Shown one piece after another: positions 1 through 64,000 of a DNA stretch of 64,000 bases. Position 1 is the stretch's first letter. Each line of letters starts with the position of its first letter. The notes under the pieces were generated by a model that saw only the letters and a list, made by a program, of their open reading frames with translations, did not search any database and was not told the DNA's origin. The stretch is from Flavobacterium faecale (GTDB lineage: Bacteria > Bacteroidota > Bacteroidia > Flavobacteriales > Flavobacteriaceae), in the NCBI RefSeq assembly GCF_003076455.1, contig NZ_CP020918.1, positions 992,001 through 1,056,000 of the forward strand, written 5' to 3'. A program made the position numbers and the translations under genes.

Positions 1-657
1 ACGGTTGCGACGTACAAAATTCTCTTTATCAGGATTGGTGGTACTCCAAAATTCACTCATAAAACCACCGTTTTCTTCCATCCTTGCAACATACTTTTTA
101 TGCGGTTTAGGATAAATTTGGTTGAGTCCATGGGCAACAACACCAATAGTTTGCAAATTGTACTCCATTGCCAATTGGTGGGCTACAATATCAACACCAT
201 AAGCAAAACCACTCACAATTACAGGGTTAAGCGGCGCTAAATCTTCGATCAATTTTCTGCAAAATTCGGTTCCATACGAGGTAATTTGTCTCGTACCTAC
301 AATACTAATTAATTTGCGGTTGTTCCAATCAATGTTTCCAGAACTAAAAAGCAGTACAGGACCATCAAAACAATGTTTCAATCGGTCTGGGTAATTAGCA
401 TCCTGAAAATAATGTGTTTTGATGCCATTGGTTTCAATAAACTGCATTTCTTTGGTGGCTTTTTCAAAAACCGTTTTATCTTGCATATTTTTGAGCAACG
501 CAGTCCCTACTCCATCAATTGAAGCAAGTTGTTGGGGCTTAGTTTTGAAAACTTCTTCGGCAGTGCCGTAGTTGGCAAGGAGCTTTTTGGCCATAATATC
601 GCCAACACCGTCTACTCTTTGCAGTGCCAATAGGTAAAATAATTCTTGTTCTGTCAT
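1..657 (-). CDS. dprA: DNA-processing protein DprA (partial, C-terminus outside window)
   Basis: The reverse strand encodes the N-terminal ~219 residues of DprA, the protein that loads RecA on incoming single-stranded DNA during natural transformation. It begins MTEQELFYLLALQRVDGVGD, and two helix-hairpin-helix-like GVG motifs lie in the first 60 residues. The Rossmann-like core follows, with SIVGTRQITSYG, VSGFAYGVDIVAHQLA and a GLNQIYPKPHKKY stretch that match the DprA/Smf nucleotide-binding fold. The ATG at 655-657 is the first start in frame. The reading frame is open to base 1, so the C-terminal end is missing from this window. Confidence 0.93.
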   Translation of the reverse strand, partial: MTEQELFYLLALQRVDGVGDIMAKKLLANYGTAEEVFKTKPQQLASIDGVGTALLKNMQDKTVFEKATKEMQFIETNGIKTHYFQDANYPDRLKHCFDGPVLLFSSGNIDWNNRKLISIVGTRQITSYGTEFCRKLIEDLAPLNPVIVSGFAYGVDIVAHQLAMEYNLQTIGVVAHGLNQIYPKPHKKYVARMEENGGFMSEFWSTTNPDKENFVRRNR

Positions 658-725
658 GCTAATGAATTGTGGCTGAAAAGTATAAAAATTTTATGGTATT
701 TGTTAATAAAAATTGTGAATAAAAT

Positions 726-755
726 TTTGATAACTATTTTCATTACTTAACTTTG
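726..755 (+). promoter_or_regulatory. Bacteroidetes-type promoter for the HU/SPOR gene
   Basis: A TTTG (726-729) and a TAACTTTG (748-755) are separated by 18 bases. This fits the Bacteroidetes primary-sigma consensus TTTG-N~19-TAnnTTTG. The start codon is at 761, so the transcript would be leaderless or nearly so. Confidence 0.55.
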
Positions 756-760
756 CCAAT

Positions 761-1708
761 ATGAATATCGAACTTTACATCGCCCAGCTTTTATACCGTT
801 ACCAGTGCGTTACCGTTCCTGGTTTTGGTGCTTTTTTGACCGAAATTCAATCTGCTCAGTGGATTGAGGAAAGTCATTCGTTTTCTCCACCAAAAAAATC
901 AGTTTCTTTTAATACCAACATTCGAACAAATGATGGCTTACTAGCAAACCATATTGCCAATGCAGAGAAAACATCGTATAGCTACGCGGTGAGTGCGATT
1001 CAGCATGCTGTTTTGAATTGGAAAAACAATTTGGAGCAAAATGGAAAAATCATTCTTGACGAAATTGGTTCAATCCAATTGAACAGTGAAGGTAGTCTAG
1101 TTTTCAAACCTTTGGAGCAAAACAACTTCTTGACAAGTGCTTTTGGACTTTCTTCATTCATTTCTCCAGCAATTACGAGAGAAATTGAAGCGCATATTGA
1201 ACCTGTTGAAGAAAAAGAAGTAATCGTTTTTGAGCCAGAAACAACAAATAGTCGTTCGTACTTGAAGTATGCCGCTATCTTTGTTCTTGGATTGGGATTG
1301 GCCGGTACAATTGCTTATCCTATGTATCAAAATGAGATGAATACGCAACAAACTTTGGTTGAAAAAGCGGTTCAAAAACAAGTAGAATCAAAAATTCAAG
1401 AAGCTACATTTTTTATCAAAAACCCGCTGCCTGCAGTAACTCTTTCGATAAAAGAAAATAAACCCGAAGTAGTAAAAATGTCCTACCATGTTATGGCAGG
1501 AGCGTTTAGAGACGAAAACAATGCCAACAAAATTCTGAAAAAATTACTAAACGCAGGTTTTGATGCGAAAAGGATTCCGTTGAACAAAAGCAATTTGTAT
1601 CCAGTAATTTACGGTAGCTACAAAACTTTTTCGGAAGCAGAAAAAGCGAAAAAAGTAATTAATGATAAAGACAATCCAGATGCCTGGATTTTGATTGAAT
1701 CACTATAA
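761..1708 (+). CDS. HU-domain/SPOR-domain inner-membrane protein
   Basis: This 315-residue protein has three parts. Residues 1-125 resemble the bacterial HU-like (CCDC81-type) domain found in Bacteroidetes, with VTVPGFGAFLTE near the start and ILDEIGSIQL around residue 100. One membrane helix lies at about 168-188. A C-terminal SPOR domain spans about 240-315 (YHVMAGAFRDENNANKILKK, then VIYGSYKTFSEAEKA). SPOR domains bind denuded glycan strands of peptidoglycan, so this protein probably links a cytoplasmic HU-like module to the cell wall, perhaps at the division site. The role of the HU-like part is inference. It is transcribed away from dprA and ends at a hairpin terminator. Confidence 0.8.
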   Translation: MNIELYIAQLLYRYQCVTVPGFGAFLTEIQSAQWIEESHSFSPPKKSVSFNTNIRTNDGLLANHIANAEKTSYSYAVSAIQHAVLNWKNNLEQNGKIILDEIGSIQLNSEGSLVFKPLEQNNFLTSAFGLSSFISPAITREIEAHIEPVEEKEVIVFEPETTNSRSYLKYAAIFVLGLGLAGTIAYPMYQNEMNTQQTLVEKAVQKQVESKIQEATFFIKNPLPAVTLSIKENKPEVVKMSYHVMAGAFRDENNANKILKKLLNAGFDAKRIPLNKSNLYPVIYGSYKTFSEAEKAKKVINDKDNPDAWILIESL

Positions 1709-1728
1709 ATCAATCGTCTACCCTATAT

Positions 1729-1765
1729 AAAAAAACCTCCAAAGTATGTTTGGAGGTTTTTTTTG
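1729..1765. terminator. bidirectional hairpin terminator
   Basis: AAAAAACCTCCAAA, a short loop, then TTTGGAGG and a T-run form a hairpin between two convergent genes. The A-run on one side and T-run on the other let it act on both strands. Confidence 0.85.
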
Positions 1766-1769
1766 TGCC

Positions 1770-2600
1770 TTATTTAGTAAAGTCTGCTTTGGATAGTTGA
1801 TTACCAAATTTAATATTTGTCCAATTGACCAAAATCCATGGATCATTAGTTTCTATAGCCTCCCAATTCGAACCTTTGTATTTTCGTTTGGTCGGAATCA
1901 ATATACCGTCCACCTCTTCGTATTCCAATTTCATTAGTAAAGGATCTGTTTTACCAAAATCGACAACCGTAAACAAAAATTGATCTACTAAATTTGTAGA
2001 CCTATTGATGTACAATTGGTAAATATCTTTTGGCTTATTGTCTTTTGAATCGAAAGTAATTTTGACCACACTATAATCGTTGCCATTGATTGCTTTATCA
2101 CCTAGGTATTCATAATTGATTCCTGGATCTAATACTTTTTGCATCATAGCAAACCAATAAAAATTGGTGGCACGACTGAAAATAGCTCTTTTTACAATAG
2201 CAGGATCGGTCAAAACAACACCATTGTGCTTGATCCAATAGTCTGATCCATCGTACCCTTGCTCAATGGTACCTGCAAGATCAGGCAATGTGCGCTCGTG
2301 TTGTTGCATGTGTCCGTATGATAATTCGCCGTTAAAAATATATTTCTCTGTTGAAACATCTTTTTTACCGTCTGCTGTTTGATACGTATAAGTGTACACA
2401 ACATCCTTTTTTTGTTGCAACTTATTGTAGTTACCCACTTTTTGCACCATATTGTAAACCAACTCATGGCCTCTGTTTTGAAAATTGGGAACCTTAACGG
2501 CTGCGACATTTACTTGTTGCTTATCGGCAACGGATTTCAGGTTGTTGCACCCACTCAAAACAACCAAACAAAACATACTAATACCTAACGTATTCTTCAT
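1770..2600 (-). CDS. Predicted lipoprotein, DUF6503-like
   Basis: The 276-residue product starts MKNTLGISMFCLVVLSGCNN, a lipoprotein signal with lipobox LSGC and the lipidated Cys at residue 18. The mature part has no obvious enzymatic motif. It is rich in beta-strand-like sequence (YIFNGELSYGH, YEYLGDKAINGNDYSVVKITF) and resembles the Bacteroidetes family annotated DUF6503, in which an outer-membrane lipoprotein has a LolA/LppX-like fold. That assignment is from memory and tentative. The gene faces the HU/SPOR gene across a shared terminator and is not in an operon. Confidence 0.7.
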   Translation of the reverse strand: MKNTLGISMFCLVVLSGCNNLKSVADKQQVNVAAVKVPNFQNRGHELVYNMVQKVGNYNKLQQKKDVVYTYTYQTADGKKDVSTEKYIFNGELSYGHMQQHERTLPDLAGTIEQGYDGSDYWIKHNGVVLTDPAIVKRAIFSRATNFYWFAMMQKVLDPGINYEYLGDKAINGNDYSVVKITFDSKDNKPKDIYQLYINRSTNLVDQFLFTVVDFGKTDPLLMKLEYEEVDGILIPTKRKYKGSNWEAIETNDPWILVNWTNIKFGNQLSKADFTK

Positions 2601-2649
2601 AATAAATATAATTGAAACTATTTAAAGTCGAAAACCGACCTTCTTCCTA

Positions 2650-2686
2650 TTGAGAATTCTGCAATGTTTAGCATTCGAATTCTCAA
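2650..2686. promoter_or_regulatory. 10-bp inverted repeat upstream of the lipoprotein gene
   Basis: TTGAGAATTC and GAATTCTCAA face each other across 17 bases. The repeat sits about 50 bases upstream of the minus-strand lipoprotein start and has no T-run in the sense of a terminator, so an operator is possible. The rest of 2601-2962 is AT-rich and holds no gene that I can see. Confidence 0.3.
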
Positions 2687-2962
2687 AAAACAGCATTTTT
2701 GCTAACCTAATCAATATTTTACTTTCGATAAAGCCCTTTAACAGAAAATTATATTTCAACAATTTATTCGCAAATTTCATCAAAATGGGCCTTTAAACCT
2801 TTTAGCAGGCTGTGTTATTTTCGAACAAAAACATTTAATCTATGTAATCCTCCTGTTTGTAGATACAAAAAGCGACATCGTCTATTTGAGTTTTTTAAAC
2901 ACTGCTTTGCTTATACCTTTACCTCAATGATTACAAATACTAACATTAAAAACATAAACAAT

Positions 2963-3532
2963 ATGAAAACTATTTATAAAACATTTGCAATACTTGCCAT
3001 TTGTACCTTAACCGGAATTACTACAGTAAACGCACAGAACAAAAATTCAAAAAAGGTAGTGTCTAAAAAAGTGTCTATCCAACGTGTACCAGCCTCAAAA
3101 GTAACGTACAAAACACCTAAAAGTAAAGTAGCTACTGTGCGCACCCTATCCAACAAATCAACTATTAAATATAACGGTCAAAATTACTATTATTCCAATA
3201 ACAAATACTACTCCTACTCACAGGGTCACTACGTAAACATTATGCCCAAAGTAGGTTTTAGAATAGCTGTTTTGCCACAAAACTATAACCGAATCCAATT
3301 TCAAAACCGCATTTATTTTCAATCTCAAGGAATGTTTTATATTCAAAGCGGATCTGATTATGAAGTGGTTAATCCAGAAATAGGGACGGTAATTTATGAA
3401 CTTCCATCCGATTATGAGAAAGTTACAATCGACGGTCAAAGCTATTATGAATACGGAAATATATTATACGAAAAAATCCAAGATAACGGTACAAGAGCGT
3501 ATGAAGTAGTAGGCTTTATCGACGCAAATTAA
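2963..3532 (+). CDS. Secreted DUF6515-like protein
   Basis: I start this gene at the ATG at 2963, because that gives a clean signal peptide (MKTIYKTFAILAICTLTG, then VNA before QNKN). An in-frame ATG 36 bases upstream would add a polar, asparagine-rich leader. The mature protein (about 165 residues) opens with a basic, serine/lysine-rich segment. A repeated aromatic pattern follows: YNGQNYYYSNNKYYSYSQG, NRIYFQSQGMFYI and YEYGNILYEK, each resembling a short beta-hairpin unit. This layout matches the DUF6515 family of small exported Bacteroidetes proteins of unknown function. It ends about 40 bases before a strong terminator. Confidence 0.7.
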   Translation: MKTIYKTFAILAICTLTGITTVNAQNKNSKKVVSKKVSIQRVPASKVTYKTPKSKVATVRTLSNKSTIKYNGQNYYYSNNKYYSYSQGHYVNIMPKVGFRIAVLPQNYNRIQFQNRIYFQSQGMFYIQSGSDYEVVNPEIGTVIYELPSDYEKVTIDGQSYYEYGNILYEKIQDNGTRAYEVVGFIDAN

Positions 3533-3569
3533 AATATACTACGTATTTTATTTTATTAATTCAGAGTGC

Positions 3570-3609
3570 AAAAATCCCCCTTATTGATGGTCAATAAGGG
3601 GGATTTTTA
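3570..3609 (+). terminator. hairpin terminator
   Basis: AAAAATCCCCCTTATTGA pairs with TCAATAAGGGGGATTTTT, a near-perfect long stem with a T-rich end after the secreted-protein gene. Confidence 0.85.
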
Positions 3610-3713
3610 TTTTCTGATTTCAAATAGTTTCTACTGTTTTAGTACGAGCCAAGAATTAGCACTGTTTTTAAAGGCGTGAAGAGACAAAACTGTTCAAGAC
3701 AACAATAGTGTTG

Positions 3714-3975
3714 CTAAAATGCTTTTTTGATCGAATGACGCTTGTTTTTTTGGTGTTCTTTGATGTTGTTTTTCTCAAATTTTTGATTGAACAAGTCTAA
3801 GGTTTCTTCCCCGCCAAGTCCAACGCTTTCAAGGTAGAACGTACTTTTTCTGGATCAACCGAAATAGACCTTTGCTCTATAGCCTTCAAGAAAGCAATGC
3901 CTTACTTTTTTACTTTTTCCAGCAAATCTGGTAGTGCATCCCAGTCGTTTGTAATTCTTGGTTCTTCTTTTTTTT
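3714..3975 (-). pseudogene. Decayed C-terminal gene remnant
   Basis: The reverse strand reads EEPRITNDWDALPDLLEKVKK, a TAA stop, then in the same frame SISVDPEKVRSTLKALDLAG. A one-base shift at the GGGG run near 3814-3818 then continues EETLDLFNQKFEKNNIKEH to a stop at 3714. The three pieces look like one coding sequence broken by one stop and one frameshift. No upstream start or N-terminal part is present. I do not recognise the family. It lies just downstream of the aldehyde dehydrogenase on the same strand. Confidence 0.4.
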
Positions 3976-4012
3976 AATATAAAACAAATATTGATAAAAT
4001 TCTAGTTTCGTT

Positions 4013-5398
4013 TTAACCCAACATCCACTTGATAAGCTTCAATTTAAAATCGGTATAAGGTGCATATTTGACATTTGGCTCCAACCAAGTGGGCTTGTCC
4101 AAAATACTTTTATAATGCGAAAAGGCATCAAAGCCATACTTGCCATGATAACTACCCATGCCGCTGAAACCCACACCTCCAAAAGGCATATTGCTGTTGG
4201 ACAAATGCATGATACTATCGTTTACGGCCCCACCTCCAAACGAAACTTCGCTTAAAATTTTGTCAATCTGGGTTCGGTCTTTGCCATAAATATAGCAAGA
4301 TAACGGCTTCGGACGGTCTTTGACAGCTGCAATGGCTTGATCGAGATTTGTAAAAGAAAGCACTGGCAAAATTGGCCCAAAAATTTCATCTTCCATCACT
4401 GGGTCTTCGAAATTGACGTTTTGTAGAATTGTTGGATGAATAAGTCGTTTGGCTGCATCCATTTCGCCACCAAAATACAATTTTTCACGATCGATTAATT
4501 TGGCTAAACGATCAAAGTTTTTGTCGTTTACAATCTGCACATAATTTTCGGTGAGACCATTCTTTAAGTCATAGAATTCGGTTATCGTGGCGGCAAGGGT
4601 TTTTAAAAATTCCTCTTCGATTTTCTTTTCAACCAAAATGTAATCGGGTGCTACACAGGTTTGACCTGCGTTAAAGAACTTGGCCCAAACGATCCTTTTT
4701 GCGGTCGTTTTCAAATCAGCATCCGCCAGAACAAAAGTCGGACTCTTCCCTCCTAGCTCAAGTGTTACGGGTGTGAGCAGTTTTGCAGCCGCTTGGTATA
4801 TAATGCGTCCTACGGGAATACTACCCGTAAAAAATATTTTATCAAATCGGTGGTTTAACAATTCTGTGGTGGTTTCGACGCCACCTTCGACTACGTATAA
4901 AAATTTCGAAGGAAAATTTTCGTTTATTATTTTAGCCATCACTGCAGCCGTGCGCGACGGGAGTTCGCTAGGCTTGATCATGACCGTATTCCCAGCTGCA
5001 ATGGCCGTGATTGCCGGTAACAGCGATAATTGGTACGGATAATTCCAAGCACCGATCACCAAGGTAACGCCAAGCGGTTCGGGAATGATATAGGATTTGG
5101 CCGGAAAATTTGCCATTCCTGTGGCTACTCGCCTGCGCTTGCTCCAACTTTTGATATTTTTAATAAAGATGTTAATTTCATGGTACAACAACGAAAACTC
5201 AGCCGAATAGGTATCAAATTTTGATTTCCCAAAGTCTTCGTAGATGGCGGTGTACATTTCGTCTTCGTGCGCTATGAGGACAGATTTTATTTTTTGCAAT
5301 TGCTCAATTCGGAAGCTGACTTCTTTGGTTTGGTTCGAATTGAAAAACTCAAGTTGTTGGGTATAAATATTTTTGATTTCCATAGTACTGTAATTCAA
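4013..5398 (-). CDS. NAD(P)-dependent aldehyde dehydrogenase (class 3-like)
   Basis: The 461-residue length, shorter than the ~490-500 of most aldehyde dehydrogenases, and the sequence pattern fit the class 3 (ALDH3/YwdH-like) group that oxidises medium- and long-chain or aromatic aldehydes. The general-base Glu is E214 in VTLELGGKSP and the catalytic Cys is C248 in FFNAGQTCVAPDY. The cofactor-site segment GAWNYPYQLSLLPAI lies near residue 120 and the late motif MPFGGVGFSGMGSYHGKYGF is intact. Two ATG codons are close together (5398 and 5383); either could be used. The gene stands alone, so its physiological substrate is not shown. Confidence 0.92.
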   Translation of the reverse strand: MNYSTMEIKNIYTQQLEFFNSNQTKEVSFRIEQLQKIKSVLIAHEDEMYTAIYEDFGKSKFDTYSAEFSLLYHEINIFIKNIKSWSKRRRVATGMANFPAKSYIIPEPLGVTLVIGAWNYPYQLSLLPAITAIAAGNTVMIKPSELPSRTAAVMAKIINENFPSKFLYVVEGGVETTTELLNHRFDKIFFTGSIPVGRIIYQAAAKLLTPVTLELGGKSPTFVLADADLKTTAKRIVWAKFFNAGQTCVAPDYILVEKKIEEEFLKTLAATITEFYDLKNGLTENYVQIVNDKNFDRLAKLIDREKLYFGGEMDAAKRLIHPTILQNVNFEDPVMEDEIFGPILPVLSFTNLDQAIAAVKDRPKPLSCYIYGKDRTQIDKILSEVSFGGGAVNDSIMHLSNSNMPFGGVGFSGMGSYHGKYGFDAFSHYKSILDKPTWLEPNVKYAPYTDFKLKLIKWMLG

Positions 5399-5901
5399 AT
5401 TTTATAATGATATGCGTTGCAAATACTGCAATTGATGGTTTAATTATTGATCCAGAAGAATAACTACTCGCCTAACCTACTTGGCTTTCGAACCAGCGTT
5501 TTGATTCTATTTTAACAAAGTAAAACCTTTTGCAGGATCAATGCGCAACCCTTAACACAACTTTAAAGCCATTTGCAAAGCAAAACAGATCAAAACATCT
5601 ACAAATATCCCGAAAATAATTTTGACTTCTAAAAACGCTTGCTTTTTAGGCATTCGCTTCGGGCGGGCTCCCGAAAAGCGCCGGCACTGCACATTAAGAG
5701 CTCAAACAATTGCTCTTATCCCTAATGCTGGTTTTGGGGAATTATTGGGCGTTTTCGTTTAAAATTTTGGATTGCATTGTGAGGATTGAGATTCCATTTC
5801 CCTAAAGAAATAAATGCCGTAAATAAACGTGTTACAGAAATTAAGACTTGTGGTAAAATAAAATAGGTGCTTTCTGCAAACAAGCAGAAGGTGTAGTACA
5901 G
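5399..5901. other. Gene-free spacer at the left edge of the accessory island
   Basis: I see no coding sequence or RNA gene. A GC-richer patch at about 5660-5690 (GGGCGGGCTCCCGAAAAGCGCC) resembles part of the CCCGAAGC repeat found elsewhere in this window. The rest looks like decayed sequence. Confidence 0.4.
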
Positions 5902-6159
5902 TTAATCGTAATGGTGTCTACATTTCAAAATTTGAATTTCATCATTGATAAATCTATAAATTAATCTATGTTCATCATCAATTCTTCTCGACCAAAATCC
6001 AGCATATTTGTGTTTCAAAGTTTCTGGTTTTCCAATTCCCTCAAAAGGATTTCTGGAAATATCTTTGAGCAGATCATTTATTTTTTTTACTTTCTTCTTG
6101 TCTATTTTTTGCCAATACAAATAATCTTCCCAAGATTCATCAACAAATACATATTTCAT
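5902..6159 (-). CDS. yoeB: YoeB-family mRNA interferase toxin
   Basis: This 85-residue protein matches E. coli YoeB in length, and the catalytic residues fall at the same numbers: E46 (in GKPE), R65 (in DDEHRL) and H83-Y84 at the C-terminus (KCRHHYD). YoeB cleaves mRNA in the ribosomal A site when released from its antitoxin. The start codon follows the antitoxin stop directly (6159/6160), the usual arrangement for translational coupling. No residue known to be needed for activity looks altered, so the toxin is probably functional. Confidence 0.93.
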   Translation of the reverse strand: MKYVFVDESWEDYLYWQKIDKKKVKKINDLLKDISRNPFEGIGKPETLKHKYAGFWSRRIDDEHRLIYRFINDEIQILKCRHHYD

Positions 6160-6414
6160 TTAGTCTTCAATTAAGTCTTTAGAAATTGTGTTTCCATTCT
6201 TAAATTTATCAATTGCAGCATCTAACCTTCGTTCGTTCATTCTGCTTGATAACTCATAATTTGTTGCCATAAGCGAGTTATATTCTTCAAGTGAAATAAC
6301 AACAATCCCCGAATCTTTCCCACGATTTATAATTAGAGTTTCAAAGTTTATTGCTACTCTATCAAAGTAAGATTTGATATCCTTTCTGAAATCTGAAATA
6401 TTTGTGACTACCAT
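6160..6414 (-). CDS. yefM: YefM/Phd-family antitoxin
   Basis: The 84-residue protein has the YefM/Phd layout. An N-terminal DNA-binding dimer domain reads TNISDFRKDIKSYFDRVA, then LIINRGKDSGIVVISLEEYNSLMAT. A variable C-terminal tail (RRLDAAIDKFKNGNTISKDL) would wrap the toxin. It is the first gene of the pair and would repress the operon with the toxin as co-repressor. The paired TGTACA operator lies 10-35 bases upstream of its start. Confidence 0.93.
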   Translation of the reverse strand: MVVTNISDFRKDIKSYFDRVAINFETLIINRGKDSGIVVISLEEYNSLMATNYELSSRMNERRLDAAIDKFKNGNTISKDLIED

Positions 6415-6423
6415 AATTTACGT

Positions 6424-6449
6424 ATATTGTACAAAGTTATGTACAATAT
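6424..6449. promoter_or_regulatory. YefM-YoeB operator with two TGTACA motifs
   Basis: Two 10-base arms, ATATTGTACA (6424-6433) and TGTACAATAT (6440-6449), form a perfect inverted repeat with a 6-base spacer. Each contains TGTACA, and the motif centres are 12 bases apart. Work on E. coli YefM-YoeB describes TGTACA cores in adjacent palindromes as the operator, so this is a direct match to a known type of site. It lies immediately upstream of yefM. Confidence 0.75.
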
Positions 6450-6855
6450 TTTTATTTTACACCCTTTTTGTCAAAATATTGAAACGAAGGTCTCAACTGG
6501 CGCTTGACTGCGTCGAGTGTCAATTTTAATTTTGAAAAAAAATTTTAGCGTTTTTAACGCAATACCTTCTCACACAAAAATATTTTCAGATGAAGTACAA
6601 ATTAGTACTGACTAATAATATAAACTTCTTCTTTTTACAATATCCGCGCTGTAAACGCTAGGATTGTTGGTTTATTGAAAGTAGGTATTCGTTGCAAACG
6701 AGCAGCAGCTGGGGGGTCGCAGTAATAGTAACTAAATATCTTTGCTATGCAGATAATTTTAACCAATCCAACAGCTCAAGCAGGAAAACAATTGTATAAG
6801 CTTGTGATGACATTTTATAGTCGATAAGTTAGTCTGCAAAATTATATGTCTGCAT
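6450..6855. other. Gene-free spacer between toxin-antitoxin operon and orphan gene
   Basis: No open frame of useful length is visible on either strand. The segment is AT-rich, with a GC-richer patch around 6700-6725. It may be decayed coding sequence, but I cannot reconstruct a product. Confidence 0.35.
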
Positions 6856-7251
6856 TTAATCATAACTATTATTATAATCTAAAACAGCCTCTTTAATTGA
6901 TAACTCTATTTCTCTAATATTATCAGCTTTCAAAGAAAAATCTCCTCCATCAAATGCTCTTAATTTTTTATAATACATTTCCATTTTGCTTCGAAATGAA
7001 TCATTAGTTTTTTTGCTTCTTAATTCAAATACCCAATCAATTAGGTCATCTACTTTCTTTTTATTACTGTCATATAAAGCTTGTCTTCTATTTATAGCTG
7101 CTCTCATCATGTTTAAATCATTGGTAGATAGTGGCACAAAGTTAGACTGAACATTAGCTGGAATAGGTTTTTCATAACGACTAGTTTGTGCGTTAATACT
7201 ATTACTTAGCGGGAAAAATATAAAAATTGCAATTATATGAGGTATTTTCAT
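6856..7251 (-). CDS. Small exported protein of unknown function
   Basis: The 131-residue product begins with a signal peptide (MKIPHIIAIFIFFPLSNSINA before QTSRYEK). The mature part is about 110 residues, charged and mostly helical (MMRAAINRRQALYDSNKKKVDDLIDWVFELR). I recognise no domain. A similar QTSRYEKP-type opening is seen in small periplasmic proteins of flavobacteria, but I would not name a family. It stands alone, with a broken gene upstream. Confidence 0.65.
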   Translation of the reverse strand: MKIPHIIAIFIFFPLSNSINAQTSRYEKPIPANVQSNFVPLSTNDLNMMRAAINRRQALYDSNKKKVDDLIDWVFELRSKKTNDSFRSKMEMYYKKLRAFDGGDFSLKADNIREIELSIKEAVLDYNNSYD

Positions 7252-7303
7252 TTTTATTGGAGTTATTTGATTTGTTGAAATTTATATTTAGTTAAATTTT
7301 TTT

Positions 7304-7662
7304 TTAACGTCTTAAAACCTTTTTATTTTCATATGTTTTAAATTCAGGAATTAAAACGTCTAAATTCATATTTTTTAATAATAGAAGCATTTGAAAAATA
7401 TTGTCTTTAGAGCTAAAGTCTATTAATTTCAATGTTTTCGTTTGCGTAGAAGTTAAATTAAATTCTGTTCTAATATTTTTTCCAGAAGCATTAATACCTA
7501 AATTAATTGCAATTTTTTTTGAGTCAGTAAAAAAAAGTTTGCTTTATTCTTGTGTCCGTGTTGTTCAGTTATGTATTCGATATTTAAGAAATTTGTATCC
7601 CAATCTGTTGGTGGTTTTTGTAGGTCGTATCGTTATAAAGTAATCTCTAATTCTTTAGTCAT
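7304..7662 (-). pseudogene. Broken gene with an early stop and a frameshift
   Basis: Reading leftward from the ATG at 7662 gives MTKELEITL, then a TAA stop. The same frame continues RYDLQKPPTDWDTNFLNIEY and ITEQHGHKNKAN. At the run of eight T/A near 7530-7540 the frame must shift to continue FTDSKKIAINLGINASGKNI and on to DVLIPEFKTYENKKVLRR with a stop at 7304. Both halves look like genuine protein. I do not recognise the family. Homopolymer sequencing error could explain the shift but not the stop. Confidence 0.55.
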
Positions 7663-7690
7663 TTCTTGTAATTTTTTCACTTTTTTTTTA

Positions 7691-7834
7691 AGCTAGCCAC
7701 TAACGTTGTTGTATAAGCTTTGTTGAGTTGTTTAAGCAGTGAATTTAATAAATAAAACATGAACGGCGAAATTCCGGAGGAATTTCCCAAGTGAGCTAAA
7801 ACCAGCAATAAAGTTTATATGGTGTTGGCTGTAG
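7691..7834. repeat. 144-bp spacer bounded by imperfect inverted repeats
   Basis: The left end (AGCCACTAACGTTGTTGTAT and on to AAGCTTTGTTG, 7694-7724) pairs imperfectly with the right end (CAATAAAGTTTATATGGTGT and on to TGGCT, 7805-7830). A smaller palindrome, GAAATTCCGGAGGAATTTC (7768-7786), is nested inside. Size and topology resemble an integron attC site, but the core and inverse-core sites do not match the RYYYAAC/GTTRRRY consensus and no integrase is in the window. Confidence 0.4.
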
Positions 7835-7840
7835 TTTTTT

Positions 7841-9067
7841 TTATGTCGAATGTAATATTAAATAATCAATTATTTTGACTGAAAAAGAATCTAACTGAGT
7901 GAAACCAGAATTTTCTAAAAACCAATGATTTTTATTCCAAATTCCTAACTTTAAATTTAATCTGTAGTTTATATATTGACTTTTCGCTACAATACTAGTA
8001 TCTCCAGAAATGAAAACCTCGATAGTTGTTTTATCTCTAAAAATTAAGAATCGTTCTTTATCAAGTTCCTTGAGCTTAATGTTTTTTTCTGTTTCTAAAT
8101 GTAAATTTATTTTCGTAATATTTTTATTTAATTCAAATATTATTTTTTGAAAATCTTTTTCAGTCCTAGGTCTTAATTCAGGAGAACCAATTTTTATTTT
8201 AAATGGTCTTTTGTTTTTAACATATTTAAGAATTAATGGTATTTTGATATAATTATCATTTATTCTGTTTGCAAACATTATTAAATAGTATGGTATAAAT
8301 ATGATTAAATCTCTTAAAATGTTTATAGGAGTTAAAACATAATTTAATTTGTGTTTTTTTAAAATATCTACAAGATGTTTTCTAGTTGCACTTTTATATA
8401 AAGTTGTACTTGGAGTCAATAAATTATTTTCAATACTTTCCCTTGATTTGTCGTAATTTATTGCTGTGAATAATGTGTATTTATCTTTTTTTGGAATTAT
8501 TTCATCACGTTTGTTATATAGATAAAGCTTATCTATAAATATCCATTTTGATTTAGGATTTAACTGATAGTAAAATTCAAGATAGTACGTGTTTGCGTCA
8601 TAAAAATCAAATTTTGATTGTAATATTTGGTCAGATAGTATTAATGTTACTGATTTATTAGAGTTAGGAAGAATGTTGATAGAGTTGAAAATTATTCTTT
8701 CTTGATTGTCTATACTTTGGATTTTTTGAGGTATTGTATCTATAAATTCTGAGGAATAAAAAATTGTTTTTTTAGAATTAATTTGGTCATTTCTATATAT
8801 TCTTACTGCAAAATCATTAATTATTCCATACCTTTTTCGATGATTAGCTATTTCAATATTACATATTATAGAACTTAAGAAAGTTTCTCCCTTTTCGGTG
8901 TTTTCTGTTTCTGAAACGACTTTTGTTCCAACAAAAATTGTAGGTTTAAATCGAATTAAGTAATTATCCATAAATGACACGATACCTAAAAATCCACCAA
9001 TAATTGATAGTGTTTTAATGATATTGTCGGCTGTAAACAGTGCATTTATAAATACTATTTCGGTCAT
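7841..9067 (-). CDS. Orphan membrane-anchored protein of unknown function
   Basis: This 408-residue protein opens with a hydrophobic segment at about 15-35 (IKTLSIIGGFLGIVSFMDNY) and has a second possible membrane stretch near 250-270 (DLIIFIPYYLIMFANR). The remainder is polar, very rich in Lys, Ile and Asn, and shows no motif I recognise. The gene is more AT-rich than the core genes nearby and sits alone in the island between repeat-bearing spacers. Horizontal acquisition is a reasonable inference. The frame is intact. Confidence 0.6.
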   Translation of the reverse strand: MTEIVFINALFTADNIIKTLSIIGGFLGIVSFMDNYLIRFKPTIFVGTKVVSETENTEKGETFLSSIICNIEIANHRKRYGIINDFAVRIYRNDQINSKKTIFYSSEFIDTIPQKIQSIDNQERIIFNSINILPNSNKSVTLILSDQILQSKFDFYDANTYYLEFYYQLNPKSKWIFIDKLYLYNKRDEIIPKKDKYTLFTAINYDKSRESIENNLLTPSTTLYKSATRKHLVDILKKHKLNYVLTPINILRDLIIFIPYYLIMFANRINDNYIKIPLILKYVKNKRPFKIKIGSPELRPRTEKDFQKIIFELNKNITKINLHLETEKNIKLKELDKERFLIFRDKTTIEVFISGDTSIVAKSQYINYRLNLKLGIWNKNHWFLENSGFTQLDSFSVKIIDYLILHST

Positions 9068-9182
9068 CTTTTAGTTTGAGTGGTAAATTACAGCTAACGT
9101 CAGTCTGTGAAAAAACTTCCGTTTATTTCCCCAAATATAAGTAAACAATTAATGTAAGCGAAAGAAAAGTTGTATATTTAAG

Positions 9183-9397
9183 TCAACTGATAAAAAATAG
9201 CAAATAAGGAAACCATACCCCCCTCCTAGCCCCGATTAAAGTGAAAATCCTTTTGTGGTGACGAAAGGAACCATAAAAGATTGTAACGGAAAGCGGGAAC
9301 CATACTTCCTGAAAAAGCTATTATTTCCGCTCCAAAAAAAGCAGCTAATTCCAACTTGCATTGAACATTGTCAATTCTTCCGAACTGAAATTGTTAC
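9183..9397. repeat. Direct repeat, copy 1 (with decayed helicase tail)
   Basis: This ~215-bp block starts TCAACTGATAAAAAATAGCA and repeats at 14603-14827. The first ~160 bases differ at only a few positions. The last ~50 bases, read in reverse, encode FSSEELTMFNASWN and a stop, a diverged copy of the helicase C-terminus FSWEELKMFKASLN found in copy 2. Copy 2 also carries a short GCCCCGAAGTGTCGGG insertion absent here. Confidence 0.85.
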
Positions 9398-9456
9398 CTA
9401 CTTAAATTTAATGGGAAAAATATCTAAAAATTGCAACGGATGCACATCTGATCGCT

Positions 9457-10374
9457 TTATAACCAATCAACAATACTCTTTAAAAAAGCTTCCTGCTGAT
9501 CAACAAACAAATAATGTGAGCAATTATCTAACAATACAAATTGTTTGCTACCAACGATTCTGCTCATTTTCTTCATTTGTGCCTGGCCAAAAATGCTATC
9601 CTGCTTTCCGTAAATGCCGCACACTTTGATTTGAGTTCTTAATTTTTTTAATATCGCTTTTGTTTTGATGTTTTTGAGAGCTTCGTTTTGATAAAATAGG
9701 ATTGGAGCATTTTGATTTCTTATATTATTATCCAACACTTCATTTTGATAGGTTTGTCGCAAATCTTCAGCCTTTTTAGTGGGATTAGGCATCTCAAAGA
9801 AGTCGTTTTCATACGCTAGGTCAAAGCATTTTTTTCTGTATGCTGCCGAATTTTTGTCTGTGTTTTTTAAAACTGCTATTTCTTCTAATTTTAAAGTATC
9901 TCTATTACTCTGATAGATTTTGCTAACCGATTTAATAATGTTATCGTAAGTTGCTTGTTGATCAAACAAACCTCCTGCGAGAATTAAACAGCTTACCATT
10001 TTGGGTTGCTTTTCGGCGAAAAGTGTAGCTACCAAACCACCAAAACTGTGTGCAATAAGGGCGGCTTTTTCAATTTTGTGCTTTTTGTAGATGGAAACTA
10101 AATCTTTTCTGCTCTCCTCATACGTATAGGTGGCCGTAGGATCACCCGACCGACCTTCTCCTCTTCTATCATAAACTATGACGTAAAATCCTTTTTCGGC
10201 AAGGTTTTGGGCCGTGGTAAACTCAAAAAGCGTTGCGTTTCCGCTTGGTCCTCCGTGAATAAAAATAACTGCTTTGTCTTCTCTGCTTCCAAATGCTTTG
10301 GAATAAAGGGTTTCTGGTTGGCCCTTTGCTATAAACGAAAGTAAAAAGCAAAACATCAGTACTGTGTTTTTCAT
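9457..10374 (-). CDS. Exported alpha/beta hydrolase (prolyl-aminopeptidase-like)
   Basis: A signal peptide (MKNTVLMFCFLLSFIAKGQ) precedes a 285-residue alpha/beta-hydrolase fold. The oxyanion-hole motif HGGPSGN is at 40-46, the nucleophile Ser110 is in IAHSFGG, and Asp259 (GKQDSIFG) and His287 (DNCSHYLF) complete the triad. The HGGPG-like loop points to the proline iminopeptidase/peptidase S33 branch, but the substrate cannot be set. It lies 13 bases downstream of the next gene on the same strand, so the two are probably co-transcribed. All active-site residues are present. Confidence 0.85.
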   Translation of the reverse strand: MKNTVLMFCFLLSFIAKGQPETLYSKAFGSREDKAVIFIHGGPSGNATLFEFTTAQNLAEKGFYVIVYDRRGEGRSGDPTATYTYEESRKDLVSIYKKHKIEKAALIAHSFGGLVATLFAEKQPKMVSCLILAGGLFDQQATYDNIIKSVSKIYQSNRDTLKLEEIAVLKNTDKNSAAYRKKCFDLAYENDFFEMPNPTKKAEDLRQTYQNEVLDNNIRNQNAPILFYQNEALKNIKTKAILKKLRTQIKVCGIYGKQDSIFGQAQMKKMSRIVGSKQFVLLDNCSHYLFVDQQEAFLKSIVDWL

Positions 10375-10387
10375 CTATAACTACTAT

Positions 10388-10831
10388 TTAAATTTTATAT
10401 AACTTGGTTACCTTATTTTTGAAATAATATTCAACTGCATCAACATTACCGTTTTCTATTATTTCTCTTTTTTTATGATCAATAATAAAACTTACTTTGG
10501 TTATCCAGGTACTGGAGATATTTGAAAAATTAGATACTATTTCTTTATCATCCGACTCTATTTCTATTTCATATTCTGCTGTTAGCAACAGTAATTTGAT
10601 TCCGTCAAAAGTTTTTAAATCGGAATGCCCCAAAATTATTGCATTCAGGAGCAAAAAGCCATTCAATTCTTGAAAACTGACCCAAAACTGACCTTCTGTT
10701 GATTCTGCAATTTTAGTTCCCGAAATGTTTTTGATTTTTTCTTCGGTATTGGTATCAATATGCAGGCGCTCCATTGCTCTCATGTTCCCGAATGCTGCCA
10801 AAATTTCGTCCTTAACTTTAAATAAATCCAT
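10388..10831 (-). CDS. Hypothetical protein, 147 aa
   Basis: I do not recognise this cytoplasmic protein. It has no signal peptide or membrane helix. The N-terminus is helical (MDLFKVKDEILAAFGNMRAM) and the rest alternates hydrophobic and charged residues as in a small alpha/beta fold (FDGIKLLLLTAEYEIEIESD, VSFIIDHKKREII). It precedes the hydrolase gene by 13 bases and probably shares its transcript. The IS3-type element lies just upstream, so the native promoter may have been displaced. Confidence 0.55.
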   Translation of the reverse strand: MDLFKVKDEILAAFGNMRAMERLHIDTNTEEKIKNISGTKIAESTEGQFWVSFQELNGFLLLNAIILGHSDLKTFDGIKLLLLTAEYEIEIESDDKEIVSNFSNISSTWITKVSFIIDHKKREIIENGNVDAVEYYFKNKVTKLYKI

Positions 10832-10942
10832 GATTCTTAGTCTTTATTTTTTTTATAAACCCTAATTCGTAATGGTAATTGATATTTTAGCCCCTTATAA
10901 GTTCAGAGTGATATTCTAAATTTCAAATAGTACATTTGAGAT

Positions 10943-11254
10943 ATGAAATACAAGAAATGGAGTTTAGAAGAGAAGTTGGAAATTTTATCTTCTTGCGAAG
11001 ATTTAGGCGTTGTAGAAACCTGTCGTAAATACAGTGTTAGTACAGGAAGTTTGTATAGTTGGAAGAAGAAGCATGAAAAACAAGGAGAGGCAGGCTTAAA
11101 AGTTACTTATGACGATCGTAGCAAAGAGTTAAAGCAAGCAGAGGAAGAGAACAGAATTCTACGTAAATTATTAGCTAATAAAGAAATTGAACTAGAAATT
11201 GGACGTGAACTTTTAAAAAAAAAGTTTGGGACGTCCGATCCAAGAAAGATTTAG
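10943..11254 (+). CDS. IS3-family transposase OrfA
   Basis: OrfA (103 residues) has the IS3 helix-turn-helix (EEKLEILSSCEDLGVVETCR, KYSVSTGSLYSWKKKHEKQG), followed by a leucine-zipper-like coiled coil (QAEEENRILRKLLANKEIEL). It binds the terminal repeats and dimerises the transposase. The frame ends shortly after the slippery run A AAA AAG at 11218-11224. There a -1 shift would place ribosomes in the OrfB frame (GTT TGG GAC GTC...), giving the OrfAB fusion that catalyses transposition. Confidence 0.92.
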   Translation: MKYKKWSLEEKLEILSSCEDLGVVETCRKYSVSTGSLYSWKKKHEKQGEAGLKVTYDDRSKELKQAEEENRILRKLLANKEIELEIGRELLKKKFGTSDPRKI

Positions 11255-11304
11255 TTGATAGTATCTGTAGCAAACATAAAATCAGTAAAAGCAAAGTCAT
11301 TTGT

Positions 11305-12150
11305 ATGTTAGGTATGAATCAAAGCAGCTATTACCGAAGGCCAAGTCTTGGCAAAAAAGGTAATAAGCCTAGTGTCTTTACTTATAATAAGTTCAAGGGA
11401 ATGGTGAGTCAAGAAACTGTTATAGCATCGGTTAAAGAGATTTTAAGCCATGAGTTTATAGACTGCGGATACCGCTTAATGACTTCTTACTTACATCGAG
11501 ATGGATATAAGATTAATCACAAAAAGCTTTACCGAATTATGAAAGAAGAAGGCTTGTTAAAACTCGAAAATAGGATAAACAGGAGTGGTTCTGGGCGTAA
11601 GTTTGTAAAATATAGAAAGGTTATTACTGTTAGGCCGTTTCAGTGTATAGAAATGGATATTAAGATGGTTTGGATTCCTAGTGTAGGTAAAAATGCCTAC
11701 TTACTATCAATCATAGACGTTCATACCCGTAGAATTTTAAAAGATTACTTCTCTTTTTCAATAAAACAGAACAAAGTAATAACATTCCTTTCTGATTTAT
11801 TTTTAGAATACCAATACCCTGAAAACGTTGTTATTAGAAGTGATAATGGTAGTCAATTTATTGCCAAAAGTGTTCGTGAATACCTAGGTATAATAGGTGT
11901 TCAGCAGGAATTTACACATGTAGCCACACCTGAAGAAAATGCACATATTGAAGCTTATCATGGAATCCTAAAAAAAGAAGTGTTCCAAAGGGTTGATTAT
12001 AGAACTTTTGGAGAAATTGAACAGATATTAAAAAGGTATGTGATTTTCTATAACAATAATAGGCTGCATGGGCTATTAGGACGTATTACACCAATGGAAA
12101 AATGGAACCAAGATAAAGATCTAATTTTATTGGAAAAATTAACCGCATAA
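11305..12150 (+). CDS. IS3-family transposase OrfB (DDE integrase core)
   Basis: OrfB carries the retroviral-integrase-like DDE domain. The first Asp is in IEMDIKMVW, the second in VIRSDNGSQF and the Glu in ENAHIEAYHGILKKE, followed by the conserved YNNNRLHGLLGRITPMEKW end. The frame is open upstream to about 11224 without a start codon (VWDVRSKKDLVDSICSKHKI...). The active product is therefore expected to be OrfAB made by -1 frameshifting, and the ATG at 11305 marks only the first Met. The gene looks intact. Confidence 0.92.
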   Translation: MLGMNQSSYYRRPSLGKKGNKPSVFTYNKFKGMVSQETVIASVKEILSHEFIDCGYRLMTSYLHRDGYKINHKKLYRIMKEEGLLKLENRINRSGSGRKFVKYRKVITVRPFQCIEMDIKMVWIPSVGKNAYLLSIIDVHTRRILKDYFSFSIKQNKVITFLSDLFLEYQYPENVVIRSDNGSQFIAKSVREYLGIIGVQQEFTHVATPEENAHIEAYHGILKKEVFQRVDYRTFGEIEQILKRYVIFYNNNRLHGLLGRITPMEKWNQDKDLILLEKLTA

Positions 12151-12264
12151 TTAATAATCGAAATTTAGAATAATACTCTTGTTTTATAGGGGTCAAAACA
12201 ATTGATTTATATCATTAAAAAATGATCCATTCTATTTTGATAAATATACAAACTATTACATATA

Positions 12265-12302
12265 AAAATTCCGCAAAGTCAGGAGACATTTGCGGAGCTT
12301 TT
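12265..12302 (+). terminator. hairpin terminator-like element
   Basis: TCCGCAAA (12270-12277) pairs with TTTGCGGA (12289-12296), with a short T-rich tail. It lies downstream of the IS3 element. Confidence 0.5.
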
Positions 12303-12379
12303 CGTAGGAACTATTTTTATTATTGAGGCAATAGTAGCTATAGTTCTCAGCGGTGGGTGTTATAGTTGAATTAAAACAG

Positions 12380-12433
12380 AAAATAGCAGAACAGTACCAA
12401 ACTTTATAGTTTGCACTGAACTGCTATTTTTTT
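12380..12433. terminator. bidirectional hairpin terminator
   Basis: A long imperfect stem (AAATAGCAG-aa-CAGT-acc-AAACT opposite AGTTT-gc-ACTG-aa-CTGCTATTT) is followed by T7 on the plus strand. It serves as a terminator for the T9SS cargo gene on the minus strand or for IS read-through on the plus strand. Confidence 0.65.
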
Positions 12434-12464
12434 GTCTACATTGTTTACAAAGGTTATTTTTTCT

Positions 12465-13316
12465 TTATGCCTTTATAAATTTAATAGTATTTCCGTTTTT
12501 GAATTTTAAGAAATATATTCCACTAGTAAGATTATGAATCTCAATTTTATTATTTTCGAGAACAATTCCACTTTTTACTACTTGACCTAAAGTATTGTAT
12601 ATTTCGTAATTCTCTATTTCGTTTAATCCAATTATTTCAATAAAATCATTAGATGGGTTAGGGAAAACTTTAATTCCAGCTTGAGTTAAATTATATTCAT
12701 TGGTTGATAATGTATATGATTGCAACCCTATGATTGTATTTAATGCTGGTTCCGTCCAACATACACCTTTGAAAAGCAATGTGTTTTTAGGTTTTATTGT
12801 CCATTCAGATTCAATGAAAGTAGAATTAGGGCTAACGTTATTGTTTCTTTTGACATATGAATTTTTAAAATTCCAAGTTTTTAACTCTCCATTTTGTCCA
12901 TCAATACCATAAATATCTATAACTTGGTCACTTTTTGAAGAATCAACTAATCTTATTTTTTCGCCACCTTCTACACTAGATATTAATGAACCAAAAGTTG
13001 TATTTGAAGCTGTTCTAATCCCTGGAAAATTATTATCAAAAGCTGTAATATCGTTAACTAAATAAAGAAATGTATCTGTATATTCTCCAACTCCAATATT
13101 GTTGTTAATAACCCAAAAATCTGCAGATGCAAATTGATATTGTATTTTTAAGTTTGTTACATCAACGGTACCGTCAACATATAACTCAATTACTTGTGGT
13201 GCTGTTGATCCCGTTGGACAATTACCTACAACTAGTCCTGTTATTCTAACACTCTGAGAATAAGAACTTATACTACATAATAAAATAATTAAACTGCTAA
13301 GTAATGTTTTTTTCAT
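12465..13316 (-). CDS. T9SS-secreted protein with C-terminal sorting domain
   Basis: The 283-residue protein has a signal peptide (MKKTLLSSLIILLCSISSYSQ). Its N-terminal ~170-residue beta-rich domain (PQVIELYVDGTVDVTNLKIQ, DTFLYLVNDITAFDNNFPGI) resembles the lamin-tail-like domains common in exported Bacteroidetes proteins. The C-terminal ~75 residues (IKVFPNPSNDFIEI, LGQVVKSG, LTSGIYFLKFKNGNTIKFIK) are a type A sorting domain, the signal for the type IX secretion system. It is therefore expected at the cell surface or outside the cell. No catalytic motif is visible. It lies alone next to the IS3-type element. Confidence 0.85.
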   Translation of the reverse strand: MKKTLLSSLIILLCSISSYSQSVRITGLVVGNCPTGSTAPQVIELYVDGTVDVTNLKIQYQFASADFWVINNNIGVGEYTDTFLYLVNDITAFDNNFPGIRTASNTTFGSLISSVEGGEKIRLVDSSKSDQVIDIYGIDGQNGELKTWNFKNSYVKRNNNVSPNSTFIESEWTIKPKNTLLFKGVCWTEPALNTIIGLQSYTLSTNEYNLTQAGIKVFPNPSNDFIEIIGLNEIENYEIYNTLGQVVKSGIVLENNKIEIHNLTSGIYFLKFKNGNTIKFIKA

Positions 13317-13986
13317 AATTATAAATTTTAATTTTATTTTAAATAGTTTACAAATATAGTTATAAATCTTACTTAAACGGTCAACTACTTCCTTTTTTTA
13401 AGAAGTTACTTATGTAGCGAAATATCATTTTAAGCTTTTGCTTACTTATCACTTTAGATGGATACAAGATTGTAATCACTAAGTTTCCAGGTTAACGAAA
13501 ACGTGATGCGCAACAGTAATTCCCTAAACTCCGACTATACCAAAACAGCTGGTAAGCATTCGTGATTATCTATTGCTGGTATCTAATTTTTTCAGCTACT
13601 ATTTTGTGGTTACAAAGTGGTTTAAAACGTTGAAATTTTGATCGAATGTAAATAGTTACACTTGATTATGAATATATAAGCAAGGAACTTATGCATTGAT
13701 GTTCAAGAAAACGTGCAAAAACCAGCCTAATTTAAGGCTCAAAAAAAAAGAGGACGCTTTGTCCTCTTAATCCCGAAGCGTCGGGGACTAAACTTGTTTA
13801 TCGATATCCCCATAGTGGCGGAAGTAGAGCGGTGAGCGTATCCTTAGCGATAGCCGCATGGCTCAACCGCGGTTTCATTAGTACGTATGTTCGCTATAGC
13901 TCGAATATTGGCTTTTCAAAACCGACGAAATTTTAGCTGTTATGGGCTACCTTTGTTATATAACTAAGTTTGATCTGTAAATTGTT
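13317..13986. other. Gene-free spacer with a minus-strand terminator and a CCCGAAGCGTCGGG repeat
   Basis: No gene is visible in these 670 bases. AAGAGGAC-gcttt-GTCCTCTT (13748-13768) followed on the minus strand by a T9 run is a likely terminator for the orphan gene at 13987. TCCCGAAGCGTCGGGGA starts at 13771, one of the dispersed palindromes. The stretch 13800-13930 is GC-richer and looks like decayed sequence. Confidence 0.5.
13741..13768 (-). terminator. hairpin terminator (minus strand)
   Basis: AAGAGGAC and GTCCTCTT flank a 5-base loop, and the minus strand runs into nine T residues. It would end transcription from the 138-residue orphan gene, which stops 219 bases away. Confidence 0.55.
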
Positions 13987-14403
13987 TTAAAGCAAATAAT
14001 TTTTAAATAACTTGTTTATTTCTATAACTGTAAAATTTGACTCATTTAATTCTATACCATATTCAAATTTTTTAAAATTTTCTAACTGTGAATAAATACT
14101 ACATTTCCACGCTTCAGGATTTATTGCAATTATTTTTCTTTCTAATTCCTTTCCGCCACCTTGTTTGTGATATTCACTTAAATTTTTCGGTAAATTAAGT
14201 TTTCTTCTTTCATCATCTTCCCTAAAAGATATATTAATATTATCTATAGTTTTGTGTTTTTCTTCATTGTGTGAACATTCTAAATAAAATGCGCCTTTCT
14301 CTGAAAAATCATTTTTTTTATATTTTATTGAATTTTCCGAAATAAATTTCTTGAATTCATTTCTTGCTATTTCAAATGCAGATTCTAATGTTATTATTTC
14401 CAT
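13987..14403 (-). CDS. Orphan hypothetical protein, 138 aa
   Basis: This is a cytoplasmic, highly charged protein with no signal peptide or membrane segment. I do not recognise it. The size, acidic and lysine-rich make-up, and isolated position in the island are like those of immunity or stand-alone accessory proteins (GAFYLECSHNEEKHKTIDNI, EYHKQGGGKELERK, INPEAWKCSIYSQLENFKKF), but there is no toxin partner beside it and I do not assign that role. The next spacer to the right holds copy 2 of the direct repeat. Confidence 0.55.
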   Translation of the reverse strand: MEIITLESAFEIARNEFKKFISENSIKYKKNDFSEKGAFYLECSHNEEKHKTIDNINISFREDDERRKLNLPKNLSEYHKQGGGKELERKIIAINPEAWKCSIYSQLENFKKFEYGIELNESNFTVIEINKLFKNYLL

Positions 14404-14602
14404 TTAATTATATTATTGACTTTAGCATTTTTTTTTTAGGGTTGCCACTACCGTGTATATAGACGAAACAAACCTTCATCTATACACCCAAAATTAGGTA
14501 GCTTTACGAATGTATCATTTCGTTTTGTTACTTTCTCCAAATATATTATTTTTTTCTTACAAAAATCTAACACATACTGGCCTTAGACCTTTTCAATACT
14601 TC

Positions 14603-14827
14603 TCAACTGATAAAAAATAGCAAATAAGGAAACCATACTCCCTTCCTAGCCCCGATTGCCCCGAAGTGTCGGGATGAATCCTTTTATGGTGACGAAAGGA
14701 ACCATAAAAGATTGTAGCGGAAAGCGGGAACTATACTTCCTGAAAAAGCTATTATTTCCGCTCCAAAAAAAGCAGTTAATTCAAACTCGCCTTGAACATT
14801 TTCAATTCTTCCCAACTGAATTTGTCA
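14603..14827. repeat. Direct repeat, copy 2 (overlaps the helicase 3' end)
   Basis: This is the partner of 9183-9397. It includes the last 52 bases of the intact helicase gene (14776-14827) and its downstream hairpin region. GCGGAAA at 14717 and TTTCCGC at 14755 can pair across the interval. An extra GCCCCGAAGTGTCGGG (14658-14673) interrupts the alignment. Confidence 0.85.
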
Positions 14828-17049
14828 CCCATTTTTTCTTTCATTGGATTCAGGGATTCTTCTTGGTAGAATTGGAAAGCGGCTGTTAATTCTGTGATTT
14901 TATTGGCGGGTAGTATGTCTGTGATGGCGACTCTTTTGGCTTGAATTAATTTGACCAAATGGCTCTCAATAGTTTGATCGGTTAATTTTCGCAAAATAGC
15001 GATTTCGGCAATTGAATTTTTGGCTTGCCAGAGTTCGAAAGTTTCGTCTACGGTGGATTTTTTAGGTCCTTTTTTGTCGGTTTTTTGTTTGGCGGCATAA
15101 CGATCTACATCGGCTTCGTCTTCAATCAAAGTTACATGGGTTTCTTTGAACTGGTTTTGAATGGCGTTGGTTTTTCGAGACAAATAATTCCTGATGTCGC
15201 TGGAAGTTAGTTTTTCTTTGGAGATGCTCTCGCCGGCAACTACGGTTTCGATTAACAACTTGGCTTTCATCAATAGCAATACCGATTTGGACTGAAAATC
15301 TTCTAGCACTTTGAGTTCTTCGTAGCGGGTTTTGGCTTTTTGCAAGCGTTTTACTTCTTCGATTTTCCAAAGGATTTCGAAAACCAATTCGTCCAGAGCG
15401 GGCAGGAAATAATTAAAAGCGGCTTCGATACGTTGTGAAACGTGAAGTAAGTCGACGGTTTCTTGCCTGAAAATGTTGTTGAGCTGTACAATGAACTTCT
15501 GAGCTGATACATACAGCCCGTCCATCATTACAAAATATTTGTTGGCCCATACCGCATGCGCCGATTTGGCTGGCGCTTCGGGATCTTCATTGTAACTGTA
15601 TTTGTGAGTGCGCCATTCTTGCGCCAATTCTTGCCAATCAAAACTGTTTATGAGGTAGTTATGAATGAAATTTTTGGTTTCGAAATGGAGCGAATTTTTT
15701 AAAGTCTCGTCTGTGGCTTTGTTTTGGGCGTATTCCATGACTTCTTCGTCATTGGAAATGCCGTTCATACGCAGCGGAGAAAGCAAAATAAGCCCTTCTA
15801 ACGAGCGCAAACGCGATAATGCCACATAGGCTTGCCCAGGCATAAAAACTTGTGAAACATCGATCGCAGCTTTATCAAATGTTAGTCCTTGGCTTTTGTG
15901 TACCGTAATCGCCCAAGCCAACTTGAGTGGATATTGTACAAAAGTCCCCAAAATCTCTTCTTGAATCTCTTTGGTCAACGGATCAACAGTGTATCGAATG
16001 TTTTGCCACTCGTATTTGTCTACTTCGATGGTTTTATTTTCTTCGGGAAAATGTACTCGCACTTCTTTGGTCGAAAGGGATTTGATTACTCCCATTTTTC
16101 CGTTGAAATAATGTTTGTCTGCAGATAAATCATTTTTGACAAACATGACTTGTGCGCCCAATTTTAGACCCAATTCTTTTTCAAGCGGATACATTTTTTC
16201 TGGAAAGTCATCGGCAATATCAGGTTTGTAGCTAACCAAACTTCCCTCCAAATCAGCCAAGGCTTGGGCATTCATCGTATCGGCTTTGGCATTGTGGGTG
16301 GTCAGCGTGATATACCCTTTGTTTGCTTTTAGATCAAAATTGGGTTGCACGTATTGGTTTAACGCCTGCACATCTGCAGCGGTAATGGTATTGTTTCGTA
16401 AATTGTTGAGTACGGATATAAATTTGTCATCGCTTTGACGGAAAATCTTGGATAACTCAATATACAAGGGCGGACTTTGCTGTACGGCATGGGAATGGAA
16501 AAAGAATTTGCCTCGGTAATATTGACGCAAAGTACTCCACTCCTCGTCACGAATCACGGGTGGCAATTGCAGCAAATCTCCAATATATAAGACTTGTACT
16601 CCGCCAAAAGGTGTCGATTTTTTGCGTACGGTTTGCATCATAAAATCTATAGCATCCAATAAATCGGCACGCAACATACTCACCTCGTCTATCACGAGCA
16701 ATTCCATGTTGTGAATCACGGCTTTTTTGGTTGCGTTCATCTTGAAATGACGTCGCAAGGTATCTTTTGACTCAAATTTGGTACGTTCATTGAACTGCGA
16801 AGGCACATTGAACGCCGGAATAAAACCACCAAATGGCAATTGAAACATGGAGTGAATGGTTACCCCACCCGCATTAAGCGCCGCAATACCCGTAGGTGCG
16901 ACCACAACGGTATTTTTGTGGGTAGATTCAATGATTTGACGCAGTAGTGTCGTTTTCCCTGTCCCTGCTTTTCCGGTCAAGAAAATAGACCGTTGGGTTT
17001 GGTTAATAAATTGCAAGGTATAAGTTGCGGCTTCGGTTAGGGTTTGCAT
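14776..17049 (-). CDS. PIF1/RecD-like helicase with C-terminal HTH_40-type domain
   Basis: This 757-residue superfamily 1 helicase has Walker A GKAGTGKTT at 26-34, Walker B VIDEVSM at about 119-125, and later motifs YIGDLLQLPPV, GAQVMFVKN and the UvrD-C2-like segment AWAITVHKSQGLTFDKAAID plus YVALSRLRSLEGL. The first half resembles PIF1. The C-terminal ~60 residues before the tail (FELWQAKNSIAEIAILRKLT, DQTIESHLVKLIQAKRV) look like the HTH_40 domain that follows helicases such as RecQ/YpbB. It probably unwinds DNA in repair or replication. It is full length, and its tail is duplicated in decayed form at 9.35 kb. Confidence 0.88.
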   Translation of the reverse strand: MQTLTEAATYTLQFINQTQRSIFLTGKAGTGKTTLLRQIIESTHKNTVVVAPTGIAALNAGGVTIHSMFQLPFGGFIPAFNVPSQFNERTKFESKDTLRRHFKMNATKKAVIHNMELLVIDEVSMLRADLLDAIDFMMQTVRKKSTPFGGVQVLYIGDLLQLPPVIRDEEWSTLRQYYRGKFFFHSHAVQQSPPLYIELSKIFRQSDDKFISVLNNLRNNTITAADVQALNQYVQPNFDLKANKGYITLTTHNAKADTMNAQALADLEGSLVSYKPDIADDFPEKMYPLEKELGLKLGAQVMFVKNDLSADKHYFNGKMGVIKSLSTKEVRVHFPEENKTIEVDKYEWQNIRYTVDPLTKEIQEEILGTFVQYPLKLAWAITVHKSQGLTFDKAAIDVSQVFMPGQAYVALSRLRSLEGLILLSPLRMNGISNDEEVMEYAQNKATDETLKNSLHFETKNFIHNYLINSFDWQELAQEWRTHKYSYNEDPEAPAKSAHAVWANKYFVMMDGLYVSAQKFIVQLNNIFRQETVDLLHVSQRIEAAFNYFLPALDELVFEILWKIEEVKRLQKAKTRYEELKVLEDFQSKSVLLLMKAKLLIETVVAGESISKEKLTSSDIRNYLSRKTNAIQNQFKETHVTLIEDEADVDRYAAKQKTDKKGPKKSTVDETFELWQAKNSIAEIAILRKLTDQTIESHLVKLIQAKRVAITDILPANKITELTAAFQFYQEESLNPMKEKMGDKFSWEELKMFKASLN

Positions 17050-17120
17050 GGCGTATAGATAAAATTGAGGTAGTAAATTTACGTTTTTTTGGGTATAAAA
17101 AACATGTAGAAAAGAATTGA

Positions 17121-17454
17121 AAAAAGAATCTTGACTGCATCCAATTTTAATGTCATTAAGTTACAATGTATAGTGTCTTCTTTTCACGCAGATTTAGCAG
17201 ATTTTTTCACTTTACTATCGGCTAAAATCTGTGAAATCTGCGTGCCATAATTTTTATATTTATAATCATAATTACAAAATCAAAAAAAAAAGAATCTCGA
17301 CTGCATCCAATTTTAATGTCATTAACTTAAGATGTATACCGCCCCCTTTTCACGCAGATTTAACACATTTAGCAGATTTTTTCAGTTTTTGATTAGCTAC
17401 AATCTGTGAAATCTGCATGCTAAAACTTTAATATTTACAACCTTAATAACTTTC
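17121..17454. repeat. Tandem pair of ~165-bp repeats with internal hairpins
   Basis: Two copies (about 17121-17280 and 17287-17454) share AAAAGAATC-TYGACTGCATCC and TTTTAATGTCATTAA, then a hairpin. In copy 1 CACGCAGATTTAGCAGAT (from 17185) pairs with ATCTGTGAAATCTGCGTG (to 17244). They fill the spacer upstream of the helicase gene. A related CACGAATT/ACGCAGATTT vocabulary recurs at 61.76-61.89 kb, so this is a dispersed genomic repeat. Confidence 0.75.
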
Positions 17455-17469
17455 TGCACAACTTGACAT

Positions 17470-17509
17470 AAAAAAACCTCCATTCTGGCTCAGAATGAAG
17501 GTCTTTTAT
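17470..17509 (-). terminator. hairpin terminator
   Basis: ACCTCCATTCTG-gct-CAGAATGAAGGT forms a stem with one bulge. On the minus strand it runs into the T-rich TTTTTTTATGTC, ending the OmpH-like gene. Confidence 0.75.
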
Positions 17510-17526
17510 ATTGTTTTCGAAAAGAA

Positions 17527-18099
17527 TTACTTTTTAGTTTCTTCTTCTACTTTTTCTTCTTTTTTGTCTTTAGAAGCATATTTGTCATTCAATTCTTTGA
17601 TGATCGTTTTTGTGATATCAAATTTATCTTCTGCGTACAATACAGATGCTACATCACCTGTACCGTAGATGTATGCGTAACCGTTCTTTTTACCATAGTC
17701 TTTGATGAATTTTTTCACACCCGTAACAAGTGTATCCATCTCTGCACCACTAGCCTGTTGCAATTGTTGAGACAAAGCTTGTTGCGCATAACCCAACTGT
17801 TGTTCTCTTTTTTGCAATTCAGCTGCTTTTTTCTGTGCCCACTCTTGACCGTTTGCTTGTGCTTGTTTTTGAAAGTTGGCAGCATCTTGTTTGAAACGAT
17901 TAATTTCAGCTTCCAACTGTCTTCCTTTTTCTTCTGACTGTGCTTTGTATTTTGCTTCAAGGTCTTTTGCCTCTGTGTATTCTTTCATCAATTCTGAAGT
18001 ATCAACATAAGCAGTTTTCACTTCTTTCACTTCAGCTTGCTTTTGACATGATATAATCGAAATTGCCATTGCAGCAATTATTAAAACTTTTTTATTCAT
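17527..18099 (-). CDS. OmpH/Skp-family periplasmic lipoprotein
   Basis: I place the start at the ATG at 18099, because it gives MNKKVLIIAAMAISIISCQK, a lipoprotein signal with lipobox IISC. The longer frame adds a polar 26-residue leader. The mature protein begins with the OmpH hallmark VKTAYVDTSELMKEYTEAKD. A long coiled coil follows (KYKAQSEEKGRQLEAEINRF to QQLGYAQQALSQQLQ), then the conserved KNGYAYIYGTGDVASVLYAE. Skp-like proteins hold outer-membrane proteins in the periplasm. The lipid anchor is a departure from soluble Skp, but lipidated OmpH homologues are common in this group. A KKEEKVEEETKK tail ends it. Confidence 0.85.
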   Translation of the reverse strand: MNKKVLIIAAMAISIISCQKQAEVKEVKTAYVDTSELMKEYTEAKDLEAKYKAQSEEKGRQLEAEINRFKQDAANFQKQAQANGQEWAQKKAAELQKREQQLGYAQQALSQQLQQASGAEMDTLVTGVKKFIKDYGKKNGYAYIYGTGDVASVLYAEDKFDITKTIIKELNDKYASKDKKEEKVEEETKK

Positions 18100-18387
18100 T
18101 TTTTTTGTATTACTATTTTTTAATTCTTGAGTTGATACTTTCATTTTGGTTTTTTGTAATTGTTGTGATTGGAACAAAAATATAAAAAATTTGTTTGAAA
18201 CCTAAAAATGTTTGAAAATAGTCTCCTTTTCGCACTATTAGATTTCTTTATCATTGTTAATAAAAACATCATTTAAAGCTATAAAAAATGACTTTTATAG
18301 CTTCGATTTAAGCGATTTTCGAAAAATTCGATACATAATGCACCTTTCCGCAATAAATCGAGCCGTAAAACCTACTTAAAATGATTT

Positions 18388-19236
18388 TTACTTGTTTTTC
18401 AGCACATAAGTATGTGATGAGTACTCCATATCGCGCTTTGCCTTGGCATTGGATTGCAAACCGATAAAAAATGCTTTAACGAAATTCATTTTCCCTGTTT
18501 TGTATTTTTCAGAAAGTAAACTAACGTAAAAAGAATCAAATTTCATGGGTAGTACTTTTTTAAGTTCCATCCCCTCTTTTTCGAAAAGTTTCTGAATTGC
18601 TTTTTTAGAAAAATGCCAAAAGTGAATCGGCACATCATAAGCAGCCCAAAATTCTTTGTAATGTCTTGCATCGAATGATTTAAAATTCGGAACTGCAATA
18701 ATCAAAGAGCCCGAAGGTTTTAATAAACGTTTCAATTCCTTAACCTGAAAATCCAAATCAGGAACGTGTTCCAAAACATGCCACATCGTAATCACGTCAA
18801 AAGAATGATCTTGCAGTTCTAAAGTTGCATTTACAAATTCAATTCCTTTTGATAATGCTATGTTCTTGGCTCTATCACTTGGCTCTACTCCTATTGCTTT
18901 CCATCCGTTCTCTTTGGTCACGTTCAAGAAATCACCAGTACCTGAACCAATATCAAGAATACTCCCTTTTGAAGGCTGCAACTCATTAATTAGATTCAGT
19001 TTGTTTTTTAAAGCAATTCCTTTTACAAAATGATATGCTTTCTCGAATAGTGATCTTTTGTTATCAGTATGCGAAATATAATCTTCACTCTCATAATATT
19101 TACCAAGAACCTCTAAACTCGGTTGCGGATGAGTAACGAGCATATCCAAAGACTCGTCGTGATAAAGATCAAAAACCTCTTTGGAAACCGAATGGTCTTT
19201 TACAGTAAGAAAATGTTTTTTATTTGAAATATTCAT
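18388..19236 (-). CDS. SAM-dependent class I methyltransferase
   Basis: The 282-residue protein contains motif I ILDIGSGTGDFL (about 93-104), the acidic strand-2 end AIGVEPSD, and the post-I segment FDVITMWHVLEHVPDL typical of the Methyltransf_23/UbiE-like group. The C-terminal part (IHFWHFSKKAIQKLFEKEGM) is the usual substrate lid. The substrate is not shown. Flavobacterial homologues are often annotated simply as class I methyltransferases. It is the gene after the minisatellite region, on the same strand as mnmG, with about 560 bases between them, so it likely has its own promoter. Confidence 0.85.
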   Translation of the reverse strand: MNISNKKHFLTVKDHSVSKEVFDLYHDESLDMLVTHPQPSLEVLGKYYESEDYISHTDNKRSLFEKAYHFVKGIALKNKLNLINELQPSKGSILDIGSGTGDFLNVTKENGWKAIGVEPSDRAKNIALSKGIEFVNATLELQDHSFDVITMWHVLEHVPDLDFQVKELKRLLKPSGSLIIAVPNFKSFDARHYKEFWAAYDVPIHFWHFSKKAIQKLFEKEGMELKKVLPMKFDSFYVSLLSEKYKTGKMNFVKAFFIGLQSNAKAKRDMEYSSHTYVLKNK

Positions 19237-19245
19237 TTTTTAGTT

Positions 19246-19519
19246 TAGTATTCAGTCTCGGTTTTCAGTCTTCATTATATTTAGATTGAAAATCGAACTT
19301 CACAGTTTAATTAATTTATAAAAACTCTTTTGGTAGTGATAGCAGGACTTACGGCCGTAGTTTCACGTGGAACAATGTTTGGTATTCTTTTGCAGTATTC
19401 TTTTGCAGTATTCAGTATTCAGTCGCAGTTGTCAGTCGCAGTTGTCAGTCGCAGTTGTCAGTCGCAGTATTCAGTTACAGTTGCAGTTGTCAGGCACAGT
19501 ATCCAGTATCAGTATATCA
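19246..19519 (+). repeat. Degenerate minisatellite, CAGTNNTCAGTCNCAG units
   Basis: CAGTATTCAGTATTCAGTCG and CAGTTGTCAGTCGCAGTTGT patterns repeat from about 19401 to 19510, preceded by isolated units such as AGTATTCAGTCTCGGTTTTC at 19246. Units vary between 6 and 15 bases. The two overlapping plus-strand open frames here are made of the repeat and are not genes. Confidence 0.85.
19359..19374. promoter_or_regulatory. parS-like site 1
   Basis: AGTTTCACGTGGAACA differs from the ParB-binding consensus TGTTTCACGTGAAACA at two positions. It lies between the methyltransferase and the first minisatellite array. Confidence 0.65.
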
Positions 19520-19619
19520 TCTGAGTGTAATATTAAAACCCTCTGCTTCCAGCATAAGCTTACACATTCGAAACATTTAAACTAATTACAAAGTAAACTC
19601 AATAATTGAAGCCTAATAC

Positions 19620-19795
19620 TCAAAACTGAGACTGAGACCGAAGACTGAGACCGAAGACTGAGACCGAAGACTGAGACTGAAGACTGAGACTGAAGACTGA
19701 GACTGAAGACTGAAACCGAAGACTGAAACCGAAGACTGAGACTAAAGGAGACTGAGATTCAAAACTGAGACTGAGACCGAAGACTGAGACTGAAA
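19620..19795 (-). repeat. Minisatellite, GAAGACTGAGACC/T units, inverted relative to the first array
   Basis: About fourteen units of the 12-base type GAGACYGAAGACT run from 19620 to the mnmG stop codon at 19796. On the minus strand these read CAGTCTTCAGTCTC, the same vocabulary as the array at 19401-19510 but in opposite orientation, so the two arrays can pair imperfectly across 110 bases. Confidence 0.85.
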
Positions 19796-21667
19796 TCACC
19801 TTCCCATATACACTAACAAAACAGAAATATCACTTGGCGATACTCCACTTATACGTGAGGCTTGCGAAATGGTTACTGGCTTTATTTTACCCAATTTTTG
19901 TTTAGCTTCGATAGACATTGATTTAATTTTGGTATAATCAAAGTCTTCCGGAATTTTGACATCTTCCAAACGAGTTAGCTTATCGGCATTGTTTCGTTCC
20001 TTTTCAATATAACCTGAATACTTTACTTGAATCTTTGCTTGCTCCAAAATTTCTTGGTCGACATCATTATTTTCAATGTACTCTTTCACTTTATCAAACT
20101 TCTTCATATCTGATAAATCAATTTGAGGTCGTGAGAAAATCTTAAACATTTTATCTCCTTGCGAAATCGTAGCAGTTTCTTTTTCGATTAAAATTGGATT
20201 GGCCTCTCCTACCGATACACTTGTATCTTTGAAAAAATTAACCATTTTTTCCGATTCGTTGAACTTATGTTCCATGCGACGCAAACGAGCTTCGGATGCT
20301 AAACCAATTGCATTTGACATTGGTGTCAATCTGAAATCGGCATTATCTTGTCGCAAAAGTGTTCTGTATTCCGCACGTGAAGTAAACATTCTGTATGGCT
20401 CTTCCGTTCCTTTGGTAATCAAATCATCGATCAAAACACCGATATAAGCTTCATCACGTTTCAAAATCAACGGCGCTTTTTCATGCACTTTTAAATGCGC
20501 ATTGATACCCGCCATCAATCCTTGAGAAGCTGCTTCTTCATATCCTGTTGTTCCATTAATTTGTCCAGCAAAATACAAACCAGAAACCAATTTAGTTTCG
20601 AGTGTATGCTTTAATTGTGTTGGAGGAAAGTAATCGTATTCGATTGCGTATCCTGGACGAAAGAACTTCACATTCTCAAAACCGACAACAGAGCGCAATG
20701 CTTTGAACTGAATATCTTCTGGCAAGGAAGTTGAAAAACCATTTACATAATACTCACAAGTTTTCCACCCTTCCGGTTCGATAAACAATTGGTGACGTTC
20801 TTTATCAGCAAAACGATTTATTTTATCTTCAATCGAAGGACAATATCTTGGTCCTAAACTTTTGATTCGACCGTTGAACATTGGCGAACGATCAAAACCT
20901 TCTCTCAATATGTCGTGCACCTCCAAAGAAGTGTACGTCATATGACAAGACCTTTGATGAATCAAAGGTGAGGTTTCATCGGAATACGAAAATTTATCTG
21001 GTTTCGCATCTCCTTTTTCTTCGTTCATTTTCGAAAAATCCAACGAGCGACCATCCACACGCGGAGGCGTTCCTGTCTTCATTCGGCCAGCTTCAAAACC
21101 AGCATTCACCAAATCTTCGGTAATTCCGTAAGCTGCACTCTCCCCTGCTCGACCTCCTCCAAATTGTTTTTCTCCAATATGAATCAAACCATTCAAAAAA
21201 GTACCATTGGTCAAAACCACCGATTTGGATCGAATCTCGACTCCAAGCGAAGTTTTGATTCCTTTGATTTGACCATTTTCGATAATCAAACCTTTTACCA
21301 TTTCCTGGTAAAAATCTAAATTTGGTGTTCCTTCCAACATCATTCTCCACTCTTCTGCAAAACGCATTCGGTCTGATTGAACTCTCGGAGACCACATTGC
21401 TGGACCTTTTGATTTGTTCAACATCTTGAACTGAATAGCAGTCTTGTCAGACACGATTCCAGAATACCCACCCAACGCATCGATCTCCCGAACGATCTGT
21501 CCTTTGGCAATTCCACCCATCGCAGGGTTGCAAGACATCTGTGCGATGTTCTGCAAACTCATGGTCACAAGCAAGGTTTTCGAACCCAAATTTGCAGCTG
21601 CCGCTGCCGCCTCTGAACCAGCGTGACCGGCACCAACTACAATTACATCATATTCTTCTTGAAACAT
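19796..21667 (-). CDS. mnmG: tRNA uridine-5-carboxymethylaminomethyl(34) synthesis enzyme MnmG (GidA)
   Basis: MnmG, with MnmE, adds the carboxymethylaminomethyl group at U34 of certain tRNAs using FAD and methylene-tetrahydrofolate. The protein is 623 residues, the usual length. It has the FAD motif VVGAGHAGSEAA at 10-21, then CNPAMGGIAKGQIVREIDAL, GTFLNGLIHIGEKQFGGGRA, GLYFAGQINGTTGYEEAASQ and MFTSRAEYRTLLRQDNADFR, all highly conserved in GidA. In many bacteria gidA lies near oriC and parAB; here four parS-like sites surround it. The minisatellite array ends exactly at its stop codon. Confidence 0.97.
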   Translation of the reverse strand: MFQEEYDVIVVGAGHAGSEAAAAAANLGSKTLLVTMSLQNIAQMSCNPAMGGIAKGQIVREIDALGGYSGIVSDKTAIQFKMLNKSKGPAMWSPRVQSDRMRFAEEWRMMLEGTPNLDFYQEMVKGLIIENGQIKGIKTSLGVEIRSKSVVLTNGTFLNGLIHIGEKQFGGGRAGESAAYGITEDLVNAGFEAGRMKTGTPPRVDGRSLDFSKMNEEKGDAKPDKFSYSDETSPLIHQRSCHMTYTSLEVHDILREGFDRSPMFNGRIKSLGPRYCPSIEDKINRFADKERHQLFIEPEGWKTCEYYVNGFSTSLPEDIQFKALRSVVGFENVKFFRPGYAIEYDYFPPTQLKHTLETKLVSGLYFAGQINGTTGYEEAASQGLMAGINAHLKVHEKAPLILKRDEAYIGVLIDDLITKGTEEPYRMFTSRAEYRTLLRQDNADFRLTPMSNAIGLASEARLRRMEHKFNESEKMVNFFKDTSVSVGEANPILIEKETATISQGDKMFKIFSRPQIDLSDMKKFDKVKEYIENNDVDQEILEQAKIQVKYSGYIEKERNNADKLTRLEDVKIPEDFDYTKIKSMSIEAKQKLGKIKPVTISQASRISGVSPSDISVLLVYMGR

Positions 21668-21733
21668 TTTTTTTATTTTTGATTTAGGATTCAGGAATAA
21701 GGATTACATCCATATTCTTAAATCTATTTATAT

Positions 21734-21749
21734 TGTTCCACGTGAAACA
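21734..21749. promoter_or_regulatory. parS-like site 2
   Basis: TGTTCCACGTGAAACA has one mismatch to the consensus TGTTTCACGTGAAACA. It is in the spacer upstream of mnmG. Confidence 0.75.
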
Positions 21750-21800
21750 CTGGATTAGGGATTAATGATTTTTTGATTTAGGATTAAAAATATATATAAA

Positions 21801-21816
21801 CGTTCCACGTGGAACA
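21801..21816. promoter_or_regulatory. parS-like site 3
   Basis: CGTTCCACGTGGAACA contains the fully symmetric 14-base core GTTCCACGTGGAAC, between mnmG and ybeY. Confidence 0.7.
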
Positions 21817-21872
21817 TCGCAACAAATATCCTTCTACGAATTTTAAATCAAGAAATCTCTATTCCTTAATGA

Positions 21873-22292
21873 CTAATGTTTCACGTGGAACATCTTCATT
21901 TTTTCTTCTTCCTTTGAACGCATTAAAGCCTCGTCTTTCTCACCTTTGTCTTTGTACCCGCAGTAATGTAAAATACCATGAACCAACACACGCTTCAATT
22001 CTTCATCAAAAGAAACCTCAAAGTCTTTAGCATTATCAATTACACGTTCAATCGATACATATACATCTCCATGTAATTCATTACCCATCGAATAATCAAA
22101 GCTAATAATATCTGTAAGCGTATCGTGATTGAGGTACTCCAAGTTTATCTTGTGCAAGTACTCGTCATCACAAAATATATAATTGATTTCACCTTCTTTT
22201 TTACTTTCAGAAACTATAACAGCAGACAACCAAGTCTCATATGCTTCTTCGTTTTCTAAAACAAATTCCTTTTCGTAATTAAAACTAATCAT
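21873..22292 (-). CDS. ybeY: Endoribonuclease YbeY
   Basis: YbeY is a metal-dependent RNase needed for 16S rRNA 3'-end processing and ribosome quality control. The 139-residue protein has the family's EINYIFCDDEYLHKINLEYL and DTLTDIISFDYSMGNELHGD segments. The metal motif reads HGILHYCGYKDKGEKD. The first two His ligands are present, while the position of the third His is Asp, which I recall as usual in Bacteroidetes YbeY. The start overlaps the stop of the upstream DUF4175 gene by 4 bases. Its last codons (MFHVKH) are encoded by parS-like site 4. Confidence 0.92.
   Translation of the reverse strand: MISFNYEKEFVLENEEAYETWLSAVIVSESKKEGEINYIFCDDEYLHKINLEYLNHDTLTDIISFDYSMGNELHGDVYVSIERVIDNAKDFEVSFDEELKRVLVHGILHYCGYKDKGEKDEALMRSKEEEKMKMFHVKH
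21877..21892. promoter_or_regulatory. parS-like site 4, inside the ybeY 3' end
   Basis: TGTTTCACGTGGAACA is one mismatch from the consensus and is the exact reverse complement of site 2. On the minus strand it encodes the MFHVKH end of YbeY. Confidence 0.75.
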
Positions 22293-25200
22293 CTTTTATT
22301 AAAATATTCTTGAACTTTCTGTTCAAAATTAGAGCGCAAAGGTAACGATTGTCTGTTTAAAATTTCAATACTGTTCAAATATTCTAGTAGCTCATTTGGT
22401 AGCGCATTAGAACGATTTTGAAACTCCTTTTTACCTGATTCAGACTGACGTTTATTATCTTGGTTTTGCTCTTGAATAGCCGTCTCCAATTTCAATAATT
22501 CTTGCTTAACATTTAAGATCCTTTGCAATACTTCATTATTAAATCCCTTGTTTAATAATTGTTTTTCGATTTGCTTCATTTGATCAAGAGCACTGTTACC
22601 ACGATTGCCTAAACCCTTTTTATTTAATTCGTTTTCTAACGATTCACGCAGTTCTCGTTGTTCTTTATAAATCTCCATTATCTCTTTTGCATTTCCTTCG
22701 CCGTCTTCACCAGATTGTCCATCTTTCCCACTGCCAGCTTCACCCGCTTTTCCTTCCTTTCCGTCTTTACCTTTACCAGATTCACTACCCGATTTCATAC
22801 CATCTTTCATCTTGTCCCCTAAACCTTTTTGCTTTTTAATTATATCGGCTAACTGCATCCCCATCCCTTCACCTTGACCTGGTTTGGGTTTACCTCCAGC
22901 TTTACCAGATAGTGACATTTGCATATTAGATAGAATTTCGCTTAGAAAATCACCCAACACATTGGCGGAAGTGATAGCGTAGTGTTGATATGAAACTCCC
23001 TTAGAAATTTGAGAGTTAGTAAAACTATCCAGCGATTTATCCATATTGTACTGCACAGCTCCTACTTCCTTAGTGATTTGCTCTGCTATTTTTGGATTAC
23101 GTAAGGACATAGCAAACAAACTATCATCAACATGTTTAAACTGCACCTTCAAATTTTGCTGTAACTTAATATTACGATTTAATGATGGAGCACCTGAATT
23201 CACAGTTCGAAATTGGCGCATTAAATCTTCCTCAGAATTGGAGAAGGCAAGCAAATTATCCAACACTTGACGTAGCATTTTCACATCTTCCTCCAACTGT
23301 TCTTTCTCACTATCTCCTACACTTTGTTTCCTTTTTTGAGAAAGTGATTTAATTTTCTGAGCAGCCGATTTTTGTTTTGGCTTAGCCTTAGCAGTATTGT
23401 TATTATCCAATTCCTCCTTGGCTTTGTCCATATCATCAGCAATACTCTTTTCTAACTCCTCCTCTTTTGGGAGGTCCAAACTAGATTTTAATTCTTTATT
23501 TTCTTTATCCAAGGATTTTAAATCCTCTTTAATTTTGTTGAATTCCTCTTTGATTTTATCTTGCTTAGTCGATGCATCCTTACTAGCATCTTCCGCCAAC
23601 TTATCTTGTTTGTCCGCAAGTGAATTTAATTTTTCAGCTAGTTGTTCCGCTTTTTTCTCTACATAATACTTCTTAGTTAGCTCCACCAATTGCTCTAAAC
23701 TCTTGGTTTGATTTTTACTGTTTTGTTTGAACTTATCTAACTTCTGTAATAAGTCATCATTTTTTATTTTCTCATTTAATTCTTTTAGTTCTTTCAAAAG
23801 CTTTTCGTTTTTATCTAAATCTTTTTTAGTTTCTTCTAAACGTTTTTGCAATTCCTCCTTAAATTCATCTTTTTGTTTAGGATTAGTTTGATCTAGATTC
23901 TCCTTCATCTTATCAGTAAATTGTTTCATCAACTTATCTTGCTTCTTTTGACGTTGAATAAAATCATTTACGTTTTGCTGTTCTTTAAAATCAAAATTAT
24001 TTTTCTCTTTACCCAATTGTTGCAACTTATCCATTACGGAAAATTGTTTCGTCTGCTCTTTCAATGACTTTTGCAAACCATCAATATTTTGAGATTGCTC
24101 TAGTAAATCTTGATCTGCTTTTTCTACATCAGTTGCTATTCGATTAGAAAAAACTGTAGATTTAGAACTTTTAAAATGATGTAAAATATCATTGTCATAC
24201 ACTTCAAAATAGTAATCATAGTCCACCCCTTTTTGTACAGGCAGGTTTGCCGGAAAAGCAAATACAAATTGATCTACTGTTTTTCCTTTCAATGCAATTG
24301 TTCCACGTTTGGCAGTGCGTTCTTGCCCGTGTACATAATACACGACTTCTAATTTATGCAAACCAATATCATCTGCAATTTGACCCAAAACATATTGCTG
24401 CTTCATCTTCAAACTATCAGGAGCAACGCCTACATTGATAGAAGGAAACTGATCTTTGACGGTTTGAAGTTGATAATGCAAATTTTCAAAGTTTTTAATC
24501 GCATTATTAGAAGTAATAATTTGATATTCTGTACTTTGACTGATTATTTTGCTAAAATTAAAGGAATTATCCGTTTTATTGAAAACAGAAGCTTTATTAT
24601 CTTCTACGAAATCTACTTTTTGGGTGGCTATAGTACTTAACTTCCAACTTACACGTGTACCTTCAGGCAGGATAGCATTACCTGAACCCTCAATAATTTC
24701 GGGTTGCCTGTTAAGATAAGAGGGGAAATTTAATTGCATAACAAAATTAGAGATGGCCGGTACTTGAACAACTTTCACAACATAATCAGGAGAACTGATC
24801 CCGTTGGCCTCCACGTGAAACAAAACAGAGTTGGTAGGTTTGCTCAAAGTATATTGAAAAATACCTGACTTAATGGATTCTAAAAAATAACTTTCGTCAC
24901 CGATATGAATACTCGCATTCTCGGGAACTACATTACCAACTGTTTTAACTTGAAATACAAAATCTTTTGATTGTTCCGTAACCATGTTCTTATTCAAAAC
25001 GACAAATTCGAAAGGTGCCGGTGGACTGAATTTTTGATTGTAGTGCACTACCCTATTTAGACTTTGAGAAAAGATTTCATTATTTCCAGAAAAATAAAAG
25101 ACTCCAAATATTACCACTGGAACCAATGCTAGAGGTAAAAACTTCTTATTCGAATTAAAATTAATAGCATTACCAAACGGAATTGGTTGCAATACATTTG

Positions 25201-25603
25201 CTTTTTGCTGAATAGATGCTACCACTAACTCTGAATCAGAATTGGACATTGCACCATCAGCAAGTTGCAAAAAATTTGTCAATTGATCTTTTACCTCTGC
25301 AAAATGATCACCAATAATTACTGAGGCTGTTTTATAATCTATTCCTTTTTGCAATTTAAAAAGTTTGAAAAGCGGAAATAAAATGAAACGTAACAATAAA
25401 AACCCTTCTACAAAAACAAATATCCAAAACAATAGCGTTCTAGCAGCCGGACCCAACCACAAGAAGTACTCCACAAAAAGCGTAAATATCAAGTATAGCA
25501 ACCCTAAGCCTACAAAAAGTAAACTACCACGAATGAGTTCATTGGTGTAGAATTTTCGAATAAAAGCTTCTAACTTTTGATATATGAAATGTGATGCCTC
25601 CAA
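22289..25603 (-). CDS. Large DUF4175-like membrane protein with long coiled coil
   Basis: This 1104-residue protein starts with two membrane helices at about 24-45 and 55-75, then a third near 150-168 (FLPLALVPVVIFGVFYFSG). A periplasmic domain (residues ~170-500) is followed by a very long Lys/Glu/Gln-rich coiled coil (~510-760), a Gly/Lys-rich linker (QGEGMGMQ, SGSESGKGKDGKEGKA) and a final helical region. The layout matches the DUF4175 family of Bacteroidetes, with unknown function, often encoded near ybeY and mnmG. The coiled coil suggests a scaffolding or envelope-spanning role, which is inference. It overlaps ybeY by 4 bases. Confidence 0.82.
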   Translation of the reverse strand: MEASHFIYQKLEAFIRKFYTNELIRGSLLFVGLGLLYLIFTLFVEYFLWLGPAARTLLFWIFVFVEGFLLLRFILFPLFKLFKLQKGIDYKTASVIIGDHFAEVKDQLTNFLQLADGAMSNSDSELVVASIQQKANVLQPIPFGNAINFNSNKKFLPLALVPVVIFGVFYFSGNNEIFSQSLNRVVHYNQKFSPPAPFEFVVLNKNMVTEQSKDFVFQVKTVGNVVPENASIHIGDESYFLESIKSGIFQYTLSKPTNSVLFHVEANGISSPDYVVKVVQVPAISNFVMQLNFPSYLNRQPEIIEGSGNAILPEGTRVSWKLSTIATQKVDFVEDNKASVFNKTDNSFNFSKIISQSTEYQIITSNNAIKNFENLHYQLQTVKDQFPSINVGVAPDSLKMKQQYVLGQIADDIGLHKLEVVYYVHGQERTAKRGTIALKGKTVDQFVFAFPANLPVQKGVDYDYYFEVYDNDILHHFKSSKSTVFSNRIATDVEKADQDLLEQSQNIDGLQKSLKEQTKQFSVMDKLQQLGKEKNNFDFKEQQNVNDFIQRQKKQDKLMKQFTDKMKENLDQTNPKQKDEFKEELQKRLEETKKDLDKNEKLLKELKELNEKIKNDDLLQKLDKFKQNSKNQTKSLEQLVELTKKYYVEKKAEQLAEKLNSLADKQDKLAEDASKDASTKQDKIKEEFNKIKEDLKSLDKENKELKSSLDLPKEEELEKSIADDMDKAKEELDNNNTAKAKPKQKSAAQKIKSLSQKRKQSVGDSEKEQLEEDVKMLRQVLDNLLAFSNSEEDLMRQFRTVNSGAPSLNRNIKLQQNLKVQFKHVDDSLFAMSLRNPKIAEQITKEVGAVQYNMDKSLDSFTNSQISKGVSYQHYAITSANVLGDFLSEILSNMQMSLSGKAGGKPKPGQGEGMGMQLADIIKKQKGLGDKMKDGMKSGSESGKGKDGKEGKAGEAGSGKDGQSGEDGEGNAKEIMEIYKEQRELRESLENELNKKGLGNRGNSALDQMKQIEKQLLNKGFNNEVLQRILNVKQELLKLETAIQEQNQDNKRQSESGKKEFQNRSNALPNELLEYLNSIEILNRQSLPLRSNFEQKVQEYFNKR

Positions 25604-25738
25604 GATAATAAGGGTCTAAAGTTTGTAACCAATAAAAGTAATAATTTAAACGGTATTAGAAATGTTAAGAAACAGCTATTTTTCAAAGCAATAGCGATAA
25701 ACAAAAATTGAATTAATCCGTTTAACTAATTGAAATCG

Positions 25739-25746
25739 TATCTTTG
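25739..25746 (+). promoter_or_regulatory. TAnnTTTG -7 element for gltX
   Basis: TATCTTTG lies 17 bases before the gltX start. No TTTG at the usual upstream distance is evident, so only the -7 element is claimed. Confidence 0.45.
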
Positions 25747-25762
25747 CACAAAATTTAAACAA

Positions 25763-27274
25763 ATGTCAAAGCAAGTTAGAGTGCGATTTGCACCAAGTCC
25801 AACAGGACCATTACATATTGGCGGCGTAAGAACCGCACTATTTAATTATTTATTTGCAAAGAAAAACGGTGGTACTTTCTTTTTAAGAATTGAAGATACC
25901 GATCAAAACCGTTTTGTACCAGGTGCCGAAGAATATATCATGGAAGCACTTGAATGGTTAGGAATTACACCTGATGAAACTATTGGGAAAAATGAAAAGT
26001 TTGGACCTTATAAACAAAGCGAAAGAAAGCATTTGTACCAACAATACGCAGATCAGTTAATTCAATCAGGATGGGCTTATTACGCTTTTGATACTGCAGA
26101 ATCACTTGACGCACATAGAAAACAACATGAAGAGCAAGGCAAAACCTTTATCTACAACCACCATAATAGAGAAAAATTAGATACATCATTGGTTTTATCA
26201 ACAGAAGAAACTAAGGCACGTATAGCAGCAGGTGCTGCTTATGTTATTCGTTTTAAAACTCCGGTAAACGAAACCTTGCATTTAGAGGACATCATTCGTG
26301 GTGAAGTAAAATTTGATACAAACTTACTTGATGATAAAGTTTTATTTAAGAGTGACGGTATGCCAACCTATCATTTGGCAAACATTGTTGATGACCACTT
26401 GATGGAAACATCACATGTAATACGCGGTGAGGAATGGTTACCGTCTATGCCACTTCACGTGTTATTGTACAGAGCTTTTGGTTGGGATGCACCAGAATTT
26501 GCCCATTTACCATTAATTCTAAAACCAGTTGGTAACGGAAAATTATCAAAAAGAGATGGCGATAAACTAGGATTTCCTGTTTTCCCATTGGAATGGACAG
26601 ACGCTTCAAGCATGACACAATCGTCAGGATATAGAGAAAAAGGATTTTTCCCAGAAGCTGTTGTTAACTTCTTGGCGCTATTGGGATGGAATGATGGTAC
26701 AGATAAAGAACTATATTCACTTGAAGAATTGGTTGCAGCATTTGATTTGAAACGTGTACATAAAGCAGGTGCAAAATTTGATCCTGAAAAAAATAAATGG
26801 TTCAACCACCAATATTTAGTACAAGCGGATGATGAAAAACTTGCAGCCGACTACGCTCCTATTTTGGCAGAAAATGGATTTACTCCTTCGATCGAAAAAA
26901 TAACGAAAATTGTTTCTTTGATCAAAGAGCGTGCACATTTTGTATCTGAGTTTTGGGAAATGAGTGATTTCTTTTTTGTGGCACCGTCTGAATACGATGC
27001 TAAAGCTAGCAAAAACTGGAAAGAAGAAACACCAGCCTTGATGCAACAATTGATTACTATTTTGGCAGCTATCGAAGATTTTACATCTGTGAATATTGAA
27101 ACCATCGTAAAAGAATGGATGACCACTAATGAAATTGGAATGGGTAAAGTTATGCAACCTTTCCGATTAAGTTTGGTTGGTGCTCTCAAAGGTCCTCACC
27201 TATTTGATATCGTAGAAGTAATTGGAAAAGAAGAAACGATTGCAAGAATCAATACAGCGATTACTAAAGTGTAA
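25763..27274 (+). CDS. gltX: Glutamate--tRNA ligase
   Basis: GltX charges tRNA-Glu. I start at 25763 (MSKQVRVRFAPSPTGPLHIG), which places the HIGH-type motif PLHIGG at residues 16-21 as in other GluRS; the upstream in-frame ATG at 25730 adds 11 unlikely residues. The KMSKS-type loop is present as KLSKRDG, and the anticodon-binding C-terminal half is complete, for a total of 503 residues. A separate GlnRS gene is present at 30.7 kb, so this is likely a discriminating GluRS. The gene diverges from the DUF4175 operon and ends at a strong terminator. Confidence 0.97.
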   Translation: MSKQVRVRFAPSPTGPLHIGGVRTALFNYLFAKKNGGTFFLRIEDTDQNRFVPGAEEYIMEALEWLGITPDETIGKNEKFGPYKQSERKHLYQQYADQLIQSGWAYYAFDTAESLDAHRKQHEEQGKTFIYNHHNREKLDTSLVLSTEETKARIAAGAAYVIRFKTPVNETLHLEDIIRGEVKFDTNLLDDKVLFKSDGMPTYHLANIVDDHLMETSHVIRGEEWLPSMPLHVLLYRAFGWDAPEFAHLPLILKPVGNGKLSKRDGDKLGFPVFPLEWTDASSMTQSSGYREKGFFPEAVVNFLALLGWNDGTDKELYSLEELVAAFDLKRVHKAGAKFDPEKNKWFNHQYLVQADDEKLAADYAPILAENGFTPSIEKITKIVSLIKERAHFVSEFWEMSDFFFVAPSEYDAKASKNWKEETPALMQQLITILAAIEDFTSVNIETIVKEWMTTNEIGMGKVMQPFRLSLVGALKGPHLFDIVEVIGKEETIARINTAITKV

Positions 27275-27290
27275 TATTGCCATACTATAA

Positions 27291-27332
27291 AAAAAGGGAT
27301 CCTATCACATTACGATAGGATCCCTTTTTTTA
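27291..27332. terminator. bidirectional hairpin terminator
   Basis: GGGATCCTATC-acatta-CGATAGGATCCC with an A-run before and T7 after lies between gltX and the convergent beta-barrel gene. Confidence 0.9.
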
Positions 27333-27351
27333 TTACACGTAAATGAATGCT

Positions 27352-27993
27352 TTAAAAATATATAATCATATTTCCGTTCCACATACTCACGTTGCCTTTG
27401 AAGTTACTAACAGTTGTATTCGAATTAAGATTACTAAAAATATTTGTTAATCCATATTGATAGGCAGCTCTAAAACGGATGTGCTTCCCTCCTGCTGTTA
27501 CACCAATTGTGGGATAAAAATTGATTTTTGAAATGTCAACAATATCTTTTGCTAACAAGGTCGTACCCGTTATTAGATTATTTTCTTGATTGGCATTGAG
27601 GCTTAATTTTCCATTGGCTTGTATAATCGGTCCAAACTCAACACTTAGATGATTTTCTAGAATGACATAGCTAGCTTGCAAAGACAATTGCGCACCTGGC
27701 ATTTTGTATTTAACATTTTCGTCAATAATTCCGATCTTTTTAGTGGCCACAGAAAAGGCGCTTTCGCTAAACTGAATACTGTATACCATATCCCAATTGT
27801 TGTAGAAATTGCCACGGATAGACAAACCCCCATTCCAACCTAACTCAGGCATGGTTTTGAAATTGTTTGTGTTCACCGTAGATTGGTTCACACCCACCGT
27901 TATCCCAATTCGATTTGAATCTCTATAACCATATTGTGCATAACTACCAATAGTAATCATTAGTAGGAAAGCATTAAAAATTGATTTTTTCAT
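27352..27993 (-). CDS. Outer-membrane beta-barrel protein (PorT-like)
   Basis: The 213-residue product has a signal peptide (MKKSIFNAFLLMITIGSYA) and alternating strand-forming segments throughout (RIGITVGVNQSTVNT, LGWNGGLSIRGNFYNNWDMV, AQLSLQASYVILENHLSVEF). It ends MIIYF, with a terminal Phe as expected for an outer-membrane barrel. It resembles the small outer-membrane beta-barrel (OMP_b-brl_2/PorT) families. Its specific role is unknown. It lies alone between terminators. Confidence 0.82.
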   Translation of the reverse strand: MKKSIFNAFLLMITIGSYAQYGYRDSNRIGITVGVNQSTVNTNNFKTMPELGWNGGLSIRGNFYNNWDMVYSIQFSESAFSVATKKIGIIDENVKYKMPGAQLSLQASYVILENHLSVEFGPIIQANGKLSLNANQENNLITGTTLLAKDIVDISKINFYPTIGVTAGGKHIRFRAAYQYGLTNIFSNLNSNTTVSNFKGNVSMWNGNMIIYF

Positions 27994-28080
27994 ACCTAAT
28001 TGGAATTATAATAATCTAACAACGCAAACCTAAAGTATTTTTAGTAATTTAGAAGAATTATCAACCATAAAAAACAAAAA

Positions 28081-29067
28081 ATGGGCACTACATTAGTTAT
28101 ATTATTAGTTATTGCATTATTTGTACTCTTCTCCTCCTTCTTCACTGTGAGGCAACAAACAGCCGTAATTATCGAACGATTCGGTAAATTTCAAAGCATT
28201 AGACAATCAGGACTACAATTAAAAATTCCGGTTATTGATCGCGTTGCAGGACGAGTGAATTTAAAAATCCAACAATTGGATGTTATTATCGAAACCAAAA
28301 CAAAAGACAACGTATTTGTGAAACTAAAAGTGTCTGTTCAATTTATGGTTGTCAAAGAAACAGTTTATGATGCTTTTTATAAATTAGAATATCCACACGA
28401 TCAAATTACCTCCTACGTTTTTGACGTTGTGCGCGCCGAGGTTCCTAAATTAAAATTGGATGATGTCTTTGAACGAAAAGACGATATCGCAATTGCTGTA
28501 AAAAGAGAATTAAACGAAGCTATGACCACTTATGGTTATACTATCATAAATACATTGGTTACGGATATTGATCCAGACATTCAAGTTAAAAATGCAATGA
28601 ACAGAATCAATGCTGCCGATAGAGAAAAAACAGTAGCAGAATTTGAAGCAGAAGCATCACGAATTAGAATCGTTGCCAAAGCCAAAGCAGAAGCAGAAAG
28701 TAAAAGATTGCAAGGACAAGGTATTGCTGACCAAAGGAGAGAAATTGCTAGAGGTTTAGTCGAAAGTGTTGATGTGTTGAACAGAGTTGGTATCAATTCT
28801 CAAGAAGCATCAGCTTTGATAGTTGTAACACAACACTATGACACATTACAAGCAATTGGTGCCGATAGCAACTCAAACTTGATCTTATTGCCTAACTCGC
28901 CTCAAGCAGGAAGCGAAATGCTCAACAACATGGTAGCCTCTTTTAGCGCTTCAAACCAAGTTGGTGAAATGATGAAAAAGGGTAACAAGAAAAAAAGAAA
29001 AGAAGAAGATGATTATAAAACTCCAGAATATCTTGAACCACCAACGGATGAAGAACAAGAAGATTAA
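28081..29067 (+). CDS. SPFH/Band 7 (stomatin/prohibitin-like) membrane protein
   Basis: The 328-residue protein has one N-terminal membrane helix (TTLVILLVIALFVLFSSFFT). The SPFH core follows (VRQQTAVIIERFGKFQSIRQ, GLQLKIPVIDRVAGRVNLKI, QQLDVIIETKTKDNVFVKLK). A long coiled coil then reads AAREKTVAEFEAEASRIRI-type heptads with Ala/Glu/Lys repeats (KAKAEAESKRLQGQGIADQR). This is the QmcA/HflK-like layout, which forms large membrane microdomain cages and can regulate FtsH. A basic/acidic tail (KKGNKKKRKEEDDYKTPEYL) ends it. It faces a convergent small operon. Confidence 0.9.
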   Translation: MGTTLVILLVIALFVLFSSFFTVRQQTAVIIERFGKFQSIRQSGLQLKIPVIDRVAGRVNLKIQQLDVIIETKTKDNVFVKLKVSVQFMVVKETVYDAFYKLEYPHDQITSYVFDVVRAEVPKLKLDDVFERKDDIAIAVKRELNEAMTTYGYTIINTLVTDIDPDIQVKNAMNRINAADREKTVAEFEAEASRIRIVAKAKAEAESKRLQGQGIADQRREIARGLVESVDVLNRVGINSQEASALIVVTQHYDTLQAIGADSNSNLILLPNSPQAGSEMLNNMVASFSASNQVGEMMKKGNKKKRKEEDDYKTPEYLEPPTDEEQED

Positions 29068-29089
29068 TGATTAGCGCACCCTACTCCAT

Positions 29090-29120
29090 AAAAAAAGAAG
29101 CCTATTGGCTTCTTTTTTTG
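29090..29120. terminator. bidirectional terminator overlapping a stop codon
   Basis: AAAAAAAGAAGCC-tatt-GGCTTCTTTTTTT lies between the SPFH gene and the convergent small operon. The stop codon of the minus-strand gene at 29102-29104 is inside the stem. Confidence 0.85.
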
Positions 29121-29356
29121 TTCATCATCCATTTTATAATCAATGGAACTGCTAACTTGTAATAATTGCTATATGAGCCCGTAAACGCTCCCGTAAAGCC
29201 ATCAAAAATATTTCTTGTGATTCCTGATGGTGTAAACTGTTGTTTCGTCTTCTGAACTCCTAAAATAATCTTTTGATAATTAATTTGCTTCTCAATATCT
29301 AGAATTTCAAGATCTGCTTCTATTTGTTCGAATGAACTATATATTTTCTTCTCCAT
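29102..29356 (-). CDS. Small protein, DUF6327-like
   Basis: This 84-residue protein has an acidic helical N-terminus (SSFEQIEADLEILDIEKQIN) and a short hydrophobic C-terminal stretch (LAVPLIIKWMMNKKRS). It looks like the flavobacterial DUF6327 family, usually found as the third gene after a YtxH protein and a holin-like membrane protein. That is exactly its setting here: it starts 3 bases beyond the stop of the holin-like gene. The function is unknown; the set is commonly viewed as a general stress operon, by analogy with YtxH of Bacillus. Confidence 0.7.
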   Translation of the reverse strand: MEKKIYSSFEQIEADLEILDIEKQINYQKIILGVQKTKQQFTPSGITRNIFDGFTGAFTGSYSNYYKLAVPLIIKWMMNKKRSQ

Positions 29357-29359
29357 AAT

Positions 29360-29710
29360 TTAACTATTAAAAAACAACGAAGAACATTTTCTTAACAATG
29401 GTCCTTCGATTAATCTTCTTTTAAATGCAAACAATAGCAATGTAACCAATACATACAATCCAGCTACAGCCGTAAAACCTAAGGCATAGCTATCAAGATA
29501 CGTACTCAATACAAAGGCTAGACCTAAAGATCCAAAAAACATAAACATCAAAAATGAAATGGCCACCAAAGTAAATTTCATAATAGAAATACTTGATCTC
29601 ATAATTATCTTGAAAACCTTAAGCTTATAAAAAGCTACACTGTGATCCGCGTAATTTTTGGCCTGCCCTTTTATATATTCTGCATTATCTTTTAACTCTT
29701 CAAAAGCCAT
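29360..29710 (-). CDS. Holin-like (Phage_holin_3_6 type) two-helix membrane protein
   Basis: The 116-residue protein has a polar N-terminus (ELKDNAEYIKGQAKNYADHS) and two strong membrane helices (FTLVAISFLMFMFFGSLGLA and ALGFTAVAGLYVLVTLLLFA). It ends RRLIEGPLLRKCSSLFFN. This matches the Phage_holin_3_6 / DUF1469-type family, which despite its name occurs in chromosomal stress operons. It is the middle gene of a three-gene operon. Confidence 0.75.
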   Translation of the reverse strand: MAFEELKDNAEYIKGQAKNYADHSVAFYKLKVFKIIMRSSISIMKFTLVAISFLMFMFFGSLGLAFVLSTYLDSYALGFTAVAGLYVLVTLLLFAFKRRLIEGPLLRKCSSLFFNS

Positions 29711-29742
29711 ATAATGTTTTTTTAATTTTTTAAAACTTCAAT

Positions 29743-30072
29743 TTATTTTTGAAGCTTTGCATTTTTATCCTTCAATTCTGATAATTTAATTTCAAGAAAT
29801 GAAATTACATCTTCAGTTTTGTAGCTCATGTTCGAAAGTAAATCTTCGTAACTTCCTTCTAGGTCTACTTTTTTACTTGAAATTTTTGTTTTAACTTCCT
29901 CAGAAAGTTTATCAAATTTTTTCTTTAGATCTTTTTCTGCATCCTTGTAACCATCTTTGATTTTAACTCTTGTTTTTGATCCTTTGTCTGGAGCAAATAA
30001 GATTCCTACTCCTGCTCCTATGGCAGCACCTGCAGCTAGTGCTAAAATTGTTTTTCCTGAATTATTAGACAT
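29743..30072 (-). CDS. YtxH-domain protein
   Basis: I use the ATG at 30072 (MSNNSGKTILALAAGAAIGA), the standard YtxH opening; the longer frame adds 9 residues. A glycine-rich membrane helix (GAAIGAGVGILFAPDKGSKT) is followed by a basic, amphipathic helical tail with repeated KDAEKDLKKKFDKL-type heptads. YtxH proteins are small, membrane-associated and stress-inducible. It heads the operon with the holin-like and DUF6327-like genes. The upstream 30100-30681 is AT-rich with no gene. Confidence 0.82.
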   Translation of the reverse strand: MSNNSGKTILALAAGAAIGAGVGILFAPDKGSKTRVKIKDGYKDAEKDLKKKFDKLSEEVKTKISSKKVDLEGSYEDLLSNMSYKTEDVISFLEIKLSELKDKNAKLQK

Positions 30073-30099
30073 AATGTTGTTATTTTTTAGATTTGACAT

Positions 30100-30681
30100 A
30101 AAGATAGCATTTAAAAGCCTTCAAAGCAAGTATATGCCATAGAATAAACAATGATTTAACAAATAAAACCTGAACCTAAGTATTTCCGTTTGGCTTGTAA
30201 AGCCTTTCTCAAATATAAATGGAACAATTCATTGTTGTAAAACGTTTTTTAAATAAAACCATAACATAGAAAATAAAACAATTCTTAAACGATTCAATAT
30301 TTTTTAATTCGAAAAATAGAAAGTACTTACTATTTATATTTTCGAAAAAATTTAAAAATGACAATCTTATTATTCGAAAAAAAAATGTCCGTCAATTTGC
30401 CTCAATCTTAACGACCAATTGACCATTATTTGCAAAAAGTCAAAAACAGATATTTCAATTCAAAAAATGAAGTCGAAAATGGAAAAATGGAGTCGAAAAT
30501 AAAAATAAAGCCTTTTAAAGAATTAAAAATAAAAAAACATACAAGTAGCTCGGATAATTTTTAAATTAAATTAAAATTAAGCTATTAAAGTTATTTTTAA
30601 TAATAATTATCTATTGAAAAATAAATAATTATCGAAAAATTAAATCATAAAAAAAAGCACTTAAAAAAGTGCTTTCTATAA
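30100..30681. other. AT-rich gene-free spacer
   Basis: No gene or RNA is seen. AAATGGAGTCGAAAAT is repeated at about 30465-30500. A hairpin terminator lies at the right end. Confidence 0.45.
30651..30678 (-). terminator. hairpin terminator after glnS
   Basis: AAAGCACTT-aaaa-AAGTGCTTT, with a T-run on the minus strand, follows the glnS stop directly. Confidence 0.8.
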
Positions 30682-32805
30682 TTATAATTTATTCAATAAT
30701 TTTTCCATATATTCTTTTTCCCGCTCGGTGGTACTTTTTGATGGATTGGCTTCCAACTTCAAAATTTCGTCTTTAAAGCTATTTACAAAATTAGGATCAA
30801 AGTCCAAATCGTATACATTCAAAATAGCTCTTAAACGAACAAACGAAGATTCACTACGGAGCGACATCGTAATTAATTTTGAAAGATCTTCAGTATCATA
30901 ATCAGAAATCTTCAAAGAAGAATATTTCAAAATCAAATTGGCAAACAATAAAGAACTCTTATTATTGTTTATATTTTTTCGAAAAGAATTCTGCAACAAG
31001 CTGTAATTTGAAATTCCGCTTAAGGTCTCCCCTATTGCTTTTCTTATCACGATTCGCTCTTCTCTACTTCCAACTTTGAAAAATTTATTAATATCCTTCA
31101 AAGAATTGTTGATACTATTGGTTTCTTTTTTACCTTTTTCTTCCCAAGCATCTTTTAATCCAACGGTCTTATTGATTACTATTTTTTCAGGAGTTGAGTC
31201 CTTATCTACAGCAAAATAACCTAAACGTTGAAACTGAAACTGATCACCAACTTGCGCTGTAGCCAAACTTGGCTCTAGGAAAGCAGTTGAAACAGTCAAG
31301 GAACTCTCGTTCATAAAATCAAGAAAGTTTTTCTCCTTGTGACTATCCGGAGCTTCATCAATAAACAAACGATCGTACAAACGTACCTCTGCCTCAATAG
31401 CATGCGCTATAGAAACCCAGTGCAAAGTACCTGCTACCTTGCGTTGTGAAGCTTCACTACCGCTTCCGCTACGGCTATCTTCATCATAACTTACTTGAAT
31501 TTCTGTTATATTTCCGTCTGCATCTTTGGTAACCGATTCTCCTTTAATAATATAACCGTTCTTCAAACGGACTTCATTTCCTAAACTTAATCTGAAATAT
31601 TTAGGTGGCGCTACCTCTAAGAAATCTTCTCTTTCGATATAGATTTCTCTAGAAAAAGGTACTTTTCTAAAACCTGCACTTTCATCTTCTTGGTTATTTT
31701 CAGCATCCAACAACTCTTCTTTTCCTTCAGGATAATTGGTAATAACTACTTTTACAGGATCTAAAACCGCCATCACACGAGGTGCAACTTTATTTAAATC
31801 ATCTCGCAAACAAAACTCAAGTAAAGAATAATCAATTATATTTTCACGTTTTGCAACACCTATAGTTTCACAAAACTTACGTATTGCATTTGGGGTATAC
31901 CCTCTTCTACGTAACCCAGAAATGGTAGGCATTCTAGGATCATCCCAACCATTAACAATTTTATCTTGAACCAATTGCAAAAGTTTCCTTTTACTCATTA
32001 CAGTATAATTCAGGTTCAAACGTGCAAACTCATATTGATGTGGACGCACTTTGTTATCATCATAAATTTGATCCAAAAACCAATTGTATAGTTCTCTATG
32101 CATCACAAATTCAAGTGTACAAATCGAATGTGATACTTGCTCGATATAATCACTTTCACCATGAGCAAAATCATACATTGGATAAATCTTCCAATTATCA
32201 CCTGTACGGTGATGATGACGATGTAACACTCTATAAATTAAAGGATCACGCATCAACATATTGGTAGATGTCATATCAATTTTGGCACGTAAAACATGAC
32301 TTCCTTCTGGATAATCACCGTTTTTCATTCCTTCAAACAAACTTAAATTTTCTTCAACAGACCTATTTCTATACGGTCCATCAACTCCTGGTTGGGTTGG
32401 CGTTCCTTTTTGAGCGGCCATATCTTCAGAGGATTGACTATCAATATAAGCCTTTCCATCCTTAATCATTTTGACTGCCCAGTCATACAAATGCTGAAAA
32501 TAATCGGAAGCATAACGCTCCTCGGCCCACTGAAATCCTAACCATTGCAAATCTTCTTTGATAGCATCTACATACTCTTGCTCTTCTTTGGCAGGATTGG
32601 TATCATCAAATCTTAAATTTACTGGTGCATTGTACTTTAACCCTAAACCAAATTGCAAACAAATAGATTTTGCGTGACCTATATGCAAGTATCCATTAGG
32701 TTCTGGAGGGAAACGGAAGCGTAATTTGTCTTGTGGAAAACCATTTTCTAGGTTTTCTTCAATGATTTGTTCTATAAAATGCAGTGATTTATCTTCGGTA
32801 GCCAT
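30682..32805 (-). CDS. glnS: Glutamine--tRNA ligase with C-terminal extension
   Basis: GlnRS charges tRNA-Gln directly. PPEPNGYLHIGHAKS at about 27-41 and VMSKRKLLQLV are the class I signature sequences, and the anticodon-binding beta-barrels are complete to about residue 560. The protein is 707 residues, about 150 longer than E. coli GlnRS. The added region (INNSLKDINKFFKVGSREER to LEANPSKSTTEREKEYMEKL) is helical and Ser/Asn/Lys-rich. Some GlnRS carry a YqeY-like C-terminal domain, but I cannot confirm that fold here. The gene diverges from folB. Confidence 0.95.
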   Translation of the reverse strand: MATEDKSLHFIEQIIEENLENGFPQDKLRFRFPPEPNGYLHIGHAKSICLQFGLGLKYNAPVNLRFDDTNPAKEEQEYVDAIKEDLQWLGFQWAEERYASDYFQHLYDWAVKMIKDGKAYIDSQSSEDMAAQKGTPTQPGVDGPYRNRSVEENLSLFEGMKNGDYPEGSHVLRAKIDMTSTNMLMRDPLIYRVLHRHHHRTGDNWKIYPMYDFAHGESDYIEQVSHSICTLEFVMHRELYNWFLDQIYDDNKVRPHQYEFARLNLNYTVMSKRKLLQLVQDKIVNGWDDPRMPTISGLRRRGYTPNAIRKFCETIGVAKRENIIDYSLLEFCLRDDLNKVAPRVMAVLDPVKVVITNYPEGKEELLDAENNQEDESAGFRKVPFSREIYIEREDFLEVAPPKYFRLSLGNEVRLKNGYIIKGESVTKDADGNITEIQVSYDEDSRSGSGSEASQRKVAGTLHWVSIAHAIEAEVRLYDRLFIDEAPDSHKEKNFLDFMNESSLTVSTAFLEPSLATAQVGDQFQFQRLGYFAVDKDSTPEKIVINKTVGLKDAWEEKGKKETNSINNSLKDINKFFKVGSREERIVIRKAIGETLSGISNYSLLQNSFRKNINNNKSSLLFANLILKYSSLKISDYDTEDLSKLITMSLRSESSFVRLRAILNVYDLDFDPNFVNSFKDEILKLEANPSKSTTEREKEYMEKLLNKL

Positions 32806-32912
32806 TATTTTGTTTTATTTTTGTAAAGATAAAAAAAGCTACTTCAAAATGGTTTAAAGTTCAAAATTTGTCACCACTAATTTTTAGGAAAAACTATAAA
32901 TTCAATACAACA

Positions 32913-33275
32913 ATGGGTATCATTAAATTAAAAAATATAAGAACATTCTCTTTTCACGGTTGTTTGGTCGAAGAATCAAAAATAGGCTCAGATTATAGTG
33001 TTGATCTAGAAATTAAAACAGATTTAACTACCTCTTGCCTATCAGATGATTTGAAAGATACTGTTGATTATGTGCATTTGAACAAAATTGTGGAAGAAGA
33101 AATGGCGATTCGTTCGGAATTGTTGGAACATGTAGCACAAAGAATCATCGTTAGAACTTTTGCTGAATTACCACAAGTTTCGAAAGTTATCGTGGGTGTA
33201 TCCAAACTAAATCCTCCTATTGGTGGTGATGTTGAGTCGGTTACGATTCAATTAAAAGAATATAGAAAAAAATAA
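32913..33275 (+). CDS. folB: Dihydroneopterin aldolase
   Basis: FolB converts dihydroneopterin to 6-hydroxymethyl-dihydropterin in folate synthesis. From the ATG at 32913 the protein is 120 residues, the usual length. It shows the family's start MGIIKLKNIRTFSFHGCLVE, the YVHLNKIVEE and LLEHVAQRIIVRTFAEL segments, and the catalytic-lysine strand VIVGVSKLNPPIGGDVESV. The ATG at 32868 would add 15 unlike residues. It is divergent from glnS, and the tRNA-Cys lies 170 bases downstream. Confidence 0.92.
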   Translation: MGIIKLKNIRTFSFHGCLVEESKIGSDYSVDLEIKTDLTTSCLSDDLKDTVDYVHLNKIVEEEMAIRSELLEHVAQRIIVRTFAELPQVSKVIVGVSKLNPPIGGDVESVTIQLKEYRKK

Positions 33276-33418
33276 GATTGACATTTACAAAAAGTAGTTT
33301 TAAAAATAGTAGTAAATTATAAATTTTATAAAGAGTTTATCTTTAAACAGTTATAATACAAAAAGTAAATTATATTGATAAAACTTCAATTTTATTTTAA
33401 ATTTTTAAACTTTTTGAG

Positions 33419-33426
33419 TACTTTTG
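33419..33426 (+). promoter_or_regulatory. TAnnTTTG -7 element for tRNA-Cys
   Basis: TACTTTTG lies 17 bases before the tRNA 5' end, at a fitting distance for a transcript that starts a few bases upstream. Confidence 0.5.
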
Positions 33427-33442
33427 TCACCCGCTTAACAAC

Positions 33443-33513
33443 GGCGTCGTGGCCGAGCGGCTAGGCTGGGCTCTGCAAAAGCTCCTACTCCGGTTCGAAT
33501 CCGGACGATGCCT
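33443..33513 (+). tRNA. tRNA-Cys (GCA)
   Basis: The acceptor strands GGCGTCG and CGATGCC pair fully with one G-T. The D stem is GCC/GGC, the anticodon stem is GGGCT/AGCTC around the loop CTGCAAA (anticodon GCA), and the T stem is TCCGG/CCGGA around TTCGAAT. Discriminator base is T. No CCA is encoded. A terminator follows, and then the tandem array of its own 3' end. Confidence 0.95.
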
Positions 33514-33515
33514 CA

Positions 33516-33550
33516 AAAACCTTCAAGGAAACTTGAAGGTTTTTTTTTTG
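33516..33550 (+). terminator. tRNA-Cys terminator
   Basis: AAAACCTTCAAG-gaaa-CTTGAAGGTTTTTTTTTT begins three bases after the mature 3' end. Variants of this hairpin recur with each array unit. Confidence 0.85.
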
Positions 33551-33576
33551 CTTATACTTCCCAAAAACTTCTATAA

Positions 33577-33935
33577 CCGGTTCTCCCGAAGCGTCGGGAC
33601 GGACGATGCCTCAAAAACCTTCAAGGAAAGAGGAGGTTTTTTTGTTTAAATTCCAAAAAGCTACTAATAACGGTTCTCCCGAAGCATCGGGAAAGACGAT
33701 GCCTCAAAAACCTTCAAGGAGACTTAGAGGTTTTTTTTTTGATTTTAATTCCCAAAAACTTCTATAACCGGTTCTCTCGATGCGTTGGAACGGACGATGC
33801 CTCAAAAGAGATACAGAAATGTATCTCTTTTTTTTTACTTTTATTTGAAAAAACATCTATAAACGGTTCTCCCGAAGCCTCGGGACGGACGATGCCTCAA
33901 AAACCTTCAAGGAAACTTGAAGGTTTTTGAGGCTA
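33577..33935 (+). repeat. Tandem array of four ~96-bp units derived from the tRNA-Cys 3' end
   Basis: GACGATGCCTC, the 3' acceptor strand of the tRNA, recurs at 33602, 33695, 33793 and 33888, with spacings of 98, 93, 98 and 95 bases counted from the tRNA copy at 33504. Each unit has GGTTC, then a hairpin of the type TCCCGAAGCGTCGGGA in place of the T-loop, then the acceptor strand, a terminator hairpin and ~35 AT-rich bases (AATTCCCAAAAACTTCTATA). None has a 5' half, so none is a tRNA gene. Confidence 0.9.
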
Positions 33936-34373
33936 CTGATTTTTATAAATAAGTTATAATTCTGGATCAACTAAGTATCGGGACGCACAATAACTCACTA
34001 ACCTTACACTAATCTTCCAGGTTTTTTATTATCCATTTAGAAATCTTCAAATCTAGACTCGATATAAGCGTAACATGACAACTGAAGACCTAAGTTTCAT
34101 TACTTTTTTTATCATAGTAATTGCCAGCAAAACAACATTAAACCATAATTATTAATGGTACTGCATTATAGTCGTTTTTAAAAAAAGGTTTTGGTAAACA
34201 TTGTATTGTGTGAGGGATAGAAATAAAAAGCCCACAAACAAGTGCAGCGTTAGCGTAACTTGTTGAGGACTTGTAATGTATAGCCCGACCGGCTTTTTTT
34301 GCCGGGCACGCCCAAAATGTTATTTTAAACGAAAATGAGACTGTATAACCAATTTTTGATAGCCACATACAGG
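33936..34373. other. Gene-free spacer
   Basis: The frames present give no plausible protein. A GC-rich hairpin, GCCCGACCGG-cttttttt-GCCGGGC, lies at about 34283-34307. Confidence 0.4.
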
Positions 34374-34405
34374 CATAAAAAAACGCCCTAGTTAGGACGT
34401 TTAGT
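34374..34405 (-). terminator. hairpin terminator overlapping the LysE-type gene end
   Basis: AAAACG-c-CCTA-gt-TAGG-ACGTTT; the minus strand continues into a T-run. The coding sequence ends inside the stem. Confidence 0.7.
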
Positions 34406-35092
34406 TGTATTCTTATTTTCTATCTTCTGGAAGGCTTTTTTGACCATCTCCTTCTCATTTGGAAAGAAACCTTGTGACATGAGCACTAATCCAAAAATCA
34501 TTAGTACAATACTAATACCTTGTTTTATCTTCAAGATATTACTTGGTATCATCTTGGATTTTAATTGCTTAGCGAGAACAATCTTTATAGAATCGATAAT
34601 CAAATAGGTGACGATTACCGTTATAAAAAAAGTCATCATTCTTGATGGTTGCATTTCTAATTTTGGTCCAACAGAAATGATAATTGCCAACCAAAAACCT
34701 AAAACACCAATGTTAATTATATTTAGAATAAAACCTTTAAAAAACAGACTTAGATAATTTTTTCGAATAATTTCATTGTCAATTTCTTTGGTATTTACTC
34801 GTTTTTCTTTGCGTAAATTTAGTAACGAAATGATACCGTAAGCAAACATAATAATTCCACCAAAAATAAAAAGGGAGGGTTTATCTTCTAAGCTTTTGAT
34901 CATTCTATAACTCCCTAAATAGGCAATTGTTATAAAAATAATGTCTGCTAGAACTACTCCTAAATCAAACACTAGAGCTGCTCTAAAACCTTTTACAATA
35001 CTAGTTTCTAGTAAAATAAAGAAAACAGGCCCAATCATAAAACTTAAAAAAATACCCCAAGGAATACCTGCTAGAATATCGTTAATCATCAA
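34388..35092 (-). CDS. LysE-family exporter
   Basis: This 234-residue inner-membrane protein has about six membrane helices. The family opening is ILAGIPWGIFLSFMIGPVFF, followed by FRAALVFDLGVVLADIIFIT, the latter matching the G/A-x-G-x-x-x-x-D-x-x-x segment of LysE/RhtB transporters. These export amino acids such as lysine, arginine or homoserine by proton exchange. The substrate here is not set by the sequence. A Lys/Asn-rich tail (FQKIENKNTTKRPN) ends it. It is transcribed separately from the next gene, 38 bases upstream. Confidence 0.85.
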   Translation of the reverse strand: MMINDILAGIPWGIFLSFMIGPVFFILLETSIVKGFRAALVFDLGVVLADIIFITIAYLGSYRMIKSLEDKPSLFIFGGIIMFAYGIISLLNLRKEKRVNTKEIDNEIIRKNYLSLFFKGFILNIINIGVLGFWLAIIISVGPKLEMQPSRMMTFFITVIVTYLIIDSIKIVLAKQLKSKMIPSNILKIKQGISIVLMIFGLVLMSQGFFPNEKEMVKKAFQKIENKNTTKRPN

Positions 35093-35129
35093 AATTTATA
35101 CTTTAATATTACCTCAAAAAAGATGCAAT

Positions 35130-35798
35130 TTAATTTTTTTCTTCAATTTTACCACCAAGAACAGTCGCTTTATTTACTTGCTTTGGTTTCCCGTAGATGT
35201 AAATGTTTCCACCAGCTCTTACTTTGGCATCTACCAATGTAGTCGCATACACCTCGGCAGTACCTCCTGCAGAGACAGTTACCGTTGTTTGCGACGTACG
35301 CAAATCTATCGCACTAAGATTACCACCTGTTCCAATAGCAACATCTTGATTGTTGGCCTCACCAGATAAGTTAACAATACCACCTGTAACGGCTTTTACA
35401 TTTACTTTTTCAGCATCCAACTCTACTTCGATCTGTGCTCCTTCACGAGCACTTACGTTCATGATTGTAGCTTTAAAAACAGCATCGCTGGACACAAATG
35501 ATCCTTCGCTTGCGCTAATGTCATCTATGTTTTTGTAATACAACTGAATCATGATATCATTACCTGACATCAATTTTGGAAACGGCATTCTTACTTTCAA
35601 AACACCATTGTTATTCACTGTTTCCACTTCTGAAGCGCGCGTTCCTTTGATCACAATCTTATTTTCAGATCCTGGAATAAGCTTCACATTCAGTTTGTCA
35701 AAAATACTTATGGCATTAAAATCGCCTAAATTTTTTGTTACCTGTGCCATAGTGATTTGCGAACAAATCACTAGAGCAATCATCAATACTTTTTTCAT
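35130..35798 (-). CDS. Exported head-GIN (DUF2807) domain protein
   Basis: A signal peptide (MKKVLMIALVICSQITMA) precedes about 200 residues of right-handed beta-helix repeats: GDFNAISIFDKLNVKLIPGS, then repeated V-[NS]-V-[KS]-A turns (VNVKAVTGGIVNLSGEANNQ, VTVSAGGTAEVYATTLVDAK). This is the head-GIN/DUF2807 putative auto-transporter adhesin fold, common in Bacteroidetes and predicted to be periplasmic or surface-exposed. No enzyme motif is seen. It lies 12 bases downstream of rnr and may share its transcript. Confidence 0.88.
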   Translation of the reverse strand: MKKVLMIALVICSQITMAQVTKNLGDFNAISIFDKLNVKLIPGSENKIVIKGTRASEVETVNNNGVLKVRMPFPKLMSGNDIMIQLYYKNIDDISASEGSFVSSDAVFKATIMNVSAREGAQIEVELDAEKVNVKAVTGGIVNLSGEANNQDVAIGTGGNLSAIDLRTSQTTVTVSAGGTAEVYATTLVDAKVRAGGNIYIYGKPKQVNKATVLGGKIEEKN

Positions 35799-35809
35799 CT
35801 TGTTATTTT

Positions 35810-37993
35810 TTAGTTGTTTTCATTTCTACGCACATAATTAAAGTCCAATTGTTTTTTAACCAAATCGGCATTTTTAACTGTAACATAGATCTCGTCACCT
35901 AATTGCAATAACTGTTCCGAAGTCGCGCCAACCATGGCATATTGTTTTTCATCAAAGGTATAATAATCGTCTTTAAGATCTCTTATTCGAACCATACCTT
36001 CGCATTTATTTTCAATGATTTCGACATAAATCCCCCACTCTGTCACACCAGAAATAACACCCAAAAACTCTTGATCTTGATGATCTTGCATGTATTTTAC
36101 CTGCATGTATTTGATCGAATCACGTTCGGCATTGGTAGCCAAACCTTCCATAGTGGAGCAATGTAAACATTTGGTTTCATACAATTCTTCGTCTGCAGAT
36201 TTAGCTCCGTCTAAGTAAAATTGTAATAAACGATGTACCATTACATCAGGATAACGACGAATTGGTGAAGTAAAATGGGAGTAATAATCGAATGCTAAAC
36301 CGTAATGTCCAATATTATCTGTTGAATATTTAGCTTTACTCATAGAGCGAATAGCCAAGGTATCAATTAAATTTTGCTCTTTTTTTCCGTTTACATCTGC
36401 CATCAACTGGTTCAATGCTTTGGAAACATCTCCTTGTTTGAAATCTATTTTATAACCAAATTTAGCAATCACTGCTTGCATAGCAAACAATTTATCTTCG
36501 TTTGGTTCATCGTGAATTCTATAAATAAAAGTTTTCTTTTGTTTACCAATGTATTCTGCTACTTTCTTATTGGCCAATAGCATGAACTCTTCAATCAGAT
36601 GATTGGCATCTTTAGAAACTTTAAAATAAACACCTTCTGGTTCACCGTTCTCATCTAGATTGAATTTCACTTCGACCTTATCAAAGGAGATGGCTCCATC
36701 GTTCATTCTTTTTCTACGGAAGATCTTGGCTAGTTCATCCAATTTAAGCGTCGCTGCAACGATTTCTGGAGAAACTTGATAAGAAGTACCCGTGATCGAA
36801 ATATCTTCGGGAATGGTATCGTCTTTGGTCTCTATGATGTACTGCGCTTCTTCGTAAGCAAAACGTTGATCAGAATATATCACGGTACGACCAAACCATT
36901 GGTTTACAACTTCGCATTTTTCACTGATTTCGAACACGGCCGAAAAAGTATATTTCTCTTCTTGCGGACGCAAAGAACAAGCAAAATTTGATAGTACTTC
37001 TGGTAACATAGGTACTACCCTATCTACCAAATACACAGAGGTTGCACGTTGATAGGCTTCGTCATCAAGAATAGTTCCTTCTTCAAGATAATACGAAACA
37101 TCGGCAATGTGAATACCAATTTCATAATTACCATTTTCTAATTTTTTGAAAGATAATGCATCATCAAAATCTTTTGCATCTTTTGGATCAATGGTAAAAG
37201 TTAGCGTATCACGCATGTCTCTACGATTGGCTATTTCTTCTGGAGTAATAGAAGTATCTATTTTTTGTGCAAACGTCTCAATTTCTATCGGAAACTCAGA
37301 TGGCAAACCATATTCTGCTAAAATTGCATGAATCTCTGTATCGTGTTCTCCTGGTTTCCCAAGTACTTTTGACACTACTCCAAAAGGACTATCAGCTTTT
37401 CTAGGCCAATCTTCAATATGAACCAATACTACGTCACCCTGCTCTGCTTCTCCTATTTTGTCTTTCGGGATAAAGATATCCGTGTACATTTTTGGATTGG
37501 CAGTAGAGACAAATGCAAAGTTTTTTTGAATGTCAATAACCCCAACAAAATCTGTTTTGGCTCTTTCTACTATTTCAACAACTTCACCCTCAGGACGTTT
37601 ACCGCGTCTACGATTGTATACGTACACTTTTACGATGTCTTTGTCCAAGGCATGATTTAGATTGTTGGTCGGAATAAATACATCTTCGCCAAAATCTGGA
37701 CAAACAAAATAAGCCGTTTTACGACTGGTCATGTCTATCTTACCTTCGTAGTATTCTTTACTTTCTGTTTTTATCAAATACTTACCAGGTTCGGTTTCCA
37801 CAATTTTTTTATCTGCCGTTAATAACTTCAAATCTTTAATGATTTGGTTACGACTTTGTGTATCATCAAGTTCCAACTTAGCAGCTATTTGCTTATAAGT
37901 GAACTCTTTATTAGCACTATTGGATAGTATTTTTATAATTTTATCAGAGAAATCTAGTTGTTTCTGTGTAGGTTTCTTTAATCTTTTTCCCAT
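35810..37993 (-). CDS. rnr: Ribonuclease R
   Basis: RNase R is a 3'-to-5' exoribonuclease that digests structured RNA. I start at 37993 (MGKRLKKPTQKQLDFSDKII), since the longer frame adds a 19-residue hydrophobic leader unlike the family. The 727-residue protein has an N-terminal winged helix (~10-70), cold-shock domains, the RNB active-site cluster TIDPKDAKDFDDALS, ASPIRRY-type HFTSPIRRYPDVMVHRLLQF, and a C-terminal S1 domain (GVISGVTEWGIYVEI). All catalytic Asp residues of the cluster are present. Confidence 0.95.
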   Translation of the reverse strand: MGKRLKKPTQKQLDFSDKIIKILSNSANKEFTYKQIAAKLELDDTQSRNQIIKDLKLLTADKKIVETEPGKYLIKTESKEYYEGKIDMTSRKTAYFVCPDFGEDVFIPTNNLNHALDKDIVKVYVYNRRRGKRPEGEVVEIVERAKTDFVGVIDIQKNFAFVSTANPKMYTDIFIPKDKIGEAEQGDVVLVHIEDWPRKADSPFGVVSKVLGKPGEHDTEIHAILAEYGLPSEFPIEIETFAQKIDTSITPEEIANRRDMRDTLTFTIDPKDAKDFDDALSFKKLENGNYEIGIHIADVSYYLEEGTILDDEAYQRATSVYLVDRVVPMLPEVLSNFACSLRPQEEKYTFSAVFEISEKCEVVNQWFGRTVIYSDQRFAYEEAQYIIETKDDTIPEDISITGTSYQVSPEIVAATLKLDELAKIFRRKRMNDGAISFDKVEVKFNLDENGEPEGVYFKVSKDANHLIEEFMLLANKKVAEYIGKQKKTFIYRIHDEPNEDKLFAMQAVIAKFGYKIDFKQGDVSKALNQLMADVNGKKEQNLIDTLAIRSMSKAKYSTDNIGHYGLAFDYYSHFTSPIRRYPDVMVHRLLQFYLDGAKSADEELYETKCLHCSTMEGLATNAERDSIKYMQVKYMQDHQDQEFLGVISGVTEWGIYVEIIENKCEGMVRIRDLKDDYYTFDEKQYAMVGATSEQLLQLGDEIYVTVKNADLVKKQLDFNYVRRNENN

Positions 37994-38133
37994 AATTAAT
38001 ATCTTAAAGTTCGAAATTACAAAATTGTTAACAGTTAACATATGATTCAACTAAGTTTTAAATAAATAATAACGTACTACTGCTATTTTAAACCCATTCT
38101 ATTTTGAACTATCTTTATATCAAACAGTAACCT

Positions 38134-38373
38134 ATGGAATCATTTGTCACGCTAGCTGTATTTGACTATACCCATCAAATCGAGATCATTAAACATCGTT
38201 TGAATATTGAAGGTTTTCAGTATTTTTTTCAAAACGAAATCATGTCTTCGTTTGCACCAATGTATTCAACAGCTTTGGGCGGAATCAAATTGAAAGTTCA
38301 TCCAAACGATTTTGAAAACATTAAATCAATTCTTCAAGAAATGAAGTATGAAAACAATTTGAGAATCGTTTAA
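38134..38373 (+). CDS. DUF2007-type putative signal-transducing protein
   Basis: This 79-residue protein has the DUF2007 pattern: FVTLAVFDYTHQIEIIKHRL, then EGFQYFFQNE and LGGIKLKVHPNDFENIKSIL. It is a small ferredoxin-like fold related to ligand-binding ACT-type domains, and its role is unknown. It is the last gene before the gene-free AT-rich region and points into it. Confidence 0.8.
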   Translation: MESFVTLAVFDYTHQIEIIKHRLNIEGFQYFFQNEIMSSFAPMYSTALGGIKLKVHPNDFENIKSILQEMKYENNLRIV

Positions 38374-39056
38374 TTTTTTCAAAGTTGTCAACATATATAT
38401 AATACAACAAAAAGAAAATTTAAATTTAAATAATTTATTGTTTGTTATTATAGCTTGTTAATAGTGGCAATAAAATTATGAAAAAGGAGATTGTATATTA
38501 GTTTAAGTGTGTTTTCAAGAGTTATTAACAGGTAATACAATAGGTAAAGGTTTTATTTTCAGTAGTTTTTTAATTTTAATTAACAACGGTTGATAAACTA
38601 AAAGTATTTAAAATTGTAAATAAGTATTTTAAAAATTTCTGTTGATAAATACAAAAGGAGTATTAATAACTTTTCTAAAAATTTACTAAACTTTTCTAGG
38701 TTTTTAATTTCCCATTTTGGATTACATTTTTAATTGATATGACCAAAATTTAGTTCTTATTTTCTTTCTGAACTTATTAACATTTAGTATTAACATAGCG
38801 TTAACTGAATATCAAGGAATTAAGATGGGTTATTAACAATGGATTTTAAATACTAATTTTTTGATAATTATCCATTGATAATCAGTTATTTATGAGTTAT
38901 TGATAATTGTTCATAACTCATAATTCGTTGAAAATTAATAGATTGTAGTGCAGTTGGAGTAAAGTGCTATTTTTCGAAAAAGAAACAACTTAGTACAATA
39001 GGTATAATAAAGATTGTTTTGGTAAATTTGCAAAACACAACTTAATAATTAAAATA
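38374..39056. other. Candidate replication origin (AT-rich, DnaA-box-like cluster)
   Basis: This 683-base region has no gene. TTATTAACA occurs exactly three times (38522-38530, 38774-38782, 38830-38838). TTATCAACA (minus strand, 38640-38648), TTATCAACC (38589-38597) and CTATTAACA (38456-38464) are close variants of the DnaA box TTATCCACA. The region is very AT-rich, gene orientation shifts from mostly minus to plus across it, and parS-like sites lie 16-19 kb away. dnaA itself is not in the window. Confidence 0.5.
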
Positions 39057-39488
39057 ATGAAAATTTCGATAGGAAACGATCACGCTGGTCCAGAGTACAA
39101 AAAAGCAATTGTAAAAATGCTTGAAGCAAAAGGATACGAAGTAACAAATTATGGAACAGATTCTTTTGACTCTGTAGATTATCCAGATTTTGGACATCCT
39201 GTAGCTACAGATGTTGAAACAGGAAAAGCTGATTTTGGAATTGTTATTTGCGGAAGCGGAAATGGAATTGCAATGACAGTGAACAAACATGCAGGTGTAA
39301 GAGCTGGTTTGTGTTGGACTAAAGAAATTGCTTATTTAACACGTTTACATAATGATGCCAATATTGTGAGTATTCCAGCTCGATATACTTCAATTGAACA
39401 AGCTGTAGAAATTGTAGATACATTCTTGAACACTGCTTTTGAAGGTGGAAGACATCAAAATAGAGTGAATAAAATTGCTTGTTCATAA
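39057..39488 (+). CDS. rpiB: Ribose-5-phosphate isomerase B
   Basis: RpiB interconverts ribose 5-phosphate and ribulose 5-phosphate. The 143-residue protein begins MKISIGNDHAGPEYKKAIVK, with the GNDHAG phosphate-binding start, and has the active-site segment GIVICGSGNGIAMTVNKHAG followed by VRAGLCWTKEIA and a complete C-terminus (FEGGRHQNRVNKI). TAAATTTG at 39023-39030 is a likely -7 promoter element. A hairpin terminator follows. Confidence 0.95.
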   Translation: MKISIGNDHAGPEYKKAIVKMLEAKGYEVTNYGTDSFDSVDYPDFGHPVATDVETGKADFGIVICGSGNGIAMTVNKHAGVRAGLCWTKEIAYLTRLHNDANIVSIPARYTSIEQAVEIVDTFLNTAFEGGRHQNRVNKIACS

Positions 39489-39530
39489 TGTAGGTTTACT
39501 AGACTAAAAAATAATAATTTTCAAGTATAA

Positions 39531-39571
39531 TAAAAAGCAGGTATTTTATAAAAATATCTGCTTTTTTTTGT
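39531..39571 (+). terminator. hairpin terminator
   Basis: AAAAGCAG-g-TATTTT pairs with AAAATA-t-CTGCTTTT and runs into T8, after rpiB. Confidence 0.8.
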
Positions 39572-39620
39572 TAATTTTAGATCTTTTTCTTAAGTATTAA
39601 AAGCTAACTATCTGTAAATC

Positions 39621-40448
39621 ATGAAGGAACTAGTCAAACACTATGTAGGTAAAGGTCTTGTTGCTATATTTCCTGAAAAGGCAAAAAACCTGAGTATTAA
39701 AGGCATGACGATTCAGCTACATCTTCCAGTTGCTGATCGCTTAATGCGCAATTATATATTTGATAAGGCTAAAAAAGAAAATAATTTTGAAGCACTGTCT
39801 AATTACCATAAAGATTTTTGGAGTAATAAGGGTGAAGATTATTTTTTAAGTGGTTTCAATACAGATGTTTTAGAAAGTTTTTTTAAACCTAAGTGTTCTT
39901 TTCTAATAGATTCATTAGAAGAGCAAATATTAGAACAAAATGAAAATTATAATTTATTTATTGAAATTGGAACTGGTGATGGAACTATACTAAAATACAT
40001 AAAGGATAGATCGACTGCAATTGATAAGTTTATTGGAATTGATTTAAGTAAATCTCAAACTGAAGCGAATCGTCAGAGATACCAAAATGAAGATAAATTA
40101 GAATTTCACGCTGCTGATGGAGTAGAATGGATTAAAAAGAATGGTACCAACAAAATGGTTGTTATGACTTCTAGGGGTGTTTTGGAATACTTTACCCAAG
40201 CTAAATTACAAGAACTTTTTACAATTTTAAGTCAGTTCGAAAAGGTATATTTTATCGCCATCGAGCCGACGGATGTTGATCATGATTACAGCAAAAATCC
40301 TGATTCAAAAATTTTCGGTTTCGAAAATTCCTTCTCTCACAATTATATTAAATTGTTTACTAACGCTGGATTTGAAATATGGCATCAGTCAAAATCTGTA
40401 GATTGGAATCCAAGTTCATATATGAATTTTATAGGGGCTAAAAAATAA
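39621..40448 (+). CDS. SAM-dependent methyltransferase
   Basis: The 275-residue protein has motif I as IEIGTGDGTILKYI (about 114-127), a strand-2 acidic end in FIGIDLSKSQ, and the motif II/III region WIKKNGTNKMVVMTSRGVLE YFTQ. An N-terminal ~100 residues (MKELVKHYVGKGLVAIFPEK) are unlike generic methyltransferases and probably form a substrate cap. The substrate is unknown. It has its own terminator and is not clearly in an operon. Confidence 0.78.
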   Translation: MKELVKHYVGKGLVAIFPEKAKNLSIKGMTIQLHLPVADRLMRNYIFDKAKKENNFEALSNYHKDFWSNKGEDYFLSGFNTDVLESFFKPKCSFLIDSLEEQILEQNENYNLFIEIGTGDGTILKYIKDRSTAIDKFIGIDLSKSQTEANRQRYQNEDKLEFHAADGVEWIKKNGTNKMVVMTSRGVLEYFTQAKLQELFTILSQFEKVYFIAIEPTDVDHDYSKNPDSKIFGFENSFSHNYIKLFTNAGFEIWHQSKSVDWNPSSYMNFIGAKK

Positions 40449-40467
40449 ATTAAATCTTAAAATTGAG

Positions 40468-40510
40468 CCGTAAATACATTTTTATACTTCATGTATTAAC
40501 GGTTTTTTTA
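40468..40510 (+). terminator. hairpin terminator
   Basis: CCGTAAATACAT pairs with the ATGTATTAACGG at 40491 (one bulge) and is followed by T7, after the methyltransferase gene. Confidence 0.75.
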
Positions 40511-40518
40511 TTTTCTAT

Positions 40519-40590
40519 TGACTGAATTAACGTTAATTCAGTCAGTCAACTGACGGTATTAATGTAAATTGAGTCAGTTGACTGACGGTA
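40519..40590. repeat. 26-bp perfect palindrome plus inverted GTCAGTCAACTGAC pair
   Basis: A perfect 26-base palindrome (40519-40544, centre GTTAAC-like AACGTT) is followed by GTCAGTCAACTGAC (40541-40554) and its reverse complement GTCAGTTGACTGAC (40573-40586). The latter two are each followed by GGTATT. This packs three symmetric elements into 72 bases between a terminator and the split DUF1294 gene. Confidence 0.7.
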
Positions 40591-40628
40591 TTTACATTTT
40601 TTACAGTATATTTTTAATAGTGTATGCT

Positions 40629-40799
40629 TTAATTATAGTATTTGAGATATGCCATTAAAATTATAATTTGCAAAATGACTATTCCCCAAAACTTTAGTAA
40701 ATAACTTCTCTTTGCTGTTTTATGCCTAAAAATTTGCATTGCTACTCCAGAACTAATCGTTCCACCAATCAATACAAATAAAAGAAGTGTTCGTTCAGG
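40629..40799 (-). pseudogene. DUF1294 gene, 3' part (interrupted by IS element)
   Basis: The reverse strand reads ERTLLLFVLIGGTISSGVAM, then RHKTAKRSYLLKFWGIVILQ and on to MAYLKYYN with a stop at 40629. This is the C-terminal half of a two-helix DUF1294 membrane protein. The 5' half lies beyond the IS at 42553-42659. Joining the two and removing one copy of the 8-base duplication restores an 89-residue frame. Confidence 0.88.
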
Positions 40800-42552
40800 G
40801 AGGGCACTGAAAAAGTCTTTCTAATAAATTGACACATAAAAAGGAGTAGATATCTATGGATTTCTACTCCTTTTTTCTTATATTTAAATCTAATTATAAG
40901 TGTTTTTTAGATGTTAGTACAACAACAAACAATACAATTCAGCGAGTATTCTTCGTTGTATGATTTAATAGTTCCAAAAGAAAATCTATTAAGAAAAATT
41001 AATGATTTGATTGATTTTTCATTCATTTACGATGAGTTGTTAAATAAGTACTGTCCCAATAATGGGCGAATGGCAGAAAGTCCCGTTCGTATGTTTAAGT
41101 ATTTACTACTTAAAACAATCTATACTGTTTCCGATATTGATGTCGTGGAGCGTTCTCAATACGATATGTCCTTCAAATATTTTTTGGATATGAATCCAGA
41201 AGACGATGTTATCAATCCGAGTTCGTTAACAAAATTTAGAAAACTACGTCTAAAGGATACCGACCTATTAAATCTGTTGATAAACAAAACAGTCACCATT
41301 GCTATCGAAAAAGGTATTATTCGTTCGAAGTCTATCATCGTTGATGCCACACATACTTTATCAAGATCCAATCCATTTTTAGCCATCGATGTATTGAGAG
41401 AACGTTCCAAGCTACTGCGAAAAACAGTATACAGCTTTGAGCAGGAATTCAAAGAACATATGCCTGAAAAAAATACAGACAATGACTTAGAGAAGGAACT
41501 TGCTTATTGTAAAGAGTTGGAAAAACGCATTGAAAATGAGCCGTCAATAAGTTCGATTCCAGCTGTGAAAGAGAAATTAAATCTACTCAAAGAAACTGTA
41601 GAAGACACTCAAGAAAATTTTACCTTATCAAAAGATGCAGATGCTAAAACGGGTCATAAATCTGCTGATAGTTCTTTCTTTGGATATAAGACTCACTTAG
41701 CTATGACCGAGGAGCGCATCATTACAGCGGCTGTAGTCACATCAGGTGAAAAAGGGGATGGACCAGAATTACCTAGACTTTTAGCGATTAGTCAAAAAAA
41801 CGGAATTGATGTTGATACTATTATTGGGGATGGAGCTTATACAGGAAAAGAAAATCTCAAACTCACAAGGGAGCAAAATATTAAAGTGGTAGCCAGACTA
41901 AATGTTACAATAGCACAAGGAGCTAGAAAAGACGAAGATAAATTTGACTATAATAAAGATGCCGATAGATTTGTTTGCACTGCTGGTCATATGGCCATAC
42001 GAAAGGCTCGCCAAGGTAAAAAAAATGTTGGAACCAATCAAATACAAACCTACTATTTTGATGTGGAAAAATGTAAGACCTGCTCTTTAAAAGAGGGTTG
42101 TTATAAAGAAGGATCCAAGACAAAAACATATTCGGTGTCGATAAAATCGGACTTACACCAAGAACAAATCAGCTTTCAAGAAACTGACTATTACAAAGAA
42201 AAAGCAAAACATCGATATAAAATAGAAGCGAAAAATAGTGAGTTGAAAAATGTACATGGTTATGATAGAGCAATATCATATGGCATTACCAATATGCAAA
42301 TGCAAGGTGCAATAGCAATTTTCGCAGTCAACTTAAAAAGAATACTCAAATTAATGTAGAAAAATGAAAGCTACTGCTGCATTACTCAAAATGACTCTAG
42401 CTAAACTCAAAATAGCCTTATTGAACCAACATTAAAAATCAAGATTAAAAAGGAAAACGCTTGCAACGGATTATATAACTCCTGTTACAAGCGTTTTTTT
42501 ATTGTCTAAAAAACGATGATAATCAAAATATGCGATGTTTTTCAGTGCCCTC
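40800..42552 (+). mobile_element. IS1182-like insertion sequence, 1753 bp
   Basis: The ends are GAGGGCACTGAAAAA (left) and its exact reverse complement (right). CGTTCAGG is duplicated at 40792-40799 and 42553-42560. The interrupted DUF1294 frame is otherwise intact, so the insertion is recent. A hairpin (AAAAGGAGTAGA pairing with the TTTCTACTCCTTTT at 40862) near the left end probably shields the transposase from outside transcription, and another (ACGCTTG-CAACGG...TTACAAGCGT) lies near the right end. Confidence 0.93.
40911..42359 (+). CDS. IS1182-family DDE transposase
   Basis: The 482-residue protein begins with the IS1182 N-terminal segment (PKENLLRKINDLIDFSFIYD, ELLNKYCPNNGRMAESPVRM FK). 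A helical region follows, then the DDE core: DATHTL for the first Asp, GDGAYTGKENL for the second, and IEAKNSELKNVHGYDRAISY for the Glu region. A CKTC/C cluster near 400 (CKTCSLKEGCYKEGSKTKTY) is typical of the family. The frame is complete. It is the only gene in the element. Confidence 0.93.
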   Translation: MLVQQQTIQFSEYSSLYDLIVPKENLLRKINDLIDFSFIYDELLNKYCPNNGRMAESPVRMFKYLLLKTIYTVSDIDVVERSQYDMSFKYFLDMNPEDDVINPSSLTKFRKLRLKDTDLLNLLINKTVTIAIEKGIIRSKSIIVDATHTLSRSNPFLAIDVLRERSKLLRKTVYSFEQEFKEHMPEKNTDNDLEKELAYCKELEKRIENEPSISSIPAVKEKLNLLKETVEDTQENFTLSKDADAKTGHKSADSSFFGYKTHLAMTEERIITAAVVTSGEKGDGPELPRLLAISQKNGIDVDTIIGDGAYTGKENLKLTREQNIKVVARLNVTIAQGARKDEDKFDYNKDADRFVCTAGHMAIRKARQGKKNVGTNQIQTYYFDVEKCKTCSLKEGCYKEGSKTKTYSVSIKSDLHQEQISFQETDYYKEKAKHRYKIEAKNSELKNVHGYDRAISYGITNMQMQGAIAIFAVNLKRILKLM

Positions 42553-42659
42553 CGTTCAGGAATACGTCTTTTTTGTTTTTTGGCTAGATTTTTATCGTAG
42601 CCAATTAATATAAAAGCAATTGCATTAATAATTAAAAATAGGTAGAATAAAAATGTCAT
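42553..42659 (-). pseudogene. DUF1294 gene, 5' part (interrupted by IS element)
   Basis: The start codon and first 35 codons are here (MTFLFYLFLIINAIAFILIG, YDKNLAKKQKRRIPE). The open frame runs on into the IS end as an unrelated tail (RALKNIAYFDYHRFL). DUF1294 proteins are small two-helix membrane proteins with the KRRIPE...LL motif, which the IS cuts in two. Confidence 0.88.
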
Positions 42660-42716
42660 TTAACTTAATTTAAGTTTCAAAGATATTAGATTATGTCTTA
42701 TGAAAAAATCAAAGAT

Positions 42717-42757
42717 GTAAATAATGCGAGATTTTACAAGAATCTCGTATTATTTAC
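42717..42757. promoter_or_regulatory. 41-bp palindrome upstream of fic (copy 1)
   Basis: GTAAATAATGCGAGATT and AATCTCGTATTATTTAC are near-perfect arms with a 7-base centre. The same sequence recurs directly after the gene (44078-44118). It lies 26 bases before the fic start and is a likely operator. Confidence 0.65.
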
Positions 42758-42782
42758 ATAAATTAGCAAAAAATAGAGTTGT

Positions 42783-44081
42783 ATGATAGAGTCACCACCT
42801 GAATATAAATATGATGAAAAAACTTTTTTATTGTATAATCAATTGCGTGAAAATGGGGAGTTGAAGGAAATAAATGATGCATATTTATTCTGGGATAAAA
42901 TAAAATATAAAGCTAAAATTGCTAGTCCGCAAGAATATTGGAGTGCAATAAAGATGGCTAGAATTCTAAATTCACAAAATGTCACTTTCGGAAAGTACAG
43001 TTTTCAATTTAGTTCAACTGATTTTATTCTGCAATTATTACATTATTGTGATTTGAATATTGGAGGAAATTTAGGAAGTAATGTTGGTATTGCTGAGACT
43101 GACAAGAAAATGTTTATGATTAGTTCCATCATGGAAGAAGCTATTTCAAGTAGTCAAATGGAGGGGGCAAACACGACTCGAAAAAAAGCTAAAGAAATGA
43201 TTCAAAAAGAGTTGAAGCCAAAAAGTAAGTCTGAACAAATGATTATGAACAATTTTGTCACCATGAAATATATTGTGCAAAATAAATCGGATGATTTAAC
43301 CCCAGACAAGTTACTTTACATTCATAATTTGATTTCAAATGATACGTTAGATAACAAAGATGAAGAAGGTGTTTTTAGAGAAAATGACGAGATTTATGTG
43401 GTCAATTATTCTAATAGTGAAGTTGTTCATACACCACCCAATCATCAAGAAATAGAAGTATTAATAAACGAATTATGTGACTTTTTTAATAATGATCAAA
43501 AAATATTTATACATCCCATAATAAAAGGAATCATTATACATTTTATGATAGGATGGATTCATCCTTTTAGTGATGGTAATGGACGAACTGCTAGGGCTCT
43601 TTTTTATTGGTATATGCTTAAAAATGGTTATTGGTTAACGGAATATCTTGCTATTTCCACAATTATAAAGGATACTAAAAATCAATATGAAAAAGCTTTT
43701 ATATATACTGAAATTGATCAAAATGATATGACCTATTTTATAACTTATCATTTAAAAACGATGGAAAAAGCCTTTATTAGTTTGAAAGAATACATTGGTA
43801 GAAAACAAAAAGAAGTCATACAAGCTGCAAAGTTTATTAAGATACCAAATGTAAATGACAGGCAAGCGCAAATTTTAAAAATTATAAGTGAGGATGAAGA
43901 TAGAGTTTTAAGCAGTAAAGAGATAGAAAATAGATTTAGTATTTCAAATTTCACCGCTAGGGCTGATTTAAATAATCTACAAAGCTTAGGTTTTTTAGAA
44001 AAAATTCAAGTTAACAAAATAAAACATAATTTTGTTAGATCTAAAGATTTTACTAAAATTATAAAATCGTATAAGTTGTAA
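42783..44081 (+). CDS. Fic-family AMPylation protein with C-terminal winged helix
   Basis: Fic enzymes usually transfer AMP to hydroxyl side chains. The 432-residue protein has the intact active-site motif HPFSDGNGRTAR (around residue 260). It also carries an N-terminal inhibitory-helix motif SSQMEG (S-x-x-x-E-G, near residue 120), the class II pattern. An N-terminal ~100 residues precede this. The last ~70 residues (RQAQILKIISEDEDRVLSSK, FSISNFTARADLNNLQSLGF) form a winged helix-turn-helix. Self-regulation through the flanking palindromes is an inference. The target protein is unknown, and no companion antitoxin gene is visible. Confidence 0.9.
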   Translation: MIESPPEYKYDEKTFLLYNQLRENGELKEINDAYLFWDKIKYKAKIASPQEYWSAIKMARILNSQNVTFGKYSFQFSSTDFILQLLHYCDLNIGGNLGSNVGIAETDKKMFMISSIMEEAISSSQMEGANTTRKKAKEMIQKELKPKSKSEQMIMNNFVTMKYIVQNKSDDLTPDKLLYIHNLISNDTLDNKDEEGVFRENDEIYVVNYSNSEVVHTPPNHQEIEVLINELCDFFNNDQKIFIHPIIKGIIIHFMIGWIHPFSDGNGRTARALFYWYMLKNGYWLTEYLAISTIIKDTKNQYEKAFIYTEIDQNDMTYFITYHLKTMEKAFISLKEYIGRKQKEVIQAAKFIKIPNVNDRQAQILKIISEDEDRVLSSKEIENRFSISNFTARADLNNLQSLGFLEKIQVNKIKHNFVRSKDFTKIIKSYKL

Positions 44082-44118
44082 ATAATACGATATTTTACGA
44101 GAATCTCGTATTATTTAC
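44078..44118. promoter_or_regulatory. 41-bp palindrome downstream of fic (copy 2)
   Basis: This copy of the 42717-42757 palindrome differs at four positions. It overlaps the fic stop codon (44079-44081) and lies 15 bases upstream of tex, so it could act as a tex operator or as a fic terminator. There is no T-run. Confidence 0.65.
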
Positions 44119-44132
44119 TTAAAATTTAATTA

Positions 44133-46256
44133 ATGACCAACATACAATACATATCTAAATCGGTTGCTACAGCAGCAATCAATATTCAAAAAACTGTTCA
44201 ATTATTACAAGAAGATTGTACTATTCCGTTTATTTCTAGGTATCGAAAAGATACTACCGGAAATCTGGACGAAGTACAAATCGAAAATATTGCCAAGCTT
44301 CAAAAAGAGTACGAAGTTGTCGTGAAACGTAAAGAAGCTATCTTGAAATCCATAATGGAGCAAGGTGCAATGAACGAAACTTTGTTTGCTAAAATTGATA
44401 AAAGTTTTGATTTACAAGAGCTAGAAGATTTCTATTTACCCTATAAAAAGAAGAAAAAAACAAAAGCCGATGTCGCTCGTGAAAACGGATTAGAACCTTT
44501 GGCTAAAATTATCATGGCTCAAAATAACGATGACGTTGATTTTCTTTCGACTAAATATCTAAACGAAAATGTGATCAACGAAGACGCTGCTTTGCAAGGA
44601 GCACGCGATATTGTAGCCGAATGGATTAACGAAAATATTTATGTTCGAAAGCAATTACGTCGCTTATACGAGCGTAAAGCAACGATTACAACCAAGGTTG
44701 TCAAAAGCAAAAAAGATGACGAAGCTGCTCAAAAGTTTAACCAATATTTTGAGTGGTCAGAGCCGTTGACCAAAGCGCCTTCGCACCGATTAATGGCTAT
44801 GTTGCGTGCCGAAAATGAGGGATTCATCAAGTTTAAAGTCGAAGTAGACATTGATGATGCTTATAATATTATTGATGAAGTGATTTTGAAAGGTCAAAGC
44901 GCGAGTACGCCACATGTACAATTAGCCATTGAAGACAGTTATAAACGATTACTAAATCCAGCAATATCTAACGAAGCTTTGCAAGAAGCAAAGGCCAAGG
45001 CAGATGCCAATTCGATTCAGGTTTTTGCTAATAATTTAGGGCAGTTACTTTTGGCGCCACCATTGGGAGAAAAACGTATTTTGGCTATCGATCCAGGATT
45101 TAGAAGCGGTTGTAAAGTAGTCTGTTTGGACGAAAAAGGAGATTTATTATACAACGAAAATATTTATCCGCACGCGCCACAGAATGAAACAGCCATGGCG
45201 ATGAAAAAGATAAAATCGATGGTGAATGCCTATAAAATTGATGCCATCTCGATAGGAAACGGAACCGCATCTCGTGAAACCGAATTTTTCATCAAGAAAA
45301 TTGCTTTTGATAAGCCGGTGCAAGTTTTTATCGTTTCTGAGGCGGGAGCATCGGTATATTCGGCATCTAAAATTGCTCGTGAAGAATTTCCAGATTATGA
45401 TGTGACCGTTCGTGGTTCGGTTTCGATTGGAAGACGGCTTTCAGACCCATTGGCGGAGTTGGTAAAAATCGACCCAAAAGCCATTGGAGTAGGGCAGTAC
45501 CAACATGATGTGGACCAAAATAAACTAAAAGAAGAATTGGATAACACCGTAATTCGTTGCGTGAACTCGGTTGGAATCAATATTAATACGGCAAGTAAAC
45601 ATTTACTAAGCTATGTGAGTGGAATAGGAGAGAAGCTGGCCGAAAATATTGTCACTTATCGTTCTGAAAATGGTCCTTTCGAAAATAGAAAACAATTGAA
45701 AAAAGTGCCTCGCTTAGGTGAAAAAGCATACCAGCAAGGAGTCGCTTTTATCCGAATTTCGAATGCCAAAAACCCGTTGGATAACTCGGCAGTGCATCCG
45801 GAAGCCTATTCGATTGTAGAAAAAATGGCCAAAGATTTGAAACTAACTGTTAATGATTTAATTGCTAATAAAGAAAAGACAGCTTTAATAAAACCAGAGA
45901 AGTACATCACTCCAGAAATTGGTTTACTTACTCTAAAAGACATTATTAAAGAATTAGAAAAACCCGGATTAGACCCAAGAAAAGCCGCAAAAGTATTCGA
46001 ATTTGACCCGAATGTAAAAACCATCAAAGACGTAAAATCAGGAATGATTTTACCTGGAATTGTGAATAACATCACCAACTTTGGTTGTTTTGTTGACATC
46101 GGAGTCAAAGAAAGTGGTTTGGTACACATCTCTCAACTCAAAGCAGGCTTTGTAAGCGACGTAAATGAAGTAGTGAAGTTACACCAACATGTAACCGTAA
46201 AAGTAACCGAAGTGGATGAGGATCGAAAGAGAATTCAGTTGACGATGGTGATTTAA
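44133..46256 (+). CDS. tex: Tex-family RNA-binding transcription accessory protein
   Basis: Tex proteins bind single-stranded RNA and influence transcription. The 707-residue protein shows the helical N-terminal domain (TVQLLQEDCTIPFISRYRKD), the YqgF-like nuclease fold (ILAIDPGFRSGCKVVCLDEK), the helix-hairpin-helix repeats (LLSYVSGIGEKLAENIVTYR, RKQLKKVPRLGEKAYQQG) and a C-terminal S1 domain (GMILPGIVNNITNFGCFVDI). It is of normal length. A fic gene precedes it by 51 bases with the shared palindrome between them. Confidence 0.94.
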   Translation: MTNIQYISKSVATAAINIQKTVQLLQEDCTIPFISRYRKDTTGNLDEVQIENIAKLQKEYEVVVKRKEAILKSIMEQGAMNETLFAKIDKSFDLQELEDFYLPYKKKKKTKADVARENGLEPLAKIIMAQNNDDVDFLSTKYLNENVINEDAALQGARDIVAEWINENIYVRKQLRRLYERKATITTKVVKSKKDDEAAQKFNQYFEWSEPLTKAPSHRLMAMLRAENEGFIKFKVEVDIDDAYNIIDEVILKGQSASTPHVQLAIEDSYKRLLNPAISNEALQEAKAKADANSIQVFANNLGQLLLAPPLGEKRILAIDPGFRSGCKVVCLDEKGDLLYNENIYPHAPQNETAMAMKKIKSMVNAYKIDAISIGNGTASRETEFFIKKIAFDKPVQVFIVSEAGASVYSASKIAREEFPDYDVTVRGSVSIGRRLSDPLAELVKIDPKAIGVGQYQHDVDQNKLKEELDNTVIRCVNSVGININTASKHLLSYVSGIGEKLAENIVTYRSENGPFENRKQLKKVPRLGEKAYQQGVAFIRISNAKNPLDNSAVHPEAYSIVEKMAKDLKLTVNDLIANKEKTALIKPEKYITPEIGLLTLKDIIKELEKPGLDPRKAAKVFEFDPNVKTIKDVKSGMILPGIVNNITNFGCFVDIGVKESGLVHISQLKAGFVSDVNEVVKLHQHVTVKVTEVDEDRKRIQLTMVI

Positions 46257-46272
46257 TAATTGAGTCACCACA

Positions 46273-46311
46273 AGTAAAAAAAAAACCATCTTTAGCAAAG
46301 ATGGTTTTTAC
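46273..46311. terminator. bidirectional hairpin terminator
   Basis: GTAAAAAAAAAACCATCTTT-agc-AAAGATGGTTTTTAC lies between tex and the convergent PepSY-type gene. Confidence 0.85.
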
Positions 46312-46327
46312 ATTTAAAATTATTGCT

Positions 46328-46843
46328 TTACAAAAACAACATTATCAATGTCAGTACAATACCTGCTGCTGTAAAATACATTCCTTTTTTGAAAATGGTA
46401 GTTTTTGGTGTAAACATCCAGAAGGTTGAAATCACAAAAAAGAATAAGGATACTCCAAAGAAGATGTTTAAAAAGAACAAAGGATCACCAGTTTTTGCTT
46501 TGTGCAAATGGTTCATTTTTTCGATTATAAAAGGTTGGCTTGTGGTTTTGTAATCGGCAGCTCCTGTTTTTTTATTGTAGGTTCCTTCTTTGAAAAAAAC
46601 GATATCTCCTTCTTCACGTTCTGCTTTGAATTTTTTAAGATGCAATTCTTTTCCTAGATCTTCCTCATTCAAATTGAGAGCTATGGTTTTGACAATATTC
46701 TTTTCTTGTTTTAGAAAATCAGTATCTCTAAAAATTAAAATAATTCCGCTCAAGGCATAAACTGCCATTATTCCTGCAAGGAAAAACCCCAAATAACGGT
46801 GAATGATACGCATTAAATTACTTGATTTCTTCTTCTTTGTCAT
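46328..46843 (-). CDS. PepSY-associated transmembrane protein
   Basis: The 171-residue protein has three membrane helices: HRYLGFFLAGIMAVYALSGI near the N-terminus, then FFLNIFFGVSLFFFVISTFW and GMYFTAAGIVLTLIMLFL near the C-terminus. A polar region between helices 1 and 2 (EDLGKELHLKKFKAEREEGD) is on the periplasmic side. It resembles the PepSY_TM (DUF...-type) regions found with iron-uptake reductases, although no heme or ferric-reductase partner is next to it. It is a lone gene. Confidence 0.7.
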   Translation of the reverse strand: MTKKKKSSNLMRIIHRYLGFFLAGIMAVYALSGIILIFRDTDFLKQEKNIVKTIALNLNEEDLGKELHLKKFKAEREEGDIVFFKEGTYNKKTGAADYKTTSQPFIIEKMNHLHKAKTGDPLFFLNIFFGVSLFFFVISTFWMFTPKTTIFKKGMYFTAAGIVLTLIMLFL

Positions 46844-46992
46844 TACCTTTTAGTTTTTAAATTTTATATTATTGCTTTTTTTAAAGCGCAAACATACGTA
46901 ATTAAGATTAATTCTAAATAAGGTTTTTAATAATTTTTATTTTTTTGTTGGTTGATGGTAATCAGTACAAACAGCTGCTTACATAGTTTATC

Positions 46993-47013
46993 TCGCTGAA
47001 AGCGTTTCAGCGA
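46993..47013. other. hairpin downstream of the polyamine-type operon
   Basis: TCGCTGAAA-gcg-TTTCAGCGA with no T-run. It lies about 75 bases after the last gene of the operon on the minus strand. Confidence 0.4.
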
Positions 47014-47084
47014 CTATGAATAACGTATGTAGAGACTCTTTTTGAGTGACAAATAGTGTGTTGTAAATGGTATGACTTGTTAAA

Positions 47085-48101
47085 CTATCGCTTAGTTTTC
47101 CAGATAAAGCCATCCAAAAGGTAGTGCGTGAACTGCGGCACCGTTAACAAAGGAACTATTATAAAGTACCAATTGGAAAAGTCCTGCTTTGTTCCCGAAA
47201 ATTGTTCATTCCAGACCATGAATTCCCATAGGTATTCTTCGGAAAAAGCTATTATAACTAAAATGAATAGAAAAATAAAAACACCTTGAAAGTTCTTCAA
47301 AAAATGCATCCAGCCCAAATCTGAGGTTGGTTTTTTCTCAATTTCGTTAAAGTAGATCAATGCGATGTACGGAATTCCGTGAGAAACAACGTTGAGTAAA
47401 GTAAAAACCAAATCGTTGTTAAAATATACGATTCCAAAATACCAAGAGAGAATTGTACCTAAGATAATAGCGTTTTTTGGTATGTTGAACGATTTGGTTT
47501 TTAGGGTTAAATAAATTGTTCGAAGAATATAAAATAGCAGGATTCCACCATAAATGCACCCTAGAATTTGAAGTAAAAAAGGACTTTCAAATTGGAAAAA
47601 TTCGTTTGCCACAAACCAGTTGAACTTTCGCGTAGGCGATAAAAACCAAAATAACATGGGATAAACCGTCGCAGTATAAATAATTAAATTATCGATCCAA
47701 GCCCACTTTTTTGGCTCGTTGCGAGCATATAATCGCATGAAACCATATTGTTGTCGAATGAAATGAAAAACGGCGATATACGCTAAAACGGACCAAAAAA
47801 CGGCACTCCCAAATGAAAACAAAAGCATACCAATAACAAGGCAAACAATAGGCAATCCTATTAAAAGTTTTCTTCTTTTTTGAAATTCTGATGCTACAAA
47901 GTAGGTTTTAAACAAGGTTGCGTACACGTGCGCGACATCAATAAAAACAATTAGAAAAAGCCAAGTATAAAAAGAATATTGTTCTTCAATAACCTTTAGT
48001 TGATTTTGAAACAAAAACACCATTGCTACCACCAAAAAGGAGGGAAGCAAGATAAAAACACTATCGGTTTTGGCTTTATGAATCCATGGTTGTTCCATCA
48101 A
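47085..48101 (-). CDS. Polytopic membrane protein, last gene of the speD operon
   Basis: This 338-residue protein has about nine hydrophobic segments (SVFILLPSFLVVAMVFLFQN, YTWLFLIVFIDVAHVYATLF, VFWSVLAYIAVFHFIRQQYG, YTATVYPMLFWFLSP, LLQILGCIYGGILLFYILRT, LGTILSWYFGIVYFNNDLVF, NFQGVFIFLFILVIIAFSEE). It contains a DVAHVYAT and a HFIRQQYG motif with histidines near the membrane, as in some integral-membrane enzymes. I do not recognise the family. Its start overlaps the FAD-enzyme stop by 26 bases, so it is co-translated with that gene. Confidence 0.7.
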   Translation of the reverse strand: MMEQPWIHKAKTDSVFILLPSFLVVAMVFLFQNQLKVIEEQYSFYTWLFLIVFIDVAHVYATLFKTYFVASEFQKRRKLLIGLPIVCLVIGMLLFSFGSAVFWSVLAYIAVFHFIRQQYGFMRLYARNEPKKWAWIDNLIIYTATVYPMLFWFLSPTRKFNWFVANEFFQFESPFLLQILGCIYGGILLFYILRTIYLTLKTKSFNIPKNAIILGTILSWYFGIVYFNNDLVFTLLNVVSHGIPYIALIYFNEIEKKPTSDLGWMHFLKNFQGVFIFLFILVIIAFSEEYLWEFMVWNEQFSGTKQDFSNWYFIIVPLLTVPQFTHYLLDGFIWKTKR

Positions 48102-49707
48102 TCATTTGGTTTACGGCGTTAATTCCTTGGTGAAAAGCTTCTTCAAAAACTGAAATTCCGGCCAAGTCGGTATGAGCAAAGTAGATTTTATTGTCGATGG
48201 GTTTGGCTGCTTCTTTTTTGGCTTGTCCATAAATAAAACCAGGAACAGGACTTACCATTCCGTGACCTAAAAGGTGAATTTCGATACTTTCGGTGTCTTC
48301 TTCAATCGTAGGATGGGCAATTTTTAGATCATTAAAGACCACTTGTTTCCAATGTTCTTTTGGTTTTTTGTATAAGTATCGTCTTGTCTTTTTTAAATCA
48401 GAAGACGAAAAACTATAGTAATACGTAATCACTTTTTTATCCTGTATTTGTTGCAAGGACTGGTGCTGGTCATACACATAACCCAAGCCTTTTGAACCAT
48501 AAATAACATTGTCCCAACAAAGCGGAAAACTATTATTATCAACAAGGTCAGACACAACTATAGTCGCCAACATCCAAGGCGTATAATGAAATTGTTTGGC
48601 CAAATTTTTTCTGTTTTCTAAAAGGTATTGATTGACAAATTGTGGAGTTGCAAGCACAATTTTATCGGCAGTAATGGTAGTTGAAGTTTTGGTTTTATTG
48701 TCAAAAACAGTGGCAACAGCTTTGTTTCCGTCAATTTTGATGTTGTACACCAAATGATTTTTCAACGATTTTCCAACTACATACTTCTGTAAATGCTGAG
48801 CCAATCTCGCATTTCCTTCAGGCCAAGTAAGCACGGTATCGCCTTTGTTTGGACTTGAATTTTGCTTTCGACCTGCAAAATAATGGATTCCGGCGTAGGC
48901 AGAAACATAGTCAATGCCCAATCCAAAATCATCTTTGCAACAGTAATCAATATAATCAAATAGCGGTTTTGAAGTAAAATTATTCGAAACAAACCATTGC
49001 TGCATTGTAACCGAATCCAATGCTTTCACCATTTCATTTGTCGCTGATTGTGATAACGGAATCATAAACCAAAACTTTCCGTCGGGGTCTTTTTTTATTC
49101 GAAAATCAGCCATTAATTTGAAAAAACGATTTAGTTCTTCATCTTCTACAACTGAATTCCCTTGTTTTGGAACCAATCCTTCTTGCCAAATGTTTTTGTA
49201 AAATAAGCGTTCATCTGGTGCAAAAGTGAGCTGGGTTTCGTCAAATTGTGGTAAGCCGTTGGCATCATAACCTAAGATAATTTTCTCTTCGGTAAGAAAT
49301 TGCAATAATTCTTTGTCTTCCAAATTTGGCAAAGGCAAGTAATGCGCGCCCAATGGATATTTAGAGTATTTATTTTCACCATTTGATGAATTTCCACCCA
49401 GATGGTCTTCCAATTCGACTATTAAAAAATCGGTTATTCCTTTTTTTGTCAATTGTCTGGCAGCGCTTAAACCCGAAATTCCACCACCTACAATCAAATA
49501 CGGAATCGAAATTTCCTTGGTTGGTTTCGGGAAATTTTGAACTCGCAATTGGTGTCCCAAAATATGATTAGTACCCGATAAACGAATCAACAAAGTGATG
49601 GCTTTTTCTTTGCAAGCATCCAAAAACGGAATAATTAGCAAAGAAGCAGCTATCGATTTGAAGAATGTTCTTCTCGAATTATTGTAATTTTCCCCATTCT
49701 TCATCAA
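48076..49707 (-). CDS. Exported FAD-dependent amine-oxidase-like oxidoreductase
   Basis: The 543-residue protein starts with a Tat-like signal (NNSRRTFFKSIAASLLIIPF, with RRTFF) and ends the signal with LDAC, so it may also be a lipoprotein. A Rossmann FAD motif (YLIVGGGISGLSAARQLTKK) follows at about 70, then LGAHYLPLP, and near the end the flavin-site segment IYFAHTDLAGISVFEEAFHQ typical of flavin amine oxidases. A role in oxidising a polyamine-type product in the periplasm is inference. Start at 49707 or 49704. It overlaps the genes on both sides by 26-29 bases. Confidence 0.82.
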   Translation of the reverse strand: MMKNGENYNNSRRTFFKSIAASLLIIPFLDACKEKAITLLIRLSGTNHILGHQLRVQNFPKPTKEISIPYLIVGGGISGLSAARQLTKKGITDFLIVELEDHLGGNSSNGENKYSKYPLGAHYLPLPNLEDKELLQFLTEEKIILGYDANGLPQFDETQLTFAPDERLFYKNIWQEGLVPKQGNSVVEDEELNRFFKLMADFRIKKDPDGKFWFMIPLSQSATNEMVKALDSVTMQQWFVSNNFTSKPLFDYIDYCCKDDFGLGIDYVSAYAGIHYFAGRKQNSSPNKGDTVLTWPEGNARLAQHLQKYVVGKSLKNHLVYNIKIDGNKAVATVFDNKTKTSTTITADKIVLATPQFVNQYLLENRKNLAKQFHYTPWMLATIVVSDLVDNNSFPLCWDNVIYGSKGLGYVYDQHQSLQQIQDKKVITYYYSFSSSDLKKTRRYLYKKPKEHWKQVVFNDLKIAHPTIEEDTESIEIHLLGHGMVSPVPGFIYGQAKKEAAKPIDNKIYFAHTDLAGISVFEEAFHQGINAVNQMIDGTTMDS

Positions 49708-51211
49708 AATAGCGTACTAGGATTTGGTTGTCTAATCGGTTGATTTCGATATTTTTCGAAAGCATATCTTCGGAAAAATAATTGAATTTTTCGAACTGAT
49801 AATTGTAAAATCGAAGGCTATCTACCTTTCGATTCACAGTATTAAAGGTACTTCCAAAACCGTTGATAGCTATGGTATACCCCCATTCTCCAAACGAAGG
49901 TACGTAGGCATGATATGCATCGACTTGCGGAAAAACCTGCATTACAGTCTTGTTGATACACCAAAACGATTTAGGTGCAAAGTAAGGCGAAGTCGTTTGT
50001 ATCACAACAACAGCATCTGGATTCAATGATTTTTGAACCGTTGCATAAAAGTTAAGCGAGTACAACTTTCCCAAACTATAATTGGACGGATCAGGAAAGT
50101 CAATAATCACCACATCAAATTTTTCGGTGCAATTTTTTGCCCAGATGTAGGCATCTTTGTTGTAAACGGTAACTTTTGGGTTGTTGAGGGAATTTTGATT
50201 AAAACCCGTCAAAATCGTGTTGGTTTTGAACATTTTGGTCATGCCTTCGTCAAGATCGACTAGTGTTATTTTTTTAACCTCTTTGTATTTTAAAATTTCT
50301 CTAGCAGCAAGACCGTCACCACCGCCTAGAATAAGTACATTATCTACTTTTTTGGCCATGGACATAGCAGGATGAACCAAAGCTTCGTGATAGCGGTATT
50401 CGTCAGCAGAACTAAATTGTAAATTGTTGTTCAAATACAAGCGATAATCGCTTTTATTGTGCGTCAATACAATGCGTTGATAAGCAGTTGTGTTGGTATA
50501 AATGATGTTTTCTCCATACAATTTGCCTTCAGAATAGGCCAAAATTTTATCCGAGAATATAAAAACCGTTAGTAAAATCAAGAACGAAACAATGGCTTTA
50601 CTCTTTAAGAAATAAACCTTTTTCAGTTCTTTTTTTAACAAAAAACACAAGGCAATGGCAATCGAAATATTGATCATTCCGAAGAATAGCGAAGTGCCCA
50701 TAATCCCTAATTTGGGAACTAAAAACAACGGAAAAAGAACTGATGCCAATAAAGCACCAATGTAATCGAAGGTAAAAACATTCGAAACCAAATCTCTAAA
50801 TTCAACTTTGTCCTTTAGAATATTCATCAACAACGGAATCTCTAAACCTACCAAACAACCGGTTACAAAAACCAAGAAATAGAGCAGGAGCTGAAAAGAA
50901 TACACACTTTCGAATAATAAAAATAAAACCACCGAACTTAGTCCACCAATCAAACCGACCAGTATTTCGATTTCGACAAAAGTATTGAGTAGGTTCTTGG
51001 TCAGGAATTTCGAAAAATAGGAACCCACTCCCATCGAAAACAAATAGACTCCAATGATAAATGAAAATTGTTTGACCGAATCACCCAATAAATAACTCGC
51101 CAAAGTACCCGCAACAAGTTCATACACAAGTCCGCAGGTGGCAATGGTAAATACCGCAAATAGCAGTAAATATTCGAATTTCAGAAAATTTTTACCCATG
51201 AATAGCGGCAC
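49679..51211 (-). CDS. Membrane-anchored spermidine-synthase-like aminopropyltransferase
   Basis: The N-terminal ~200 residues hold six or seven membrane helices (LLLFAVFTIATCGLVYELVA to ISIAIALCFLLKK). The C-terminal ~280 residues form a spermidine-synthase domain: LYLNNNLQFSSADEYRYHEA, the cofactor motif LILGGGDGLAAREIL, LVDLDEGMTKMFK, and the catalytic-Asp segment VVIIDFPDPSNYSLGKLYS. The usual enzyme moves an aminopropyl group from decarboxylated AdoMet, which SpeD in the same operon would supply. Start is 51211 or, giving MGKNFLKFEY, 51199. It is the same architecture as membrane spermidine synthases of the MFS-like type. Confidence 0.87.
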   Translation of the reverse strand: MPLFMGKNFLKFEYLLLFAVFTIATCGLVYELVAGTLASYLLGDSVKQFSFIIGVYLFSMGVGSYFSKFLTKNLLNTFVEIEILVGLIGGLSSVVLFLLFESVYSFQLLLYFLVFVTGCLVGLEIPLLMNILKDKVEFRDLVSNVFTFDYIGALLASVLFPLFLVPKLGIMGTSLFFGMINISIAIALCFLLKKELKKVYFLKSKAIVSFLILLTVFIFSDKILAYSEGKLYGENIIYTNTTAYQRIVLTHNKSDYRLYLNNNLQFSSADEYRYHEALVHPAMSMAKKVDNVLILGGGDGLAAREILKYKEVKKITLVDLDEGMTKMFKTNTILTGFNQNSLNNPKVTVYNKDAYIWAKNCTEKFDVVIIDFPDPSNYSLGKLYSLNFYATVQKSLNPDAVVVIQTTSPYFAPKSFWCINKTVMQVFPQVDAYHAYVPSFGEWGYTIAINGFGSTFNTVNRKVDSLRFYNYQFEKFNYFSEDMLSKNIEINRLDNQILVRYFDEEWGKLQ

Positions 51212-51407
51212 TAATAATCATTGAAATTCCAATGATAAAGGCAGCAAAAACAATTGCTAGCGCGACATTATTGTTTTTCGAAATTTCGTTCCAAGTATTC
51301 TCTGGAGTAAGTTTTTCGATAATTAAATAGGCAATCAAAAGAATTACGATTCCTAAAAGTGAGAAAACAATAGAAGCTAGAACGGGTTTCATTGTTATTA
51401 TTTCCAT
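51192..51407 (-). CDS. DUF350 membrane protein
   Basis: The 71-residue protein has two membrane helices (ASIVFSLLGIVILLIAYLII and ALAIVFAAFIIGISMIISAA) around the connecting loop EKLTPENTWNEISKNNN, the DUF350 signature. DUF350 proteins, related to E. coli YjfL, occur in envelope-stress operons with PspA-like, DUF4178 and spermidine-synthase genes. The function is unknown. The stop overlaps the start of the aminopropyltransferase gene. Confidence 0.88.
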   Translation of the reverse strand: MEIITMKPVLASIVFSLLGIVILLIAYLIIEKLTPENTWNEISKNNNVALAIVFAAFIIGISMIISAAIHG

Positions 51408-51423
51408 GATGTTGCGGTTTTAA

Positions 51424-51606
51424 TTATTTATGATAAAAATGGTTGATAGAACTACGGTTTCCTTGAGTAGGTCTATAATTTTCGGTTGTTTCACAGTCGC
51501 ATATTTGATTTCCATTTGTGTTATAGTACATGTAAACACCATAAAAGCACAAGCCAATAAGTAGCGAAAGGTAATTTGTTTTAATAAAATCGGTTATTCT
51601 TCCCAT
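51424..51606 (-). CDS. 60-aa membrane peptide in the speD operon
   Basis: The peptide has one helix (IKTNYLSLLIGLCFYGVYMY) and a cytoplasmic or periplasmic tail (NTNGNQICDCETTENYRPTQ) with a CDC pair. I do not recognise it. Its start overlaps the DUF4178 gene's end by 13 bases and it precedes DUF350 by 16, so it is probably translated with them. Confidence 0.6.
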   Translation of the reverse strand: MGRITDFIKTNYLSLLIGLCFYGVYMYYNTNGNQICDCETTENYRPTQGNRSSINHFYHK

Positions 51607-52793
51607 CGTTTGTTTTCAAAATTTTGGTTGAGGTAATACATTCCAATTACAAATACGATCATAAAAATAAAAGTCATGTAGACATTTCTATACGATGGTT
51701 TTGCCCATGTGGCCGTTATTTGTAGTTTTTGATTTTTTGAATCAAAGTATGCCTTCATGGGAGTAATTGCCAAATGGTATTTTCCGGCGGCTACACCACA
51801 AATATTAAATTCATTTGTTGCAGTTCCTTCGGTCCAGTTTTCGCCATCAGTATAACCATGATAGTATTCAATATCTTTGTTGGCATAGGTTTCTTCGCCA
51901 GTAATTTCATTAATCAAAGCCAGTTGAACATTGGCCCAAGAGTTATCTACATCGGCATGTACACGTATGGACATGGGAGCCGAACTACCTTGTAAAGTAA
52001 AGGCAGGAGTAGTATAGTCTCTGTTTATATATTGATCAAAAATTATTTCGGTATTGAGTACATTTTGTTCCGTACGGCCCAAGTTCATATACCAGTGGCT
52101 CAGTAAAATAATCATAGCTACTGAGGCGCAGATCAATCCCAAATTGCGAATATTGAATAGAAAAGGCTGTACTTGACCAATTCCCGTTTTTTTATCTATA
52201 TCAGTTGTATTAAATGCTTTTTTGATCGCACTTCTAGAAATATGTTTTCCATAAAAGCAGGTTTGCTCTTTGCCTAATTTTTCGAAAGAAAGCATTAGGG
52301 GTGGATTTATATATTCGATAATTTCGAATTTTGAGTAAATATCAAAGTCAAAAAATCCTTGAGCGGCAACTAGTGTTGGGTAACAATAATTGTAGCGGTC
52401 GTAAATTATATCTTGATATTCCACTGTTTTCGGGTGATTGCCAACTTTTTTATCAAAATCAATTTGGTTCAAAAGTATCCAATGCCCGTTTGATTCCGAT
52501 AGATATAAGTACTCTCCTTTTTTACTTTCAAGAATGTATTCTGTCCACTCGTATCCGTTGCTTGATTTTATTAGTAGGCCAGTAACTTGATATTCGATAC
52601 CATCAAAATTTGCCTTTGAACCTACTTTAAATTGGTATTCATAGTAGTAAGGTTTTGATTTGTTAAAGTATTTTAATCCTTCGCCGCGGGCGTTCTTATA
52701 CGTGTACACGCAATGCGGACATGCGAAAGATTCGACCTCAAAAAGAACCTCTAATGTTGTTGTGTTATTGCAATTAAAGCAAGTTACTTTCAT
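51594..52793 (-). CDS. DUF4178 membrane protein with zinc ribbon
   Basis: The 399-residue protein starts with a four-Cys zinc ribbon (C5, C8, C25, C28 in TCFNCNN and FACPHCVY). It continues into the DUF4178 domain (GSKANFDGIEYQVTGLLIKS, NGYEWTEYILESKKGEYLYL, GHWILLNQID) at about 55-190. A membrane helix at about 212-230 (LICASVAMIILLSHWYM), an outside beta-rich part, and a final helix near 372-390 (MTFIFMIVFVIGMYYLNQN) complete it. In other bacteria DUF4178 is found with DUF350 and spermidine synthase. The function is unknown. It follows speD by 3 bases. Confidence 0.85.
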   Translation of the reverse strand: MKVTCFNCNNTTTLEVLFEVESFACPHCVYTYKNARGEGLKYFNKSKPYYYEYQFKVGSKANFDGIEYQVTGLLIKSSNGYEWTEYILESKKGEYLYLSESNGHWILLNQIDFDKKVGNHPKTVEYQDIIYDRYNYCYPTLVAAQGFFDFDIYSKFEIIEYINPPLMLSFEKLGKEQTCFYGKHISRSAIKKAFNTTDIDKKTGIGQVQPFLFNIRNLGLICASVAMIILLSHWYMNLGRTEQNVLNTEIIFDQYINRDYTTPAFTLQGSSAPMSIRVHADVDNSWANVQLALINEITGEETYANKDIEYYHGYTDGENWTEGTATNEFNICGVAAGKYHLAITPMKAYFDSKNQKLQITATWAKPSYRNVYMTFIFMIVFVIGMYYLNQNFENKRWEE

Positions 52794-52796
52794 ATC

Positions 52797-53159
52797 TTAT
52801 CTGTTAATTTCAAAATCTTTAAGTACCACTGCTTCAAAATAAGTAATATAATCTGCCGTAATATCCTTTACTTTTTGTGTGTTGTCCTGCAAGTAATTAC
52901 ACAAATACACATCCAAGGTCAGTTGTTGAAATTCGGGCCAAGTATGAATACAAATATGAGATTCCTTCAAGCAAATGGCAATGGTAAAACTATCATTATC
53001 AAAATCATGAACACTGATGCCTACTTTTTCCAGTTCGTATTTCAATAACAATCCTTCAGAAAAAGTGATGAAATCTTGGCTTGAAGTAAGTGTATCTAAT
53101 TTTGCTACCTCAAGGGTAACCAATTTGTGTAAACCAGGCGAATACGGTATTTGATTCAT
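52797..53159 (-). CDS. speD: S-adenosylmethionine decarboxylase proenzyme
   Basis: SpeD makes decarboxylated AdoMet, the aminopropyl donor. This 120-residue protein has the self-cleavage site KESHICIHTWPE. Ser67 is the predicted source of the pyruvoyl group, and His72 and Cys87 (in DVYLCN) are the predicted catalytic partners, each offset by +4 from the residues of T. maritima AdoMetDC that I recall (Ser63, His68, Cys83). It is the first gene of the operon and lies beside DUF4178. The start MNQIPYSPGLHKLVTLEVAK is typical, since G-x-H in the first strand is conserved. Confidence 0.9.
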   Translation of the reverse strand: MNQIPYSPGLHKLVTLEVAKLDTLTSSQDFITFSEGLLLKYELEKVGISVHDFDNDSFTIAICLKESHICIHTWPEFQQLTLDVYLCNYLQDNTQKVKDITADYITYFEAVVLKDFEINR

Positions 53160-53427
53160 TTATAAAGTTATAACAGCAAAAATATTTTGGGTACTAAAAT
53201 ACTGTATTTTTTGAGAATGCAAGGAGTAATTATTAAATTTTACAATCAAGTGTTGTAAACTATCAAGGACGGTAGCAAGAACTAAACACCATTTGGGTAA
53301 ATTCGTGTAATTGTATTTTTTGAATATCTAAGGTTTGTGAAAATTCGTGAAATTTGTGTTCCAAAAACATATTTTTTAACTTTTAAATATCCGTCTCGCC
53401 ATATTAGTCTTTGATTTTAAGCACAAA

Positions 53428-53470
53428 AAAAATCCCAAAACTCAATTTTTCAATTAAATTTTGGGATTCA
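53428..53470 (-). terminator. hairpin terminator after tatA
   Basis: AATCCCAAAA and TTTTGGGATT pair across about 18 bases, and the minus strand runs into T8. Confidence 0.75.
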
Positions 53471-53488
53471 AACAAGAAACAAAATTTC

Positions 53489-53671
53489 TTATTTAGTCTC
53501 TTTCTCGCTATCGTCTTTTTTTTCAGTAACGGCATCATCTTTAGAGGCGTTCTTAAATTCTTTGAGACCACTACCTAAACCTTTCATTAATTCTGGAATT
53601 TTTTTACCTCCAAAAAGTAACAATACAACCGCCAATATAACTAGGATTTCTGTAACTCCAAATCTTCCCAT
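53489..53671 (-). CDS. tatA: Twin-arginine translocase subunit TatA/E
   Basis: I start at 53671 ([20 protein letters not shown]), giving a 60-residue TatA/E. It has one membrane helix, the [20 protein letters not shown] amphipathic segment and an acidic/basic tail ([20 protein letters not shown]). TatA forms the variable pore of the Tat pathway. The upstream codons in the same frame ([17 protein letters not shown]...) are not conserved-looking. It is next to the GH3-type locus, pointing away from it. Confidence 0.93.
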
Positions 53672-54008
53672 GATCGAATAATTTATGCCGAAGCCTATTT
53701 TTAATAAAATGTAGGGACAAAGGTATATAGAATTCTGCAATTCAAACTCACTAAATCCGAATATTTTGCAACGTTCAAAGTTAAAACTTTATTAAAACAC
53801 AACATATAAAATGCTCAAAACCATTCAAATTTATAATCAGGGCATGCCAGCGGTACCGCAATGGGCTCATTTTGTTTGCGCTCATAAATCCCCTCGCGGT
53901 ACTGCTGTCGGGCCCCCAACGCTTAGTGGCATGCTACTTCGGTAGCTTATTCCTATCCCTCATGCGCGCAAACTCGAGCTAAAAAACAGTTGAGATTTGA
54001 GATTGTAG

Positions 54009-54203
54009 ATTAACGTCCCGAAGCGTCGGGATTGATTTTTTATTTTGTGCAAGTAAATAAAAACGTGCTTATTTTCAGCGTTTTAGCGAATAATAAATTG
54101 AATATTGGGATTGATTTTGTCTAAGTAAAAAATATTTCATTTGTTTTTAGCGTTCTCTCACATCTGAAATCGTTAACCAGTCCCGACGCTTCGGGACGTT
54201 AAT
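54009..54203. repeat. 195-bp element with 23-bp terminal inverted repeats
   Basis: ATTAACGTCCCGAAGCGTCG (first 20 of 23 bases, 54009-54031) is repeated exactly in reverse complement at 54181-54203. The internal ~150 bases hold two diverged direct copies of GGGATTGATTTT...AGTAAA...TTTTAGCG. The arms contain the CCCGAAGCGTCGGG palindrome. Confidence 0.75.
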
Positions 54204-54299
54204 ATTTTTTCATTTCACAGCATGTTTATTCAATTATCTCTTTAATGGTTATAAAAACAACAATCATTTTCGAACCCCCGTTTGGTTTACATTAATTAT

Positions 54300-54307
54300 T
54301 ATATTTG
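54300..54307 (+). promoter_or_regulatory. TAnnTTTG -7 element upstream of the GH3 locus
   Basis: TATATTTG lies 19 bases before the start at 54326; a TTTG is present 15 bases upstream of it (54281-54284), slightly short of the usual spacing. Confidence 0.45.
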
Positions 54308-54325
54308 TGAGATATAGAAAATACA

Positions 54326-54841
54326 ATGTCCAAGAAAAGAATAAAACGCAAAAAACTTCACAAAAAACTATTCACCAAAAATCGACTGTTGATTTTGAAT
54401 GAAGATACTTTTGAGGAATTATTTTCAGTTCGGTTAACCTTAATGAATGTTTTTGTTGTGGCTACCCTTGGAGCCATTGTACTTATTTCGATCACCACCG
54501 TAATCATTGCGTTCACACCATTGAGAGAATACATACCCGGTTACTCGTCCTCAAAACTAAAAAGAGACGCTACCGAATTGGCATTAAAATCAGATTCTTT
54601 GACTCTAGCCTTAAAGAAAAACGAAGCCTACATTCAATCCATTCAAAAAGTGCTCAACGGAGAATTAGAATACGCCAAGTTCAACAAAGATTCTATCATG
54701 AATATTGAAGAACCTGTGCCGCAACAAAATCTCAATGCCACAGAAGAAGAAATAGAACTAAGAAACGAAGTGGCAGAACAGGAAAAAAAAGCAGCCCAAC
54801 AGTCCAAATTAAAAGGACAAAGTACCAAAAAACAAAAATAG
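54326..54841 (+). CDS. Single-span membrane protein with coiled coil, operon partner of GH3 gene
   Basis: The 171-residue protein has a very basic N-terminus (MSKKRIKRKKLHKKLFTKNR), a membrane helix (VFVVATLGAIVLISITTVII) at about 50-70, and an acidic coiled coil to the end (ATEEEIELRNEVAEQEKKAA). It resembles the N-terminal part of Bacteroidetes murein-peptidase (M23) membrane proteins, but no peptidase domain follows. It ends one base before the GH3 start. No family is assigned. Confidence 0.7.
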   Translation: MSKKRIKRKKLHKKLFTKNRLLILNEDTFEELFSVRLTLMNVFVVATLGAIVLISITTVIIAFTPLREYIPGYSSSKLKRDATELALKSDSLTLALKKNEAYIQSIQKVLNGELEYAKFNKDSIMNIEEPVPQQNLNATEEEIELRNEVAEQEKKAAQQSKLKGQSTKKQK

Positions 54842-54842
54842 C

Positions 54843-56345
54843 ATGTTTATAAAATCAATTGCAGCCAAGATATTTGCCAAAAAAGTGGTCCAAAAAACGC
54901 AAGCTTGGGCAAATAATCCTGTGGCAACGCAACAAGCTGTTTTTAACTCTTTGATTAAAACAGCCCAAAATACTGAGTTTGGCAAAAACCACCATTTTGA
55001 CACCATCAAAACCTATCAAGATTTTGCCACAAACGTACCTATCCGTGATTACGAAGATTTAAAACCGTATGTTGAAAAAGTAGTCAAAGGACAAGAAAAT
55101 ATACTGTGGCCAGGCAAACCTTTGTATTTTGCCAAAACCTCTGGAACCACTTCGGGAGCCAAATACATTCCGCTCACCAAAGAATCAATGCCGTACCATA
55201 TCGAAGCAGCTCGAAATGCCATCTTGCATTACATACACGAAACAGGCAAAGCCGATTTTGTATCGGGTAAGATGATTTTCTTGCAAGGTAGCCCAATCAT
55301 GGAGGAAAAGTACGGAATACAGTTTGGGAGACTTTCGGGTATTGTAGCGCATTTTGTTCCCAAATACCTCCAAAAAAACCGCATGCCGTCTTGGGAAACC
55401 AACTGCATGGAAGATTGGGAAGCTAAGATTGATGCGATCGTCGAAGAAACCTTCAATGAGAATATGACGGTGATTTCCGGAATTCCGTCTTGGGTACAAA
55501 TGTATTTCGAAAAACTGCATCAAAAAGGAGGGAAGCCTGTGGGAGATATTTTCAAAAACTTCAATCTCTTTATTTACGGTGGTGTCAATTACGAACCCTA
55601 CCGAGCAAAGTTCGAAAATTTGATAGGTCGAAAAGTACCAAGTATCGAATTATTCCCTGCATCAGAAGGATTTTTTGCCTACCAAGATTCTCAAACAGAA
55701 AAAGGGATGTTACTGCTCTTGAATGCAGGAATGTTTTATGAATTTATAAAAAGTGACGAATTTCATTCGGACAAACCTAAACGGTACACGATTGGCGAAG
55801 TTGAATTGGGTGTCAATTATGTATTAATCATTTCGACCAATGCCGGTCTCTGGGGGTACAATATTGGTGATACAGTCCAGTTCACTTCCTTAAAACCGTA
55901 TAGAGTAATAGTTTCGGGTCGAATAAAACATTATATTTCTGCTTTTGGAGAACATGTCATTGGCAAAGAAGTAGAGTCGGCATTGCAAGAAGCGATGGAG
56001 GGAACAAGCATTCGAGTAAATGAATTTACCGTGGCACCGCAAATTAACCCTACAAATGGGTTGCCGTATCACGAATGGTTTATAGAATTTGATACAGAAG
56101 CGTCAGGAGAACCCACCAATTGGACTACCTTTGCACTCGCAATTGACAACGCCATGCGAAAACAAAATAGCTACTATGATGATTTAATAGTGGGTAATAT
56201 TTTGCAAACAGCCGTAATTACCAAAGTAGCCAAAAATGGTTTCCAAGAGTATATGAAGTCAATTGGTAAATTGGGCGGACAAAATAAAGTGCCAAGATTG
56301 GCCAACGATAGAAAAATAGTTGATTTATTAACAACAATAAAATAG
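54843..56345 (+). CDS. GH3-family acyl-adenylating enzyme
   Basis: The 500-residue protein fits the GH3 family, plant enzymes of which conjugate amino acids to acids such as auxin or jasmonate after ATP activation. Here the start MFIKSIAAKIFAKKVVQKTQ lacks an export signal. The family's ATP-site region FAKTSGTTSGAKYIPLTKES is present near residue 100, and GVNYEPYR, ELFPASEGFFAYQ, LWGYNIGDTVQFTSL and SGRIKHYISAFGEHVIG follow. The bacterial substrate is unknown. It is translationally linked to the upstream coiled-coil gene. Confidence 0.88.
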   Translation: MFIKSIAAKIFAKKVVQKTQAWANNPVATQQAVFNSLIKTAQNTEFGKNHHFDTIKTYQDFATNVPIRDYEDLKPYVEKVVKGQENILWPGKPLYFAKTSGTTSGAKYIPLTKESMPYHIEAARNAILHYIHETGKADFVSGKMIFLQGSPIMEEKYGIQFGRLSGIVAHFVPKYLQKNRMPSWETNCMEDWEAKIDAIVEETFNENMTVISGIPSWVQMYFEKLHQKGGKPVGDIFKNFNLFIYGGVNYEPYRAKFENLIGRKVPSIELFPASEGFFAYQDSQTEKGMLLLLNAGMFYEFIKSDEFHSDKPKRYTIGEVELGVNYVLIISTNAGLWGYNIGDTVQFTSLKPYRVIVSGRIKHYISAFGEHVIGKEVESALQEAMEGTSIRVNEFTVAPQINPTNGLPYHEWFIEFDTEASGEPTNWTTFALAIDNAMRKQNSYYDDLIVGNILQTAVITKVAKNGFQEYMKSIGKLGGQNKVPRLANDRKIVDLLTTIK

Positions 56346-56448
56346 ACCTAATAATAAGGTCATCATCATAACTGGTGATTTACAAACCATTTCTACTCTT
56401 TTCAAGATCAGAAATAATCTGTAATAGTCAGTTTGTAAAATTGAAAAT

Positions 56449-58125
56449 ATGAAAGAAACAAAAAATTTAACCATTACACGAGCGCAGGAATCATCTGCTG
56501 CCATTGAAAAATTGTATGTAACAATCCGTCACTTGTTTAACCGTGGTTTCTACAAGCCAATGGGAGTATCTGGAGACAGCCTTAGAGAGGCGTTGTTAAC
56601 ACTTAGACCTGAAATTTATGGTCATATTGCAGACGAAAAGGTAGAATTAAAAGGACTATTGTACGTTATTGAACGTTTACCAATTGGTCTTGAAGAATGT
56701 CGTTTTATCAATTTAACGTCTCACGAAGGCTATGATAAATCACACTTCAAAGCAATTGTTCCTCCAAAAAGAAGACGTAATTGCTACCGTATTGATGATG
56801 ATTTGATGCATATCGAAATCACAAGAGGTCGATCTGATATTTATGATATCTTGACTCACCTTACTTTTATTTTTATTGAATCACATAAAATAAGTCAACG
56901 CGTAATGCTTGATGATTCTGGCGAGCTTTCTAGAGACTGGATCAAACTTGAGCAGGCTGTTACTCAAAAGAAAAAATTGACATTGATCGAAAGAGAAAAA
57001 ACAATTTCTCACGTATCTAATATTTTAGGAAGAACCTTCGAAGACATCAGCGATATCTATGATGATTTTGGAAACGAAGGAACACCTGATCGTTTTTTAC
57101 AAATCATTTACTGGATCGGAAAATTAGCGATTGAAGAAGTGATGGAAAACAAAAAAAGAACAATCACCTTCAGTCCGATTTTGAGAGAGCGTTTGGGGCA
57201 CCACATACACGGTGACATCTGGGCTACGCACATAAAGGATGTTTTGAAAGAAAACAAACTTCTAGAAAGACCAATTCATGTCATTAGTGCCAATATGCAC
57301 TCGGTGATGAACTCTATTTTTGCCACTCCTGCCTTGAAATCAAAATTCAAAGGAATGAGTGATTTTGGAATCTATGAAGAATTGAGTAAATCAGAAGCCA
57401 AAGAGTTAAGAGCCAAAGTGGAAGATATTGCCATCAAAAACGGAATGATATCCTTACCTGACACTTCAGGAACCAACATTGATGTGCAAATTTTTGACAC
57501 AGCCAAGATCAATTGGGACCTTACTTCATTTCCTAAATCAAAATTAGCAGATGAAAAACCGGTATTGATCGTTATGGATTATGCGTTTGGAGAACAAGCC
57601 TATGAAACCATTGACGAATTATTGAAACCATACAACAAGGAGACTTTCTTAAATGTAGAATCGGTTTCGATCATGGGTAAAGCAGGTATTCTTGAAGGAG
57701 GAAAAGGTGATATCATGATTCCAAATGCACATATCAACGAAGGTACAGCAGATAATTATTACTTTGAAAATGAACTTACAGGTGATATGTTTGAGGGTAA
57801 TGATATTCAAGTATTCTCTGGACCAATGGTAACCGTTCTTGGAACGTCATTACAAAATAGAGATTTATTAAAGTTCTTTCATGATTCTACTTGGGGTGTG
57901 ATTGGTCTAGAAATGGAAGGATCTTACTATCAAAAAGCCATTCAATCGGCATCAAAAATTAGAAAGAGTATCCCAAAAGATGTAAAAGTTCGTTACGCCT
58001 ACTACGCATCTGATAATCCACTAGAAACAGGAAGCACTTTGGCCTCTGGAGGACTTGGAACTACTGGGGTAAAACCAACTTATTTGATTACAATTAAAAT
58101 TTTGGAACAGATCTTAGGTCTATAA
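56449..58125 (+). CDS. DUF6909-like protein with nucleosidase-type C-terminus
   Basis: The 558-residue cytoplasmic protein has a conserved N-terminal part (IRHLFNRGFYKPMGVSGDSL) and a C-terminal region with VMDYAFGEQAYETIDELLKP and the segment GVIGLEMEGSYYQKAI. The latter resembles the G-x-E-M-E motif of nucleoside phosphorylases and AMP nucleosidases. This suggests a nucleotide-salvage role, but the family is annotated DUF6909 and I cannot confirm the activity. It is the third gene on the plus strand after GH3, separated by 100 bases. Confidence 0.75.
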   Translation: MKETKNLTITRAQESSAAIEKLYVTIRHLFNRGFYKPMGVSGDSLREALLTLRPEIYGHIADEKVELKGLLYVIERLPIGLEECRFINLTSHEGYDKSHFKAIVPPKRRRNCYRIDDDLMHIEITRGRSDIYDILTHLTFIFIESHKISQRVMLDDSGELSRDWIKLEQAVTQKKKLTLIEREKTISHVSNILGRTFEDISDIYDDFGNEGTPDRFLQIIYWIGKLAIEEVMENKKRTITFSPILRERLGHHIHGDIWATHIKDVLKENKLLERPIHVISANMHSVMNSIFATPALKSKFKGMSDFGIYEELSKSEAKELRAKVEDIAIKNGMISLPDTSGTNIDVQIFDTAKINWDLTSFPKSKLADEKPVLIVMDYAFGEQAYETIDELLKPYNKETFLNVESVSIMGKAGILEGGKGDIMIPNAHINEGTADNYYFENELTGDMFEGNDIQVFSGPMVTVLGTSLQNRDLLKFFHDSTWGVIGLEMEGSYYQKAIQSASKIRKSIPKDVKVRYAYYASDNPLETGSTLASGGLGTTGVKPTYLITIKILEQILGL

Positions 58126-58226
58126 TTCAATTTTTAGTCTTTATTTGTAGTCGTATAATAAAATTTTGTACGATATTGTCTGTTACTATAACATTCATTT
58201 AGACCAAAAAATTGATAGCATAAAGC

Positions 58227-59594
58227 ATGAAGTACACTCGTATAGGAAGATATTCAAAATACATTAGACCTATTAGCATTCTTATTGATTTGCTAATTAT
58301 TATCACTTTGACACATCTATTGTTTCATGAAGCCTCTTTCAATACGGGTCGCTATGCTGGCTTTCTCCTTCTCAGCTGGAGCATAGTTGCCTTTATTGTA
58401 GATTTTTATCAAGTCTACCGTTTTACTACACAAATCGAAATTTTTTCTAAGATCACCAAGCAGCTAACTGTTTTTGCTCTTCTTGCAGTGGCTTATTTTC
58501 CGTTTTCAGGTGAAGATGGGTTTAATAAATGGCTTATTATTAAGTTTTTTGTCTTGTGCACACTTTCGGTCGCATTGGCCAAATTTGTACTTTTTTATCT
58601 CTTGAGAGAGTACCGCCTTATCACGGGTAGTAATTACAGGAGCACCATAATCATAGGCTATTCTGATGAAGCTTTGCAACTCAAAAAACTGTTTGAAACC
58701 AAAGTCGATTATGGCTACCATTTTCTTGGCTTTTTTTCGGATAAGAAAGAAAATGAAGAAATCATTGGTAAATATGAAGACGTGCAAGACTATGTATTAA
58801 AAAAAAATGTAGACGAAGTATATTGCTCCTTAAGTGATTTATCGAATACTAAAATTAAAAATCTTGTTGACTTCATGTATGAAAACAATAGAAACTTGAA
58901 GTTCATACCAGATACCAAAGACATTTTTAGCAAGAATCTAAAAATGGATTATTATGAACTTTTTCCGGTTTTGTCCCTTTCAAAAAGTGCTTTAAACGAA
59001 CCCGAAATTCAGTTTACAAAACGTTTTTTTGATGTTCTTTTTGCACTATTAGTCATTGTATTCGTCTTATCATGGCTTGTTCCCATAATCGGACTCTTAA
59101 TTAAATTAGAATCAAAAGGACCTATTTTCTTTATACAAGGAAGACCCGGAATTAATCAAGAAGAATTTTTATGCTATAAATTTCGTTCCATGGTTTTGAA
59201 CCAAAGCACAGAGCATGAAACGATAAAAGACGATCCTAGAATCACCAAACTAGGTCAGTTTATGCGTAAAACAAGTATCGATGAGATGCCTCAATTTTTT
59301 AATGTGCTCTTGGGTGATATGTCAATTGTGGGACCTAGACCGCAATTGTGGGTACATAATAACGCTTACCGAGACAAAATCAAGAAATACTTTGTGCGCC
59401 ATAGCGTGAAACCTGGGATTACAGGACTGGCTCAAATAAGTGGGTATAGAGGCGAAATAAATAACGAACGTGATATGGAAAACCGTGTCAAGTATGATGT
59501 TTTTTATATCGAAAATTGGTCATTCTATTTGGATTTAAAAATCATCTTCCAAACCATTATTGATATTTTTAAAGGAGACGAAAAAGCATTTTAA
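58227..59594 (+). CDS. Polyprenyl-phosphate glycosylphosphotransferase (initiating sugar transferase)
   Basis: This 455-residue membrane enzyme has four N-terminal helices, a CoA-binding-like Rossmann domain (about 145-250: TIIIGYSDEALQLKKLFETK), a fifth helix (RFFDVLFALLVIVFVLSWLV), and the cytoplasmic bacterial sugar-transferase core (GPIFFIQGRPGINQEEFLCY, KFRSMVLNQS, DEMPQFFNVLLGDMSIVGPR, PGITGLAQISGYRGE). It transfers a sugar-1-phosphate to undecaprenyl phosphate to start exopolysaccharide or O-antigen-type glycan synthesis. A glycosyltransferase gene starts one base after its stop. Confidence 0.92.
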   Translation: MKYTRIGRYSKYIRPISILIDLLIIITLTHLLFHEASFNTGRYAGFLLLSWSIVAFIVDFYQVYRFTTQIEIFSKITKQLTVFALLAVAYFPFSGEDGFNKWLIIKFFVLCTLSVALAKFVLFYLLREYRLITGSNYRSTIIIGYSDEALQLKKLFETKVDYGYHFLGFFSDKKENEEIIGKYEDVQDYVLKKNVDEVYCSLSDLSNTKIKNLVDFMYENNRNLKFIPDTKDIFSKNLKMDYYELFPVLSLSKSALNEPEIQFTKRFFDVLFALLVIVFVLSWLVPIIGLLIKLESKGPIFFIQGRPGINQEEFLCYKFRSMVLNQSTEHETIKDDPRITKLGQFMRKTSIDEMPQFFNVLLGDMSIVGPRPQLWVHNNAYRDKIKKYFVRHSVKPGITGLAQISGYRGEINNERDMENRVKYDVFYIENWSFYLDLKIIFQTIIDIFKGDEKAF

Positions 59595-59595
59595 T

Positions 59596-60378
59596 ATGGA
59601 AAACGCGTTAGTATCCATCTTGATTCCTACCTATAATTCGGCTTTGTTTATCAAAGATGCCGTGCAATCCATTCGAGAACAAACCTACACCAATTGGGAA
59701 ATCATCATTGTTGATGATGCCTCTACAGATCAAACATTGGACATACTCAAATCTATAGCCGCTATAGATACTCGAGTGCAATGGACGCAGTTAGCACAAA
59801 ATTCAGGAACAGGTGTTGCTCGAAATACCGCTTTGAAACAAGCCAAGGGCAGATATATCGCTTTTCTGGATGCAGACGATTTATGGAAACCCGAAAAATT
59901 ACAAACACAGCTTGATTTCATGAAGTCTCATGCGGTTCCGTTTACTTTTTCATCCTACGATTGCATGAATGAAAAGGGTAAATTATTAAACGTAAGGGTC
60001 GTTCCTCCACAAAATTTATCCTACCGTCAATTGTTTTTTTGCAATTACGTAGGCAATCTCACAGGCATATACGACAGTCATTTTTTTGGAAAAGTTTCTA
60101 TTTTACCCAATAGAAAAAGACAAGATTGGATGCATTGGCTCACCATTCTTAAAAAGATAAAAAGTGCAAAGGCAGTACCAGAAAGCTTGGCGATCTATAG
60201 AATCAGGCAAAACTCTATTTCGGCATCAAAGTTAGATTTGGTCAAGCATAATTTTGGAGTTTACAAGCAATTCCATGGTTTGAGTTGGATTTCTGCTTTG
60301 GCTTGTATGAGCGTGTTTTTATGTACACAATTGTTCATAAAACCATTTTACATTAAGAAAGTGGCAAAAGTGAACTAA
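59596..60378 (+). CDS. Family 2 glycosyltransferase
   Basis: I start at 59596 (MENALVSILIPTYNSALFIK), one base after the previous stop, which gives a normal GT2 opening; the upstream frame overlaps the previous gene. The GT-A fold shows ALVSILIPTYNSA, IIIVDDASTDQTLDILKSI, the sugar-nucleotide/metal motif FLDADDLWKPEKL and the C-terminal helix region. It lies directly after the initiating sugar transferase and probably extends the same glycan. Donor and acceptor are unknown. The last 26 bases overlap the convergent CapK-like gene. Confidence 0.9.
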   Translation: MENALVSILIPTYNSALFIKDAVQSIREQTYTNWEIIIVDDASTDQTLDILKSIAAIDTRVQWTQLAQNSGTGVARNTALKQAKGRYIAFLDADDLWKPEKLQTQLDFMKSHAVPFTFSSYDCMNEKGKLLNVRVVPPQNLSYRQLFFCNYVGNLTGIYDSHFFGKVSILPNRKRQDWMHWLTILKKIKSAKAVPESLAIYRIRQNSISASKLDLVKHNFGVYKQFHGLSWISALACMSVFLCTQLFIKPFYIKKVAKVN

Positions 60379-61708
60379 ATTGTTTTAGCTTCCCTCTGTT
60401 GGATCGCTCCAGGATTTCTTTTCGAATAAAAACAAAATGCAGGTTCGGTTCCAAATACAAGTCAATTGCTTTTTGAATCGTCAAAATTTGAGCTGCAGTT
60501 AGTTCGGTGTTGCTTACATATTCTATTTCGAATTGGTCAATTTCAGTCTGTTTGATTACAAATTCCTTTACATTTCCGTCGTCTTCAATAATACTTTTGG
60601 TCACATAATAAAACACCAATCCGCCTGCTTTTTTACCCGTTGGAAACTGAACAATGTCGTTGGTTCGACCCAAAAGTTGTTTTAAGATCGGTTTTGAAGG
60701 AGTGCTTTTTTCGTCGAATGTGCCAATATCTCCAATATCATATCGAATGAAAGGATGTGCTTTATTGAACAATGACGTAATCACCACGCGACCCGATTGC
60801 CCATAAGGAAGAGATTTGTTTTGGTCGTCTAGTATCTCTACAAAAAGCGTTTCGGTATTGATCTGCCATTCGCCCTGATTATTTTCAAAAGCTATCAAAT
60901 CAAGTTCTGATGCTCCATATTCATTAACAACGGGGATTCCAAATTGGGTCTCTAGTAGTTTTTTATCTTTTTCGAAAAGCATTTCTGAGGTCACTACGCA
61001 AACTTTCAAAGTTGGACAGATCGTTTTTAAAACAATATTTTTATGCTGCAAATATTTAGCAAAGAGCACAATGGCGCTCGTGTAACCATTTATGTAATCA
61101 AAAGGATTATTTTTAAATTTAAGTATAAACTCTTCAAACTTTTGATCAGACAAATCAAAGACTGAAAATCGGTAGCGGTTGCTCAAAAAATCCTTCAATC
61201 GCTCTTTATTTCGACTGACAAAATCCTTCGGAATGCCATAAAAACGAGCTTGATATGCCGTGTTGAGGTCAATACCATGCCAGCCAAAGCGCAGGTAGTT
61301 AGACGCCCATGTGAGCGCATGACTGTATTTGTCTTTTGCAAAAATAAAGGGGGTTCCGCTAGAGCCAGAGGTTTTGTTGGTGTAGACATTCTTTACAGTA
61401 AAGCCTTCTGATAACCTACTTTTTAATGTAGCTTGGAGGTTTGTTTTGTTCAAAACAGGCAATTGATCCCAATCTTGACTCTTTCGTTCGCCCACTAAAT
61501 TTTTATAGAAAGGGTTGTTTTTCAAGTGAAAGGCAACTATTTCCTTTTTTTTATTTTCGATAAAAGCCTCTTTTTCTTTTTCAGACAAGTTGGCAATTGT
61601 GTTCAAGTCTGTTTTCGCTTTCATAATCGGAAAGCCATTGAGTTGAAGCGATAAATCGAAAACTGAAAACATGTTTTTTTTATCAAAAATAGGGCTAAAC
61701 GTTCTCAT
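60353..61708 (-). CDS. PaaK/CapK-like adenylate-forming enzyme
   Basis: The protein is 451-453 residues; I use the ATG at 61708 (MRTFSPIFDKKNMFSVFDLS), though 61714 is possible. It has the phosphate-loop segment NKTSGSSGTPFIFAKDKYSH (near 115), VVNEYGASELDLIAF, then PFIRYDIGDIG and LGRTNDIVQFPTG. These are the landmarks of phenylacetate-CoA ligase-like AMP-forming enzymes, and of CapK in capsule loci. Next to two sugar transferases, a capsule-modifying role is possible but inferred. Confidence 0.85.
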   Translation of the reverse strand: MRTFSPIFDKKNMFSVFDLSLQLNGFPIMKAKTDLNTIANLSEKEKEAFIENKKKEIVAFHLKNNPFYKNLVGERKSQDWDQLPVLNKTNLQATLKSRLSEGFTVKNVYTNKTSGSSGTPFIFAKDKYSHALTWASNYLRFGWHGIDLNTAYQARFYGIPKDFVSRNKERLKDFLSNRYRFSVFDLSDQKFEEFILKFKNNPFDYINGYTSAIVLFAKYLQHKNIVLKTICPTLKVCVVTSEMLFEKDKKLLETQFGIPVVNEYGASELDLIAFENNQGEWQINTETLFVEILDDQNKSLPYGQSGRVVITSLFNKAHPFIRYDIGDIGTFDEKSTPSKPILKQLLGRTNDIVQFPTGKKAGGLVFYYVTKSIIEDDGNVKEFVIKQTEIDQFEIEYVSNTELTAAQILTIQKAIDLYLEPNLHFVFIRKEILERSNRGKLKQFSSLLPLS

Positions 61709-61714
61709 TAACAA

Positions 61715-62051
61715 CTAATTTATGGACGTGTTTTACTGGACAATCGCACTTGATGTTTTTGGACACGAATTACGCAGATTTTCACAAATTACTAAAACGT
61801 AAAAATTAATTTTACACTAATTTTTTTGTAGGTTGATGATTCGTGCAATTTTACATCATCCAAATTCGTGTATTTCGTGTAATTCGTGGCTGCCTTTTCC
61901 TTTTTAAATTAACGTGTTTGCCCTGACATGCTTTATTGTTTATCTATTTATTTTGGATTTAATAAACATTATAATTGGTATTAGATTTAAAACCAATTAT
62001 TTTTGCAACATCATTTTCGAAAATGAAATAATTTACTAAAAAACTATAACG
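61715..62051. repeat. Spacer with dispersed CACGAATT-type repeat
   Basis: GACACGAATTACGCAGATTT, then AAATTCGTGTATTTCGTGTA and TTCGTGGC, occupy 61763-61891. The vocabulary matches 17.1-17.5 kb and 53.30-53.37 kb. The right end holds the purD promoter. No gene is seen. Confidence 0.6.
61975..62005 (+). promoter_or_regulatory. Bacteroidetes-type promoter for purD
   Basis: TTG (61975-61977) and TATTTTTG (61998-62005) are separated by 20 bases, in line with the -33/-7 spacing of Bacteroidetes promoters. The start codon is at 62052. Confidence 0.5.
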
Positions 62052-63326
62052 ATGAATATTTTACTATTAGGTTCTGGAGGAAGAGAACATGCTTTTGCTT
62101 GGAAAATGATTCAAAGTCCGCTTTGTGACACGCTTTTTGTAGCACCAGGAAATGCAGGAACGGCTTCTATAGCAACAAATGTAGCGATAAGTCCAACAGA
62201 TTTTGAAGCGGTTAAAGCTTTGGTTTTGGACAAAAAAATTGAAATGGTTGTAGTTGGTCCAGAGGATCCATTAGTAAAAGGTATTTTTGATTTTTTTAAA
62301 AATGATACTGATTTAAAGGATATTCCAGTAATTGGACCATCAAAACTAGGAGCTACCTTGGAAGGAAGTAAAGAGTTTGCCAAAGAATTTTTGGTAAAAC
62401 ACAACATTCCAACAGCTGCTTATGACAGTTTTACTGCTGAAACAGTAGAACAAGGTTGTGCATTTTTGGCAACATTAAAAGCACCTTTTGTATTGAAAGC
62501 AGATGGACTAGCCGCTGGAAAAGGAGTGTTGATTATTCATGATCTTGCCGAAGCACAAGAGGAATTACGAAATATGCTCGTAGGTCAAAAATTTGGTGCT
62601 GCAAGTTCAAAAGTGGTGATCGAAGAATTTTTGGACGGTATTGAATTAAGTTGTTTTGTACTGACAGATGGTAAAAGTTACAAAATTCTGCCAACAGCCA
62701 AAGATTATAAGCGAATTGGTGAAGGCGATACAGGTTTGAATACAGGTGGTATGGGAGCTGTTTCTCCAGTATCCTATGTTGATGATGTTTTGATGGAAAA
62801 AATTGAAACACGCATCGTTAAACCAACTATCGAAGGTTTTCAAAAAGACGGAATTGAATACAAAGGTTTTGTTTTTATTGGTTTGATCAACGTCAACAAT
62901 GAGCCAATCGTGATTGAGTACAACGTACGTATGGGTGATCCTGAAACTGAAGTTGTGGTACCACGTTTAAAAACTGATTTGGTTGAATTGTTTGTTGCTG
63001 TAGCTAATGAAAAATTAGACGAAATAGAACTTGAAGTTGACGAAAGAAGCGCAACTACAGTAATGCTGGTTTCTGGTGGTTACCCTGAAGAGTTTGAAAA
63101 AGGAAAAGTAATTACTGGATTAGAAAACATCACCGATTCAATTGTTTTTCATGCCGGAACCAAATTAGAAGGTGATGCGGTAGTGACCAATGGAGGCCGT
63201 GTTATTGCAGTAACATCTTATGGTGACAATTTTCAAGAAGCATTGAAAAAATCGTATGCCAATGTAGATAAAATTCAATTCGAGAAAAAGAATTTTAGAA
63301 GAGACATCGGAAACGATCTATTATAA
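62052..63326 (+). CDS. purD: Phosphoribosylamine--glycine ligase
   Basis: PurD (GARS) catalyses the second step of purine synthesis. The 424-residue protein has the N-domain [30 protein letters not shown], the ATP-grasp domain ([40 protein letters not shown]), [38 protein letters not shown] and the complete C-domain. It is a single gene with its own promoter and terminator, and is followed by the convergent small DUF6341-like gene. Confidence 0.97.
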
Positions 63327-63332
63327 AAAGGA

Positions 63333-63378
63333 TAAAAAAAATCCTCAATCTGTAAAGATTGAGGATTTTGTTTTTTTA
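63333..63378. terminator. bidirectional hairpin terminator
   Basis: AAAATCCTCAATCT-gtaa-AGATTGAGGATTTT with flanking A and T runs lies between purD and the convergent small gene. Confidence 0.85.
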
Positions 63379-63606
63379 TTTCAAGAATGAATGTGCAGTA
63401 GTATCTTGATTTTCGGTTCCTGCTTCATCAAAAATTCTTAATTGTTTGATCCAGTAAACCATTGCAGCAGCACAAATTGCCATAAAAACCCAGTTAATAA
63501 GATTTGCACCAAACCAAGTTCTAAGTTCTAGAGAACGTAAAAAATCAAGCGGAGCAAACAAGATGTTAACAAATAGGTATTGAATTCCTTCGAAAAATGC
63601 TTTCAT
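63376..63606 (-). CDS. Small membrane protein, DUF6341-like
   Basis: The 76-residue protein begins MKAFFEGIQYLFVNILFAPL and has a helix near 38-54 (INWVFMAICAAAMVYWIKQL). It matches the small flavobacterial protein often mis-annotated as a uracil phosphoribosyltransferase (DUF6341), usually found beside purD and a DUF6427 gene. That is also its setting here. It has no enzyme motif. Confidence 0.75.
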   Translation of the reverse strand: MKAFFEGIQYLFVNILFAPLDFLRSLELRTWFGANLINWVFMAICAAAMVYWIKQLRIFDEAGTENQDTTAHSFLK

Positions 63607-63737
63607 ATCGTTAAAATTATATTGTTTTGTATATTAATTCGGTTGTAAATACCTTTTTTAAAGAATCTTTTTGAACTTGACCCTTTCCTTTTTAAACAAG
63701 TATTATATTTACAGTCACAAAAGTATAAAATATCCTT

Positions 63738-64000
63738 ATGATAACAAGCGTTTTTAGAAAATCTACACCATTAAATTTCACATTGATAGTAATTTTGATA
63801 CTAGTATTCTTTTCTATCTATCAAATAAGAGATGTTTCTTGGGTTAATTCTACTCCCTTAATTATTAAAAAGGTCGGAATATTAGCGGTTGTGATTGGAT
63901 CTGTATTCATGACCAACTTCATTTGTAAGAAGAATGACTTGAGCAAAGACAGTAGTTATCCGGTTTTGTTCTACCTACTTTTTTTTCTGTTCTTTCCGTC
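63738..64000 (+). CDS. DUF6427-like membrane protein (partial, cut by window end)
   Basis: Eighty-seven codons are present (MITSVFRKSTPLNFTLIVIL, FFSIYQIRDVSW, LAVVIGSVFMTNFICKKNDL, YPVLFYLLFFLFF). They form at least three membrane helices of a polytopic protein. Its place next to purD and the DUF6341-like gene matches the DUF6427 family of flavobacteria. The C-terminal part is outside the window. Confidence 0.7.
   Translation, partial: MITSVFRKSTPLNFTLIVILILVFFSIYQIRDVSWVNSTPLIIKKVGILAVVIGSVFMTNFICKKNDLSKDSSYPVLFYLLFFLFFP

Follow-up and report, generated by a model that had tools for sequence, protein, structure and literature searches.

What process leaves four tandem remnants of a tRNA gene behind one intact copy? 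The question is raised by the tRNA-Cys locus of Flavobacterium faecale, which lies in the window studied here, that is, the whole stretch of 64,000 nucleotides from position 992001 to 1056000 of the 4.62 Mb single-contig genome. The array at this locus is more than chance and belongs beside a class of arrays that recurs at tRNA genes; how it may have arisen is considered below from its anatomy, its spread and its likeness to known systems.

The tRNA-Cys array and its occurrence in the genus

The tRNA scan placed the intact tRNA-Cys gene (anticodon gca) at positions 33443-33514 of the forward strand, with the T-loop GTTCGAATC at 33493-33501, and partial copies follow it in tandem, all on the same strand. 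The array is genuine and beyond chance, given that GACGATGCCTC occurs five times in the window against 0.01 expected and that none of 100 shuffles reached five. All five matches are confined to the array and start exactly where the sequence-only reading had located them (33504, 33602, 33695, 33793, and 33888). One copy belongs to the tRNA-Cys gene and the other four to downstream units of 93-98 bp, the tail-to-tail distances being 98, 93, 98, and 95. Tandem Repeats Finder delimited the repeat at 33502-33928, with a period of 98 and 4.4 copies.

All units lie on the forward strand. Unit 1 (33515-33612, 98 bp) opens with the terminator of the tRNA-Cys gene itself (33515-33544, 13 pairs and a T-run), which is followed by a spacer, CCGGTTC (33577-33583), a hairpin (33584-33599) and the tail. 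Units 2 (33613-33705, 93 bp) and 3 (33706-33803, 98 bp) begin with imperfect terminators, behind tails 1 and 2, respectively; after the spacer, unit 2 has CGGTTC, a hairpin at 33677-33692 and its tail to 33705, and unit 3 has CCGGTTC (33768-33774), a hairpin at 33775-33789 that reads as decayed, and its tail to 33803. In unit 4 (33804-33898, 95 bp) the terminator behind tail 3 (33804-33831) is perfect and has a wholly different stem, and the spacer leads to CGGTTC, a hairpin at 33870-33885 and the tail to 33898. The closing palindrome (33894-33933, forward strand), which is the last terminator, consists of 18 pairs and extends back into the tRNA tail (GCCTC...GAGGC). It had been claimed that every copy keeps the acceptor strand and a terminator and exchanges the T-loop region for a hairpin. 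As to the hairpin, TCCCGAAGCnTCGGGA, this stands for three of the four units, where it is intact and directly follows the CGGTTC of the T-arm, and fails for unit 3. As to the terminators, three of the five passed the terminator scan, namely that of the gene, that of unit 4 and the closing one. Besides the acceptor strand, the units also retain the 5' half of the T-arm, as CCGGTTC or CGGTTC.

The six neighbouring proteins are GlnRS, FolB, LysE, a DUF2807 protein, RNase R, and a Band 7 protein; no integrase was found among them, and no genomic island lies between the units. No GIY-YIG gene was detected in the window, the 12 PF01541 matches of the genome all being elsewhere. Since the locus has no nuclease gene, it was filed as an ORF-less relative of the arrays described below and not as a full member of their class. 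Other features of the window are clustered 13-bp tandem repeats at 19382-19794 and a Flavo-1 RNA (71 bits) at 9224-9304.

A readable tRNA-Cys locus was available in 60 of the 61 genomes of the genus, the present one included. Strict tails were found at 19 of the 60 loci (one unit in nine, two in six, three in two, and four in two) and were absent from 41, and at least one loose tail was seen at 33; because one locus had only 55 bp downstream, these counts are lower bounds. The comparison of unit number between relatives, proposed from the sequence alone, gave 0 to 4 strict units over the genus, and therefore the array is not identical in all relatives. By reading, most strict tails begin at the T-loop GTTCGAATCC, followed by the terminator and an AT-rich palindrome, and one genome (L117) carries near-identical units of 92 bp. 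The T-loop hairpin was present at two of the 60 loci (this genome and one other), 17 of the 19 strictly tailed genomes being without it by the pattern used. No GIY-YIG gene was found in the available flanking DNA of any of the 60 tRNA-Cys loci, one of them with only 55 bp downstream. When a tRNA-class nuclease was assigned by score, with a 59-bit profile threshold and with the genomic context seen in part of the genomes, it was found in 14 of the 19 genomes with strict Cys tails vs 19 of the 41 others (p = 0.057); in the 51 better genomes, the values were p = 0.064 for strict and p = 0.023 for loose tails. This co-occurrence of Cys tails and tRNA-class nuclease genes is a weak trend only.

Nuclease-bearing arrays at other tRNA genes

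Above the Rfam cut-off, 58 tRNA matches were obtained in the genome, and partial tRNA copies were found at six tRNA loci: Cys, Asn, Phe, and Pro, by searching the 4 kb downstream of each tRNA for its last 14 nt with up to two mismatches, and Met and Arg, added by reading the sequence. Its 12 GIY-YIG matches comprise three long and nine small proteins. By reading, eight of the nine small genes lie within tRNA arrays (two each at Met, Phe, and Asn, one of the Phe genes having an in-frame stop, and one each at Pro and Arg), so that five of the six arrayed loci have a nuclease gene; the ninth has no tRNA link. The array genes are chromosomal, encode about 80-105 amino acids and are flanked by the intact tRNA on one side and its hairpin-bearing partial copies on the other. 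PF01541 was recognized in four of the proteins of these other arrays with E-values of 8.1e-11 to 2.5e-16, and the nearest solved structures by sequence were 1zg2 and 1ywl, both named UPF0213.

Two of the eight array genes are displaced. One is the second Asn copy, which transposase genes separate from the rest and which, judging from its flanking sequence, was probably once part of the Asn array. The Arg copy is located about 6 kb from tRNA-Arg and has the same tail; a tyrosine integrase (PF00589) directly adjoins this displaced tail (L075 600-2730), and an island seems to have entered between tRNA-Arg and its GIY-YIG unit. The tRNA-Pro array consists of 11 units, ten without and one with the ORF; the ORF-less form corresponds to the nuclease unit with an internal stretch deleted, the first bases and the end of the ORF being kept.

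A search of the species genome collection with a profile built from three array proteins gave 273 relatives, of which the best 80 were kept. By title, nearly all of these 80 are Bacteroidota, the three labelled otherwise being a Streptomyces griseus MAG, a Bifidobacterium breve MAG, and an uncultured bacterium. The context was counted for 74 of them, as six had less than 100 bp upstream. A tRNA on the same strand lay upstream of the GIY-YIG gene within 100 bp in 53 of the 74 and within 700 bp in 62, with a tail copy also present at 48 of these 62 loci, and no tRNA on the opposite strand was found within 700 bp of any of the 74. The isotypes were mainly Arg, Val, and Pro, which the query favours.

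Within the genus, the nuclease profile matched in 49 of the 61 genomes, and a tRNA lay within 700 bp at 27 of 30 GIY-YIG loci (one each from the best 30 genomes). Eight complete congeners gave 35 small GIY-YIG matches; among the 25 examined, 15 had a tRNA upstream, one was a further array copy, one had a tail without a tRNA, and eight were unrelated to any tRNA. The rule that every small GIY-YIG gene is tRNA-linked was rejected on account of these eight. In a search of the Asn type over 199 genomes of the family, 86 matched, and 27 of 30 loci stood beside a tRNA, the other three being L242, L246, and L256.

The arrays take several forms. At one locus, a near-perfect array of five 350 bp units stands behind a single tRNA-Pro. 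In the mirror form the order is reversed, hairpin-bearing 5' fragments of the tRNA, together with GIY-YIG genes, preceding the intact copy; this form was recognized by reading at L265, L253, and L244 and, by position, at eight of the 30 Asn-search loci (further L243, L245, L250, L251, and L257). A tRNA-Ser of another family (L277 500-1243) is flanked by ORF-less heads of 85 bp and, on the opposite side, by a GIY-YIG unit that contains two hairpins. The anatomy of the class is one intact tRNA with partial copies whose arms are replaced by hairpins of the TCCCG...CGGGA type, the complete form including a small GIY-YIG gene.

The hairpins and the nuclease clades

Unit anatomy was measured at 47 of the 80 loci, those in which positions could be assigned to tRNA, ORF stop, and tail alike (the 33 skipped had no tRNA within 700 bp in 19 cases, no tail in 13, and no stop in one). 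The anticodon arm was kept in none of the 47 tails, a stem of at least six pairs was present in 45 of them vs nine of the 47 intact tRNAs by the same test, and the stop codon of the ORF fell within tRNA-derived sequence at 22 loci. Given that hairpins chosen for the best stem are complementary by construction, covariation was counted after anchoring on no more than the outer five pairs, T(C/T)CCG...CGG(G/A)A, a pattern that matched in 43 of the 47 loci and gave 35 distinct hairpins. Pair 6 was complementary in 34 of the 35 (AT 24, CG 6, TA 4, AG 1; shuffled mean 19.7) and pair 7 in 32 of 32 (TA 21, CG 10, TG 1; shuffled mean 25.5). Neither value was reached by any of 1000 shuffles, which ignore the kinship of the sequences.

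The TCCCGAAGCnTCGGGA hairpin is itself a dispersed repeat, found at 32 places in the genome, many of them non-tRNA. The pattern TCCCGAN{3,8}TCGGGA occurs 78 times in this genome vs none for the reversed control, and at least once in 88 of 99 genomes of the phylum, many of which have only a few and some no more than the control. Two further TCCCGA hairpins of the window, at 54016-54031 and 54181-54196, are away from any tRNA. Hairpins of the TCCCG...CGGGA type directly follow the GGTTC of the T-loop in nuclease-bearing Val tails (L181 and L190) and in one further Val tail, where the nuclease frame is broken. With this dispersal and this placement, the suggestion that a repeat element had targeted the T-arm pointed in the right direction. 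In another relative, each of three units (L282, about 932, 1335, and 1738) has its GIY-YIG gene interrupted by a TCCCGATAGCTATCGGGA hairpin, and the gene then matches in two pieces, in different frames.

The nuclease is under purifying selection in the three clades analysed, with median dN/dS values of 0.06 for Val (12 of 21 pairs usable), 0.115 for Arg (27 of 36), and 0.176 for Pro (8 of 21). A nuclease tree of 159 sequences and 82 columns, in which 77 of the 156 inner branches are unresolved, required 20 changes of tRNA isotype over 102 loci, compared with a mean of 59 and a minimum of 52 after shuffling. The nuclease clades follow the tRNA isotype, and species kinship accounts for part of this. 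Near relatives differ by one unit at tRNA-Val, with two units, 99% alike, in one and a single unit in the other, at loci that are about 94% identical. The arrays thus recur at many isotypes, with isotype-linked clades and a one-unit difference between near relatives.

Nine GIY-YIG genes without tRNA linkage, including one of this genome, form a separate clade (support 85, midpoint root; L074, L127, L128, L129, L132, L143, L144, L145, and L148). Palindrome-like repeats surround the gene at most of these loci, as judged by eye. This clade is a possible GIY-YIG counterpart of REP elements.

Origin of the array and comparison with known systems

The explanation that we prefer, and whose chance of being right we judge to be about even, is that the array at tRNA-Cys is kin, without the ORF, to the class of tRNA-nested tandem arrays found in Bacteroidota. 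By analogy with phage SegB, the nuclease would act as a free-standing homing endonuclease that cuts the DNA of tRNA genes. Repair against neighbouring partial copies could then lead to units being copied, gained, and lost. ORF-less units such as those at Cys would be deletion derivatives or satellites, internal deletion being evident at tRNA-Pro and not at tRNA-Cys, and their expansion may have occurred in trans or through ordinary recombination among the repeats. The hairpins would label the copies as devoid of function and perhaps also as sites to be spared from cutting. The chief weakness of this mechanism concerns the intact tRNA next to the nuclease, whose T-loop is retained and which a homing enzyme would somehow have to spare. 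Against a nuclease link at Cys itself stand the lack of a GIY-YIG gene at the 60 genus loci and the weak co-occurrence given above. The many hairpins away from tRNA genes and the eight of 25 small GIY-YIG genes with no tRNA link also count against the explanation.

SegB of phage T6 is described as a GIY-YIG enzyme that cuts within tRNA genes; the motif RAWTSGAAC was found at 23 of 83 cleavage sites and enhances cutting, though it is not strictly required (PMC13096335). Tandem or segmental amplification driven by SegB is described both in cis and in trans (PMC13096335; PMC2988022). This motif is the complement of the T-loop sequence GTTCSAWTY. It lies on the other strand of the tRNA-Cys T-loop (33493-33501) and in none of the four Cys units; in the window as a whole it is no commoner than by chance (10 matches vs 6.84 expected). 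Over the 47 measured loci, a SegB-like motif is still present in 22 tRNA fragments and missing from 12 intact tRNAs. As 22 of the 47 fragments keep it, the T-loop hairpin was rejected as a general mark of immunity against T-loop cutting.

A serious rival, to which we assign somewhat less than an even chance, is plain tandem duplication: slippage or unequal exchange would have doubled the 3' end of tRNA-Cys together with its terminator, and an independent palindrome would have landed later and been co-amplified, with no nuclease at the locus. The E. coli tyrT locus is a precedent for duplication of a tRNA 3' end, and the 60 tRNA-Cys loci without a nuclease in cis, the 17 of 19 strictly tailed genomes without the hairpin, and the near-identical 92 bp units of L117, which suggest a simple recent duplication, all agree with it, as does the dispersal of the hairpin, which interrupts nuclease genes in one relative (L282). 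What this rival must contend with is that nuclease-bearing Val tails have hairpins of this type at the corresponding point of the T-loop, that six tRNA loci of one genome, five of them with a nuclease, are alike in anatomy, and that the ORF-less units of tRNA-Pro correspond to the nuclease unit with an internal deletion.

The two other explanations concern integration and RNA. Since tRNA 3' ends are known integrase targets, the array had been thought to stem from an attachment site, with a tail left at each past island insertion. No integrase among the six neighbouring proteins, units of a regular 93-98 bp with no island between, and T-loop hairpins that insertion leaves unexplained all speak against such an origin at the Cys locus, which we disfavour as very improbable; it is kept as a low rival because a tyrosine integrase of this genome immediately adjoins the displaced tail of tRNA-Arg, where the integrase idea does apply. 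A functional non-coding array, in which transcription past the first terminator would yield small RNAs or the terminators would be stacked, is improbable as well. The rtT RNA of E. coli tyrT is a model for it, and the three intact terminators out of five, one of them with a different but perfect stem, fit some selection on termination. The notion that each unit makes a structured RNA drew weak support from the fold z-scores of the four units (-0.67, -1.75, 0.14, and -1.78), and small structured RNAs from the Cys units were rejected on these scores. In addition, the absence of strict tails from 41 of the 60 genus loci implies that a non-coding array has no essential role, and the RtT model was not among the 16 Rfam matches to 33400-34000 up to E 5, so that membership of the array in the rtT RNA was rejected too.

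A bolder extension of the nuclease-driven explanation, which we regard as rather doubtful, is that the arrays are phylum-wide mobile units of Bacteroidota made of a GIY-YIG nuclease and an anticodon-less hairpin pseudo-tRNA. Each clade would be dedicated to one isotype and always leave one tRNA intact, either ahead of the partial copies (tails) or after them (heads); the covarying TCCCG...CGGGA hairpin would be a working part that serves for recognition or immunity, and arrays without the ORF, such as that at Cys, would be satellites amplified in trans. If so, the scattered hairpins would have been left by GIY-YIG activity, and hairpins and nuclease together would parallel REP elements with their transposases.

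Few sequences in a cell are as conserved as its tRNA genes. A nuclease class widely settled in the tRNA genes of a phylum and sparing one working copy would be a chromosomal counterpart of the phage homing endonucleases, and it would account for many small GIY-YIG genes and TCCCGA hairpins in Bacteroidota. ORF-less arrays such as Cys would then be readable traces of past nuclease action. The data hint at a little-noticed selfish DNA built around tRNA genes, and they raise the questions of how the intact tRNA escapes cutting, why the anticodon arm has been substituted, and whether arrays affect tRNA supply.

With respect to known systems, the Cys array resembles the 3'-tail repeats of E. coli tyrT, in which tandem units of about 178 bp, each starting with the last 19-22 nt or so of the tRNA, stand behind an intact gene. 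It differs from them in its units of 93-98 bp and in the lack of an Rfam RtT match, and we know of no nuclease or hairpin substitution in the tyrT repeats. The array nucleases share the catalytic domain PF01541 with the single-domain GIY-YIG proteins of the UPF0213/YhbQ type, whose known members, to our knowledge, are not nested in tRNA arrays. In fungal mitochondria (e.g., Allomyces atp6), a GIY-YIG homing gene is likewise flanked by a complete gene and by a residual duplicate of that gene's 3' end; that case concerns protein genes and mitochondria, and as far as we know it has no hairpin-substituted copies. In the REP/RAYT system, dispersed hairpins are linked to a single-domain nuclease, RAYT, which is a Y1 transposase; the likeness lies in the second GIY-YIG clade, found by eye mostly among palindrome-like repeats, and the difference in the nuclease, which here is GIY-YIG.

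A phage origin of the nucleases was not favoured, as four array nucleases had no match in a PHROG search and one protein matched a single phage record weakly (35% identity, E 6e-4). No description of tRNA-nested GIY-YIG arrays of bacterial chromosomes was found in the literature searched, a weak indication given that it comprised open-licence PubMed Central only, and we consider the class a new form of tRNA-associated homing nucleases. Its closest parallel is SegB of phages T4 and T6, a free-standing homing endonuclease likened here by its published description: in both, a small GIY-YIG gene is placed next to tRNA genes. Unlike the phage system, the arrays have chromosomal genes, hairpin-bearing partial tRNA copies, and nuclease clades linked to the tRNA isotype.
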